This document shows, piece after piece, positions 1 to 39,840 of a stretch of 39,840 bases of DNA (position 1 is its first letter; the number at the start of each line of letters is the position of its first letter). The position numbers and the translations under genes are program-made. Location: positions 1 to 39,840 of the IMG/VR virus record IMGVR_UViG_3300032236_000566. The stretch is one strand, 5' to 3'. The notes beneath the pieces are model-generated. The model was not told the DNA's origin. It saw nothing but the letters and a program-made list of their open reading frames with translations, and did not search any database. The DNA comes from a virus.

Positions 1-123
1 GATCCCTTTGGTGACAACTTGCTTATCGAACAAGAGTTAAATGAGTTCGGTATTCCCGCTCACACCGATTTGTACATTCGTGACAAACGACTTGTGGTGG
101 ATTGGAAAACAACTACTAAAGCC
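1..123. repeat. Terminal direct repeat, left copy (circle closure)
   Basis: These 123 bases are identical to 39718-39840. The repeat lies inside one reading frame that continues without a break from the right end into the left end. This is what an assembler leaves when a circular or circularly permuted molecule is written as a line. A genuine short terminal repeat of a packaged genome cannot be excluded, but its position inside a nuclease gene argues against it. Confidence 0.9.
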
Positions 124-447
124 AGCCTTCGCTATTTCCCTAGCGACCAACAAGTGTGGCAAGCGCAGGTCTATGCCCATATGCTCAAAGCATCCGGCGA
201 AGATCCATTGACAGTCGCACTTGTGACGATTCCTAGAGATGGCAAGTTGGCTGATATTGCAGTCCACCATGAGCCGTATGATCCAGTCAAAGCAGAAGCA
301 GCCTTAACATGGTTAAAGGAAGTTAAAGAATCTGCTGCCAAGAAAGAACTCCCCGACGCTGAGAAGCCAAAGCATTTTTGCAGGATGTACTGCCCATACT
401 TTGACGAATCAGGAGAGGTCGGATGCGCTTCCTTGAAACGAGGATAA
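1..447 (+). CDS. Cas4-like PD-(D/E)XK exonuclease, C-terminal part (5' end at window end)
   Basis: Open from base 1; it is the continuation of the gene that starts at 39481. Joined across the circle the protein is 227 aa. This part holds the nuclease core: an acidic residue in AHTDLYI, then VVDWKTT as the D-x-K signature. A C-terminal cysteine cluster (HFCRMYCPYF followed by GC) pairs with an upstream GGCRRQ cysteine at the N-terminus. This is the four-Cys iron-sulphur arrangement of Cas4/AddB-type nucleases. In phages such enzymes usually work with a RecT/Bet annealase by resecting DNA ends, and a RecT gene lies three genes upstream. There are no CRISPR genes here, so a recombination role is the better reading. 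Confidence 0.85.
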   Translation, partial: DPFGDNLLIEQELNEFGIPAHTDLYIRDKRLVVDWKTTTKASLRYFPSDQQVWQAQVYAHMLKASGEDPLTVALVTIPRDGKLADIAVHHEPYDPVKAEAALTWLKEVKESAAKKELPDAEKPKHFCRMYCPYFDESGEVGCASLKRG

Positions 448-782
448 ATACTGAAGAAGCTAACTGCCGTGACTTGGATACGAACATCTTTTTCGATGTT
501 GAGGAAAAGCGTAACTCGGTCAAAATGCAGGAAGATTTCGACAGTAAGACACGCCCTATATGTGGCAGTTGTCCCGTATGGGAAGAATGTCTGAATTGGG
601 CGTATAACAATAAAGAAGTCGGTGTATGGGGTGGGCTAACAACTGTCGAACGGCAGTCCCTGAAAGCCCGCAACATGGGGTCAATACGCAAGAGAGCACT
701 TAAAGCTCTTTTAGTATTCGGCATCACCGAGGATTATGTTCTTGATGTGATTAGAAAGGATTACTTTGGAAAAGACAATTGA
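423..782 (+). CDS. whiB: WhiB-like iron-sulphur transcription regulator
   Basis: A 119-aa protein with the Wbl signature: Cys15 in ANCRD, then Cys47, Cys50 and Cys56 in ICGSCPVWEEC, followed by the G-V-W-G-G turn (residues 67-71) and a basic C-terminal part. The four cysteines hold a redox- or NO-sensitive [4Fe-4S] cluster. Wbl proteins bind the primary sigma factor and retune transcription. The family is essentially restricted to Actinobacteria and their phages (for example mycobacteriophage TM4), so this gene is the best host indicator in the window. It overlaps the end of the Cas4-like gene by 25 bases. The likely role is to redirect or repress host transcription, which is an inference. 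Confidence 0.93.
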   Translation: MRFLETRINTEEANCRDLDTNIFFDVEEKRNSVKMQEDFDSKTRPICGSCPVWEECLNWAYNNKEVGVWGGLTTVERQSLKARNMGSIRKRALKALLVFGITEDYVLDVIRKDYFGKDN

Positions 783-930
783 GATTCAGTTGCAGGAACT
801 CCGCGAGCAGATTGCTCAGGAGATCGAAGCGTTGGATTTATCAGATTTTAGAAGCATTGGGTCAGATGCCTTTTTGGGAGCGATTCGCACAAGAACAGTC
901 GCTTCGATTATTGCTAGGGGTCAGAAGTAA
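766..930 (+). CDS. Small hypothetical protein, 54 aa
   Basis: A TTG-initiated frame that overlaps the end of whiB and ends at TAA 928-930, four bases before the next gene. The product is acidic and helical (many E, Q, L; contains ALDLSDF) and ends in ASIIARGQK. No ATG is available in the frame; the codon run follows a TGA just upstream, so the start is uncertain. Without this gene the stretch 783-933 would be an unusual gap in a tightly packed operon. I do not recognise a family. Confidence 0.5.
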   Translation: MEKTIEIQLQELREQIAQEIEALDLSDFRSIGSDAFLGAIRTRTVASIIARGQK

Positions 931-933
931 CCA

Positions 934-1353
934 ATGATGATTGATGATTTCGGTCGTTTCTGGAATGTCTATCCACGCCGGGTATCCGTCGTTTCAACCC
1001 GCTCGGCGTGGGCAGACGCAATTAAGGTTGCTGATCCAGAGAAGATTATTGAAGCCGCGACCATCTTCGCCAATGACCCGAACCGCGACCCATCTTTCAC
1101 CCCATCTTCGACCAAATGGTTGCAAGAACAGCGATGGATGGACTCTCCTTTGCCACCCCGCAAATTCAGCCCTGACGAGGCTAGAGAGCGGGATTTGGAA
1201 TTGGCTAGGGAAAGACGCGAGAAGGAGAAGTTAGAGGCTCTAGAAGCCACTAGAGCCGAGGATGAACGGCGTAAGAACGCTGTTCCAATACCCGACCACC
1301 TTAAGCGAGAACTGCTTGAGAAGTGGGGGCGTAATGTGTATCCTAAACCGTAA
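934..1353 (+). CDS. Putative phage replication organiser-like protein
   Basis: A 139-aa protein. The N-terminal half reads DFGRFWNVYPRR, then a W-rich helix (AWADAIK), PEKIIEAA, and TKWLQEQRWMD at about residues 62-72. This F-x-x-F-W-x-x-Y-P-R-R ... W-L-x-x-x-R-W pattern is shared by C-terminal segments of many phage replisome-organiser and primosomal DnaT/DnaD-like proteins. The second half (about 75-125) is a highly charged helix or coiled coil. It sits between whiB and the resolvase. It could help load host replication proteins; a specific activity cannot be assigned from sequence alone. An overlapping second-frame reading at 941 looks like a shadow. Confidence 0.65.
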   Translation: MMIDDFGRFWNVYPRRVSVVSTRSAWADAIKVADPEKIIEAATIFANDPNRDPSFTPSSTKWLQEQRWMDSPLPPRKFSPDEARERDLELARERREKEKLEALEATRAEDERRKNAVPIPDHLKRELLEKWGRNVYPKP

Positions 1354-1375
1354 TGCTTACGATAAGGAGTGATGC

Positions 1376-1558
1376 GTGACACTAGTACCACCACAGGCTC
1401 TACTGCCCGGTGATTCCGTAATCATTGACAATGACCGCCTCATAGTGAAGGCAGTCGAAGGTCCCGACCATAACGAGACTTTCGATCTGTACCTGACTAG
1501 CGACCATGGCGATTGCCACAAGGTCGTTCGCGATGCGGTACAAATAGTCAATGAGTAA
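1376..1558 (+). CDS. Hypothetical protein, 60 aa
   Basis: GTG start at 1376, preceded by AAGGAG at about 1365-1370. The nearby ATG at 1372 opens a frame that stops after 13 codons, so GTG is the plausible start. The product has short beta-like stretches (DSVIIDNDRLIVKAVE, FDLYLTS) that suggest a small beta-barrel, but I recognise no family. Its last bases overlap the start of the resolvase gene at 1551, which indicates translational coupling. Confidence 0.7.
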   Translation: MTLVPPQALLPGDSVIIDNDRLIVKAVEGPDHNETFDLYLTSDHGDCHKVVRDAVQIVNE

Positions 1559-1934
1559 AGCAAAGCAAAAAGGAACTTCCGCAGAATCAGCTTTCGTTAA
1601 CGATAGTCGCGTGAGGGAATCATTCCCCATGGTCGAACGCAGAGCTTTATCCGGTGCTCTGGATCAAGGGGATGTTTCCGGCGCGCCTGGCCTTGTGTTC
1701 GAAATCAAGAATCACAAGACATATAAATTTCCTGAGTGGCTCAAAGAAACAGAAGTTGAACGCATAAATGCCAAAGCAGATTTCGGTGTATTGGTCGTTA
1801 AGCCTAACGGCGTAGGACTAAACTCCGTGTCTAATTGGTGGGCTGTGATGACAGTCGGGCAAGTTCTGAATCTTTTGCGCGAGGCAGGATATGGAGATGC
1901 AAAGGTCGTTGACACCGTAACTAATCAGGAATAG
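1551..1934 (+). CDS. Holliday-junction resolvase-like nuclease (Hjc/PD-(D/E)XK type)
   Basis: A 127-aa protein. Glu12 follows a basic KQKGTSAE start. Arg30-Arg31 are followed by Asp41 (QGDVSG) and then FEIKN with Glu51 and Lys53. This E ... D ... E-x-K set is the catalytic pattern of archaeal-type Hjc and related phage resolvases. Such enzymes cut branched DNA made by recombination-dependent replication and clear branches before packaging. Here it would complement the RecT and Cas4-like genes of the same operon. The size fits the family. VRR-NUC is an alternative family name, but the same activity would be expected. Confidence 0.82.
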   Translation: MSKAKQKGTSAESAFVNDSRVRESFPMVERRALSGALDQGDVSGAPGLVFEIKNHKTYKFPEWLKETEVERINAKADFGVLVVKPNGVGLNSVSNWWAVMTVGQVLNLLREAGYGDAKVVDTVTNQE

Positions 1935-1976
1935 ATTACGGTCAACAGGGGATAGTCCCCACAGAAAGGGTGCAAT

Positions 1977-2069
1977 ATGTTTTATGTTGAAGTTTTATCT
2001 CTCGTTCTTGGAGCAACCTTAATCGGTGTAGCTCTTGAACTTTTCTTCAGCCATGTGGAAAACAAATGA
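1977..2069 (+). CDS. Single-pass membrane microprotein, 30 aa
   Basis: ATG at 1977, seven bases after an AGAAAGGG ribosome-binding site. The short product is almost entirely one hydrophobic helix (VLSLVLGATLIGVALELFF) with a hydrophilic end. It ends in TGA overlapping the ATG of the next gene (ATGA-type overlap at 2066-2069), which supports it as a real member of the operon. Function unknown. Confidence 0.6.
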   Translation: MFYVEVLSLVLGATLIGVALELFFSHVENK

Positions 2070-2224
2070 GCAACGAACATATGTGTTGCGTATGGTGCGG
2101 AACTAAAGGTGGTTTCGTTAACCGTCTCATTGTCCATTTGATCCGCGATGGCGGTGGCATCATCGAATGTGAATGGTGCTTAATGGCTCGTAACAACTCT
2201 GCGATACGAGTTGATAATGAGTAA
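2066..2224 (+). CDS. Small zinc-ribbon protein, 52 aa
   Basis: Two Cys pairs, CVWC (Cys8, Cys11) and CEWC (Cys35, Cys38), 24 residues apart. This is the classic spacing of a treble-clef or zinc-ribbon knuckle. The start overlaps the stop of the preceding gene and its stop overlaps the next start at 2217. No enzymatic motif is visible; a nucleic-acid or protein adaptor role is possible. It is the first of several tiny Cys-rich proteins in this operon. Confidence 0.7.
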   Translation: MSNEHMCCVWCGTKGGFVNRLIVHLIRDGGGIIECEWCLMARNNSAIRVDNE

Positions 2225-2531
2225 ATATATTGCTGATAGTTGCGACGAAAAGTGCGGAACAAACCGTCGCCCAACTCAAATTGAAATTGACCACTACCAC
2301 AAAGTAAACAACACCGATCCAGTAACCAAGTACGAATGTGGCTATTGCAACGGATGTCAGAACGAATGGTTGATTTCTGAACTTCTTTACAACCATGCAG
2401 GGGATTTCCTTATTACTCCTTGCTGTCACGCCGAAGCCGAAGCCGCTTTGGTTATTCCTGAAGATGACGAAGAAGATATGCGCGCTCACGATATGCGCGA
2501 GTATCGCCTAGCAGTTACCGGCAGATTCTGA
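2217..2531 (+). CDS. Cys-rich hypothetical protein, 104 aa
   Basis: The ATG at 2217 overlaps the upstream stop; an in-frame TTG two codons earlier is less likely. Cysteines occur as Cys9, Cys13, Cys41, Cys44, Cys47 and the pair Cys69-Cys70 followed by His71, enough for two metal sites. The C-terminal third is acidic (EDDEEDMRAHDMRE). No family recognised. The gene is embedded in the chain of overlapping small metal-binding genes. Confidence 0.7.
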   Translation: MSKYIADSCDEKCGTNRRPTQIEIDHYHKVNNTDPVTKYECGYCNGCQNEWLISELLYNHAGDFLITPCCHAEAEAALVIPEDDEEDMRAHDMREYRLAVTGRF

Positions 2532-2722
2532 TGGGGTCACGCATCGTCACATCAAGCGATATTCGCTTGTCTAAGCAGGTATATGTAGATGTCTTGCATT
2601 GCACAGATTGTTCGACAGAAGTATTGGTCGATCTCAATGTGGACTTTGTAAGCGAAATATCTTTTGATTGCACCAACAAAGGGTGCAATGTTATTAACCA
2701 CAGAATCATCACAGGTCACTAA
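2531..2722 (+). CDS. Small zinc-binding hypothetical protein, 63 aa
   Basis: The start overlaps the preceding TGA by one base (TGATG). Cys24-x2-Cys27 and Cys47-x4-Cys52 form a likely zinc knuckle around an acidic beta-type core (VLVDLNVDFVSEISFD). Its TAA overlaps the next ATG (TAATG at 2720-2724). Function unknown. Confidence 0.65.
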   Translation: MGSRIVTSSDIRLSKQVYVDVLHCTDCSTEVLVDLNVDFVSEISFDCTNKGCNVINHRIITGH

Positions 2723-2853
2723 TGAAAACTTTGAATAGTGGCGTTAAAGCGGGTTCTTACTTGCTGTTCATACCGCCAAGTTTGGTCACGATGGAAGCCC
2801 TTTCTCCTAGCCAATACTGCGCCACTATTCCATCCAAGAAAGGTAACAACTGA
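2722..2853 (+). CDS. Hypothetical protein, 43 aa
   Basis: The start overlaps the upstream stop (TAATG) and the frame runs to TGA 2851-2853, directly abutting the next ATG. The product has a central hydrophobic patch (SYLLFIPPSLVTM) and a single Cys. It is included because the coupling on both sides leaves no room for another gene; homology is not recognised. Confidence 0.5.
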   Translation: MKTLNSGVKAGSYLLFIPPSLVTMEALSPSQYCATIPSKKGNN

Positions 2854-2994
2854 ATGACTTATGACTATATGGCAGGTGAGTGGTACGGCAAATGCGGTGC
2901 TTGCAATACTGAGTTATTTGCGCCAAGCAAAGGTGCATATCTTGTGAGCTACAGCAAGCACACCCACTCCAAGAATTGTTTAGGTGGTTGGTAA
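2854..2994 (+). CDS. Small zinc-finger-like protein, 46 aa
   Basis: ATG directly follows the previous stop. Cys14-x2-Cys17, then His36, His38 and Cys42 give a plausible Cys/His metal site. The end (TAA) overlaps the ATG of the next gene by one base. No named family. Confidence 0.6.
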   Translation: MTYDYMAGEWYGKCGACNTELFAPSKGAYLVSYSKHTHSKNCLGGW

Positions 2995-3131
2995 TGATAT
3001 TAACTTTGTTATGCGCCGTGATAGCGGGCATCTGTATCTTCGGAAGCGTGTTGGGTCTAATGATGGTTTCCCGGATCCGCGCACAATACTTTAAGCCTAC
3101 GGGTGGATGCGATTGTGGGTGCGACTGTTGA
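2994..3131 (+). CDS. Membrane microprotein with CxCxCxC-type tail, 45 aa
   Basis: ATG at 2994 (TAATG overlap). Residues 2-26 form one hydrophobic helix (LLCAVIAGICIFGSVLGLMM). A short basic stretch follows, and the protein ends GGCDCGCDC, with four cysteines in the last seven residues. The tail could bind a metal ion or form a disulphide or thiol patch at the membrane. Its last bases overlap the TTG start of the methyltransferase. A single helix plus Cys tail is unusual; function unknown. Confidence 0.6.
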   Translation: MILTLLCAVIAGICIFGSVLGLMMVSRIRAQYFKPTGGCDCGCDC

Positions 3132-3850
3132 AAGCCGTATCCCTGTTTGCTGGCGTAGGTGGATTTGACCTTGCATTGGAGCGCAACGGCGTAGAAGTCG
3201 TGGCTTCTGTAGAGATTGATAAGAACGCACGAAAGGTATTAGCCAAGCAATTTCCTAATTCAACTATTTTAGAGGATGTAAAAGATGTCACAGGAGAACA
3301 ACTCTTTAAGCTCGGATTTGATTCAAATGGAATTATTGTCGGGGGATTCCCCTGTCAAGACCTCAGCGTGGCTGGCAAGCGCGCTGGACTGGCTGGGGAT
3401 CGATCAGGACTCTTTTTTGAAATCGTTAGAATCCTTGAAGAAACGAAAGCCAAATTCTTCATACTCGAAAATGTCCCCGGTTTACTTTCAAGTAACAAAG
3501 GGCGAGATATGGGGACCATCATCGGAACGTTGGATGACATCGGGTATAGCGTCGCGTGGCGAGTGCTTGATGCTCAATACTTCGGAGTACCCCAACGCCG
3601 TCGTCGAATCTTCATTGTCGGATGTCTTGGAGACGACTGGCGAACACCTGCGGAAATACTCTCTATCGCAGAAGGCAGCACAAGGTATCTTGCGCAGATC
3701 CAGTCGAAAGGGAAAGACGCTTCCACCGGCACTTCAACAGGCACTAGAAGCAATAAGCGAATAGTTCACGAATTAACTGTTTCTGATTTAACAAAAGGAC
3801 AGGGTTCGCATCAAGCAGTTAAAGCAGGATTGCTACAGGTCGTTGATTAA
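3128..3850 (+). CDS. C5 cytosine DNA methyltransferase, catalytic half (motifs I-VIII)
   Basis: About 240 aa from a TTG at 3128 that overlaps the upstream stop; an in-frame ATG at 3107 would add seven residues. It shows SAM motif I (SLFAGVGGFDLA), motif IV with the catalytic Cys in GGFPCQDLS (about residue 76), motif VI ENVPG and motif VIII QRRRRIFIVG. The frame stops at 3850 before motifs IX and X, which lie in the next gene (start 3850, TAATG overlap). The enzyme is therefore encoded as two coupled polypeptides or by a frameshifted gene. Methylation would protect phage DNA from restriction. Within this gene a second frame (3285-3764) is also open. Confidence 0.88.
   Translation: MKAVSLFAGVGGFDLALERNGVEVVASVEIDKNARKVLAKQFPNSTILEDVKDVTGEQLFKLGFDSNGIIVGGFPCQDLSVAGKRAGLAGDRSGLFFEIVRILEETKAKFFILENVPGLLSSNKGRDMGTIIGTLDDIGYSVAWRVLDAQYFGVPQRRRRIFIVGCLGDDWRTPAEILSIAEGSTRYLAQIQSKGKDASTGTSTGTRSNKRIVHELTVSDLTKGQGSHQAVKAGLLQVVD
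3285..3764 (+). CDS. Overlapping +1-frame gene inside the methyltransferase, 159 aa
   Basis: An ATG-initiated frame of 159 codons lies entirely within the catalytic half of the methyltransferase, one base out of phase. It reads SSLSDVLETTGEHLRKYSLS and then GILRRSSRKGKTLPPAL. I recognise this as a widespread small phage protein pattern (SSLSxVLE ... YxLSxKAxxGILRRxxxRGKxLPxxL), usually annotated as hypothetical and found at Dcm-type genes. The same bases in the methyltransferase frame encode motif VIII (FGVPQRRRRIF), so both readings look constrained. Function unknown. The recognition is from memory; a homology search would settle it. Confidence 0.5.
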   Translation: MSQENNSLSSDLIQMELLSGDSPVKTSAWLASALDWLGIDQDSFLKSLESLKKRKPNSSYSKMSPVYFQVTKGEIWGPSSERWMTSGIASRGECLMLNTSEYPNAVVESSLSDVLETTGEHLRKYSLSQKAAQGILRRSSRKGKTLPPALQQALEAISE

Positions 3851-4368
3851 TGTGGTTTGTGAAAGCAAGGAGAGCTCAGAATGAATCAGATTTTGAGACA
3901 TGGCAACAGGGGGGAGTGGTGACTACTTTGAACGCGTTTGAAAACAACGGTGATGCAAGAGCGACTGTTCTTATTTTTTATGGAAACCGAGTAGATGATA
4001 TTCGTTTTCAAGGTAGCGTCATTAATACTTTGCAAGCTCGTATGGGAACAGGTGGAAACAATATGCCAATGGTTGCAATACCAATTCAAGATGGGCGAGA
4101 TATGGATAAGAAACAAAATGGTTTGGGAATAGGGACTGAAAACGATCCGTCTTACACCCTGGATCGCACAGGAGCACAAGCCGTTGCTTTACATTCGACT
4201 GTTCGCCGTTTAACTCCTGTTGAATGTGAGCGTTTGCAGGGCTTCCCGGATCAATGGACTGAGGGCCAGGCAGACACGCATCGCTATAAGCAAATGGGCA
4301 ATGCGGTTGCAGTTCCTTGTGTTGAATGGATAGTAGAAAGGTTGGTTAAAACCAATGCCAATATATGA
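3850..4368 (+). CDS. C5 cytosine DNA methyltransferase, recognition half (TRD, motifs IX-X)
   Basis: 172 aa starting at the ATG of TAATG at 3850. The N-terminal part (WFVKARRAQNESDFETW, then TTLNAF) matches the segment that follows motif VIII in single-chain phage Dcm enzymes. The middle probably carries the target-recognition region. The end has motif IX (RRLTPVECERLQGFPDQWT) and motif X (RYKQMGNAVAVPCVEWI). It lacks the catalytic Cys and SAM loop, so it must act with the preceding product. Natural two-chain C5 methyltransferases are known (M.AquI), so this may be functional. A sequencing or assembly error is the main alternative, although the start/stop overlap is a typical coupling signal. 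Confidence 0.85.
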   Translation: MWFVKARRAQNESDFETWQQGGVVTTLNAFENNGDARATVLIFYGNRVDDIRFQGSVINTLQARMGTGGNNMPMVAIPIQDGRDMDKKQNGLGIGTENDPSYTLDRTGAQAVALHSTVRRLTPVECERLQGFPDQWTEGQADTHRYKQMGNAVAVPCVEWIVERLVKTNANI

Positions 4369-4519
4369 ATACAAATGCCCTGAGTGCGCAGTTCAGCATG
4401 AAGTGGAAATGCCGATGACTAATTCTGAATCAGTTATTTGTGCGCAATGTAATGTCGGAATGAACAAGGTGTTTACTCCGATTGCCAATATCAATGTGAA
4501 AGGAATGTCAGCACGATGA
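4355..4519 (+). CDS. FmdB-like zinc-ribbon protein, 54 aa
   Basis: Begins MPIYEYKCPEC, the hallmark of the FmdB putative regulatory family, with Cys8-x2-Cys11 and Cys29-x2-Cys32 as the zinc ligands. Family members are small and poorly characterised. It overlaps the methyltransferase end by 14 bases and its TGA overlaps the next ATG (4516), so it belongs to the operon. Confidence 0.8.
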   Translation: MPIYEYKCPECAVQHEVEMPMTNSESVICAQCNVGMNKVFTPIANINVKGMSAR

Positions 4520-4749
4520 CCACAGTAAAGCCTGACCCAAAGAAACTAGGTACAGAAGTAAACGCACTTATGCTGTATGTGCATAACCGCACAGCAGAGG
4601 ACATTATCAGCGCGCTTCAAGCAGAAATGCTGAATCCAAATCCACTTGGCGGGATCAATCTTGAGCCTGAACAAGCGTATGTAGCGGGCTTAAACAAGGC
4701 AAAAGAGATTGCTAAGGCACAGATTAAGGATGCAGTTACGCTAAAATAA
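4516..4749 (+). CDS. Hypothetical protein, 77 aa
   Basis: ATGA overlap with the FmdB-like gene. The product is mostly helical (VNALMLYVHNRTAEDIISAL; LNKAKEIAKAQIKDAV) with no Cys and no motif I can name. It contains PNPLGGINLEPEQAYVAGL in the centre. Function unknown. Confidence 0.65.
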   Translation: MTTVKPDPKKLGTEVNALMLYVHNRTAEDIISALQAEMLNPNPLGGINLEPEQAYVAGLNKAKEIAKAQIKDAVTLK

Positions 4750-4784
4750 TCCTGTCCATAACCAACACCTTTAAGGGGGAAATC

Positions 4785-4877
4785 ATGGATGACGCAAAGA
4801 TAATTTATTGTAAGTGTGGAGCACAGCGTTGGGTTGATAACGCTTGCGAAGTCTGCCGAAAGGTGGACAAGGAGTAG
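4785..4877 (+). CDS. Zinc-ribbon microprotein, 30 aa
   Basis: ATG at 4785 after an AGGGGG-type ribosome-binding site. The whole protein is a single zinc ribbon: YCKCGAQRW then ACEVCRK, giving Cys9, Cys11, Cys21 and Cys24 as ligands. Such minimal ribbons are common in phage operons. Function unknown. Confidence 0.6.
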   Translation: MDDAKIIYCKCGAQRWVDNACEVCRKVDKE

Positions 4878-4916
4878 GCGATTTGCCTAAAGCGTAAAGC
4901 CCTTTTAGTTGCCGTT

Positions 4917-5300
4917 ATGGTTGGGTTTTTACACATTGTTCCTGCACAGGCTGCCATCGCACCGATTGCTTCGCGGGAGATGCTGCTGACTCCTAAGCAG
5001 TTTGCTAAACAAGCTGTCTTGTCACAATGGAAAAGTCTGCGCCAATTCTCTTGCTTGAACCTGATGTGGGAACACGAAAGCCATTGGAATCCTCAGTCGC
5101 TTAACGAGCGATCCGGGGCGTTTGGTATCCCGCAGTTCCTGCCCGCTACTTGGGGAAACTACAAGTTTCCGTACGAGCCAGCATCGGCTCGCGTACAGAT
5201 TACGGCAGGGCTAAGATACATTACAGTTCGATATGGCACTCCCTGCAAGGCTTGGTCGTTCTGGCAACGGCAAGCAAACAGAGGAAACGCTTGGTATTAA
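4917..5300 (+). CDS. Secreted lysozyme-like/transglycosylase protein
   Basis: 127 aa from the first ATG. It has a signal-like N-terminus ending around PAQA, then a lysozyme fold: FSCLNLMWEHESHWNP with the likely catalytic Glu54, AFGIPQFLPATW, RVQITAGLRYI, and a final WSFWQ ... NAWY. This matches the soluble-lytic-transglycosylase-like domain of actinobacterial resuscitation and APF-type proteins. The frame is open upstream to 4878; reading from an ATT at 4881, six bases after AAGGAG, would add a basic n-region (CLKRKALLVAV) and make a better signal peptide. It lies far from the lysis genes, in the early operon, so it may remodel the host wall rather than lyse. Confidence 0.75.
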   Translation: MVGFLHIVPAQAAIAPIASREMLLTPKQFAKQAVLSQWKSLRQFSCLNLMWEHESHWNPQSLNERSGAFGIPQFLPATWGNYKFPYEPASARVQITAGLRYITVRYGTPCKAWSFWQRQANRGNAWY

Positions 5301-5309
5301 AGGGGATCG

Positions 5310-5648
5310 ATGGACAAGAAGCTAGTAGCGATTGTTCAGGAAAGAGCGGGTGGATACTGTGAAGTCTGTGGTGGCAATGCCGAGGAATCTATGGCGTTAC
5401 ATCACAGAAAACTGCGTTCGCGTGGTGGCACAGATTCTCCCGCTAATCTCATTTGGATACATCACGGCTGCCACAATCTCAACACAACGAGCATCCATCT
5501 TAACCCTGCGGATGCAACGCAAAAAGGTTGGATGGTAAGTTCGTGGCAGGATTCAGAAAAAAGTCCGTTTGTTAATTCAAGCGGCGTAGCAGTCTTACTG
5601 CTGAATGATGGAAGTATCAAAACACTAGGAAAGGTAAGCAATGAATAA
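5310..5648 (+). CDS. HNH endonuclease domain protein
   Basis: 112 aa. Zinc-binding Cys17-x2-Cys20 is followed by ALHHRKLRSRGG (His31/His32), the asparagine of SPANLIW (Asn46), and IHHGCHN (His51/52, Cys54, His55): the complete HNH beta-beta-alpha metal motif. In phages, small HNH nucleases can aid cos-type packaging, act as homing enzymes or degrade host DNA. It is far from the terminase here, and the overlap with ssb (8 bases) places it among the DNA-metabolism genes. Confidence 0.85.
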   Translation: MDKKLVAIVQERAGGYCEVCGGNAEESMALHHRKLRSRGGTDSPANLIWIHHGCHNLNTTSIHLNPADATQKGWMVSSWQDSEKSPFVNSSGVAVLLLNDGSIKTLGKVSNE

Positions 5649-6009
5649 TCTCGTTATCACCGGAAATCTTGGAGCAGACCCAAAGATTCGTTTTTCAAAA
5701 GACAACAAAGCGATTGTCACTTTCTCACTAGCTGTCGGTCAGCGCGTGAAGAAAGATGGAGAATGGACTGACGGAAAGACCATGTGGTTTCAGGCAACTT
5801 TCTTTGGTGCAACACATGAGCGTTTGATCGACGCTCTTAAAAAGGGCGATACGGTCTGTGTTACCGGTCGCTTGGGACAATCTGAGTACACACCTGAAGG
5901 TGGAGAGACTAAGAGCTCACTAGATATTATTGGTTCTGATGTGGTCAAAGTAGAGCGCATTAAGAAAGCAGACAATGCTGTTACTCAGAGCGAGGAAGCA
6001 CCATTCTAA
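5641..6009 (+). CDS. ssb: Single-stranded DNA-binding protein
   Basis: 122 aa starting MNNLVITGNLGADPKIRFS, the standard N-terminal strand of bacterial SSB. The OB fold continues with TFSLAVGQRVKKDGEW, WFQATFFG, ERLIDALKKGDTVCVTGRL and SSLDIIGSDV. The tail is acidic and ends EEAPF, similar to the D-D-D-I-P-F tip through which SSB recruits partners. The central linker is short. It would coat ssDNA for RecT-driven recombination and host-run replication. Confidence 0.95.
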   Translation: MNNLVITGNLGADPKIRFSKDNKAIVTFSLAVGQRVKKDGEWTDGKTMWFQATFFGATHERLIDALKKGDTVCVTGRLGQSEYTPEGGETKSSLDIIGSDVVKVERIKKADNAVTQSEEAPF

Positions 6010-6195
6010 ATGAGCGAAGAATTGTGGTCATCTAAAAAGACTATTGAATATCTCGGAGTGAACTTAAACAATCTCCGACAAATGCAATATCGTGGCGCGA
6101 TTAAGTGGGTGAAGAAAATTGGGAAAGAAGTTTTCTATCTTGCTGACGATGTTAAAGCGTACAAGGCAAAGCGTGACGAGCGTAATCAACAGTAG
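6010..6195 (+). CDS. Small HTH (excisionase/MerR-like) DNA-binding protein, 61 aa
   Basis: Starts immediately after ssb. The reading ELWSSKKTIEYLGVNLNNLRQMQYRGAIKW followed by VFYLADDVKAYKAKR is the layout of the winged HTH_17/excisionase fold: recognition helix, wing (KIGKEVFY), then the Y-x-x-D-V-x-A-Y helix. With no integrase present, a role in excision is unlikely; a transcription or replication accessory role fits better. Confidence 0.7.
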   Translation: MSEELWSSKKTIEYLGVNLNNLRQMQYRGAIKWVKKIGKEVFYLADDVKAYKAKRDERNQQ

Positions 6196-6205
6196 TATTT
6201 ACCCT

Positions 6206-6406
6206 ATGGTTAAAACCGATGGGCGCGAGAGTCTCTCTGATATAGACGAGACTCTTGCTTCATTGTCTAAGAATCTGCATACAGACGAATACGGAAACCG
6301 AATGAATTGGAAGCGTCGTGAGGAAATACTCACAAACATTGACGCTTTACTTGATGCACGACTTGTTCTTATTAAGCAAAAGGATCGAATACTGAGTTCT
6401 CACTAG
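6206..6406 (+). CDS. Hypothetical protein, 66 aa, last gene of the leftward-wrapping plus operon
   Basis: ATG at 6206; an upstream in-frame GTG at 6119 is buried in the previous gene and unlikely. The product is polar and helical (SDIDETLASLSKNL; WKRREEILTNIDALLDARLVLIKQ). It resembles short phage proteins of unknown role that carry two amphipathic helices. Its stop codon lies inside the first of three GTTCTCACTAG-type repeats. Confidence 0.6.
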   Translation: MVKTDGRESLSDIDETLASLSKNLHTDEYGNRMNWKRREEILTNIDALLDARLVLIKQKDRILSSH

Positions 6407-6501
6407 ATGTTGTTAATTTGGACTGAGTGAGTTCTTACTAGATGTGCTGCAATCATTTTTTGCCCGGCCGAGATCCAGGTGGGGACTGAGTTCCTACTAG
6501 T
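6391..6501 (+). repeat. Three short direct repeats, GTTC(T/C)(C/T)ACTAG
   Basis: GTTCTCACTAG at 6396-6406, GTTCTTACTAG at 6431-6441 and GTTCCTACTAG at 6490-6500, the first and third preceded by ACTGA. A fourth exact copy of the first form lies at 9087-9097, in a hairpin loop of the structured region. Spacing is 35 and 59 bases. They sit in the gap between converging transcription units, so operator or replication-site roles are both possible. Confidence 0.6.
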
Positions 6502-6530
6502 TAGCGACCGGAAAATTTTTGACCGCTAAA

Positions 6531-6586
6531 GCTCGATTTTTGACCCCTTGCGAATCAAATTCGATCGAAACTCAAAACCCCGTTCC
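6531..6586. repeat. Left imperfect repeat with TTCGATCGAA palindrome
   Basis: Contains the 10-bp palindrome TTCGATCGAA at 6560-6569, preceded by CTCGATTTTTGACC and followed by AAAACC. The same ordered elements (CGAGC-TTTTGAC, TTCGATCGAA, AAAAACC) recur at 8735-8785. I noticed the palindrome nowhere else, and the two copies flank the minus-strand gene block. A second TTTTTGACC lies at 6516-6524. Confidence 0.5.
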
Positions 6587-6608
6587 CGGATCCACCGCGA
6601 CGGGTTTT
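6574..6608. terminator. Possible bidirectional terminator between converging operons
   Basis: AAAACCC (6574-6580) pairs with GGGTTTT (6602-6608) across a GC-rich 21-base loop, giving an A-run/T-run stem readable on both strands. It lies between the end of the plus operon (6406) and the stop of the minus-strand gene at 6607, which its right arm overlaps. The large loop makes it a weak candidate. Confidence 0.35.
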
Positions 6609-6891
6609 AGTTGTTTTGGTAGAAATCCACCGCCCAATCGTAGAGAGCACCCTCGGAAATTTCGATTTCCTCTTGGTCATTGAAAAAGTAAACGTTCATT
6701 TCGTCAACATCCAAATCGACCTGAATCCTCACGCCGTCGTTATCTGTAAAGAATAAGGACATGATGGAAAACCGATTAGGTCCCTGCTCGGCGTACAGAA
6801 TCGGGTTCGAATCGTCTCCTGCGTCGCGTTGCTCGTCTGTGATGGCTAGGAGTTGGGACTCCCGCTCCTTTATGAGTTCGTTCGTGTTCAT
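6607..6891 (-). CDS. Hypothetical acidic protein, 94 aa
   Basis: ATG at 6891 (reading leftward), preceded on this strand by GAAAGG. Further in-frame upstream codons run through the ribozyme and are not used. The protein is acidic with a beta-rich centre (NRFSIMSLFFTDNDGVRIQVDLDVDEMNVYFF) and ends in a helix (EGALYDWAVDFYQ). I recognise no family. It is the last gene of the minus-strand unit and is separated from the rest by a hammerhead ribozyme. Confidence 0.7.
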   Translation of the reverse strand: MNTNELIKERESQLLAITDEQRDAGDDSNPILYAEQGPNRFSIMSLFFTDNDGVRIQVDLDVDEMNVYFFNDQEEIEISEGALYDWAVDFYQNN

Positions 6892-6923
6892 GTTTTGCCT
6901 TTCATTCGTTGCCAATGTGCCGA

Positions 6924-6975
6924 GGCTCATCAGGTGACGCGATACGCCACGACCCCCCAAACGGGGGGTTTCGCC
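6924..6975 (-). ncRNA. Type II hammerhead ribozyme (HHR-2)
   Basis: On the minus strand the RNA begins right after the UAA stop of the gene ending at 6976: GGC (stem II, 3' arm), GAAA, stem III of six C:G pairs closed by A-U with a GUUU loop, UC as the cleavage-site dinucleotide, stem I (GUGGCG with CGUCAC, one G-U pair, loop UAUCG), the invariant CUGAUGA, then GCC completing stem II. The A of the stop and the U at 6923 add one more pair. All core nucleotides of the hammerhead are present. Predicted self-cleavage is 3' of the C at 6951. The order makes stem II the open helix (type II). Confidence 0.9.
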
Positions 6976-7143
6976 TTAGTTATGAACCCAACGCAGGGAG
7001 CACTCCCGCCCTTCTGCGATTGGGTGGCAGTTGTATTCCTCGCGGTGGTGGGTCAAAAAGAAATGAACCGCGAACCCTGCAAGGACTAACCCCGCAAGAA
7101 TCAAAAGAGCGCGGGCGCGCTTTCCTCGTTTTGTAAGTTTCAT
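6976..7143 (-). CDS. Small membrane protein, 55 aa
   Basis: ATG at 7143 overlaps the stop of the preceding gene (TAATG). A basic N-terminus (KLTKRGKRAR) is followed by one hydrophobic helix (ALLILAGLVLAGFAVHFFL) and a short tail with two Cys (NCHPIAEGREC). The positive-inside rule places the tail outside the membrane. Its UAA is immediately followed by hammerhead ribozyme HHR-2. Function unknown. Confidence 0.65.
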   Translation of the reverse strand: MKLTKRGKRARALLILAGLVLAGFAVHFFLTHHREEYNCHPIAEGRECSLRWVHN

Positions 7144-7709
7144 TAGTTAAACATCTCTTTCTTGGTTGTGTAGGACTTGCAAGAGTAGAAATCGATTCCC
7201 AAATCGTCACGCAAACGCCACAGGGCGCGGTTCTTGTATTCGTCGGAAACAAAACCGAGCGAGATAAGTTCCTGCATCGCTACGGTTTCGAAGTGGTTTC
7301 CGTAGCCATATTGGAAAGGCAAAACGGCGACGATGTGACCATCTACCCAAACGCGGGCAGAAAAATAAGAATTTCCCCCTGATTTGTCGAACCACTCGCG
7401 AGCCTCAACAAACACAGAACGGGAAATCTTTTTAGATAAAGCATCGCGCACCAAATCAACGGCGCGAGATGAAAAGCCCCCGATGTTATACGAAACGATT
7501 TCCGGATCTTTGGGAGTTCCCAACTCGTAACGCTTCCAATCGTAAACAGTCGCGATAGTTCCGTCGGCGAATTGGATTCCCCACTCAATCGTTACCTTAT
7601 CGCCCTCGCCGTATTGTGTGGGTTCGCCAAATGCTTTTGTAAGTTCGGCGCGTGTTGTTTCGATGTGACCTTGCAACGATGTTCCGCTTGTTTCTGTTGC
7701 TGTTTTCAT
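7143..7709 (-). CDS. Hypothetical protein, 188 aa (phage/plasmid family)
   Basis: Starts MKTATETSGTSLQGHIETTR and contains LTKAFGEPTQYGEGDKVTIEWGIQFADGT followed by TIYDWK-like ATVYDWKRYELGTP. I associate this pattern (LQGyI-x-A/T-TR ... FG-P ... KvTxeW-x-x-x-F-D/A-DGT-x-AT-x-Y-DWK-x-Y) with a recurring hypothetical family of phages and plasmids. The C-terminal half (FETVAMQELISLGF, NRALWRLRDDLGIDF) looks like a second small domain. It follows hammerhead HHR-1 and is coupled to the membrane-protein gene downstream. No biochemical role is known to me. Confidence 0.75.
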   Translation of the reverse strand: MKTATETSGTSLQGHIETTRAELTKAFGEPTQYGEGDKVTIEWGIQFADGTIATVYDWKRYELGTPKDPEIVSYNIGGFSSRAVDLVRDALSKKISRSVFVEAREWFDKSGGNSYFSARVWVDGHIVAVLPFQYGYGNHFETVAMQELISLGFVSDEYKNRALWRLRDDLGIDFYSCKSYTTKKEMFN

Positions 7710-7749
7710 TTTTTCCCTTTTCTATTTTTGATCGATGCTGATTTGCTTA

Positions 7750-7802
7750 GGCTCATCAGTTGGCGCACTTACGCCAAGACACCCCCGAAGGGGTGTTTCG
7801 CC
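7750..7802 (-). ncRNA. Type II hammerhead ribozyme (HHR-1)
   Basis: Minus-strand RNA starting directly after the UAA of the gene ending at 7803. In order: GGC (stem II 3' arm), GAAA, stem III of seven pairs (ACACCCC with GGGGUGU, UUCG tetraloop), C at the cleavage site (GUC type), stem I (UUGGCG with CGCCAA, loop UAAGUG), invariant CUGAUGA, and GCC closing stem II, extended by an A-U pair that uses the stop codon. Every conserved hammerhead core base is present and all three stems pair. Predicted cleavage is 3' of the C complementary to 7778. The loops and stem I differ from HHR-2 while the core is identical. Confidence 0.93.
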
Positions 7803-8099
7803 TTATTTGTTGATGTAGTTGCGAACATCTAGCGCGATTTGTTGCGCCGTTTGTTTCTCGTCATACTGCGCGAGTTCGTGGGAATAATCGTCTTTTGTGT
7901 AAACGCTCGCGCCGTACAAATTGGCGTAGATGTAATGCTCGGCGTTCAGTTCCACATAGGCGCACATCGTAAAACCGCCCGTTTGCTCGCTTGTGGCTTT
8001 AATTCCCAAATCGGTAAGGGCTTTACATAGGTCGTCGATGCCCTGCTCTGCTGATGCTTCGCGTACTCGTTCGATGTAGTAGTCGGCGTATGTGCTCAT
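7803..8099 (-). CDS. Hypothetical protein, 98 aa
   Basis: The start at 8099 overlaps the stop of the preceding gene (TAATG). The sequence is helical at both ends (YADYYIERVREASAEQGIDDL; KQTAQQIALDVRNYIN) with beta-like segments between (FTMCAYVELNAEHYIYANLYG). It does not match a family I can name. The stop is followed at once by hammerhead HHR-1. Confidence 0.7.
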   Translation of the reverse strand: MSTYADYYIERVREASAEQGIDDLCKALTDLGIKATSEQTGGFTMCAYVELNAEHYIYANLYGASVYTKDDYSHELAQYDEKQTAQQIALDVRNYINK

Positions 8100-8644
8100 T
8101 ACTTGCCCGCCTTCTCAATATCGGCAACGCAATCCCCGCAAGTATTGCCCCAAGGGAGAATGATTCGCCCCTTGTCTAACTCCTTAATCTCTTTTCCGCA
8201 GAGTTGGCAATCGACACCAACGGGATTTGGCTCAAAGTTCTTTGGGTTCTCGTCGCAGTTGTCCCAATGATTTTGTTGCTCGTTCTTGTTGTACAACTGA
8301 CCACAAGCACCGCAAGAAACTTCCATGAACTCCGCCCAAACATCGGTTTCTTCTATGCCTTCGTACAAACTCGAAAGATAATCCAAGGCATATTCTGCGC
8401 CGTCGTTGTAGCCCTCTTGGTATGGCTTGCCCATGCTCTTGAGTAATTCAAGAACCATCGCGAGCGCGTCAGAGTGTCCCTCGTTGTATTTGCGGTCGAG
8501 AGTGTCCTCATATTCTTCGGAGTAGTTTTCGTCGTTGTCGTACATTCCTTGCGCATCTGTCCACGCTTTGAAACTTTCGGCGTGTGCTTGCGTAACCTTT
8601 TCGATTACTTGCTCAAGGTTTGGGGTGTTGTCTGCTGTTTCCAT
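8099..8644 (-). CDS. Hypothetical protein with zinc-ribbon motifs, 181 aa
   Basis: The ATG at 8644 is preceded on this strand by AAAGGA at a spacing of seven bases; an in-frame ATG 13 codons upstream has no such site. The N-terminal two thirds are acidic and helical (HAESFKAWTDAQG, EEYEDTLDRKYNEGHSDALA). The C-terminal part has metal-binding pairs CGAC ... HWDNC and CQLC ... CGDC. It is the first gene of the minus-strand unit. A nucleic-acid-binding role is possible but not demonstrated. Confidence 0.75.
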   Translation of the reverse strand: METADNTPNLEQVIEKVTQAHAESFKAWTDAQGMYDNDENYSEEYEDTLDRKYNEGHSDALAMVLELLKSMGKPYQEGYNDGAEYALDYLSSLYEGIEETDVWAEFMEVSCGACGQLYNKNEQQNHWDNCDENPKNFEPNPVGVDCQLCGKEIKELDKGRIILPWGNTCGDCVADIEKAGK

Positions 8645-8703
8645 TCCCGGATCCTTTGCTGTATTGGGTGGGACTCTCCCCACCGCTTCACCCCAAAGCG
8701 TAA

Positions 8704-8732
8704 TCTATAAATGGGCAAAAAAGAACGACCGA
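8704..8732 (-). promoter_or_regulatory. Possible promoter of the minus-strand unit
   Basis: On the minus strand a TATAGA hexamer (8709-8704) lies about 60 bases before the start of the first minus-strand gene. The region 17 bases upstream (TCGGTC) is a poor -35 match, so either an activator or the nearby TTCGATCGAA palindrome (8758-8767) would be needed. Weak candidate. Confidence 0.3.
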
Positions 8733-8734
8733 AA

Positions 8735-8785
8735 ACGAGCTTTTGACGGTTAGACGATTCGATCGAAAATGTAAAAACCGGCGAC
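8735..8785. repeat. Right imperfect repeat with TTCGATCGAA palindrome
   Basis: Contains CGAGCTTTTGACGG, then the palindrome TTCGATCGAA at 8758-8767, then AAAAACC. It matches in order and orientation the elements at 6531-6586 on the other side of the minus-strand genes. It could be a regulator operator or the scar of cassette insertion. Confidence 0.5.
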
Positions 8786-9081
8786 GAAGCACCCGAAAGC
8801 AGGGTTTGGGGGCGATTTGGGGCGGGTTTGGGTGGTGTCATAAGTGGCGCAAGTTATCGCAGGTTCGGCTCTCTAGATGCCCCGCTAAGGCTCGTTCTCC
8901 TGGATCCATGCCTGGCCCGATTTACGCTCAATTCAGGGGCAAGGAGTAGGGGGGAAGGTTTATAACCGCCCGTTCCCGCTCTTTTCCTTCCGATTGCTTC
9001 TCATCTGTGGATTATTTCGGGGATAACTTGCCCAATCTCTGCCCATATTGTCCCCAACTTATGCCCATGTTTTCCCACACC
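8786..9081. other. Non-coding region, possible origin-like sequences
   Basis: I see no convincing gene in these 296 bases; a plus frame covering 8743-8949 has no ribosome-binding site and odd composition. A TGTGGATTA at 9006-9014 is one base off the DnaA box consensus and TTTCCCACA at 9071-9079 is two off. Three TGCCCA-type words recur at about 9029, 9039 and 9061. Together these hint at a replication origin, but the evidence is thin. The stretch may also form the 5' part of the structured RNA that follows. Confidence 0.3.
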
Positions 9082-9811
9082 CTGCGGTTCTCACTAGTGC
9101 GCAGTCATCAAGAGAGGTCGCACTTGTCTCCTCTTTTTATCTAGTCAGGGGGTGAGGATTCTCCATCGGGTCAGGCTTTGGATGTGCGCCCCTGTGTTGA
9201 TGCTCGGCTTTCTCTTTTGTCTGTTATATGGGTTGCTTAGACATTTGGCTTGCTTTTGTCTAGCTTTGACGGGGGATGTGCCTTCGACCCTGCGCGCCGA
9301 CCCTTTTCATATCACCATACGAACTATATGTCATCAGCGTAATGTAACTACGCAATGAGATGGATCAGCTTGGCTTTTATGACCGGGTTCAAGATTATTC
9401 GTGATGTTCTAAAACCATAAGATTAGGTGAGCAGTTTACTTAGACGTGCTCAGGTCATTTTCTCTGGCCGAGAGAACTTAAGGCTAGCGATCCAGAATTA
9501 GTTACGCAACCCTATCTGAAGATATGTCTTACCCCCACGGGGGTTATCTCGTTTTACATAAATGATGATTTTGTCTAATGACTGTAAGGAGACACGAAAT
9601 TACAGTAACCATCATTCTCGCCGTTTCAGGTGTTCTATCGTAACCTGCGGGGGACTTCTACCAAGGGTTGCCAAACGCTATTTGGACATCACGAATTTTC
9701 CCCATCTAACGGGTCGCTACCAGAGTGAGTGGTAGGTACGGTTTTTTACATGGTTTGCCGTACAGCCATTATTAAGTTTTTGTGTTTCACCACGACTTCC
9801 CCGTTCGTGGT
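9082..9811 (+). ncRNA. Large structured RNA candidate (GOLLD/ROOL-like)
   Basis: About 730 bases without a credible gene but full of paired elements. Hairpins (arms 5 bp or more) lie at 9082-9104, 9110-9135, 9238-9262, 9308-9330, 9337-9353, 9428-9452, 9460-9476, 9528-9543, 9581-9606, 9671-9685, 9717-9735, 9736-9763 and 9789-9811. Two perfect long-range helices join distant parts: 9397-9407 with 9686-9696 (11 bp) and 9506-9513 with 9664-9671 (8 bp); the second encloses the 9528 and 9581 hairpins. A U-G extension of the 11-bp helix is possible only on the plus strand. Known ornate phage RNAs (GOLLD, first seen in lake metagenomes, and ROOL) have this size and context. Membership is inferred, and the ends and strand are approximate. 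Confidence 0.5.
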
Positions 9812-9881
9812 TATCGAACAATAGCACTAATTACAACCCCTGCAAGTGATAGGGTGTAAGCATTACGAAAGGAGCTTTACC

Positions 9882-10070
9882 GTGTCGTTTATCTCTTTGA
9901 GAAAGTGTCCGAACTGTGGCTACAACTACAACATCAACGAAAACCACAAGTGTCCGGTGTACAAGCAGTTTGATCCTATAACTGTAAAAGATTACAAACC
10001 ATCGCACGAAGAACAACTGATTCAAGTACTCACCCGAATTGCAGATGCGCTTGAGGAATTGGCGTACTGA
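9882..10070 (+). CDS. Small zinc-ribbon protein, 62 aa
   Basis: GTG start at 9882 with AAAGGAG seven bases upstream, which decides the start over an earlier in-frame ATG at 9846. An N-terminal ribbon, RKCPNCGYNYNINENHKCP, supplies three cysteines and a histidine. The C-terminal half is an amphipathic helix (EEQLIQVLTRIADALEELA). Its TGA overlaps the kinase start (ACTGATG). First gene after the structured region; function unknown. Confidence 0.75.
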   Translation: MSFISLRKCPNCGYNYNINENHKCPVYKQFDPITVKDYKPSHEEQLIQVLTRIADALEELAY

Positions 10071-10609
10071 TGATTATTGGTCTGTCAGGTTACGCACAAT
10101 CCGGCAAGGATACCGTTGCTCAAATTCTCATTAGCGAGTTTGGATTTACCCGCGTTGCTTTCGCCGACAAGATCCGGGAACTGCTTGTGCAGATTGACCC
10201 GCTCATCGACGGTACGGGTAAGCGCGTCTCTGATGTAGTCGAAGCGTTCGGATGGGAAGATGCCAAACGATTCCATGAGGTTCGCCGTCTCTTGCAGGAT
10301 CTCGGAGTCGGTGCTCGTAATGTATTCGGTAAAAATTTTTGGGTCGCTATCGCGACTAAAGACTTAGACCCACATACCGATTATGTTTTTACTGATGTGC
10401 GCTTTACTAATGAAGCTAACATCTTGAAGGAATTGGGTGGTCACATTTGGCGCGTACATCGACCGGGGTATGAAGCGGTCAATGGTCATGTTTCGGAGCA
10501 CGAACTAAACGAGTGGAACTTTGACGAGATGGTGTACAACGCTGGATCGTTGGATGATTTATCGGATGTGGTGCGAGCGACAATGGATTTCCGTGGCTCA
10601 GTTTCCTGA
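10070..10609 (+). CDS. Deoxynucleoside monophosphate kinase-like protein
   Basis: 179 aa with an N-terminal P-loop, IIGLSGYAQSGKDTVA (Gly7 to Thr15), followed by the FGFTRVAFADKIRELL segment typical of phage dNMP kinases (T4 gene 1-like family) and a conserved VFTDVRFTNEANIL. It would phosphorylate dNMPs to dNDPs and so recycle degraded host DNA for phage synthesis. The domain length fits the family. Substrate specificity cannot be read from the sequence. It is coupled to the upstream gene and overlaps the next by 17 bases. Confidence 0.85.
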   Translation: MIIGLSGYAQSGKDTVAQILISEFGFTRVAFADKIRELLVQIDPLIDGTGKRVSDVVEAFGWEDAKRFHEVRRLLQDLGVGARNVFGKNFWVAIATKDLDPHTDYVFTDVRFTNEANILKELGGHIWRVHRPGYEAVNGHVSEHELNEWNFDEMVYNAGSLDDLSDVVRATMDFRGSVS

Positions 10610-10742
10610 CGCGCTTGGGTACGCGACTTCACTAGTTCAAGCGATTCCTGACGCTACCGACGAGGACATAGATCGCGCCCGTAGATTGTTAATACGGCAT
10701 GATGCTTTTGATATTTTGGAGATGCTAGGACTCAATGACTAA
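10593..10742 (+). CDS. Hypothetical protein, 49 aa, upstream of terminase
   Basis: GTG at 10593 inside the end of the kinase gene, running to TGA 10740-10742, which overlaps the terminase ATG at 10735. The sequence is mostly helical (YATSLVQAIPDATDEDIDRARRLL; AFDILEMLGL). It lies where a small terminase subunit is often found, but at 49 aa it is too short for one. Function unknown. Confidence 0.55.
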   Translation: MAQFPDALGYATSLVQAIPDATDEDIDRARRLLIRHDAFDILEMLGLND

Positions 10743-12621
10743 TAGCAACAAACGAATTGATGACACGCGTTGGCGCAAATATGCCAAGGCTGTGAGCGAA
10801 GGTCACTCGCAAAGAACGGCAGCGCAGATGGCTGGCATCAGCTACTCATCTGTCATGCGTCAATTGCCTGTTCCGACTTCTCGGCTCAACCGCATCCTTG
10901 GCGAGTTTGGTTTTGAGAACGCAGGTGTCTTTGATCCAGAAAAGGTTAAGGGCGATGCGGCTAGAGCATTGGAAGATTTCGGTTACTTCCGTGAGCGATA
11001 CTTTGCCCGCTCTACTTCGCCATGGGTGGAAGAAGCCGCATACAAAATGCTTGAGTTGGCTGCCACTCCACAAAAAGAATATGTTGTTATTAACTGTCCA
11101 CCGGGTGTTGGTAAGTCAACAACGTGGTCGCACGATTTTCCTGTATGGCTAGCGGTGCGCGATAGATCCCGCCGTACCATGATTGGTTCTCGCACAGCAG
11201 GACAGGCGACAAAATACACAGGTCGTATTCGCAGAACTTTTGAACGCCAAACTCCCATGAAGGCTGACCCGGTGTTGTTCGAAAAGGGTTTAGCCAAAGA
11301 TGCAGTTTCTACTTTGATTGCAGATTACGGTCGCTTCAAACCTTCCAACTCTGACCTATGGCGATTGGAAGAATTTATCTTGGCGCAGGATGGTGGCGTA
11401 GCCATCGATGACAAGGAAGCAAACTTTGTTGCCTACGGTATGGACTCAGGTTTCTTGGGTGGTCGTTTCGATACTGTTATTTGGGATGACCTTGTAGATA
11501 AGACAAACATCCGTACTGCCGAATCGCGTGAGACTTTGATTAATTGGTGGGAAACAGAAGCCGAAACTCGTCTTGATCCAGGTGGACTTCTTATCCTTCA
11601 GGGACAGAGAATGGCAAGCGACGACTTGTATCGCTACGCGCTTAACCTTGTGGATTGGTCAGAAGAATTTGAGGAAAAGCCTGAATTAGCTCCAAAGAAA
11701 TATCACCATATTGTGTACAAAGCTCACTATGACGATATTTGCACAGCCGATAAAACCAACGGCGGGCATAAGGGCAATTACCCATACGGCTGTTTGCTAG
11801 ACGAATACCGTTTGCCATGGCGTGAACTTGTCCGTATCAAAAAAAATCGTTTGGATCGATTCCAAACTTTGTATCAGCAAGAAGATGTTGATAAGGCAGC
11901 ATCACTTGTTAACCCAATTTGGATTGACGGCGGTATAGACGAAGAAGGAATCTCACACCAAGGGTGTTGGGATGACCGGGTTCTTGGTCGTTGGCCAGAC
12001 GGAATCAACGCATCCTCAGTTGTAACTGCCGACCCATCGCCTACAAAGTTTTGGGCTGTTCAATGGTGGGCATACGATGCCGATACTCAGATGCAACATT
12101 TGATTGACCTAGTGCGCTCGCCTATGGATGCCCCTGATTTCTTGGACTACAACCAAGATAGCCGTACCTATACGGGCTTGCTTGAAGAATGGTGGCAACG
12201 CTCTAACGAAAAAGGTCATCCGTTTACCCACTTGATTGTGGAAGCAAACGCGGCTCAACGCTTTATGTTGCAGTACGACCACTTCAAACGGTGGGCTGCT
12301 ATTCGAAATGTGAGCTTGATCCCCCATCAAACCAACCGCAATAAGTCTGACGAAAGTTATGGCGTACAAACTCTTGCCCCACACTACAAAGCAGGGCGCG
12401 TTCGCTTTCCCGGATCCGACTTGCTTGGCTCAAAGGCAACAATTAAGCCGATGGTTAAAGAACTTGTGCAATGGCCAGAAGGACAAACCGACGATACGGT
12501 TATGGCGCATTGGTTTTTAATTTGGAACGCACCTAACTTGTTCCATGCCGGTATGGATAAGCCGCCTACATTCCAACGACCTACTTGGATGAAGGAACAT
12601 ACGAGCCGTTGGCGCAGGTGA
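10735..12621 (+). CDS. terL: Terminase large subunit
   Basis: 628 aa. The ATPase domain has Walker A CPPGVGKST (121-129) and Walker B TVIWDD (247-252). The nuclease domain has acidic residues in TADPSPTKFW (Asp433), LIVEANAA (Glu503) and TDDTVMAHW (Asp586/587). The first 45 residues form a helix-turn-helix (SEGHSQRTAAQMAGISYSSVMRQL) of the kind found in small terminase subunits, so DNA recognition may be fused here. It cuts concatemers and pumps DNA into the prohead through the portal encoded just downstream. The 65-base gap after it holds the only break before the head genes. Confidence 0.95.
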   Translation: MTNSNKRIDDTRWRKYAKAVSEGHSQRTAAQMAGISYSSVMRQLPVPTSRLNRILGEFGFENAGVFDPEKVKGDAARALEDFGYFRERYFARSTSPWVEEAAYKMLELAATPQKEYVVINCPPGVGKSTTWSHDFPVWLAVRDRSRRTMIGSRTAGQATKYTGRIRRTFERQTPMKADPVLFEKGLAKDAVSTLIADYGRFKPSNSDLWRLEEFILAQDGGVAIDDKEANFVAYGMDSGFLGGRFDTVIWDDLVDKTNIRTAESRETLINWWETEAETRLDPGGLLILQGQRMASDDLYRYALNLVDWSEEFEEKPELAPKKYHHIVYKAHYDDICTADKTNGGHKGNYPYGCLLDEYRLPWRELVRIKKNRLDRFQTLYQQEDVDKAASLVNPIWIDGGIDEEGISHQGCWDDRVLGRWPDGINASSVVTADPSPTKFWAVQWWAYDADTQMQHLIDLVRSPMDAPDFLDYNQDSRTYTGLLEEWWQRSNEKGHPFTHLIVEANAAQRFMLQYDHFKRWAAIRNVSLIPHQTNRNKSDESYGVQTLAPHYKAGRVRFPGSDLLGSKATIKPMVKELVQWPEGQTDDTVMAHWFLIWNAPNLFHAGMDKPPTFQRPTWMKEHTSRWRR

Positions 12622-12686
12622 TTTGTCCGTTTTAGGTGGTATATTTACACATAAGTTACTGTGCCTCTTGAGAATTGAGATCACCC

Positions 12687-12860
12687 ATGGCAAAAGTCGA
12701 AAAGTTCCCATCTAAAGCCGCTATGCGTAAGCATGAAAACGCAGAAGGCAAAGCAATTGTCGCTCTCGAAAAGAAGCAGGGCGAAAAAGACATTGTTGCT
12801 AAGACTAAATCTTCTATGAAGAATAAGTCTGCTGGCAAAAAAATTAACAAGACCGTCTAA
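12687..12860 (+). CDS. Lys-rich hypothetical protein, 57 aa
   Basis: ATG at 12687; an in-frame TTG four codons upstream is less likely. The product is strongly basic and helical (MAKVEKFPSKAAMRKHENAE; SSMKNKSAGKKINK). It begins a set of four small basic genes between terminase and portal. DNA or scaffold binding during head assembly is conceivable. No family recognised. Confidence 0.65.
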   Translation: MAKVEKFPSKAAMRKHENAEGKAIVALEKKQGEKDIVAKTKSSMKNKSAGKKINKTV

Positions 12861-12869
12861 GGAGATAAC

Positions 12870-13058
12870 ATGGCTGCAAAGAAAGCACATCCTGGATTCA
12901 AAGCTGTTCAAGCACAGATTGCTAAGAAGCAAGGCGTGAGCAAAGAACGCGCAGGAGCAATCCTTGCTGCGGGTGCTCGCAAGGCTTCACCTGCCGCTCT
13001 TAAGGCTAACCCAAATCTTAAAAAGGTTTCAGGAGTAGTCAAGAAAAAGGCAAAGTAA
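12870..13058 (+). CDS. Lys/Ala-rich hypothetical protein, 62 aa
   Basis: Preceded by AAGGAGA. The protein reads KAHPGFKAVQAQIAKKQGVS then AGAILAAGARKASPAALKANPNLKKV, ending KKKAK. This HPGFKAVQ ... ANPNLKKV layout recurs in short phage proteins near portal genes. It is highly basic and Ala-rich and could bind DNA. Function unknown. Confidence 0.7.
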   Translation: MAAKKAHPGFKAVQAQIAKKQGVSKERAGAILAAGARKASPAALKANPNLKKVSGVVKKKAK

Positions 13059-13253
13059 ATGACCAAATATGTTGAAGCAAAAGATGAGGTCATTGATAAG
13101 CGTCTGATAGGCAACCTTTCTCCTGTACAAAAGGCTGCTTTTAAGAAGCTAGATGAAAAGCACCGCAAGGTTAAGACTCAAGAAGCAGATAATGCTATTG
13201 ATCGTAAAATCATTGCTAAGGTGAAAAAGATTAAAAATGAAAAAACAAAGTAA
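13059..13253 (+). CDS. Basic hypothetical protein, 64 aa
   Basis: Starts directly after the previous stop. It is charged and helical throughout (VQKAAFKKLDEKHRKVKTQE; AIDRKIIAKVKKIKNEK). It overlaps the next gene by 17 bases. No family recognised; it belongs to the basic-protein set upstream of the portal. Confidence 0.65.
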   Translation: MTKYVEAKDEVIDKRLIGNLSPVQKAAFKKLDEKHRKVKTQEADNAIDRKIIAKVKKIKNEKTK

Positions 13254-13398
13254 GTCTGCAAAAAAAATTGCCCTAGTCATGGGTGAGTATGGAGCAGGAA
13301 AACTTCACTCAGGTTCTAAGACGGGACCTGTTGTGAAATCCCGAAAGCAAGCAATTGCTATTTCATTATCAGAAGCAAAAAGGAAAAAGGGTAAATAA
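13237..13398 (+). CDS. Small basic protein of DUF6496-like type, 53 aa
   Basis: ATG at 13237, stop overlapping the portal ATG (TAATG at 13396-13400). The core VMGEYGAGKLHSGSKTGPVV followed by KSRKQAIAISLSEAKRKKG matches my memory of a common small phage domain (pattern VMxEfkxGxLxSGsKxGpvVksrkQAiAIAlSEA). Its function is unknown. Confidence 0.7.
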   Translation: MKKQSKSAKKIALVMGEYGAGKLHSGSKTGPVVKSRKQAIAISLSEAKRKKGK

Positions 13399-15176
13399 TG
13401 CTCGGACCATCCATTGAAGAAATCGCAGCAATGCTGGCTGAACGCCAAGCAAAGCAAGGACCTATCATCGATTCGATGCGAAATCTTCGCGATGCCTACA
13501 ATGGCGACCTTGTTATCCCGCTACCTGAGCTAGATCGTCGTGAAAAGTCTGCTGTAGCAAACCTGATTACAACAGGACTGGATCAGACCGCTATGCGTAT
13601 CTCATCCACAATGCCGAATGTGTTTTATCCTGCTCTTGAAGAAGGCAATAATGCTTCTGAAAAGCGCGCCCGTACCCGCAAGCGCGCCACCCTTGGTTGG
13701 TGGGAAGCCAACAAGATGCAACTTAAGATGCGCCGTCGTGCGCGCTGGCTTATTGGCTACGCATCATCTCCTGTAGTTCTTCGCCCGGATATGAAATGGG
13801 GCGCAGCGCGTTGGGATATTCGCGACCCACTTAACACATTTCCATCACAAGGAGAAGATCCAGATGAGATCACTCCACAAAACTGTATTTTTGTTTACAA
13901 CCGTTCACGCGCTTGGTTAAGCAAGCACTACCCTGATGCCAATGTCATGCTTCGCGGATATGAAAAAGCAAAGCCAACCGACATGGTTCAAATTGTTGAA
14001 TACACCGACGAGGAAGTAACCGTTCTCCTCGCTACTTCACAACAGAAATTAAGCCAATGGGAAGGTCCAATTCGCGGAACTCCACACGTTGAGTTAGAGC
14101 GTATTCAAAACAAAACAGGACTGTGCCTTGCTGTTGTTCCTGGTCGCATCACTTTGGATCGCCCAATGGGTCAGTTCGATTCACTTGTTGGAATGTATCA
14201 ATTGCAATCTAAACTCATGGCTCTTGAAGTTATTGCTGTAGAACGCGGAATTTTTCCTGACACTTATTTGGTATCTCGCCCCGGTGAGACTGCTCGTTTT
14301 GTTGCAGGTCCTTACGATGGTCGCTCAGGTCAGGTTAACGTTGTTCAAGGTGGAGAAATCCGTGAAATGGCAGCCAACCCTGGCTTTGCTACTAACGGCA
14401 TGATGGATCGTATTGAACGAGCACAGCGTATTGCTTCAGGAACTCCTGCCGAGTTTGGTGGAGAGTCAACATCAAATGTGCGTACAGGAAAGCGTGGCGA
14501 TGCCATCCTTTCAGCCGTAGTTGATTTCCCAATTCAAGAAGCACAAGAAATCTTTGCTGCTTCATTGCAGGAAGAAAACAAGCGCGCTATTGCTATCGCT
14601 AAGACTTATTTCGGAAACGAGCGCAAGTCTTTCTACATCTCATCTCGCGGTGGTAAGGGTCATGTCGATTACATCCCTAACAAGGACTTTGAAGATGACA
14701 ACAACGTAGTTACTTATTCTCATTCAGGTACAGATGCCAATGGACTTGTTGTAGCCCTTGGTCAGCGCGTCGGTATGGGAACAATGTCAAAGCAGACAGC
14801 CCAAGAAATCGATCCAATGATTGATGATCCAGAGCGCGAGAAAGACCGTGTGATAAGTGAAGGACTCGAACAAGCACTTTTGCAATCCATTCAAACACAA
14901 GCACAGCAAGGTGCTATTCCCCCTGCTGATATTGCTGCTATTGTGGATTTGGTCGCGTCGGATCGTGCGTCGTTGGCTGATGCAGTAACAAAGATTCACG
15001 AACAAGCACAGAAGCGTCAAGCAACACCTGCTCCAACAGGTGCTCCTGAAACAATGCCAGGACTTGCTGCTCCCGGTGCTGGCGCAGAACAACCAACTGC
15101 TCAACCACAACAACCGCAAGACATCGGTTCATTCTTAGCGTCTCTCGGTGGTGGCGCAGCTAAGGCAGGTGCTTAA
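13398..15176 (+). CDS. Portal protein
   Basis: 592 aa, directly downstream of terminase, coupled at both ends. N-terminal helices include an R-R-E-K-S basic segment and ANLITTGLDQTAMRISSTMP. A W-rich wing region follows (ARWLIGYASSPVVLRPDMKW). The stem/crown part contains QLQSKLMALEVIAVERGIFPD and GQVNVVQGGEI, and the region of about 520-592 is rich in Ala, Gln and Pro. This layout fits podovirus and actinophage portals. The dodecameric ring forms the DNA channel and docks terminase and tail. The assignment rests on position, length and overall pattern; no short catalytic motif exists for portals. Confidence 0.8.
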   Translation: MLGPSIEEIAAMLAERQAKQGPIIDSMRNLRDAYNGDLVIPLPELDRREKSAVANLITTGLDQTAMRISSTMPNVFYPALEEGNNASEKRARTRKRATLGWWEANKMQLKMRRRARWLIGYASSPVVLRPDMKWGAARWDIRDPLNTFPSQGEDPDEITPQNCIFVYNRSRAWLSKHYPDANVMLRGYEKAKPTDMVQIVEYTDEEVTVLLATSQQKLSQWEGPIRGTPHVELERIQNKTGLCLAVVPGRITLDRPMGQFDSLVGMYQLQSKLMALEVIAVERGIFPDTYLVSRPGETARFVAGPYDGRSGQVNVVQGGEIREMAANPGFATNGMMDRIERAQRIASGTPAEFGGESTSNVRTGKRGDAILSAVVDFPIQEAQEIFAASLQEENKRAIAIAKTYFGNERKSFYISSRGGKGHVDYIPNKDFEDDNNVVTYSHSGTDANGLVVALGQRVGMGTMSKQTAQEIDPMIDDPEREKDRVISEGLEQALLQSIQTQAQQGAIPPADIAAIVDLVASDRASLADAVTKIHEQAQKRQATPAPTGAPETMPGLAAPGAGAEQPTAQPQQPQDIGSFLASLGGGAAKAGA

Positions 15177-15667
15177 TGCCAAGAGGTAGAGGCGGTCAAC
15201 GCCAAGGTGTTATCGGCAAGGCATACGCAAACCGTTCAGATTTGAACGGTGCAAATGTTGTTGCCCCAAAGCCATTAGATCCTAATAATGGAAAAATGCC
15301 TATTACCGCAGTTCCCGGTCAACAGTACGGTGCTGCAACTGCACAGAAGGCTGCGCAACAGGCTGTACCAATGGCAGGTTCGCCATCTCCTGTAACGCCT
15401 ACACCTGCGGGACAATCTGCACCGCAAGCTAATCCATTGGCTAATGTCACGCCTTTGGCACAACCAACTACTCACGGTTTGCCTATCACTACAGGACTTC
15501 CTACAGGTCCGGGCGCAGGTCCTGAAGTAATGCCACAGACGATCCAGACAAACCCTGCATCATCTGCACTAACATTGCTTAACTCACTTGGAGAAAATGT
15601 TTCTCCGCAGGTGAACTACATCCGTAATTATCTTGCCCTTCAAGCAGAAAATCAGATGCCTCACTAA
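15176..15667 (+). CDS. Hypothetical protein, Pro/Gln/Ala-rich, 163 aa
   Basis: Starts PRGRGGQRQGVIGKAYANRS, a basic Gly-rich stretch. A low-complexity Pro/Ala/Gln/Thr region follows (about 55-130), and the end is helical (SALTLLNSLGENVSPQVNYI). Proteins with this start next to portal genes recur in actinophages. It may be a virion or assembly accessory. TAATG overlaps tie it to the portal and to the large gene downstream. Confidence 0.7.
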   Translation: MPRGRGGQRQGVIGKAYANRSDLNGANVVAPKPLDPNNGKMPITAVPGQQYGAATAQKAAQQAVPMAGSPSPVTPTPAGQSAPQANPLANVTPLAQPTTHGLPITTGLPTGPGAGPEVMPQTIQTNPASSALTLLNSLGENVSPQVNYIRNYLALQAENQMPH

Positions 15668-18600
15668 TGCCAAACATTACGCCGAATGTTAATACTCAAC
15701 ATCAAGCAAACCCTGATGCTCAGTCATTAGCAAACTTCATTGATACTGCCCACGCTAACGGCTATGGAAATATCGATCCATCAGCAACCGTTACCGTTGC
15801 GCAATCGGCGGGCAATAATGCAGGAGCACAAAGCTATCTAGATATTTTCAAACAAGGACTTAGTTCTGCATGGCAGAGCGTTGGTCATTTCTTTGGCGAA
15901 CCATCCGTTAAGCAACCGCCAACTATTGCTCAACAGATGAATGACCATTTCAAAAATACAGGCGTTCCATCAATTCCCGGCGAAACCATTTCTGATATTC
16001 AAAATCAAATGATTAAAGCGGGCTACGGCAAGAACCTTAAAGCCGATGGCGTATGGACTGCTGACTGGAACAATCAGTCATATCAAATGCACCTTGATAC
16101 GCAAAACCAACCCGCAGCAGGAACAACAAGTGCGCGCAATGTTTTCGGCGCAATTTTTACTCCTATGCTTTTTTCTCACGCAATCCCACTTGTTCTCAGC
16201 ATGGGAAAGTCTGTAGTCGGAGATGTCCTTAAGGGTTTAGCCGTACCAGGCAAGTTAATGATTAAGGAAGAAAGTGCCGTCAATAAACTTGAAGGTGGCA
16301 CAGGCGATAGTTCTCAATTAGCAGCCAACATTCCACACGCTTTTGATTCAGCAGGTCGCCTTATTGAAAATCAAAAGACACAAACTTTAGATCAGTACAT
16401 CGCTACACCACTTGGCAAGCAAGATTTGCTTAATGTGGCGAGCGCAGCATTGACCGCTTCTACTCTTGGCAAACTTGGCGAAGAAAGTTATTTGGCAGTT
16501 AAGGGTGCTACCGCAGCAGGAAAAGCAGCAGGTGCTAAGACAACTGTTGGTTCTTTGTTTACTGACCTTGGCGCAGATTCGGCTTTCCAACAGGGCAAAG
16601 CAGGAAAATGGGTAATGAACTCTATTCTTCCTGAAACCGAAAACGGTATGCGCCGTTTTGCTTTTACTAAGTCTTTGCAAAATATGCCAACGCTTAACTT
16701 TATGAACAATGTTAATAAGGTGGCTACAGGTATTGCCGATGGATGGAAAGCAAACCGCACACTTCTTGCTACTCCATATCGTCTGCCTATTATCGGTGCT
16801 CTTGGAAAGACAGGCGTTGCTACCGCAACGGCAGGTTTGAAACTTGGTCTTATTGGTCATGCCGATAATTTCTTGGGCGACCCAAACGCAGGAGCGGCAC
16901 AAGCATTAGATCATTTGCAACCTATTGCTGGTATTGAAGGCAATGCTCTTAATCTTTTGCAGGTAGGACTTCATGCTCCGACTTACGATGTAGCAGGTGC
17001 TCCTTCGGCTGTCATTGGTCAAAAGGTAGAAAACGCTCGTCAAAAACTTGTCGATGGCTTAAATCAAAATCAGGTTATCGCCAATTGGGAACGCGGTACT
17101 GGATCTAGTTACAAGGATATTGTTGCCCAAGCAGCAAGCCGTGGCGTTCCACAATCAGCCGTAGATGCAAGCATATTTAACAACCTTAACCGTATGTCTG
17201 CCGCTCACGCAGCACAGTCTTTATGGGAAGCCAAGGTTGCCAATAACGCTATTGACACCACCAACGATGACCTTCGCCTTAACTTTATGCGCGAAACATC
17301 TCATGCCATTCTCAATGATCCAGCGTTGCTTAATCAAGCTCGCGAAAGTTACCTGCTCAAGCCCGGTGTTTTTGCTAAGGACTTGAACCGCGAGATATTG
17401 AATATGAAATCAGATAAAACATATTCATACGCCAAAGACTTTGTTAACAAACTTCAGCGTGACGAAATTATGCGTAACAAGATTATTCCTCACCTTGATA
17501 GCATCATTACGCCTCATACAGACTTGGCTAAACAACTTCGCGCTCAGGGTGTAAAGACAGGCATTACAGATGCCGAACAAGCCGCGCTTAACGATCAAAA
17601 CCTCATTCCTAGCCTTGGTCATATGAACATTGAGCGTCAGACAGCACAAGATGCTCAGGCTCAAGCCATGTCGTTCTATCAGGAATTAGAAAAAGCACAG
17701 CCAGGATTTGTTGCGCCTAAGACCTTAGATATCGGATCACAATTAGAAACCAATCTTGCTGGCGGTATTAAGACAACCAAGCTGTCTGAACTGCCTAAGA
17801 ATTTTGATTATGCGTCAGCGTCTATTCCTGAAATTCAATTGCGCAATAAAGTCCTTCAATACCTTGGCGAAGAACTCAACCGCAATGTTAAAGACTTGCT
17901 TTATGTTCCTACCAAGAATCTTATTGACCTAGTAGTGGAACGCTCACACCTTCTTGCCGGGGATGCTCGTATTGCCCTAGATGCCCCTGAAGCACTTAAA
18001 AGCGGTCTTGCAGAACTTAATGCAATGGGTTCTAAGTTGGTTTACGGAACTGACATCGGACACGCATTTACCAACACGCCACTTCCTTTAGATGTTTTAG
18101 GTCGTTCACAGAATTTTGCTTCACGCTTGGCAGACCGCATTGGTCTTGATTTCCAACAGGTCGATCCATCCGTCGCAGCACAGCACTCTTATTCACAAAT
18201 GCTTAACAAGATTCAAGATCAACTTTTGAAGAACCCCGACAAGTACCCTGCATGGGCTACTGCATCTCGGTTAACTAATTACTTGCAGACAATGATTAAG
18301 CCTGACATGAATCTTTTTATTTCAGGTCAATTTAACCTTGCTGCTTCTCGTTTAAGCAAAGTCGTTCGCCCACTTAAGGGTGGAATGTGGGAAACCGAAA
18401 TCAAGAAATTGATGACAGACAACCCACAGATGTCACGCGCTGAAGCCAAGGCAACCATTCAAAAGAGCTTATCTACAGATATAGGTCCTCAGTATTGGAC
18501 TCGCAAGCAGGTTGTCGATGCCTTAACAAACAAGGGTGGAGACAATGGCTTGGTTATGGACAAGTACGGTCGCGAAGTTGAAGCAGCAGGAATCAGCAAA

Positions 18601-20175
18601 GAAGCCGCAAACGAATTTTATTACGCCATGCAAAAGGGACTGCGCGATGCGCCTACCTATGTCAATGGTCAAAGTCCATTTACCAAGATGCTTAACAGCA
18701 CTTTCGGTCTTGCCAATGTTCCTTTGGCTATCGACGGAAAGCGCGTACTGGATCTAACAGGCAACATTCAAAAGCAATTGATGGCTTTTCGCTATCAGGG
18801 TTCATATCGATTCGCTTACCTTCGCGCTGTTAAGTCTGCGCTTAAGGGCGTAACCGAGGATGTTCCATTTACCCTTGATGCAGCAGGTGCTCTTAAGGCT
18901 CTAGGTTCAAAGGCTGAGGCTCAAGCCTACGCATTGCGCGATAAGTACCTTGGTGCTGATCCAGTTCAAAAAGAAGTTACAGACTATGTGACCAAAGAAT
19001 TTGATCAGAACGATATTTACAATGTGTACAACCCACGCGCTATCGAAGCCCGTAACCTGTACTACTTGCACAACTCTGCTTTGGCAGAAGCCGGTGGAGA
19101 CGCATCTAAAATTGATCAAGCAGCAGTCCTTAAGAAGTTCGACAACATTTACTCTTACGGAAACCGCACAGCAGCAGAAAAAACTGTTAACGCTTTTTTC
19201 TTCCCATTTTCATTCGAAAAGACCGTTATGCGTCAGTTGGGTGGACACCTTCTAGACAACGCGGGTGCTCGCCTAATGGCTGCAACTGCTATCGCTGCAT
19301 ACGATTCTGCCGATGGACAAAAGGTAAAAAATTGGATGGAAACCAATATGCCTTTGTTTAAGGAAGTAGAAAAATTCAATCCTTTCTACCATGGCGTAGG
19401 TATTGGTCAATTCGGTGGTATTAACCGTTTGCCATACGATGTAGCAAAGCAAGCATTTGTCACGATGACATCGCCACAGCCAATTACTTCTAAGGCTTCA
19501 GCTCAGGCTGTAGCAGCACTCATCCCTGCGTACCGCGATTTGGCAAACATCGTTTTGGGTATTGACCCTAACGGCAAGAAGCCAACCGAATGGGGTGGAG
19601 AACTTCTTTCCACAGCCAAGCAAGGTCTATGGGAAATCGGCAACGCCCTTCACCGTGGAGCACAAGCAGATTGGGCTGTTCAAGATCACCTGAACTACAC
19701 CGCTCAACAAAACGCTGGTTGGAATCTTCGCTCTCAGTTAATGACCAAGGTGGCATCCGTATTAGAAGCCAACCGCAAGGGCGGCAACTACGCTTGGCCA
19801 GATAGCGTTCCACGGGTCGGCGGTCAAAAGGTTTCTACTTCTACCATCAACGATTTGATCAACCACGTTTATCCCAAGTGGGATTCTGCCCAAATCCTTA
19901 TTGCCGTGGCTAATCAGAAAGCAGCCATCAGCAAACAGCGCGAGGAAATCCAAAGCACCGCTCCTGCCTATCTTCCGTTCTACGACAAGTTAGTGACTTA
20001 TAGCGACCAACTTCAGTCCCTAATAAGCAAAGATTCAATAGACACGACTACACTTGCTTCTGCTATGGATGCGTTCCGCAAGGCTGCTGTTGAGTTATCT
20101 CTCCAAGACAAGTCTTTTGCCGCGTTCTACAAAAAGTATTATCAATCTAAGTACGGTCCGTTGGAAGGAATGTAA
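15667..20175 (+). CDS. Very large putative internal virion/DNA-ejection protein, 1502 aa
   Basis: The longest gene of the window (11% of the genome). Residues about 106-145 (ETISDIQNQMIKAGYGKNLK, ADGVWTADWNNQS) resemble a peptidoglycan-binding repeat. A hydrophobic segment follows at about 159-190. The rest is Ala/Lys/Gln-rich helix, and near the C-terminus FFFPFSFEKTVMRQLGGHLL is notable. Position next to the portal, size and predicted helical content fit large internal virion proteins that podoviruses eject into the host to extend the tail. A virion-packaged enzyme is also possible; I see no clear polymerase or lysozyme active site. There is no tape-measure-like periodicity. Confidence 0.7.
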   Translation: MPNITPNVNTQHQANPDAQSLANFIDTAHANGYGNIDPSATVTVAQSAGNNAGAQSYLDIFKQGLSSAWQSVGHFFGEPSVKQPPTIAQQMNDHFKNTGVPSIPGETISDIQNQMIKAGYGKNLKADGVWTADWNNQSYQMHLDTQNQPAAGTTSARNVFGAIFTPMLFSHAIPLVLSMGKSVVGDVLKGLAVPGKLMIKEESAVNKLEGGTGDSSQLAANIPHAFDSAGRLIENQKTQTLDQYIATPLGKQDLLNVASAALTASTLGKLGEESYLAVKGATAAGKAAGAKTTVGSLFTDLGADSAFQQGKAGKWVMNSILPETENGMRRFAFTKSLQNMPTLNFMNNVNKVATGIADGWKANRTLLATPYRLPIIGALGKTGVATATAGLKLGLIGHADNFLGDPNAGAAQALDHLQPIAGIEGNALNLLQVGLHAPTYDVAGAPSAVIGQKVENARQKLVDGLNQNQVIANWERGTGSSYKDIVAQAASRGVPQSAVDASIFNNLNRMSAAHAAQSLWEAKVANNAIDTTNDDLRLNFMRETSHAILNDPALLNQARESYLLKPGVFAKDLNREILNMKSDKTYSYAKDFVNKLQRDEIMRNKIIPHLDSIITPHTDLAKQLRAQGVKTGITDAEQAALNDQNLIPSLGHMNIERQTAQDAQAQAMSFYQELEKAQPGFVAPKTLDIGSQLETNLAGGIKTTKLSELPKNFDYASASIPEIQLRNKVLQYLGEELNRNVKDLLYVPTKNLIDLVVERSHLLAGDARIALDAPEALKSGLAELNAMGSKLVYGTDIGHAFTNTPLPLDVLGRSQNFASRLADRIGLDFQQVDPSVAAQHSYSQMLNKIQDQLLKNPDKYPAWATASRLTNYLQTMIKPDMNLFISGQFNLAASRLSKVVRPLKGGMWETEIKKLMTDNPQMSRAEAKATIQKSLSTDIGPQYWTRKQVVDALTNKGGDNGLVMDKYGREVEAAGISKEAANEFYYAMQKGLRDAPTYVNGQSPFTKMLNSTFGLANVPLAIDGKRVLDLTGNIQKQLMAFRYQGSYRFAYLRAVKSALKGVTEDVPFTLDAAGALKALGSKAEAQAYALRDKYLGADPVQKEVTDYVTKEFDQNDIYNVYNPRAIEARNLYYLHNSALAEAGGDASKIDQAAVLKKFDNIYSYGNRTAAEKTVNAFFFPFSFEKTVMRQLGGHLLDNAGARLMAATAIAAYDSADGQKVKNWMETNMPLFKEVEKFNPFYHGVGIGQFGGINRLPYDVAKQAFVTMTSPQPITSKASAQAVAALIPAYRDLANIVLGIDPNGKKPTEWGGELLSTAKQGLWEIGNALHRGAQADWAVQDHLNYTAQQNAGWNLRSQLMTKVASVLEANRKGGNYAWPDSVPRVGGQKVSTSTINDLINHVYPKWDSAQILIAVANQKAAISKQREEIQSTAPAYLPFYDKLVTYSDQLQSLISKDSIDTTTLASAMDAFRKAAVELSLQDKSFAAFYKKYYQSKYGPLEGM

Positions 20176-21071
20176 TGAGTACTGATACAAAGACCGCAAC
20201 AACGGGTGGTGGAAAGTTAATAATTCCTACACAAAAGACAGGTAACACATCTGTCGATAGCCTGAACTTTCCGCAACTACCCGGTTCTGGATCAACAGAC
20301 TCCAATTGGGCTGCTGCCGCTAAAGCGTCTTACGATGTAACAGGACTTGGCTTGCCTAACACTCCCGCCAATGGGCAGATGACAGGCGATCAGATTTATC
20401 AGGCTTTTAATGCCATGGCTGCAAGCAACGATAAGAATTGGTCTGGCATCCGCGACATTCTGAAGAACACAATTCCTGGATATACAGCCAAAGATTTGAA
20501 ATTGAATTGGACTAATCAGGATGTAACTGCAACCCGTGATTTCATTACGACCTTGCACAACTACAATGTCACCTACCCTACAAAGCAAATGGGTATTACT
20601 GCTTTCTTAAATACAACCGCCAAGCAAGCGCAAAAGAGCGGCGTATCTTTTAACACTTTGAATAGCACTCAAACCACAGCACCGATTATTACTTTGCCAT
20701 CACAGGCAGACCTTGCCGATACAGCGCAGAAAGCATTTGCTACCACCCTTGGTCGCTCTGCTTCTCCTGCTGAAGTTGAGGACTTTGCTAAGAAATATCA
20801 AGACCTTGTTTTGTCATATGGCAACGCAAAGGTAGATGCTAAAAAGAACGCAGCATTTAACGCACCTGCTAATCCAATTCAATTCGATCAGACAGGTCAA
20901 ACACCACAACCAATTGTTAACCCTGTTGCTGCAACTAACGCTATTGAGCAACCACCTACGGCTAGCCTTGCTGCTGCTAACTACGCCGCAAAGCAAAACC
21001 CAACGGAAGCATCTGCTCAAGCAGCAGCCGATGGTCTTAATCAATTTATGTCTATGTTGAAGGGCGCATAA
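20175..21071 (+). CDS. Putative internal virion protein, 298 aa
   Basis: TAATG overlap with the 1502-aa gene and coupled to the next. It is polar, with Gly/Ser/Thr and Gln-rich ends; the centre holds NTPANGQMTGDQIYQAFNAM and ATTLGRSASPAEVEDFAKKY. The latter resembles the short helical segments found in phage internal or connector proteins. It forms a series with the two following genes (similar composition and length class). No family recognised. Confidence 0.65.
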   Translation: MSTDTKTATTGGGKLIIPTQKTGNTSVDSLNFPQLPGSGSTDSNWAAAAKASYDVTGLGLPNTPANGQMTGDQIYQAFNAMAASNDKNWSGIRDILKNTIPGYTAKDLKLNWTNQDVTATRDFITTLHNYNVTYPTKQMGITAFLNTTAKQAQKSGVSFNTLNSTQTTAPIITLPSQADLADTAQKAFATTLGRSASPAEVEDFAKKYQDLVLSYGNAKVDAKKNAAFNAPANPIQFDQTGQTPQPIVNPVAATNAIEQPPTASLAAANYAAKQNPTEASAQAAADGLNQFMSMLKGA

Positions 21072-22138
21072 TGGCACAAACAGTTATCCGTACACCAAAG
21101 GCTAAAGTCCCTACAGGTGGTGGCACAGTATCTGCTAGTCAGATTGCTAAGGTCGCTACCAATGTTAACTTTGACCAAGCTACTCAGGATTACCTTAATC
21201 AAAACTTTGGTTCAGTAGCCTCTTGGTATAACGATCCCAAGATTGGTCCAGTCCTTAAGGCTGCTCTTATCGCGGGCAAGAATGGAACCGCCCTTCAGGG
21301 ACAGGCTTATGCCGATTACATCCGCACCCATGCTGTTGATGCAAGTGGCAATGTTGTTCAAGTTAAGCCCGAAGAAAGTTGGTTCGGAACAACAGGCAAA
21401 GCGGTTCGCGATGCTATGGCTCAAAAGATTTCTGATCCAGCAACCTACAATCAAAATGTTAAAAACACTCTTGATTCTTCTGTAACTCCAATCGTCAATG
21501 AATTGGGATTGAAGTTATCTCAAGATCAACTTTCAAAAATTGCTACACAGGCATACGAAAATGGTTGGACTTCAACCGACCAAATTAAAGCAGCAGCCGA
21601 AGCCGAATATCATTACGATCCAAATGCCAAGATTCCCGGTGGAACAATTGGCAAGACAATCAGCGACATGACTGCCATTGCTAACAACTACGGCATCCCG
21701 CTTCCTAAAGACCCAACACAGGTAGAAAACTTTATTAAGGGAATCATTGCTCCCGGCAATCAGAACCCTGCTCTTGGTGGTAACGCTGAACAAATCTTTA
21801 CTCAGTATGCCAAAGACCAAGCCAAGGCTATTTACCCATGGATGAGTGCTGCTATTGATGCAGGTATTGCGCCAAAGACTTACCTAACTCCATTTGCAAC
21901 TAACATCGCTAACACCTTGGACATTTCACCGGATCAGGTCAATTGGCAAGACCCTAAGTGGCAAAGCCTGTTGGTTAAGACAGACCCATCAAAGCCGGGC
22001 GTTTCAACCCCCGCTAATTTCTCGGATGTTATTAACAAGATTAAAACCGATCCACAGTACGGATACGATTACACTAACCAAGCCAAGACAGACGCGGCTA
22101 ACCTTGCTTCACAAATCAAACAGATGTTCGGATTCTAG
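21071..22138 (+). CDS. Putative internal virion protein, 355 aa
   Basis: Shares its style with its neighbours: a basic Gly-rich start (VIRTPKAKVPTGGGTVSASQ), then long helical stretches (LGLKLSQDQLSKIATQAYEN; AEQIFTQYAKDQAKAIYPW). Segments such as GWTSTDQIKAAAEAEYHYDP suggest a helical, possibly membrane-associating virion protein. Function is inferred only from its place between portal and capsid genes. Confidence 0.65.
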   Translation: MAQTVIRTPKAKVPTGGGTVSASQIAKVATNVNFDQATQDYLNQNFGSVASWYNDPKIGPVLKAALIAGKNGTALQGQAYADYIRTHAVDASGNVVQVKPEESWFGTTGKAVRDAMAQKISDPATYNQNVKNTLDSSVTPIVNELGLKLSQDQLSKIATQAYENGWTSTDQIKAAAEAEYHYDPNAKIPGGTIGKTISDMTAIANNYGIPLPKDPTQVENFIKGIIAPGNQNPALGGNAEQIFTQYAKDQAKAIYPWMSAAIDAGIAPKTYLTPFATNIANTLDISPDQVNWQDPKWQSLLVKTDPSKPGVSTPANFSDVINKIKTDPQYGYDYTNQAKTDAANLASQIKQMFGF

Positions 22139-22146
22139 GGAGAACG

Positions 22147-23601
22147 ATGGCGACTTCAAAAACCGTAACGGTCAAAGCTGGTAATACCCTTAGCGGTATC
22201 GCTGCTGCTGCTGGCGTATCGCTAGCGGCTGTTAAGGCTGCCAACCCACAAATCACCAACCCTAGCCTTATCAAGCCCGGTCAGACCATCACGATTCCTG
22301 CCACGGCTACCAAGTCAACTGCCACATCGGGAACTGTGTACACCCCACCCGCATCATCTGTTAGCCCAACATCTTCTGGCTCAAACATGGCTACCCAATC
22401 ACAAGCCCCTACAGGCTCTACAGGCACTCCTACAGGCACAGGCACAGGAACAGGCGCAGGTGGCTCTGGCACAGGCTCTGGTGGCTCTACAGGCGGTTCT
22501 ACGGGTGGCACAGTAACAGGCACTACTCCCCCTGGATCTCCCGGTCCTGCTTGGGTTTGGGATGGTTCTATGTGGACTCGCCCTGCTCAACCATCAGGAA
22601 ACTACACATGGGATGACACAAAGGGTTGGGTAGCGTCTAGTAGTACTCAAGCCACAGCCAACGGTCCTGCCGTTCTTGGTGCTGATGGGTTCTATTACCA
22701 ACCAATGTCTGATGGAACATCAGTTAAGTTGATGCAAGGACAGACACAAACCAATGCGGGAGATACATCTGCCGTTACTGCGATTGCTGACATTCTCACA
22801 CAGGCAGGATTGAATACCCTTGCTAACGATGCTTATACAAAATTAAAGGCTGGCGTTCCTGCTGCTCAGATCATTAACGATATTCGTGCTAGCGACACTT
22901 ATGCACAACGATTCCCCGGCATGGCTGCGCTCGCTTCTAAGGGTCAGCGTATTACCGAAGCCGATTACATCAACAAAGAACAAGCAGACATTGCCCTTCT
23001 TAAGCAGTACAACATTCCTGCGGGTACATTCGACACAACGGCTTACCTCGGTAAGTTGATTGCTAACAATGTGACCAACGCCGATCTTCAGGCTCGCCTT
23101 CAGGCTGCACAGGATTCAGTTAATTCTCTGGATCCAAACATTCTTAAATATGCCAAGGACACTTATGGTCTTGATTCAGGAAGTCTTGCTGCTTGGGCAT
23201 TAGACCCAACCGCTTCACTACCTGTTATTCAGCAACAGGCTAAGGCAATGCAAATTGGTGGAGCAGCAGTTCAGGCAGGATACGCAGGAACAGGTCCTAA
23301 CGGAGAAATCACCACCGACCAAGCAACGCAGTTGGCTAATGCCAATGTGACACAGGCACAGGCACTTCAGGGATTCACCAACCTTGGACAGATGGGGCAG
23401 TATCAAACCCAACTTCCGGGCGATACGACTCAAGCCCTGACAAGTCAGCAACTTATCAACGCACAGTTCGGTCTTAACGCGGCAGATACAACAGCCTTGA
23501 ACAAAGCCAAGGCTCAGAAGTTAGCAACCTTCCAACAGGGCGGTAACTACGCTGCAAGCAACACGGGTGTCACGGGACTCGGACCTAACCTAGCTACTTG
23601 A
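22147..23601 (+). CDS. LysM-domain virion protein, 484 aa
   Basis: Begins with one LysM domain (residues about 4-50: TVTVKAGNTLSGIAAAAGVS, then PSLIKPGQTITIPA), a fold that binds peptidoglycan GlcNAc residues. A Thr/Ser/Gly-rich linker follows (about 75-130), then a Trp-rich segment (PAWVWDGSMWTRP; YTWDDTKGWV) and a long helical C-terminus resembling the two upstream proteins. It is probably carried in the virion to engage the host wall during ejection. The combination of LysM, flexible linker and helical tail supports a wall-anchoring role, not a catalytic one. It ends the first block of head genes. Confidence 0.75.
   Translation: MATSKTVTVKAGNTLSGIAAAAGVSLAAVKAANPQITNPSLIKPGQTITIPATATKSTATSGTVYTPPASSVSPTSSGSNMATQSQAPTGSTGTPTGTGTGTGAGGSGTGSGGSTGGSTGGTVTGTTPPGSPGPAWVWDGSMWTRPAQPSGNYTWDDTKGWVASSSTQATANGPAVLGADGFYYQPMSDGTSVKLMQGQTQTNAGDTSAVTAIADILTQAGLNTLANDAYTKLKAGVPAAQIINDIRASDTYAQRFPGMAALASKGQRITEADYINKEQADIALLKQYNIPAGTFDTTAYLGKLIANNVTNADLQARLQAAQDSVNSLDPNILKYAKDTYGLDSGSLAAWALDPTASLPVIQQQAKAMQIGGAAVQAGYAGTGPNGEITTDQATQLANANVTQAQALQGFTNLGQMGQYQTQLPGDTTQALTSQQLINAQFGLNAADTTALNKAKAQKLATFQQGGNYAASNTGVTGLGPNLAT
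22413..22525 (+). repeat. Low-complexity GGCACAGG/GGCTCT repeat (Gly-Thr-Ser linker)
   Basis: ACAGGC- and GGCTCT-type hexamers recur and encode the Thr-Gly-Ser linker of the LysM protein. Such slippage-prone repeats often vary in length between related phages. Confidence 0.7.
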
Positions 23602-23609
23602 TTTTGATT

Positions 23610-23638
23610 TAGACATTCTGTACGCTTTTGTCTATAAG
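23610..23638 (+). promoter_or_regulatory. Sigma70-like promoter upstream of scaffold/capsid genes
   Basis: TAGACA (-35, 23610-23615; one mismatch to TTGACA), a 17-base spacer, and TATAAG (-10, 23633-23638; one mismatch to TATAAT). It lies just after the LysM-protein stop. A start near 23645 would give an untranslated leader of about 170 bases before scaffold. This is the best promoter match I found in the window and fits the need for high capsid expression. Confidence 0.7.
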
Positions 23639-23644
23639 GTCCGC

Positions 23645-23813
23645 TAGATGTTGGCAGTCTCCAAGTCGTCTGCCTGAGACCTTCTGAGACTTGATGGGAG
23701 TTGCCCCGCGCATTGGCTAGGCGGTGTCGATTCTGGCTTCGGCTAAAACAAAACATCAGCCCCGCCGTAACACTCTCTCCGAGTAGTTGCGCGACACGGA
23801 TTTGGAGAAACAC
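23645..23813 (+). other. Structured untranslated leader upstream of the scaffold gene
   Basis: No gene fits here. GGCAG (23653-23657) pairs with CTGCC (23670-23674). CAAGTC (23662-23667) can pair instead with GACTTG (23688-23693), which would open the first hairpin. GTGTCG (23724-23729) pairs with CGACAC (23792-23797) near the ribosome-binding site. The leader may stabilise the message or modulate its translation. Evidence is limited to these pairings. Confidence 0.45.
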
Positions 23814-24332
23814 ATGAGCGAATACGATTTTGAAGATCAAGAACTAGATAACACACCAGAAAACGACGGTAACGAGACTGACCGAAATTCTCGTCAATTT
23901 GTGCGTGATTTGGAAAAGCAAGCCAAGGCTGGAAAGCAAGCAGCGCGTGAGGCTGAAGAAGCCAAGCGTGAAGCAGATGCCGCAAAGCGCGAACTAGCAT
24001 TTCTGAAAGCAGGAATTGATATGGATTCACCATCAGGCAAGTTATTTGCTAAGGCTTATGACGGAGATGCGTCTCTTGATTCAGTTAAGGCAGCAGCAGC
24101 AGAATACGGTTTACTTCCAACGTCTCAGACAGACGAAGTAAAGAGTGACCTTGAAGCCCTCAGCCGTGTATCCCAAGCAGCAACATCGTCAACTGGATCA
24201 GTTGCTCCAAGTGCTGTGGATGCAATCCGCAACGCAGGATCTCCTGAAGAAATTATGAAGATTCTTGCTGAAAACAACATCGCAATCTCGCATGAACAAC
24301 CCGGTGAGTGGATTTCACTCGTCGGCAGATAA
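23814..24332 (+). CDS. Scaffolding protein
   Basis: 172 aa from ATG at 23814, with GGAG nine bases upstream; an in-frame TTG nine codons earlier is less likely. It has an acidic N-terminus (YDFEDQELDNTPENDGNE), a long charged coiled coil (about 28-66: KQAAREAEEAKREADAAKRE), and a Ser/Ala-rich second half with a C-terminal helix. This acidic plus coiled-coil layout immediately before the major capsid gene is the standard appearance of a phage scaffold. It would guide prohead assembly and then leave. Confidence 0.85.
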   Translation: MSEYDFEDQELDNTPENDGNETDRNSRQFVRDLEKQAKAGKQAAREAEEAKREADAAKRELAFLKAGIDMDSPSGKLFAKAYDGDASLDSVKAAAAEYGLLPTSQTDEVKSDLEALSRVSQAATSSTGSVAPSAVDAIRNAGSPEEIMKILAENNIAISHEQPGEWISLVGR

Positions 24333-24363
24333 GTCCAACTTCTAGCGAAAGCGAATTAAATAA

Positions 24364-25551
24364 ATGGCATTAACAAATACCAATTCGCTGGATCTCTCCA
24401 AGGCAGCCTATGAGATGCTCGCGTACTACGCGTTGCGTCCAGAGCTTTACTACGATGCGCTTGTAGAAGTCCAGTCAACAAACGCCACTAACCGTGGTGT
24501 ATCTGTACAGTTCACCATTGCTTCTGATCTTGCTGAAGCAACAACTGCACTTGCAGAAACTTCAGACATCACTCCTGTAGCAATGTCTGATTCTTACGTC
24601 GTTGTTACCCCTCTTGAATACGGTAACGCTGTTCAACTTACTTCTAAGCTCGGTGCTACCGCGTTTATGGAAGTTAACCCAATTGCTGCAAACGTAGTTG
24701 GTTGGAACGCTGGTATCTCAACAGACGGTATCGCTCGTAACGCAGCAGGTCAGGGAACACAGGTTGGCTACGCAGGTGGAGCATCTTCACGCGCTGGTCT
24801 TTCTAAGTCCACAACACTCGCTGGTAACGATGTCCGTAAGGCAGTTGCTAAGCTCCGTAAGGCAAACGTTGCTACATTCAACGGAATGTACAAGGGTCTT
24901 ATCCACCCAGACGCTTCTTACGATTTCCGTGGTGCTACCGGTGGAACTAACTGGTCAGATCCACACGTTTACTCTGATCCATCAGGTATCTACAATGGTG
25001 TAATCGGTAACTTCCAGGGCGTACAGTTCATGGAAACACCTCGCGCACCATTCTTCGCAGACGGTGGATTGCAGTCATACACCATCTCAACAATCGCAGT
25101 ATCTGCTGGTGTTGCAACAATCACCACTTCTGCTGCTCATGGTCTTTCTGTTGGTGACACCCTCACTATCTCAGGAGCAACCACCACATCAGGAACTGGA
25201 TCAACCGATCAGACTGGCTTCAACGCACAGTTCACAATCGCAACTGTTCCTACAACCACAACATTGACATTCTCTGTTGCTGGTCTTACAGGCGTTAACC
25301 CAGGAACCGGTCTTTCATTGGTCGTTTACGCAGTTGACGTTTACGGAACTCTTGTTATGGGTCGCCAAGCACTTGCTAAGGCATACTCAACAGGTGGCGG
25401 TTATGGCGAGCAAGCTATGATCGTTGACGTTCCTGTTATCGATACCTTGCGTCGTTTCACAGGTATCGGCTGGAAGCACTTTGTTGGATACTCTGTATTC
25501 CGTCAAGCTGCTTTGTACCGCATTGAATCAGGTTCTTCAATCGGTCAATAA
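24364..25551 (+). CDS. Major capsid protein with inserted surface domain
   Basis: 395 aa. The N-terminal part (SLDLSKAAYEMLAYYALRPE, VTPLEYGNAVQLTSKL, GLIHPDASYDFRG, GNFQGVQFMETPRAPF) and the C-terminal part (YGTLVMGRQALAKAY, IDTLRRFTGIGWKHFVGYSV) match the N4-gp56-like branch of HK97-fold capsid proteins. Between them, at about 237-323, sits an extra beta-rich module (VATITTSAAHGLSVGDTLTI ... FNAQFTIATVPTTTTLTF) of a type usually seen in tail or surface proteins. The codon choice is strikingly uniform compared with neighbours, as expected for a highly expressed gene. A scaffold gene precedes it and a strong terminator follows. Confidence 0.92.
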   Translation: MALTNTNSLDLSKAAYEMLAYYALRPELYYDALVEVQSTNATNRGVSVQFTIASDLAEATTALAETSDITPVAMSDSYVVVTPLEYGNAVQLTSKLGATAFMEVNPIAANVVGWNAGISTDGIARNAAGQGTQVGYAGGASSRAGLSKSTTLAGNDVRKAVAKLRKANVATFNGMYKGLIHPDASYDFRGATGGTNWSDPHVYSDPSGIYNGVIGNFQGVQFMETPRAPFFADGGLQSYTISTIAVSAGVATITTSAAHGLSVGDTLTISGATTTSGTGSTDQTGFNAQFTIATVPTTTTLTFSVAGLTGVNPGTGLSLVVYAVDVYGTLVMGRQALAKAYSTGGGYGEQAMIVDVPVIDTLRRFTGIGWKHFVGYSVFRQAALYRIESGSSIGQ

Positions 25552-25559
25552 GTGAGTTA

Positions 25560-25598
25560 GGGGGATGGGATGCTTACACCTTTCTCATCCCATCCCCC
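25560..25598 (+). terminator. Strong stem-loop terminator after the capsid gene
   Basis: A perfect 13-bp stem, GGGGGATGGGATG (25560-25572) with CATCCCATCCCCC (25586-25598), and a 13-base loop, eight bases after the capsid stop. Only a short T run (GCTTTACCC) follows, so it may partly terminate and partly protect the capsid message from 3' decay. It would give high scaffold/capsid transcript relative to downstream tail genes. Confidence 0.75.
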
Positions 25599-25623
25599 GC
25601 TTTACCCTTATAGTTAGGACATC

Positions 25624-25944
25624 ATGGCGACCTTTACTCCACCTTCAAGAGTTCTTGTACCCGTCGTCACTCAGAATGTTCCAACTTGGCAACAGCGACC
25701 ATTTGCGTATTTCAAGCCATCTATCCCACGCGGAATCAATGTCTGGATCAATACCAACAATGTCGTGAGCGAAATTCAACCCCCATTGTGGGAAGAACGA
25801 AAGGTCTATGACGCTTCGGGAAATCTTCTTAGCATTACTCCCGGTGTTAAAAAGGTTTATTATGGCGGTCGTACTTATGAAATCACCGACAGCGAAAAGC
25901 ACATTCTTATAGCGGCTGGATACGGCGATAACATTGTCGGGTAA
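25624..25944 (+). CDS. Hypothetical head protein, 106 aa
   Basis: First gene after the capsid terminator. The sequence is beta-rich and ends KKVYYGGRTYEITDSEKHIL, AAGYGDNI. A Trp-containing centre (WINTNNVVSEIQPPLWEERK) suggests a folded domain. Position between capsid and connector genes is where head-completion or decoration proteins are found. No family recognised. Confidence 0.65.
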   Translation: MATFTPPSRVLVPVVTQNVPTWQQRPFAYFKPSIPRGINVWINTNNVVSEIQPPLWEERKVYDASGNLLSITPGVKKVYYGGRTYEITDSEKHILIAAGYGDNIVG

Positions 25945-25957
25945 CGAAAGGTAAATA

Positions 25958-26401
25958 ATGGATTGCAGTCATGCCAATCGAAAGATGAGTTTTATAGAGG
26001 ATAAGAAAACAGGCGAAACCACCAAGGTTTATATCTGCAAACTTTGTGGCGAGAATCTTCCTATTGAAACTGATGGCTTCTCTTTAGATCGTATTCGCTC
26101 TATTGGCTTTGGCGTAGGAACAATGCCTACTCGCCACCCTGTATCAGCATCAGTAGAAGCCCGCGAAAAGCGTTGGGCTAAAGATATGCCCGCATATAAG
26201 CGGATGCGTCAACAAGGATTACAACCTAAGACCATTGACGGAGCAGCAGACATTGAATTAAGAGCCGAGACTCGCTTTGAAGTAGAGTCAGGACAGGTGC
26301 TTCCGGGACAAGCAAAGAAGATCGAAACAGCCGTAAGTGCGATAGAATCTCTTACAGGCAAGAGTGTTTACACTCCTAACACGACTCCGGTGAATCTATG
26401 A
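25958..26401 (+). CDS. Hypothetical protein with N-terminal Cys/His motif, 147 aa
   Basis: Cys3 and His5 with Cys27-x2-Cys30 (ICKLC) may form a zinc site. The middle is basic (VEAREKRWAKDMPAYKRMRQ) and the end helical. Its TGA overlaps the next ATG (26398-26401). It lies between a head protein and the putative connector; a virion or assembly role is inferred. Confidence 0.65.
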   Translation: MDCSHANRKMSFIEDKKTGETTKVYICKLCGENLPIETDGFSLDRIRSIGFGVGTMPTRHPVSASVEAREKRWAKDMPAYKRMRQQGLQPKTIDGAADIELRAETRFEVESGQVLPGQAKKIETAVSAIESLTGKSVYTPNTTPVNL

Positions 26402-27288
26402 CAACAGGCAATGATTGGGTAGCGCAGACTCGCTCCTACCTTCTTAGTGGTTATTCTGAGAACCGTAACAAGCTCGCCTTGCCATATACCGCAGGTAGCG
26501 GAACTCTGACATTTAAGTATCCACTTGAGGGTGTTCGCGCTGGTGCTCGTCTTTGCATTGGAACAAATACTTTTTATGTGTGGTCAACCAACGGTCTAAC
26601 AGCAGAAGTTACTGCTGGCGATGAGGCATCCACAGATGCAAATGCTCCTACTGGATCATTGGTTCACGTTGCCCCACGCTTTACTGATGATGAGATTTGG
26701 AAGCAACTTGCCAATGACCTTCAAGACCTTTCTTCACCATCTAACGGATTGTTCGGCATTAAGTTCGTTGACCTTACGTACAACGCCACACTTAACGGCT
26801 ACGATCTAGGTCCAATCCAAGACGAACTTCTTTCTATTTATGAAGTTAAGTATTTAACTCCTGGCCCACAACTTGATAACCCACGCATCAAGACAAATGG
26901 CTGGCGTTTGAACCGTGATGCGAACACCACGCAGTTCCCATCAGGTATTTCACTTCAGCTTTTCGAACCTGCTTATCCGGGCTACAACGTTCGCGTTACT
27001 TACCGCACGAACTTTGTTATGCCTACAACAATGTTGGCAAACGTATCCTCAACCGGACTACAAGCAAGCGCATACGATTTGCCACCACTCGGCGCAGCCA
27101 TCCGTCTTATGGAAGGTCGTGAAATCAAGCGTAACTTCACCGAAGGTCAGGGAGATACTCGTCGCGCTGGTGAAACACCACCGGGCGCAATTCTTCAATC
27201 TTCCCGTGGATTACAGCAACTACGCGCTAGTCGCATAACAGCAGAAGCAGCAAAGCTAGAAGCCCTATATCCAAACTTTAGGTCGTAG
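26398..27288 (+). CDS. Putative head-tail connector/tail tubular protein, 296 aa
   Basis: Opens with DWVAQTRSYLLSGYSENRNK, then a beta-barrel-like stretch (GTLTFKYPLEGVRAGARLCI; FYVWSTNGLTAEVTAGDEA) and a helix-rich middle (DEIWKQLANDLQDLSSP). The C-terminal part has AAIRLMEGREIKRNFTEGQG. Size and place (after capsid, before a 628-aa beta protein) match the gp11/tail-tubular A position of podoviruses. Homology is not recognised with certainty. Confidence 0.6.
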   Translation: MTTGNDWVAQTRSYLLSGYSENRNKLALPYTAGSGTLTFKYPLEGVRAGARLCIGTNTFYVWSTNGLTAEVTAGDEASTDANAPTGSLVHVAPRFTDDEIWKQLANDLQDLSSPSNGLFGIKFVDLTYNATLNGYDLGPIQDELLSIYEVKYLTPGPQLDNPRIKTNGWRLNRDANTTQFPSGISLQLFEPAYPGYNVRVTYRTNFVMPTTMLANVSSTGLQASAYDLPPLGAAIRLMEGREIKRNFTEGQGDTRRAGETPPGAILQSSRGLQQLRASRITAEAAKLEALYPNFRS

Positions 27289-27290
27289 TA

Positions 27291-29177
27291 ATGTCGCAAA
27301 TTATCAAATACGACACGGCGTATGATGCACCATCTCCCGCGTTTTATTCGGGTACTGCAACATCAAACTTAGTTCCTTATCCTTTTCCTGTTTCTCTTGG
27401 CGGTCATTATTACGGCGTTGAGTGGGACCCATCGGCTATTGGCGTTTGGGGTGCGCGCTTTAAGCGTGAGTCACTTCCACTTATTCGCCAACAGGCAGAT
27501 GCTTCCAATACTCCCGGCGAGCAATCGATTTCTCCTGAGCAGTTTTGGCGTAGAAGCCAAGACACTTGGCAACTTGGAATGGGTCAGGTTCACCTAGACC
27601 GATCCACTTCTGATATACGACGCTATCACTTTAGTAGTGGCGTTAACCCATGGAATCCATGGCAGTTATCTCTTTTGAACGACACAACCAATGTGTATTC
27701 AAGCAATAACGCAGGACTTCAATGTGTCACCGCAGGACAGTATGTTTACATTCTTGATGGCGGGGCTATGAAGTTTGCCAATAACAACTTGTCATCATGG
27801 ACAACTGTTACTGCTTCTGGATCACCTGCAAATCCTGTATCCATAGATAGCGATGGCTACAATGTTTGGCAAGCTCGTCAAACGAGCGGTGTTTACACAA
27901 GCACTACTGGATCATCCACGGCTACCTCTTACGCGACAGCATCAGGTAAAAGCCTAACTCTTGTTCGTTTCTGTAAGTCCCGCGTTATTGTCGCTTCAAG
28001 CGATGGTGTTTTGTACAACGTTATTCGTTCAGGTTCTCTCGGAACTTCAGATACTTTGCTGGATCTATCTAGCCGTAACTTCAAATGGGTAGATGTTGTT
28101 GGCGGTCAGTCTCAGATTTACGCAGCAGGATACGCTGGCGATAAGTCTTATATCTATCGCACAGCGATTAAATCAGATGGAACTGCTCTTGATGTTCCTA
28201 TCGTGGCGGCTCAACTCCCTGACGGCGAAATTGTCCGTTCTTTAGGCGAGTACCTTGGCTATATTTTTGTTGGTTCAGATAAGGGATTTAGATTCTGTTC
28301 TGTTAACTCTGATGGTTCTTTGCTTATCGGCGGTCTTATTCAGACTCCTGCCCCTGTTTATTGCTTTGAAGGACAAGACCGATTCGTTTGGTACGGTCTT
28401 TCTAACTATGACGAGAACACCGGATTGGGTCGTATAGATCCAACCAACTTCACCGAAACCCTTATGCCCGCATATGCCTCAGACCTCATGGTTCAGAACA
28501 CCCAAGGAACTGTCCGTAGCGTAGGCACATATCAGGGTCGTCGTATATTTACGGTGGATGGATATGGCTTGTATCAGGAAGCCACGACTCCTGTTTCTTC
28601 GGGATACTTTGTAAGTGGCGTTATTTCTTATGGCATTTCAGACCCTAAGGTAGCCATGTATCTTGATATTAAGCATGAGCCATTGCAGGGAACTGTGACT
28701 GTAGGAATCATCAACGATCAAAGCGATGCTGATTTAGACATCGACGAAGTTCATACCATTGGTATTTCTAGCGAAGTAGGTTCTGTAGGTCCTAACCATG
28801 CTTTTCCTTGCGGTCAGCTCTTGGGCGAAAACTTCCAAATCGTTATCAGCCTAGAATCCGATGGAACTAACAGCCCAATAGTCAACCGCTACACATTGCG
28901 CTCTTATCCTGTACCTGTCCGTACAGCTCAATGGAATGTGCCTATCTTGATTTATCCAACCGTAACTATTGGAGATAAGGATTGGGCGCAGGATTCTGAC
29001 GCTGAGTACAATTACCTTATCGGACTGCATCAGTCACAAAATGTCGTTACCTTACAGGTCGCTGATAATTCTTACCAAGTGGTAATGTATGATTATCAAT
29101 GGTTGCCTGACGCTGTGGACATCCACGGCAAGGTACGCGGTATTTTTTATGCCCAACTCAAAGAGATAGTAGGTTAA
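27291..29177 (+). CDS. Putative tail tube/nozzle beta-propeller protein, 628 aa
   Basis: Rich in Gly, Ser, Tyr and Asp with recurring short strands and GGQSQIYAAGY, VGSDKGFRFCSV, FEGQDRFVWYGLS-type blades, suggesting a beta-propeller. The N-terminus carries YDTAYDAPSPAFYSG, a motif repeated three times in the protein encoded at 34258, so the two may share a binding partner in the virion. Position after the 296-aa connector fits the nozzle (gp12-like) protein of short-tailed phages. No enzymatic motif seen. Confidence 0.65.
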   Translation: MSQIIKYDTAYDAPSPAFYSGTATSNLVPYPFPVSLGGHYYGVEWDPSAIGVWGARFKRESLPLIRQQADASNTPGEQSISPEQFWRRSQDTWQLGMGQVHLDRSTSDIRRYHFSSGVNPWNPWQLSLLNDTTNVYSSNNAGLQCVTAGQYVYILDGGAMKFANNNLSSWTTVTASGSPANPVSIDSDGYNVWQARQTSGVYTSTTGSSTATSYATASGKSLTLVRFCKSRVIVASSDGVLYNVIRSGSLGTSDTLLDLSSRNFKWVDVVGGQSQIYAAGYAGDKSYIYRTAIKSDGTALDVPIVAAQLPDGEIVRSLGEYLGYIFVGSDKGFRFCSVNSDGSLLIGGLIQTPAPVYCFEGQDRFVWYGLSNYDENTGLGRIDPTNFTETLMPAYASDLMVQNTQGTVRSVGTYQGRRIFTVDGYGLYQEATTPVSSGYFVSGVISYGISDPKVAMYLDIKHEPLQGTVTVGIINDQSDADLDIDEVHTIGISSEVGSVGPNHAFPCGQLLGENFQIVISLESDGTNSPIVNRYTLRSYPVPVRTAQWNVPILIYPTVTIGDKDWAQDSDAEYNYLIGLHQSQNVVTLQVADNSYQVVMYDYQWLPDAVDIHGKVRGIFYAQLKEIVG

Positions 29178-29180
29178 TAC

Positions 29181-30020
29181 ATGGCAAGACGCGAATACAA
29201 GGGTGCAGCAACTCCGACCACCATTACTTCGACGATCACTAACTCGGCTACAAGCCTAACCATTACCGATTCGACCAACTGGCCGACCGGTTCTTTCTCT
29301 TTTGTCATTGATCCAGGACTAGCCGGCGAAGAAAAAATCCTTGCTACTTCACGCACAGGAACAACAGTTAACATCACTACTCGCGGATATGACGGCACAA
29401 CCGCCGCATCACACAACGCAGGTGCAATCATTTACCCTGTTCCAACCGCTATTGACTTTGACGAAGCCAACGCTCACACCACAGCATCGACAGGTGTACA
29501 CGGCATTACAGGCGCAGTAGTCGGAACTACAGATGCTCAGACTCTGACCAACAAGACTTTAACAACTCCTGTTATCGCTACTATTACCAATACAGGAACT
29601 CTTACCCTTCCTACATCTAGCGATACTTTGGTCGGTCGCGCAACAACCGACACCCTGACCAACAAGACTTTAACTTCACCTATTATCAATCAGGGAACAA
29701 CAACCCCATCATTTACAACCAACGCTTATACCGTTGGTAGCGCAGATGCTGGTCAGTTCCTTCTTGCTTCTAACTCATCCACAGCAGGAACTGTGTATAT
29801 CCCAACCAACGCTACGACAGCGTTTGCTATTGGAACTCAGATCCATATTCAGCAAACTGGATCAGGACAGTTGACCATTCAGGCAACCACTCCCGGCACA
29901 ACAACCGTTACTTCTAACGGTGGAACTGCCGCTTCTCCTAAGATTCGCGTTCAATACTCTGTAGCTACCCTGTACAAAACAGCTACAGATACTTGGACAG
30001 TTTATGGAGACATTGCCTAA
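29181..30020 (+). CDS. Tail fibre protein, 279 aa
   Basis: Contains TLTNKTLTTPVI and TLTNKTLTSPII, the repeated T-N-K-T-L-T-x-P trimeric fibre motif of many phage tail fibres. The C-terminal domain (SADAGQFLLASNSSTAGTVY; QIHIQQTGSGQLTIQ; ATLYKTATDTWTVYGDI) is the usual beta-rich fibre tip. The N-terminal part (EYKGAATPTTITSTITNSAT) is Thr-rich and probably the attachment shaft. It would form a host-recognition fibre together with the three paralogues downstream. Confidence 0.85.
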   Translation: MARREYKGAATPTTITSTITNSATSLTITDSTNWPTGSFSFVIDPGLAGEEKILATSRTGTTVNITTRGYDGTTAASHNAGAIIYPVPTAIDFDEANAHTTASTGVHGITGAVVGTTDAQTLTNKTLTTPVIATITNTGTLTLPTSSDTLVGRATTDTLTNKTLTSPIINQGTTTPSFTTNAYTVGSADAGQFLLASNSSTAGTVYIPTNATTAFAIGTQIHIQQTGSGQLTIQATTPGTTTVTSNGGTAASPKIRVQYSVATLYKTATDTWTVYGDIA

Positions 30021-30557
30021 ATGTCCCCAATTCCAGGAATTGTTGCTTCCCAAATACAGGGGCATTTAGTTAACAATAACTATGTGTCTATTTCCACTCA
30101 GACTCTTGGCACAACGGCAACAACTGTAACTTTTTCATCAATTCCTAGCACTTATACTCATCTTCAAGTGCGCGGATTATTGAAATTAGCGGAATCGGGA
30201 TCATCAGACAATTGGGCGACTTTTACCGCCAATGGTACTAGTACTAACGCTCACCAAATACAAGGTTCTGGATCTGCTCTTTCTGGAACAAATTTAAATC
30301 CTTGGTTTGCTGATATGCCACAATCAGGTGTTACTCCATATGGCGCATTTATAATTGATATTTCAGATTATACAAATACTAATAAAAATAAAGTATGGCG
30401 CAGCCTTAATGGGTTTGATAATAATGGTAGTGGTTACATTAACTTTACTTCTGGATTTATTATTGATACAACCGCAGTTTCTTCTATTACTTTTGGCTCT
30501 CGTTCCGGCTCGGGACTTGCTGCAGGTTCAACTTTTGCACTTTATGGGGTGAAATAA
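30021..30557 (+). CDS. Tandem fibre/surface paralogue 1, 178 aa
   Basis: Starts MSPIPGIVASQIQGHL and then shares a frame with the next two genes: TVTFSSIPSTYTHLQVRGLL near the N-terminus and a C-terminal STFALYGVK. Members differ in the centre, as expected for receptor-binding domains under diversification. The base composition is more AT-rich than that of the preceding structural genes. A receptor-binding or capsid-decoration role is inferred from the fibre context. Confidence 0.7.
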   Translation: MSPIPGIVASQIQGHLVNNNYVSISTQTLGTTATTVTFSSIPSTYTHLQVRGLLKLAESGSSDNWATFTANGTSTNAHQIQGSGSALSGTNLNPWFADMPQSGVTPYGAFIIDISDYTNTNKNKVWRSLNGFDNNGSGYINFTSGFIIDTTAVSSITFGSRSGSGLAAGSTFALYGVK

Positions 30558-30558
30558 T

Positions 30559-31068
30559 ATGGCTAGCGCACCAACATATGTACCAATTCAAACCACAACT
30601 CTTGGTTCTGCAGCATCTACAGTTACGCTTTCTTCAATTCCCAATACTTATACTGATTTATTTTTAGTAATTTACATTAGCGGAGTATCAACTGCAACAG
30701 GCATGGGAATACAATTTAATTCAGATACCGGAAGTAGCAATTATTCAATGACACAATTTGGTGGAGATGGAAGTTCCTCAGGATCAGCAAGACAAAGTAA
30801 TATCAATTACATTCGTTTTGCTTATAGTGCTACATTCCGCACAACAAATGTCGGAATTTCAAGAATAAACATTATGAATTATTCAAATACAACAACATAT
30901 AAACCAATTTTAAGTAGAAGCGATATTGCAACTGATGGTCTTGAAGGCACAGTTGGAACATGGCGCAGCAATTCTGCAATTAATTCATTAACCATTCTTC
31001 CGACAAATGGAAGTTACACAATATCTGCTGGATCAACATTTACTCTTTATGGAATTTTGGCGGCGTAA
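30559..31068 (+). CDS. Tandem fibre/surface paralogue 2, 169 aa
   Basis: Same architecture: STVTLSSIPNTYTDLFLVIY at the start and SAGSTFTLYGILA at the end. The middle diverges (FNSDTGSSNYSMTQFGGDG). It lies one base after the stop of paralogue 1. The frame is markedly AT-rich (many AAT, ATT, ACA codons), unlike the capsid gene. Confidence 0.7.
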   Translation: MASAPTYVPIQTTTLGSAASTVTLSSIPNTYTDLFLVIYISGVSTATGMGIQFNSDTGSSNYSMTQFGGDGSSSGSARQSNINYIRFAYSATFRTTNVGISRINIMNYSNTTTYKPILSRSDIATDGLEGTVGTWRSNSAINSLTILPTNGSYTISAGSTFTLYGILAA

Positions 31069-31070
31069 TT

Positions 31071-31586
31071 ATGGCAAATCCTACTTATACTCTTATTGGC
31101 ACACCACAAGTAGTTGGATCCGGCGGTGCTGCTTCAGTTACTTTTTCTTCTATTCCTCAAACTTATACAGATTTAAAAATTGTTTTATCAGCACGAAGCA
31201 ATTATGCCAACAGTCCAGAAGGTGCATTTTTAACAATAAATGGTTCTACTGTTTTTTCAAATAAAAATGTTTTTGGTACTGGTGCTGGTACTGCTAGTCA
31301 GGGTCAAGTAGGCGGTGATGCTGGTCCATTTGCTGCTGGAAATAACTGGACTGCTAATAATTTTAGTAATACCGAAATTTATATTCCCAATTACACTTCT
31401 AGTAATTATAAGCCAATAGGAACAGAATCTGTTTTAGAAAATAATGGCAGCGGAGCTTATGAAGAAATAAATGCAATTCTTTGGTCTAATACTTCTGCAA
31501 TTACTAGCATTGCGCTTTCGGTAGTAAACGGAACTTTATGGTTGCAAAATTCAACATTTTGGCTTTACGGCATTAAAAACTCATAA
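31071..31586 (+). CDS. Tandem fibre/surface paralogue 3, 171 aa
   Basis: Begins TYTLIGTPQVVGSGGAASVT and then TFSSIPQTYTDLKIVLSAR, with C-terminal STFWLYGIKN, matching paralogues 1 and 2 at both ends. The three genes are head-to-tail with gaps of one or two bases and are likely products of duplication. AT-rich like paralogue 2. Confidence 0.7.
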   Translation: MANPTYTLIGTPQVVGSGGAASVTFSSIPQTYTDLKIVLSARSNYANSPEGAFLTINGSTVFSNKNVFGTGAGTASQGQVGGDAGPFAAGNNWTANNFSNTEIYIPNYTSSNYKPIGTESVLENNGSGAYEEINAILWSNTSAITSIALSVVNGTLWLQNSTFWLYGIKNS

Positions 31587-31599
31587 CTAAGGAGCAAAT

Positions 31600-31827
31600 A
31601 TGGCAGATGTAATCGAAGTAAATTGCGAAACAGGCGAAGTGACTACTCGCCCGCAAACTGCTGAAGAAATTGCAGCAGCGGAAACATTGGCTGCTCAATG
31701 GGAAGCAGATCAAGCCGCCAAAGAAGCAGCAGATAAAGCACTAGCCGACCTTAAGGCATCAGCCAAGGCAAAGCTCATTGCTGGATCTCCGCTTACCCCT
31801 GAAGAAGCAGACACACTAGTTATCTAG
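31600..31827 (+). CDS. Small acidic protein, possible fibre chaperone, 75 aa
   Basis: Reads VIEVNCETGEVTTRPQTAEE, then an Ala/Glu-rich helix (WEADQAAKEAADKALADLKA) and SPLTPEEADTLV. Short proteins with an E-V-x-C-E-T-G-E-V start and a charged helix are common directly after tail fibre genes and are often fibre-assembly proteins. Preceded by AAGGAG. Inference from position and pattern. Confidence 0.55.
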   Translation: MADVIEVNCETGEVTTRPQTAEEIAAAETLAAQWEADQAAKEAADKALADLKASAKAKLIAGSPLTPEEADTLVI

Positions 31828-31849
31828 TCCTTAACTGTTAGGTGTAACC

Positions 31850-32140
31850 ATGGCAAATGTTGATACGGCTACGGTCGTTTATTCGTATTTTTTCGTTGTA
31901 GCAGGTTTGTTTGCGGGGGGAGCAGTTGTCTTTAGACACTATCTCAACCGGGCAATCCATGAAAAGCTAGAGCCATTACTGGATCTAGTCAACGAAATGG
32001 ATAAGCGCACCAGCCGTATCGAATATGCGCTGTATAACGATGGCAAGACAGGGCTTATTAACAAGGTCGATTCAATAGTAGAAAATCAACAAATCATAAA
32101 GACCGATGTAGAAGTAATGAAAGCGAGAAACGATGGTTAA
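31850..32140 (+). CDS. Membrane protein with coiled coil, possible holin-like, 96 aa
   Basis: One N-terminal transmembrane helix (about 9-31: VVYSYFFVVAGLFAGGAVVF) followed by a charged helical region (HEKLEPLLDLVNEMDKRTSR; KVDSIVENQQIIKTDVEVMK). It overlaps the next gene by eight bases and opens the lysis cluster. Such one-helix proteins can be holin partners or antiholins; the role is inferred. Confidence 0.55.
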   Translation: MANVDTATVVYSYFFVVAGLFAGGAVVFRHYLNRAIHEKLEPLLDLVNEMDKRTSRIEYALYNDGKTGLINKVDSIVENQQIIKTDVEVMKARNDG

Positions 32141-32486
32141 GAAAAAGTATGTTCACCCTGATACGGGAGACATTCTTACTCTTAGCGAGCAAATTTCTTG
32201 GGCAATTCAAAGCGTTATCCGCAATTGGTTTTTTGTCATTGGTTGGACTGCGGTAAGCGTCGTATGGTGGATTAAACCTCGTTGGTTCAAAGACGGCAGT
32301 AACTATGTCCATTGGCAGTTGTTGGCTTCATGGCTAGCCGTCACGGTAGAACTGATTATCGGTATCGCCATGATCGGGCAGACTAAGCGCGATGCTATGG
32401 TTATTCGCCACATTCTTAAATTGGAAAAGCAAGAGTTAGAACACATTGAAGATTTGATTGAAGATAAAAACAATGACGACGTATGA
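32133..32486 (+). CDS. Two-helix membrane protein, putative holin, 117 aa
   Basis: Two hydrophobic helices (about 31-49: NWFFVIGWTAVSVVWW; about 62-84: LLASWLAVTVELIIGIAM) and an acidic, helical C-terminus (HILKLEKQELEHIEDLIEDK). Two-helix proteins beside endolysin genes in actinophages are usual holin candidates. It overlaps the hydrolase gene by 14 bases. Confidence 0.6.
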   Translation: MVKKKYVHPDTGDILTLSEQISWAIQSVIRNWFFVIGWTAVSVVWWIKPRWFKDGSNYVHWQLLASWLAVTVELIIGIAMIGQTKRDAMVIRHILKLEKQELEHIEDLIEDKNNDDV

Positions 32487-32955
32487 ACCTAGAATTGGCG
32501 ATTACGGCGTAGTCAAAACAAAAGGCTGGCTCGGTTTGTTTATCCGCTTAGGCACAATGTCTAGGTGGAATCACGCATTTATCTACATCGGTGACGGACA
32601 GATTATCGAAGCCAATCCCCGTGGTGTACAGATTCAACCCCTGCATTACCCCAAGGTGGCATGGAATCGCCATGACGAATTAACCGACGCTCAACGCGCC
32701 AAGATTGTCGAACTAGCCCACAAAACCGTGGGTCGGAATTATAGCTTTCTGACTATATTTCTTATTGTTCTCCGTATATTGGGAGTAAAATTATTAGCCA
32801 ATCTCAAACTTCTTCGTAATATGGCTGAGAAAGATGGCTACATTTGCTCTGAACTTGTAGCTGAGTGTTACACCGATGCGGGCTTTCCTGTATTGGCTAA
32901 ACCCGATTATCAGGTTGTCCCCGGTGATCTTGCCGAAAGGTTGTTGTACTTATGA
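32473..32955 (+). CDS. NlpC/P60-like (permuted, YiiX-type) hydrolase, 160 aa
   Basis: ATG at 32473; an in-frame TTG five codons upstream is less likely. Catalytic residues appear in the order His34 (RWNHAFIYIGDG), Glu46 (IIEAN) and Cys125 (GYICSELVAECY). That His-before-Cys order is the circularly permuted NlpC/P60 (YiiX/LRAT-like) class of papain-fold enzymes, which cut peptide or amide bonds in the cell wall or lipids. A hydrophobic stretch at about 92-110 may bind membrane. It overlaps genes on both sides in the lysis cluster, so it may be an accessory endolysin. Confidence 0.75.
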   Translation: MTTYEPRIGDYGVVKTKGWLGLFIRLGTMSRWNHAFIYIGDGQIIEANPRGVQIQPLHYPKVAWNRHDELTDAQRAKIVELAHKTVGRNYSFLTIFLIVLRILGVKLLANLKLLRNMAEKDGYICSELVAECYTDAGFPVLAKPDYQVVPGDLAERLLYL

Positions 32956-33485
32956 AATCTTTAGGAATTAACTTTACTCCTGGCCGTGGTGGTCAGAAGA
33001 TTCGCCTTATTGTTATTCACACCATGGAGTGTGGAGAAACTGTGGGCAAAGCCAAGCAAGTATGGAATTGGTTTGCTGGCAAGACTAGCCCCAAGGCAAG
33101 CGCGCATTACATGACCGATTCTCAAGAAGTTTTCCAACTCATCTCCGACGATGACACCGCATGGGCGGTCGATGACTTTACGCTGAACCAACAGTCCATC
33201 TCTATCGAACTTGCTGGATCAGCTTCGCAGACTCCTGCTCAATGGGCAGACGCGTATTCAGCAAGCGAACTAGAAGTTGTCGCCAAACTCTCCGCAGAAC
33301 TTGCTAAGAAATACGGTATCCCTGCCGTTAAACTCAGCCTCAATGACATCCTTTCGGGCAAGGCTGGATTCTGTGGTCACGCAGACATCACCGCAGCCAA
33401 GAAGATTAAGGGCGGTCATACTGATCCGGGAGTAAACTTCCCATGGTCAGCCTTTTTACCCAAGGTTCAATCACTTCTCAATTAG
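32952..33485 (+). CDS. N-acetylmuramoyl-L-alanine amidase (endolysin)
   Basis: 177 aa, amidase_2/PGRP fold. Zinc ligands fit His23 (IVIHTMECGET), His143 (FCGHADI) and the HTDPG motif (His156, Asp158). The fold is continued by SAHYMTDSQEVFQLISDDDT and SIELAG. No separate wall-binding domain is visible, so it is a compact catalytic lysin. It overlaps the NlpC-like gene by four bases and is followed by a holin-like gene, giving a standard lysis arrangement. Confidence 0.92.
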   Translation: MKSLGINFTPGRGGQKIRLIVIHTMECGETVGKAKQVWNWFAGKTSPKASAHYMTDSQEVFQLISDDDTAWAVDDFTLNQQSISIELAGSASQTPAQWADAYSASELEVVAKLSAELAKKYGIPAVKLSLNDILSGKAGFCGHADITAAKKIKGGHTDPGVNFPWSAFLPKVQSLLN

Positions 33486-33492
33486 GAGAAAA

Positions 33493-33750
33493 ATGAAAAT
33501 CAATAAGGCAATTCTGTTTTCTTATGGCAAGTACCTTGTCACTTCATTTGGTACAGCCATCCTTATCAATCTCGGTAAGTCTCACAAGATCACCCTTAAC
33601 GACCTTAAGTGGGATTCTGTTTCTATCGCGCTCGCCGTTATTCCTGTAGTTCGCAACTACTTCAACAAGAAGTACCCTGCGTATGGCAAGGTAATCAATG
33701 AGGTTGCTGCTGATGTAACCGCTTCGCTTCCTACCCCGCCAGCCGCGTAA
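33493..33750 (+). CDS. Holin-like small membrane protein, 85 aa
   Basis: Preceded by AGGAGAAAA. A hydrophobic N-terminal segment (KYLVTSFGTAILINLG) and a second one (SVSIALAVIPVVRNYF) are followed by a polar Pro-ending tail. This placement directly after an amidase gene, with a W-D-S-V-x-x-A-L-A-V-I-P helix, is typical of actinophage holin candidates. It may share the job with the two-helix protein at 32133. Confidence 0.6.
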   Translation: MKINKAILFSYGKYLVTSFGTAILINLGKSHKITLNDLKWDSVSIALAVIPVVRNYFNKKYPAYGKVINEVAADVTASLPTPPAA

Positions 33751-33760
33751 GGTACACTTG

Positions 33761-33847
33761 ATGACGAAGTTCAATTTGGAATTGGTCATTACCGCAGACG
33801 CGGAAGTGACTCATGCCCCATCGGAAGAAACTAAGGAGCAAGAATGA
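33761..33847 (+). CDS. Possible 28-aa leader-like peptide gene
   Basis: ATG at 33761 to TGA 33845-33847, overlapping the next gene's ATG (ATGA). The product is acidic at its end (THAPSEETKEQE). A clear ribosome-binding site is missing, so it is marginal; it is listed because its end overlaps the next start, a pattern used throughout this phage. Confidence 0.35.
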   Translation: MTKFNLELVITADAEVTHAPSEETKEQE

Positions 33848-34227
33848 CTGTAGGACTAGCGACTACAAACCTAGCTAACCAATGGCTGAATATGCTTCGC
33901 GGTACAGCATTTACTGCTCCATCTGCGACTTACATTCAGCTACATACTGCTGATCCAGGAGCGGCAGGAACGGCAAACACATCTGCTGTTACTACCCGTC
34001 AGGCAGCAACATTCAGCGCAGCATCTGCTGGTGCAATCGCATTGTCGAACTCACCTGCATTTACTATGACTGCAACAGAAACCATCACGCATATCTCTGT
34101 ATGGGATGCTTCGACTTCAGGAAACTTCCTGTGGTCAGCAGCATTGACCACATCAAAGTCAGTCGTCGCAACGGATACCCTTACCTTCACAACTCTTGGA
34201 GTATCGCTTTCGCCTTTGGCTGCGTAG
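33844..34227 (+). CDS. Virion-associated surface/fibre-like protein, 127 aa
   Basis: Reads ATYIQLHTADPGAAGTANTS, TTRQAATFSAASAG and then TETITHISVWDASTSGNFLW. This Y-x-Q-L-H-T-x-D-P-G-A-A-G-T ... ITHxSVWDAxTxGxFL layout is common among small virion proteins of actinophages. Beta-rich and Ala/Thr-rich. Likely a tail or decoration protein; exact place in the virion unknown. Confidence 0.7.
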   Translation: MTVGLATTNLANQWLNMLRGTAFTAPSATYIQLHTADPGAAGTANTSAVTTRQAATFSAASAGAIALSNSPAFTMTATETITHISVWDASTSGNFLWSAALTTSKSVVATDTLTFTTLGVSLSPLAA

Positions 34228-34257
34228 TTTCTTTCAGCAGTAAACCGGGGGTGAAGT

Positions 34258-35619
34258 ATGGCAGTTACTAAAGTCATTTCGTATGACACGCCATACTTTG
34301 CCCCTTCTCTTGCATATTACGAGGGAACTTTCTCCATTTATGGAACTGCCTATGGCGTAGGTGGTTATGATGTTCCGTATTTTGCACCACCAATGGCTTT
34401 TTACATTGGACAAGTACCAAGCAAGCTCAATGGCTATAGCCCATTAGTCCTTTCATACCAATCTCCGTTTTATCAAATCTCGCCCCGCTTTTATTCGGGC
34501 AGTTGGTACGGACAGGTATCTTCTACATTTACCGCAGGATTATCTGCAAGTGCTAGTCAAAGTTTTAAGGCAGCAGTATCTTCTGTATTCACCGGTGCGG
34601 AAACTGCCGTTGCCAAGCGTGGACAATCTATTGCCGGATCGCGCACTATCACAGCGACGCTTACAGCATCAGCCACAGTTACTCGCTATGCCAGCGATAC
34701 ACGCCCTATCACGGCAACTCTTACAGGTGTTGTAACCCTTAATACAAAGACGGGTGCAAGTCGATCCATAACCGCGACAACTACATCTGCGGTTACAAAG
34801 CGAACCAATGTCGCTTCTACTCGCACAGTTTCTGTTACCTTAACGGCAGACGCTCACCACACAGAGTTTGCTAGCGAGAATACTGTTGTCACCTTTGGCA
34901 GTTCTTCTACCGCCAAGACTGCAACTCACATCGACTCAACTCGTACAGTCACAGTCGGTCTTACTACTACTGCCCGCGTTACTCATAACGCTGTGGCTAC
35001 ATTGGCTATCACAGCCACCGAAACCGCTACAGTTATCCGTGGTCAAAAAGCTTCTACAACGACAGCCATTACCGCAACCGAGACTTCTGCTTTCCTCAAG
35101 ACCGTTAAAGGCTCTGCTTCATTAACAGTAACCGCTAGCCGTACAGCCTTCCCATCGGCTCTGTACTACGCATCTGCCAACCGCGCTACGACAGCGACCT
35201 TTACTTCAGCAAGCCGTAAGACCATGAAGGTTTCTTCTGCGCTCGCAATTACCGCAGGGGTTTCTGGATCATCCTCACGCAACACATATGTCGGTGCTCA
35301 AACAGGCGTGGCTTTCCGAGCAACACCACAAACCACACGCGTACAAAAGATTGCTGCTGTCCTTGGAGTTATCGGTAGCTTTATCGCCAAGGTTAAGAAA
35401 GCCAACCCAATCACCGACCATGACATTGTGGTATTCGGTGAGGTCATGCCTAACCGTTGGTATGCGGAAATCAATCAGAACCGTTGGGTTGCCGAGATAG
35501 GTACTCAGCGCAATTGGGCTGCCGAGATTCTCACAAAGCGTTGGGCGAATGGTATTCTTGTGGCTAGAAACAAATTTGCCACGATCCTTGATAGGCGATG
35601 GAAGGGCTACATCCAATGA
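34258..35619 (+). CDS. Repeat-rich virion surface protein, 453 aa
   Basis: Three sections. (1) Residues 9-85: three repeats of about 28-30 aa, YDTPYFAPSLAYYEG, YDVPYFAPPMAFYIG and YQSPFYQISPRFYSG; the same motif starts the 628-aa tail protein. (2) About 110-385: some ten Thr/Ala/Ser-rich beta repeats of about 24-25 aa with cores like RTITATLTASATVTR and RTVSVTLTADA, suggesting a long fibrous stack. (3) About 400-453: six short Trp-centred repeats (NRWYAEINQ, NRWVAEIGTQ, RNWAAEILTK). The whole looks like an anchored fibre or spike. Function inferred. Confidence 0.7.
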   Translation: MAVTKVISYDTPYFAPSLAYYEGTFSIYGTAYGVGGYDVPYFAPPMAFYIGQVPSKLNGYSPLVLSYQSPFYQISPRFYSGSWYGQVSSTFTAGLSASASQSFKAAVSSVFTGAETAVAKRGQSIAGSRTITATLTASATVTRYASDTRPITATLTGVVTLNTKTGASRSITATTTSAVTKRTNVASTRTVSVTLTADAHHTEFASENTVVTFGSSSTAKTATHIDSTRTVTVGLTTTARVTHNAVATLAITATETATVIRGQKASTTTAITATETSAFLKTVKGSASLTVTASRTAFPSALYYASANRATTATFTSASRKTMKVSSALAITAGVSGSSSRNTYVGAQTGVAFRATPQTTRVQKIAAVLGVIGSFIAKVKKANPITDHDIVVFGEVMPNRWYAEINQNRWVAEIGTQRNWAAEILTKRWANGILVARNKFATILDRRWKGYIQ

Positions 35620-35885
35620 CAAATATCTACCCACGCGAGAGCGTTGAATTTGTGACCGTTCTTGTCACCGTAGATAACAACCAAATCACATCAGGCGTGG
35701 AGTTCGCAGTCATCAAGCCAACAGCCCGCCCTACCGATTCTGATTGGTTTGCAGCCACCCTTCTCCAAGGTCAGGTGGGATTCTTTACCGGCAACTACGC
35801 TGCTGGCACTTGGAATGTATGGGCGCAGGTATCTGACTCGCCTGAAATCCCCGTGATTAATTGCGGTTCAATCCAAATCTCCTGA
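35616..35885 (+). CDS. Hypothetical beta-rich virion protein, 89 aa
   Basis: ATG at 35616 overlaps the previous stop by four bases. Beta strands (EFVTVLVTVDNNQITSGVEF; GTWNVWAQVSDSPEIPVI) resemble a small immunoglobulin-like domain. Probably a partner of the preceding surface protein. The 45-base gap downstream ends the virion block. Confidence 0.65.
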   Translation: MTNIYPRESVEFVTVLVTVDNNQITSGVEFAVIKPTARPTDSDWFAATLLQGQVGFFTGNYAAGTWNVWAQVSDSPEIPVINCGSIQIS

Positions 35886-35930
35886 CCATAATCTGTTAGG
35901 ATTTGCCCTAAGTTACTAGAAAGGTAATTT

Positions 35931-36170
35931 ATGGGTCTGCTAGATGATCTAAAGAACACAGACAACTTTGTACATTCCTCTCGCGGGAGATGTACATTTT
36001 GTACATTCATTAACACATTGTCTAAGGCTGAAGCAGAGGCTTTGAAAGCGCGCATCGAAGATAAGAACATCACAAGTTCTTCATTGAGTCGTGTGCTTAA
36101 AGCAAACAACCATGACATTAGTGATGGCGTTATCTCTCGCCACCGACGAGGGGACTGCCGTGGGGCTTAA
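35931..36170 (+). CDS. Small HTH-like DNA-binding protein, 79 aa
   Basis: Cys-x2-Cys (CTFCTFI) near the N-terminus, a charged helix (SKAEAEALKARIED), then SSSLSRVLKANNHDISDGVI followed by SRHRRGDCRG. The last part has the spacing of a helix-turn-helix with an arginine-rich recognition end. Proteins of this shape occur widely in actinophages; some are candidates for small terminase or regulator. No terS is otherwise evident, so both roles are open. Confidence 0.6.
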   Translation: MGLLDDLKNTDNFVHSSRGRCTFCTFINTLSKAEAEALKARIEDKNITSSSLSRVLKANNHDISDGVISRHRRGDCRGA

Positions 36171-37188
36171 AGACGACTTAGAGCGTTTAGAGAAAGAAAA
36201 TGATCCAGAGATTGTTGAACTGCGTAAAGCGTTAAACAATGCTCAGAAACAACTTTCTAAAGCCAAGATCCGTAACGACGAACTTGTTGTAGCTACACAT
36301 CGCGGAGCATACGAAGCCATGCTCGCACTTGGCAAAGTTCCTGCCGTTCCTGCGCCCAAGTCAGACAAGCGCAAAGCATCTCCCGAAGTAGCACTTGTTC
36401 ACTCTACGGATTGGCAAGGAGCAAAGGTCACTACTTCCTACAACAGCGAAGTAATGCGCACAAGAGTTTTGCAGTTTGCAGAAAAGATTGTTCACCTAAC
36501 AGAACTACAGCGAGCGCATCACCCGGTTCGGGAGTGCGTCGTCATGTTCGGTGGAGATATGGTCGAAGGTTTGTTCAACTACCCTGCCCAATTGTGGCAG
36601 ATTGACGCGTCTTTGTTTGGTCAATTTACCAATGTATCTCGCCTATGCGTGGACTTTGTTCGCGTGATGTTGGCTAACTTTGAGAAGGTAACTGTCGTTG
36701 CCGAGTGGGGAAACCACGGTCGCATCGGTGGCAAGCGCGCCGAAGTTCCTAAGAGTGACAATGTGGATCGAATGGTCTATGAGATGTCACGCCAAATCCT
36801 TGCAGGAGAAAAGCGTTTAACTTGGGAAGATTGCCCTGAAGATATACAGGAAGTGCAGGTAGGAAACTATCGTGCGCTACTGATGCACGGTGACGAACTT
36901 GGTCGTTCAGGATTCGCTAGTCCTGCCGCCTGGATCGCAGGAGCAAACCGTTGGAAAGCCGGAGCACACGACTACGACTTCCACGATATTTATTTGGGTC
37001 ACTATCACCGTCACGCACAAGAGCCAATTCAAAAGAATTTTAATCTTTATTGGACAGGCTCTACAGAATCAGACAACCGATACGCCCGTGATTCCATGGC
37101 TGCATCAGGTATGCCTAGCCAACGCCTTCATTTCGTAGATCCAGTAAAGGGTCGCGTTACCGCGCAGTATCAGGTGTGGTTGGATTAA
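36160..37188 (+). CDS. Metallophosphoesterase (calcineurin-like), 342 aa
   Basis: GTG start at 36160 with GAGGGG upstream and overlap of the preceding stop; earlier in-frame codons lie inside the previous gene. The N-terminal 50 residues are coiled coil. The catalytic part has STDWQGAKV (metal motif I, D-x-Q replacing D-x-H), FGGDMVEG (motif II), EWGNHGR (GNH motif III), LLMHGDE and LGHYHRH (GHxH-type motif IV). Such phage enzymes act on nucleic acids or phosphoesters; the exact substrate is not visible. The stop is adjacent to the stop of the converging gene on the other strand. Confidence 0.85.
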   Translation: MGLKDDLERLEKENDPEIVELRKALNNAQKQLSKAKIRNDELVVATHRGAYEAMLALGKVPAVPAPKSDKRKASPEVALVHSTDWQGAKVTTSYNSEVMRTRVLQFAEKIVHLTELQRAHHPVRECVVMFGGDMVEGLFNYPAQLWQIDASLFGQFTNVSRLCVDFVRVMLANFEKVTVVAEWGNHGRIGGKRAEVPKSDNVDRMVYEMSRQILAGEKRLTWEDCPEDIQEVQVGNYRALLMHGDELGRSGFASPAAWIAGANRWKAGAHDYDFHDIYLGHYHRHAQEPIQKNFNLYWTGSTESDNRYARDSMAASGMPSQRLHFVDPVKGRVTAQYQVWLD

Positions 37189-37752
37189 CTACTCTGCTTG
37201 GGTGAGGACATCTATGTTCCCACCTGAGTACGCGTCATAGCGGATCGATACAGTAATTGCTTTCTTAAGCAATTCTTCTGCGTCATACACATTGGAAACT
37301 TTGTGCGCTTCTGCCATGCCCAAAGCACCAAGCGCATACTTACCGCCTGATCCAGCAATGTAGATTCCCATGCGACAGCGTTCCCATGAGTAGTCACCGG
37401 CTACTGAGTACAACTTTCCCCTGATGGCTACGACTAGTTCGCTGTCGTTCTCAGCTACATCTCCATCGTCTTTCATATCGTATCCCGCAGCAATAAATGC
37501 TTTACGCATGGATGGAATGAAAGCCTGAGTCATGTAGTGGTCGGTAGTGCGATGGCGATAAGCAGGTGCTTTCCATCCAAACTGAAGGATGTTGATACCG
37601 CGAACTGATCCAGCACCCGCAATGAGTGTCGGTCCATTTCTAAATATCTTGCCCGTGACAATCTGCATCGTAAAACCTGAATCATCGCTCGCTTGGCTGT
37701 CTGCGCCTATGGCACACCAGCCCTTTCCTTGGATGGCTGCGAGTGTTGTCAT
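37189..37752 (-). CDS. Proteasome beta-like Ntn hydrolase, 187 aa
   Basis: Starts MTTLAAIQGKGWCAIGADSQ. After Met removal, Thr1 would be the nucleophile; Asp17 (ADS), a lysine at mature position 34 (GKIF) and AGAG match the T1/D17/K33/G47 landmarks of proteasome beta and HslV subunits. Later YIAGSGGKYALGALG and SGGNIDVLTQ match the conserved SGG-type ends of the fold. There is no propeptide. It is the only minus-strand gene in this part of the genome. It may form a protease ring for virion maturation or host takeover, or hydrolyse something else. Confidence 0.8.
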   Translation of the reverse strand: MTTLAAIQGKGWCAIGADSQASDDSGFTMQIVTGKIFRNGPTLIAGAGSVRGINILQFGWKAPAYRHRTTDHYMTQAFIPSMRKAFIAAGYDMKDDGDVAENDSELVVAIRGKLYSVAGDYSWERCRMGIYIAGSGGKYALGALGMAEAHKVSNVYDAEELLKKAITVSIRYDAYSGGNIDVLTQAE

Positions 37753-37876
37753 AAGCCAATCCTCTCATGCGACACGCCGAAACCCATAGATTACGCACCT
37801 ATTGACCAAACAGATTACGGGGGTATAGATTACGCCCCAACGGGCTAGATATAGCCCCCCAAACGAAAGGTACGAC
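37753..37876 (+). promoter_or_regulatory. Regulatory gap with sigma70-like promoter for the early operon
   Basis: TTGACC (37802-37807), a 16-base spacer and TATAGA (37824-37829) form a promoter directed at recT. A start near 37836 gives a leader of about 40 bases, containing a short GGGCTA/TAGCCC hairpin (37842-37847 with 37852-37857). The AAAGG ribosome-binding site precedes ATG 37877. The gap also separates the diverging proteasome-like gene, whose own promoter I could not identify. Confidence 0.6.
37788..37834. repeat. Three AGATTACG direct repeats at the early promoter
   Basis: AGATTACG occurs at 37788-37795, 37812-37819 and 37827-37834, spaced 24 and 15 bases. The second lies in the spacer and the third overlaps the -10 element, the placement expected for a repressor or activator site. 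Confidence 0.6.
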
Positions 37877-38680
37877 ATGAGCGATCATGGGTTAGTTCTT
37901 AAAGCAGACCAAGATTATTGGTCAGATACACAGATAGCCGCTCTTTCACAACTTGGTATTTCCAAGGCTTCTAAGGGCGATTTGCAGGTCTTTTTCCATC
38001 AAGCCAAGCGAACAGGTCTTGATCCATTTGCTCGTCAGATTTACATGATTGAGCGTTCAGGTCGTCAGACCATTCAAACTTCCATCGATGGATTCCGCAT
38101 CGTTGCACAGCGATCCGGGAACTATGGTGGTCAGACAGCAGCCGAATGGTGTGGCGAAGATGGTGTGTGGAAAGATGTTTGGTTAGCCAAGACTCCACCT
38201 GTTGCTGCAAAGATTGGTGTGTTCTACAAGGATTCCGTCAACCCTACTTATGCAATTGCTAAGTGGGATTCATACGCCAATCCATCTTCTCCTATTTGGA
38301 AGAAGATGCCTGACCTCATGCTCGCTAAGTGCGCTGAAGCATTGGCACTTCGCAAAGCATTTCCTAACGACCTTTCCGGTATTTACTCTGCCGACGAAAT
38401 GGCACAAGCAGATATTGAAAAGCCATCTGCACCAAAGTCAACTGCCGTAAAGCCAGCAGAATTGGTAGAGGCAGAAGTTGAAGTTGTCATCACAGAAGAA
38501 CAGTTCGCAACCGTGGCTGAATTGGTAGCCGAGATTGCGCTCGCAACTTCTAAGGACACACTTCGCGAGATTTGGTCAGAGCACAAGGATCTTTTGGAAG
38601 TTCCTACCTCAGCAGGTGTGACTCTCAAAGACCTTATTAGCAACCGTGTTAAGGAACTTGATGGCGAGGTTTCCGAATGA
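37877..38680 (+). CDS. bet: RecT/Bet-family single-strand annealing protein
   Basis: 267 aa. The core reads DLQVFFHQAKRTGLDPFARQ then IYMIERSGRQTIQTSIDGFR and IVAQRSGNYGGQ, the Bet/RecT signature, followed by LMLAKCAEALALRKAFPNDL and GIYSADEM, which ends the conserved domain at about 175. The remaining acidic C-terminal part (AELVEAEVEVVITEEQFATV) is probably a partner-binding extension. It anneals ssDNA for recombination with the Cas4-like nuclease and SSB of the same operon. Confidence 0.93.
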   Translation: MSDHGLVLKADQDYWSDTQIAALSQLGISKASKGDLQVFFHQAKRTGLDPFARQIYMIERSGRQTIQTSIDGFRIVAQRSGNYGGQTAAEWCGEDGVWKDVWLAKTPPVAAKIGVFYKDSVNPTYAIAKWDSYANPSSPIWKKMPDLMLAKCAEALALRKAFPNDLSGIYSADEMAQADIEKPSAPKSTAVKPAELVEAEVEVVITEEQFATVAELVAEIALATSKDTLREIWSEHKDLLEVPTSAGVTLKDLISNRVKELDGEVSE

Positions 38681-38976
38681 ACACAGGCGAGAAGTTAGCA
38701 ATCAACGGCGGTATGGCTGCTCTGCTAGCCAAGGTCGATTGGTCTAAGAAAGCTGACGAGTGGTTCGATTCGCTAGAGACAGGAACTCGCTTTACTTCCG
38801 AGAACCTTATCGAAGCAATCGGATTGCCGGACAGCCGTTATCCAAACTCCAATAATGCAGTCGGTGCAAAGATTCGCACTTGGTCGCATCGTCGCGCTAT
38901 TGACCGCGTAGGCTTTATGAAGGCTGACCGCACCGTGTCCCATGCCCGCACCATCTTTCTATGGGAGAAAAACTAA
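38677..38976 (+). CDS. Hypothetical protein, possible winged helix, 99 aa
   Basis: ATGA overlap with recT. It has helices and a basic end (GTRFTSENLIEAIGLPDSRY, AVGAKIRTWSHRRAIDRVGF, SHARTIFLWEKN). This spacing resembles a small winged-helix DNA-binding fold seen in some phage recombination operons. No clear family. Confidence 0.65.
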   Translation: MNTGEKLAINGGMAALLAKVDWSKKADEWFDSLETGTRFTSENLIEAIGLPDSRYPNSNNAVGAKIRTWSHRRAIDRVGFMKADRTVSHARTIFLWEKN

Positions 38977-39122
38977 TGTACAAAAACCACATTAAGCGTC
39001 TCGGTAAGTACACAGTTTTCTGTGGCATCAACACACGCCAATTGTCGATCGGTCTGATGCTTGATAAGAACTGCATCGCCTTTGACTTCGGCATTGTCTG
39101 GATCAGTTTGGGGTGGAACTAA
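38976..39122 (+). CDS. Hypothetical protein, 48 aa
   Basis: TAATG overlaps at both ends. The sequence is hydrophobic towards the end (CIAFDFGIVWISLGW) with two Cys. It reads as a small beta protein. Only the tight coupling supports it. Confidence 0.55.
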   Translation: MYKNHIKRLGKYTVFCGINTRQLSIGLMLDKNCIAFDFGIVWISLGWN

Positions 39123-39481
39123 TGACCGTTACCCCAATGCAAGTGGAAGCAAGGTTGCTTCAGTTGTCGAAAGAAATCGACGAAGCGCAGTTCGCATTGA
39201 ACGACGCAGAGAAGCAATACTTCACCGCTAAGGCTGACCTAGAGATTGCTCTTGCCCATTCGCGCAAGAACATGATGGGTGCTCGTACTGAAGCAGGTAA
39301 GGCTCTGACCGCTACTGAGCGCGAGGATTTAGCTTTGCTTGAGAACGAGGACTTGCACCGCCTGATGGCATCAGCAGAAATACTTGTACGCGCTTGCCGG
39401 GGAAATGTTGCCCGCATCAAGGAACAAGTAGATATTGCTCGCTCTATTGGAACATCTGTTCGAACAAGTATGGAAGCCTAA
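39122..39481 (+). CDS. Coiled-coil protein, 119 aa
   Basis: ATG at 39122; a GTG three codons earlier is inside the previous gene. Long charged heptad-rich helices (VEARLLQLSKEIDEAQFALN; SAEILVRACRGNVARIKEQV) with a short break at about 50-60. It lies between recT and the Cas4-like gene, where phages often carry exonuclease partners or nuclease inhibitors. Function unknown. Confidence 0.65.
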   Translation: MTVTPMQVEARLLQLSKEIDEAQFALNDAEKQYFTAKADLEIALAHSRKNMMGARTEAGKALTATEREDLALLENEDLHRLMASAEILVRACRGNVARIKEQVDIARSIGTSVRTSMEA

Positions 39482-39840
39482 TGAGCGAAGATACAAGCGT
39501 ATTCCTATACAAGTTCCTTACAGGAGCACTCCTGGCCCAAGACGGTCAACGCGACCGCTCTTTGCAAAAAGAGATTGGACCTTCACAACTTGGTGGCTGT
39601 CGCCGTCAGGTGTACTACCAGCTCATTGAGCAACCCGAAGTTAACACCACCGAGAAGTTACCGGCGATGCTCGGTACTTTTATCCACGAAGGAATCGCAA
39701 AAGCAATCAAGCGCGAAGATCCCTTTGGTGACAACTTGCTTATCGAACAAGAGTTAAATGAGTTCGGTATTCCCGCTCACACCGATTTGTACATTCGTGA
39801 CAAACGACTTGTGGTGGATTGGAAAACAACTACTAAAGCC
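39481..39840 (+). CDS. Cas4-like PD-(D/E)XK exonuclease, N-terminal part (continues at base 1)
   Basis: The start codon overlaps the coiled-coil stop (TAATG). The N-terminal region has GPSQLGGCRRQVYYQL with the first iron-sulphur Cys, and MLGTFIHEGI with the conserved His of RecB/Cas4 nucleases. From 39718 the sequence equals the left end, so the C-terminal part (1-447) completes a 227-aa enzyme. No second copy of the gene exists; the overlap is from circle closure. Confidence 0.88.
   Translation, partial: MSEDTSVFLYKFLTGALLAQDGQRDRSLQKEIGPSQLGGCRRQVYYQLIEQPEVNTTEKLPAMLGTFIHEGIAKAIKREDPFGDNLLIEQELNEFGIPAHTDLYIRDKRLVVDWKTTTKA
39718..39840. repeat. Terminal direct repeat, right copy (circle closure)
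   Basis: Exact second copy of bases 1-123. Removing it gives a 39,717-bp circle in which the Cas4-like gene starting at 39481 reads through to its stop at 447. Confidence 0.9.

Follow-up and report, generated by a model that had tools for sequence, protein, structure and literature searches.

Type II hammerhead ribozymes of bacteria and phages (RF02276) were described by Perreault et al. 2011 (PMC3088659), who reported clustered phage copies of varying identity flanking genes and already proposed that they process long transcripts. The tested clusters cleaved in vitro, one set also cleaved in E. coli, and 4 of 18 consensus-conforming hammerheads were inactive in vitro. A pseudoknot between loop I and the tail characterizes the common form, without being obligatory for the class. 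The role of prokaryotic hammerheads was considered an open question in a 2017 review (PMC6155905). In selective RNA processing and stabilization, known from bacterial operons (PMC4423207), cuts between genes and a stable stem-loop carried by the upstream message together give unequal amounts from one operon; there, transcript abundance correlates with 3'-terminal stem-loops at the processing sites. RNase P cuts structured sites in some polycistronic mRNAs and phage RNAs (review, PMC11143913), and in designed laboratory ribozymes competing flanking hairpins can block assembly in vivo, so that a mutually exclusive structure of the neighbouring strand controls assembly (PMC2817708).

The present study concerns two hammerheads, HHR-1 and HHR-2, in a complete virus record of 39,840 bases from an uncultivated phage, which was analysed as a whole and is referred to below as the window. 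They share the core and the open stem II of the described class and are likewise clustered around phage genes with varying identity, but neither has an obvious loop I-tail pseudoknot. The copies found here abut stop codons, whereas the terms "stop codon" and "ribosome" never occur in the main text of PMC3088659, and some relatives differ from the published set in having a tail complementary to CUGANGA. The cuts of PMC4423207 are mapped sites of a cellular operon, while in the present case a single self-cleaving phage RNA supplies both the hairpins and the predicted cut. Similarly, the ribozymes of PMC2817708 were designed as folding probes, whereas the anti-core tails reported here occur in nature and show covariation with the core. 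In contrast to RNase P processing, hammerheads need no protein; the tRNA-like junction elements of sister phages would fit such processing and are candidate substrates.

Type II membership is ordinary in itself, and what is new is the rule of placement behind stop codons, the core-complementary tail with its covariation and the proposed exchange of elements at the same junctions. We found no description of flush placement at stop codons, of a covarying anti-core tail or of exchange with tRNA-like elements in the searchable literature, which leaves out most subscription journals. The role of hammerheads is made testable by a ribozyme start that coincides with the translation stop, by a predicted cut that would cap both messages with hairpins, and by a covarying, self-disarming sequence in a subset.

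Two type II hammerheads in a five-gene cassette

The preliminary description had read a type II hammerhead from positions 7750-7802 of the minus strand, and its elements are present exactly as it gave them. HHR-1 (7749..7803, minus strand, as are all features of the cassette) consists of GGC (7802-7800), GAA (7799-7797), stem III ACACCCC/GGGGUGU of 7 bp closed by UUCG (7796-7790 with 7785-7779), stem I UUGGCG/CGCCAA of 6 bp (7777-7772 with 7765-7760; 6-7 bp in the full element), CUGAUGA (7759-7753) and GCC (7752-7750). HHR-2 (6923..6976) has stem III ACCCCCC/GGGGGGU and stem I GUGGCG/CGUCAC. In both, the last A of the upstream UAA pairs with the U after GCC, which results in a stem II of four pairs; in HHR-1 (AGGC/GCCU) the fourth pair is A7803-U7749. 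The CUGANGA and GAAA core parts stand in the right order in both copies. The nucleotide after the final U of stem III is a C, in agreement with the H17 (not G) rule, at 7779-7778 (UC) in HHR-1 and at 6952-6951 (UC) in HHR-2. Cleavage is thus predicted 3' of C7778 (7777..7778), where hammerhead anatomy places it and where the earlier reading had put it, and 3' of C6951.

The three stems of HHR-1 constitute both the MFE and the centroid fold (MFE -26.5 kcal/mol, z = -3.2), and the type II topology, with stems I and III loop-closed and stem II open, was obtained from these folds, from a hammerhead descriptor and from the Rfam alignment. The covariance-model check proposed in the preliminary description gave an end-to-end alignment of RF02276 with HHR-1 at 36.8 bits, yet 0.2 bits under the gathering score of 37, which is a curation threshold and not a biochemical feature. 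The E-values were 7.6e-6 in 601 nt, 5e-4 when the window was compared with all families and 1.2e-7 when its own record was searched with this family only; HHR-2 scored 30.4 bits (E 5.6e-6, single-family search). Both copies being under the cut-off, an Rfam scan of the window at the gathering threshold returned no match, and therefore the E-value mode is needed. The descriptor, which is loose (minimum 4 bp for stems I and III, 2 bp for stem II), matched exactly twice in the real window, at HHR-1 and HHR-2, and in none of 600 Markov-shuffled windows. By its anatomy, HHR-1 is supported as a genuine type II hammerhead on all testable sequence and structure criteria; the identification first proposed is borne out by the Rfam score, the fold and the paired changes in syntenic homologues described below.

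A further CTGATGA at 9337 (minus strand) was ruled out as a hammerhead, lacking the GAAA-stem III part and being absent from the descriptor output. A loop I-tail pseudoknot of at least 4 Watson-Crick bp was found neither in HHR-2 by computation nor in HHR-1 by inspection, and was rejected as an explanation for the two copies.

HHR-1 and HHR-2 split a cassette of five minus-strand genes into A-B, C-D and E. Gene A (8099..8644, 181 aa, with an in-frame GTG start also at 8683), gene B (7803..8099, 98 aa), gene C (7143..7709, 188 aa, phrog_6246) and gene E (6607..6891, 94 aa) are of unknown function and had no Pfam match, and gene D (6976..7143, 55 aa, beginning MKLTKRGKR...) contains a hydrophobic stretch. 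The PHROG matches in the cassette are families of unknown function, the longer ORF of gene A matching weakly. The TAA of gene B ends at 7803 and that of gene D at 6976, each ribozyme starting one base past the stop codon. The next start codons follow about 30-40 nt past stem II, with AAGGG- or AAAGG-like sites just ahead of them. The earlier statement that HHR-1 lies after a minus-strand gene was thus correct as far as it went, as the ribozyme directly abuts the stop codon, but it had missed the second copy, the cassette and the systematic nature of the placement.

Other genes of the window include those for a terminase, a capsid protein, a dNMP kinase, SSB, RecT and a LysM-type protein. An inverted repeat at 6612-6572 (minus strand; AAAACCCG...CGGGGTTTT) overlaps the end of gene E and is a possible end of the cassette transcript. 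A C5 cytosine methylase is divided between two adjacent plus-strand ORFs, 3107-3850 and 3850-4368, which hold its N- and C-terminal parts (PF00145), and an ORF at 37189-37752 (minus strand) weakly matches a proteasome subunit (PF00227, E 2e-6), which is unusual for a phage.

Judging from this layout, HHR-1 and HHR-2 very probably cut the cassette transcript at the gene junctions into separate messages for A-B, C-D and E. Genes A-E would be transcribed as one RNA, in which each hammerhead would fold on emerging and cut after C7778 or C6951, presumably during transcription. Hammerhead self-cleavage leaves a 2',3'-cyclic phosphate and a 5'-OH. As the type II hairpins on both sides of the cut are closed, stem III would form a hairpin at the end of the upstream message, and the downstream message would begin with the 5'-OH, followed by the hairpin of stem I. 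With both new ends capped by hairpins, each message could have its own lifetime.

Placement directly behind stop codons

Pattern scans of IMG/VR, filtered by the descriptor, which is blind to tail and stop codon, yielded 383 distinct hammerheads. In 203 of the 313 (65%) that had a usable upstream ORF of at least 60 aa, the upstream stop codon ended -1 to +5 nt from the ribozyme, compared with 0.3-3% for decoy anchors placed 60-120 nt away, and the result was repeated in two held-out sets (51/74 and 87/124). These data show that flush placement at the stop codon is a systematic rule in phage hammerheads. All copies lay on one strand in each of the 109 loci with two or more copies, the maximum being nine per locus. 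The predicted 3' cleavage products folded as expected, and a loop I-tail pseudoknot was present in 77 of 166 surveyed copies against 37 expected from tail swapping.

The stop codon lies against stem II, and its last base can pair into that stem. A ribosome terminating there would therefore sit over GGCGAAA and keep the ribozyme open, so that cleavage would follow ribosome release. Formation of stem II probably has to await this release at the abutting stop codon.

The close spacing could come from genome compactness alone, the hammerheads being active and merely packed tightly among phage genes without any coupling to the ribosome. This explanation is plausible, if somewhat short of probable. 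It draws on the downstream side, which is tight too, with the next start and its ribosome-binding site at a median of 26 nt (quartiles 21-31), and on a spacing that varies from -1 to +5, with wider offsets in a minority of cases, notably those of the Streptomyces-phage group (17, 28 and 42-45). Compactness fits less well with the sharp mode of the offset at 0 and with the rarity of ORFs that run into the ribozyme beyond -1 (only 11 of 313), even though the core itself has usable stop codons.

Long single-strand arrays were seen at several loci, with nine copies each in L250 and L085, eight each in L094 and L022, and seven in L061. L061 and L063 have matches among Streptomyces phages, Sentinel and Diane for example. 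The annotation of Streptomyces phage Diane agrees with the rule, gp77, for instance, ending at 11173 and the hammerhead starting at 11171 (L063), and the features listed for that stretch include no hammerhead. The hammerhead at L063:11519-11574 contains the annotated start of gp78 (locus 11525), and this start codon is therefore probably misannotated. Cultured, named phages with unannotated arrays, of which Diane is an example, open the way to experiments.

A tail that covaries with the ribozyme core

Folding of the 3' product expected from HHR-1 cleavage pairs the CUGAU of the core with a tail AUCAG (7738..7742, minus strand), a weak anti-core of 5 Watson-Crick bp (-3.6 kcal/mol, against -3.8 kcal/mol for stem II). 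HHR-2 has the tail CAUUGG (6912..6917, minus strand), a weak, G-U-containing complement of CUGAUG (-1.6 against -3.2 kcal/mol), and the homologue of HHR-1 in the related phage L077 has no anti-core tail. These copies led us to a sub-class defined by a tail that lies within about 20 nt and is the complement of 6-7 nt of the CUGANGA in the same ribozyme; HHR-1, with 5 bp, and HHR-2, with its G-U helix, themselves fall outside this definition.

Among hammerheads with a small loop I, the tail was complementary to at least 5 nt of the ribozyme's own CUGANGA in 23 of 87, 14 of 44 and 18 of 67 copies, compared with 7, 2 and 2 in the control, the next 28 nt; the first of the three sets had suggested the idea and the other two were held out. 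Position N7 of the core is variable, which allows covariation to be tested: where N7 was not U, 13 of 48 small-loop tails matched their own core and none matched a U7 core. A targeted scan validated by the descriptor gave 17 U7-A and 18 C7-G combinations with no mismatch (Fisher 2e-10). In the pooled loci, CUGAUGA occurred with (U)CAUCAG 30 times and CUGACGA with (U)CGUCAG 23 times, again without mismatch, over 50 contigs and five stem II sequences. The counts are inflated by related sequences; the changes nevertheless recur in different backgrounds, and in two copies of L370 that are 89% alike, N7 and the tail changed together. The tail hairpin was stronger than stem II in 35 of 35 cases (median -7.8 against -2.3 kcal/mol, by a nearest-neighbour model without tertiary contacts and Mg2+). 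A single pattern scan of bacterial genomes gave 38 loci with no valid hammerhead among them. The covarying tail is natural evidence for regulated, or one-way, self-cleavage.

We tentatively suggest, as a possible reading, that a sub-class of phage type II hammerheads acts as a timed switch, in which a tail behind stem II (UCN'UCAG) disarms CUGANGA and the abutting ribosome can decide the outcome, with mini-tRNA-like elements being interchangeable with such ribozymes at operon junctions. As pairing of the tail with the whole of CUGANGA is favoured over stem II once the tail is transcribed, cutting would be confined to a short window of transcription; the RNA would cut then or never, and the ribosome on the abutting stop codon could decide which. 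The tail would subsequently either lock the cleaved product or switch off RNAs that were not cut in time.

Quasi-palindrome correction by template switching is a generally known process, and during replication it could perfect an imperfect inverted repeat and copy core changes into the tail, producing the same matched double changes by mutation without selection. We regard this origin as unlikely. The tail recurs across a wide variety of ribozymes, whose stem II sequences are of five kinds, and the loop of the anti-core hairpin is usually the stem II strand itself. The same inverted-repeat pattern without a hammerhead is not strict (15 mismatches in 44), and the process would need to spare most of the large-loop class.

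The same junctions in related phages

A related phage that carries hammerheads, L077 (the same contig as L405), has a terminase 84% identical to that of the window phage; neither L077 nor L370 matched catalogued phages. Its gene order is homologues of A and B, a hammerhead, three ORFs, a hammerhead corresponding to HHR-2, and another gene. None of the three ORFs is a homologue of gene C, so the same layout, with the hammerhead behind a stop and ahead of a start, encloses different genes from those in the window. The first hammerhead has the same stem I as HHR-1. Between HHR-2 and its counterpart, three stem I pairs have changed and all remain paired (G-U to G-C, C-G to G-C and G-C to A-U), and both homologues have lost whole pairs from stem III (from 7 to 5 bp in that of HHR-2). 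All catalytic nucleotides are intact in the four ribozymes while the stems vary, and by this sequence comparison the structure is conserved beyond the sequence. Homologues of gene C occur on further hammerhead contigs, namely L082, in which the ribozyme is directly upstream of gene C, L114, L117, L123 and L124, which suggests that ribozyme-bounded genes may move as units.

Among the terminase relatives whose cassette region was compared, hammerheads occurred only in L077/L405. Six sister-phage loci gave no Rfam match at the gathering threshold, and relaxed hammerhead criteria gave one isolated match in a different place, so that at this sensitivity the sister-phage junctions are without hammerheads. 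Other structured elements were found there instead. L399 keeps genes B, C and D, and its HHR-1 junction holds a tRNA-like element (L399:7960-7864, minus strand) whose acceptor-like stem encloses a T-arm (GGTTCGAATCC). Comparable elements, about 42-55 nt long, are located shortly past the stop codon at junctions of L400 (7049-6950), L412 (7819-7722) and L395 (7920-7821 and 7182-7081), all three on the minus strand, and of L409. They comprise an acceptor-like stem, a linker often with GG and a T-arm with a TTCRANY-like loop, without an anticodon arm, and are recognised by neither Rfam nor ARAGORN. At the HHR-2 junction, sister phages have long bulged hairpins directly behind the stop of a small MKLTKRGKR-type ORF (L398:5111-5028, L399:7093-7014, L400:6371-6286, L404:6816-6739 and L412:7164-7060, minus strand), which could be another undescribed processing element. 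Given these other structures in sister phages, the conserved feature may be processing at the junction, with the cutting device, hammerhead or tRNA-like, being exchanged.

These non-hammerhead hairpins at the same junctions, together with a plus-strand terminator-like match that overlies stem III, would also suit a role of HHR-1 and HHR-2 mainly as stability elements, either hairpins or transcription barriers, with cleavage incidental or absent. That role is improbable, since CUGAUGA and GAAA would be superfluous in a plain hairpin and the catalytic nucleotides are intact in both copies and both homologues while the stems vary. A chance match, for which only the Rfam score 0.2 bits under the curated cut-off speaks, has a negligible probability in view of the shuffled windows (0/600), the two copies in one cassette and the syntenic homologues with paired changes, in line with the preliminary description, which had considered a chance origin very unlikely.

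Similar tRNA-like elements were also seen in L278, L379, L381 and L253. In L395, L399, L409 and L412, each tRNA-like element is followed by a second hairpin with the common loop GGATCGGC (e.g. CTAGGGGGATCGGCTCTCTAG).
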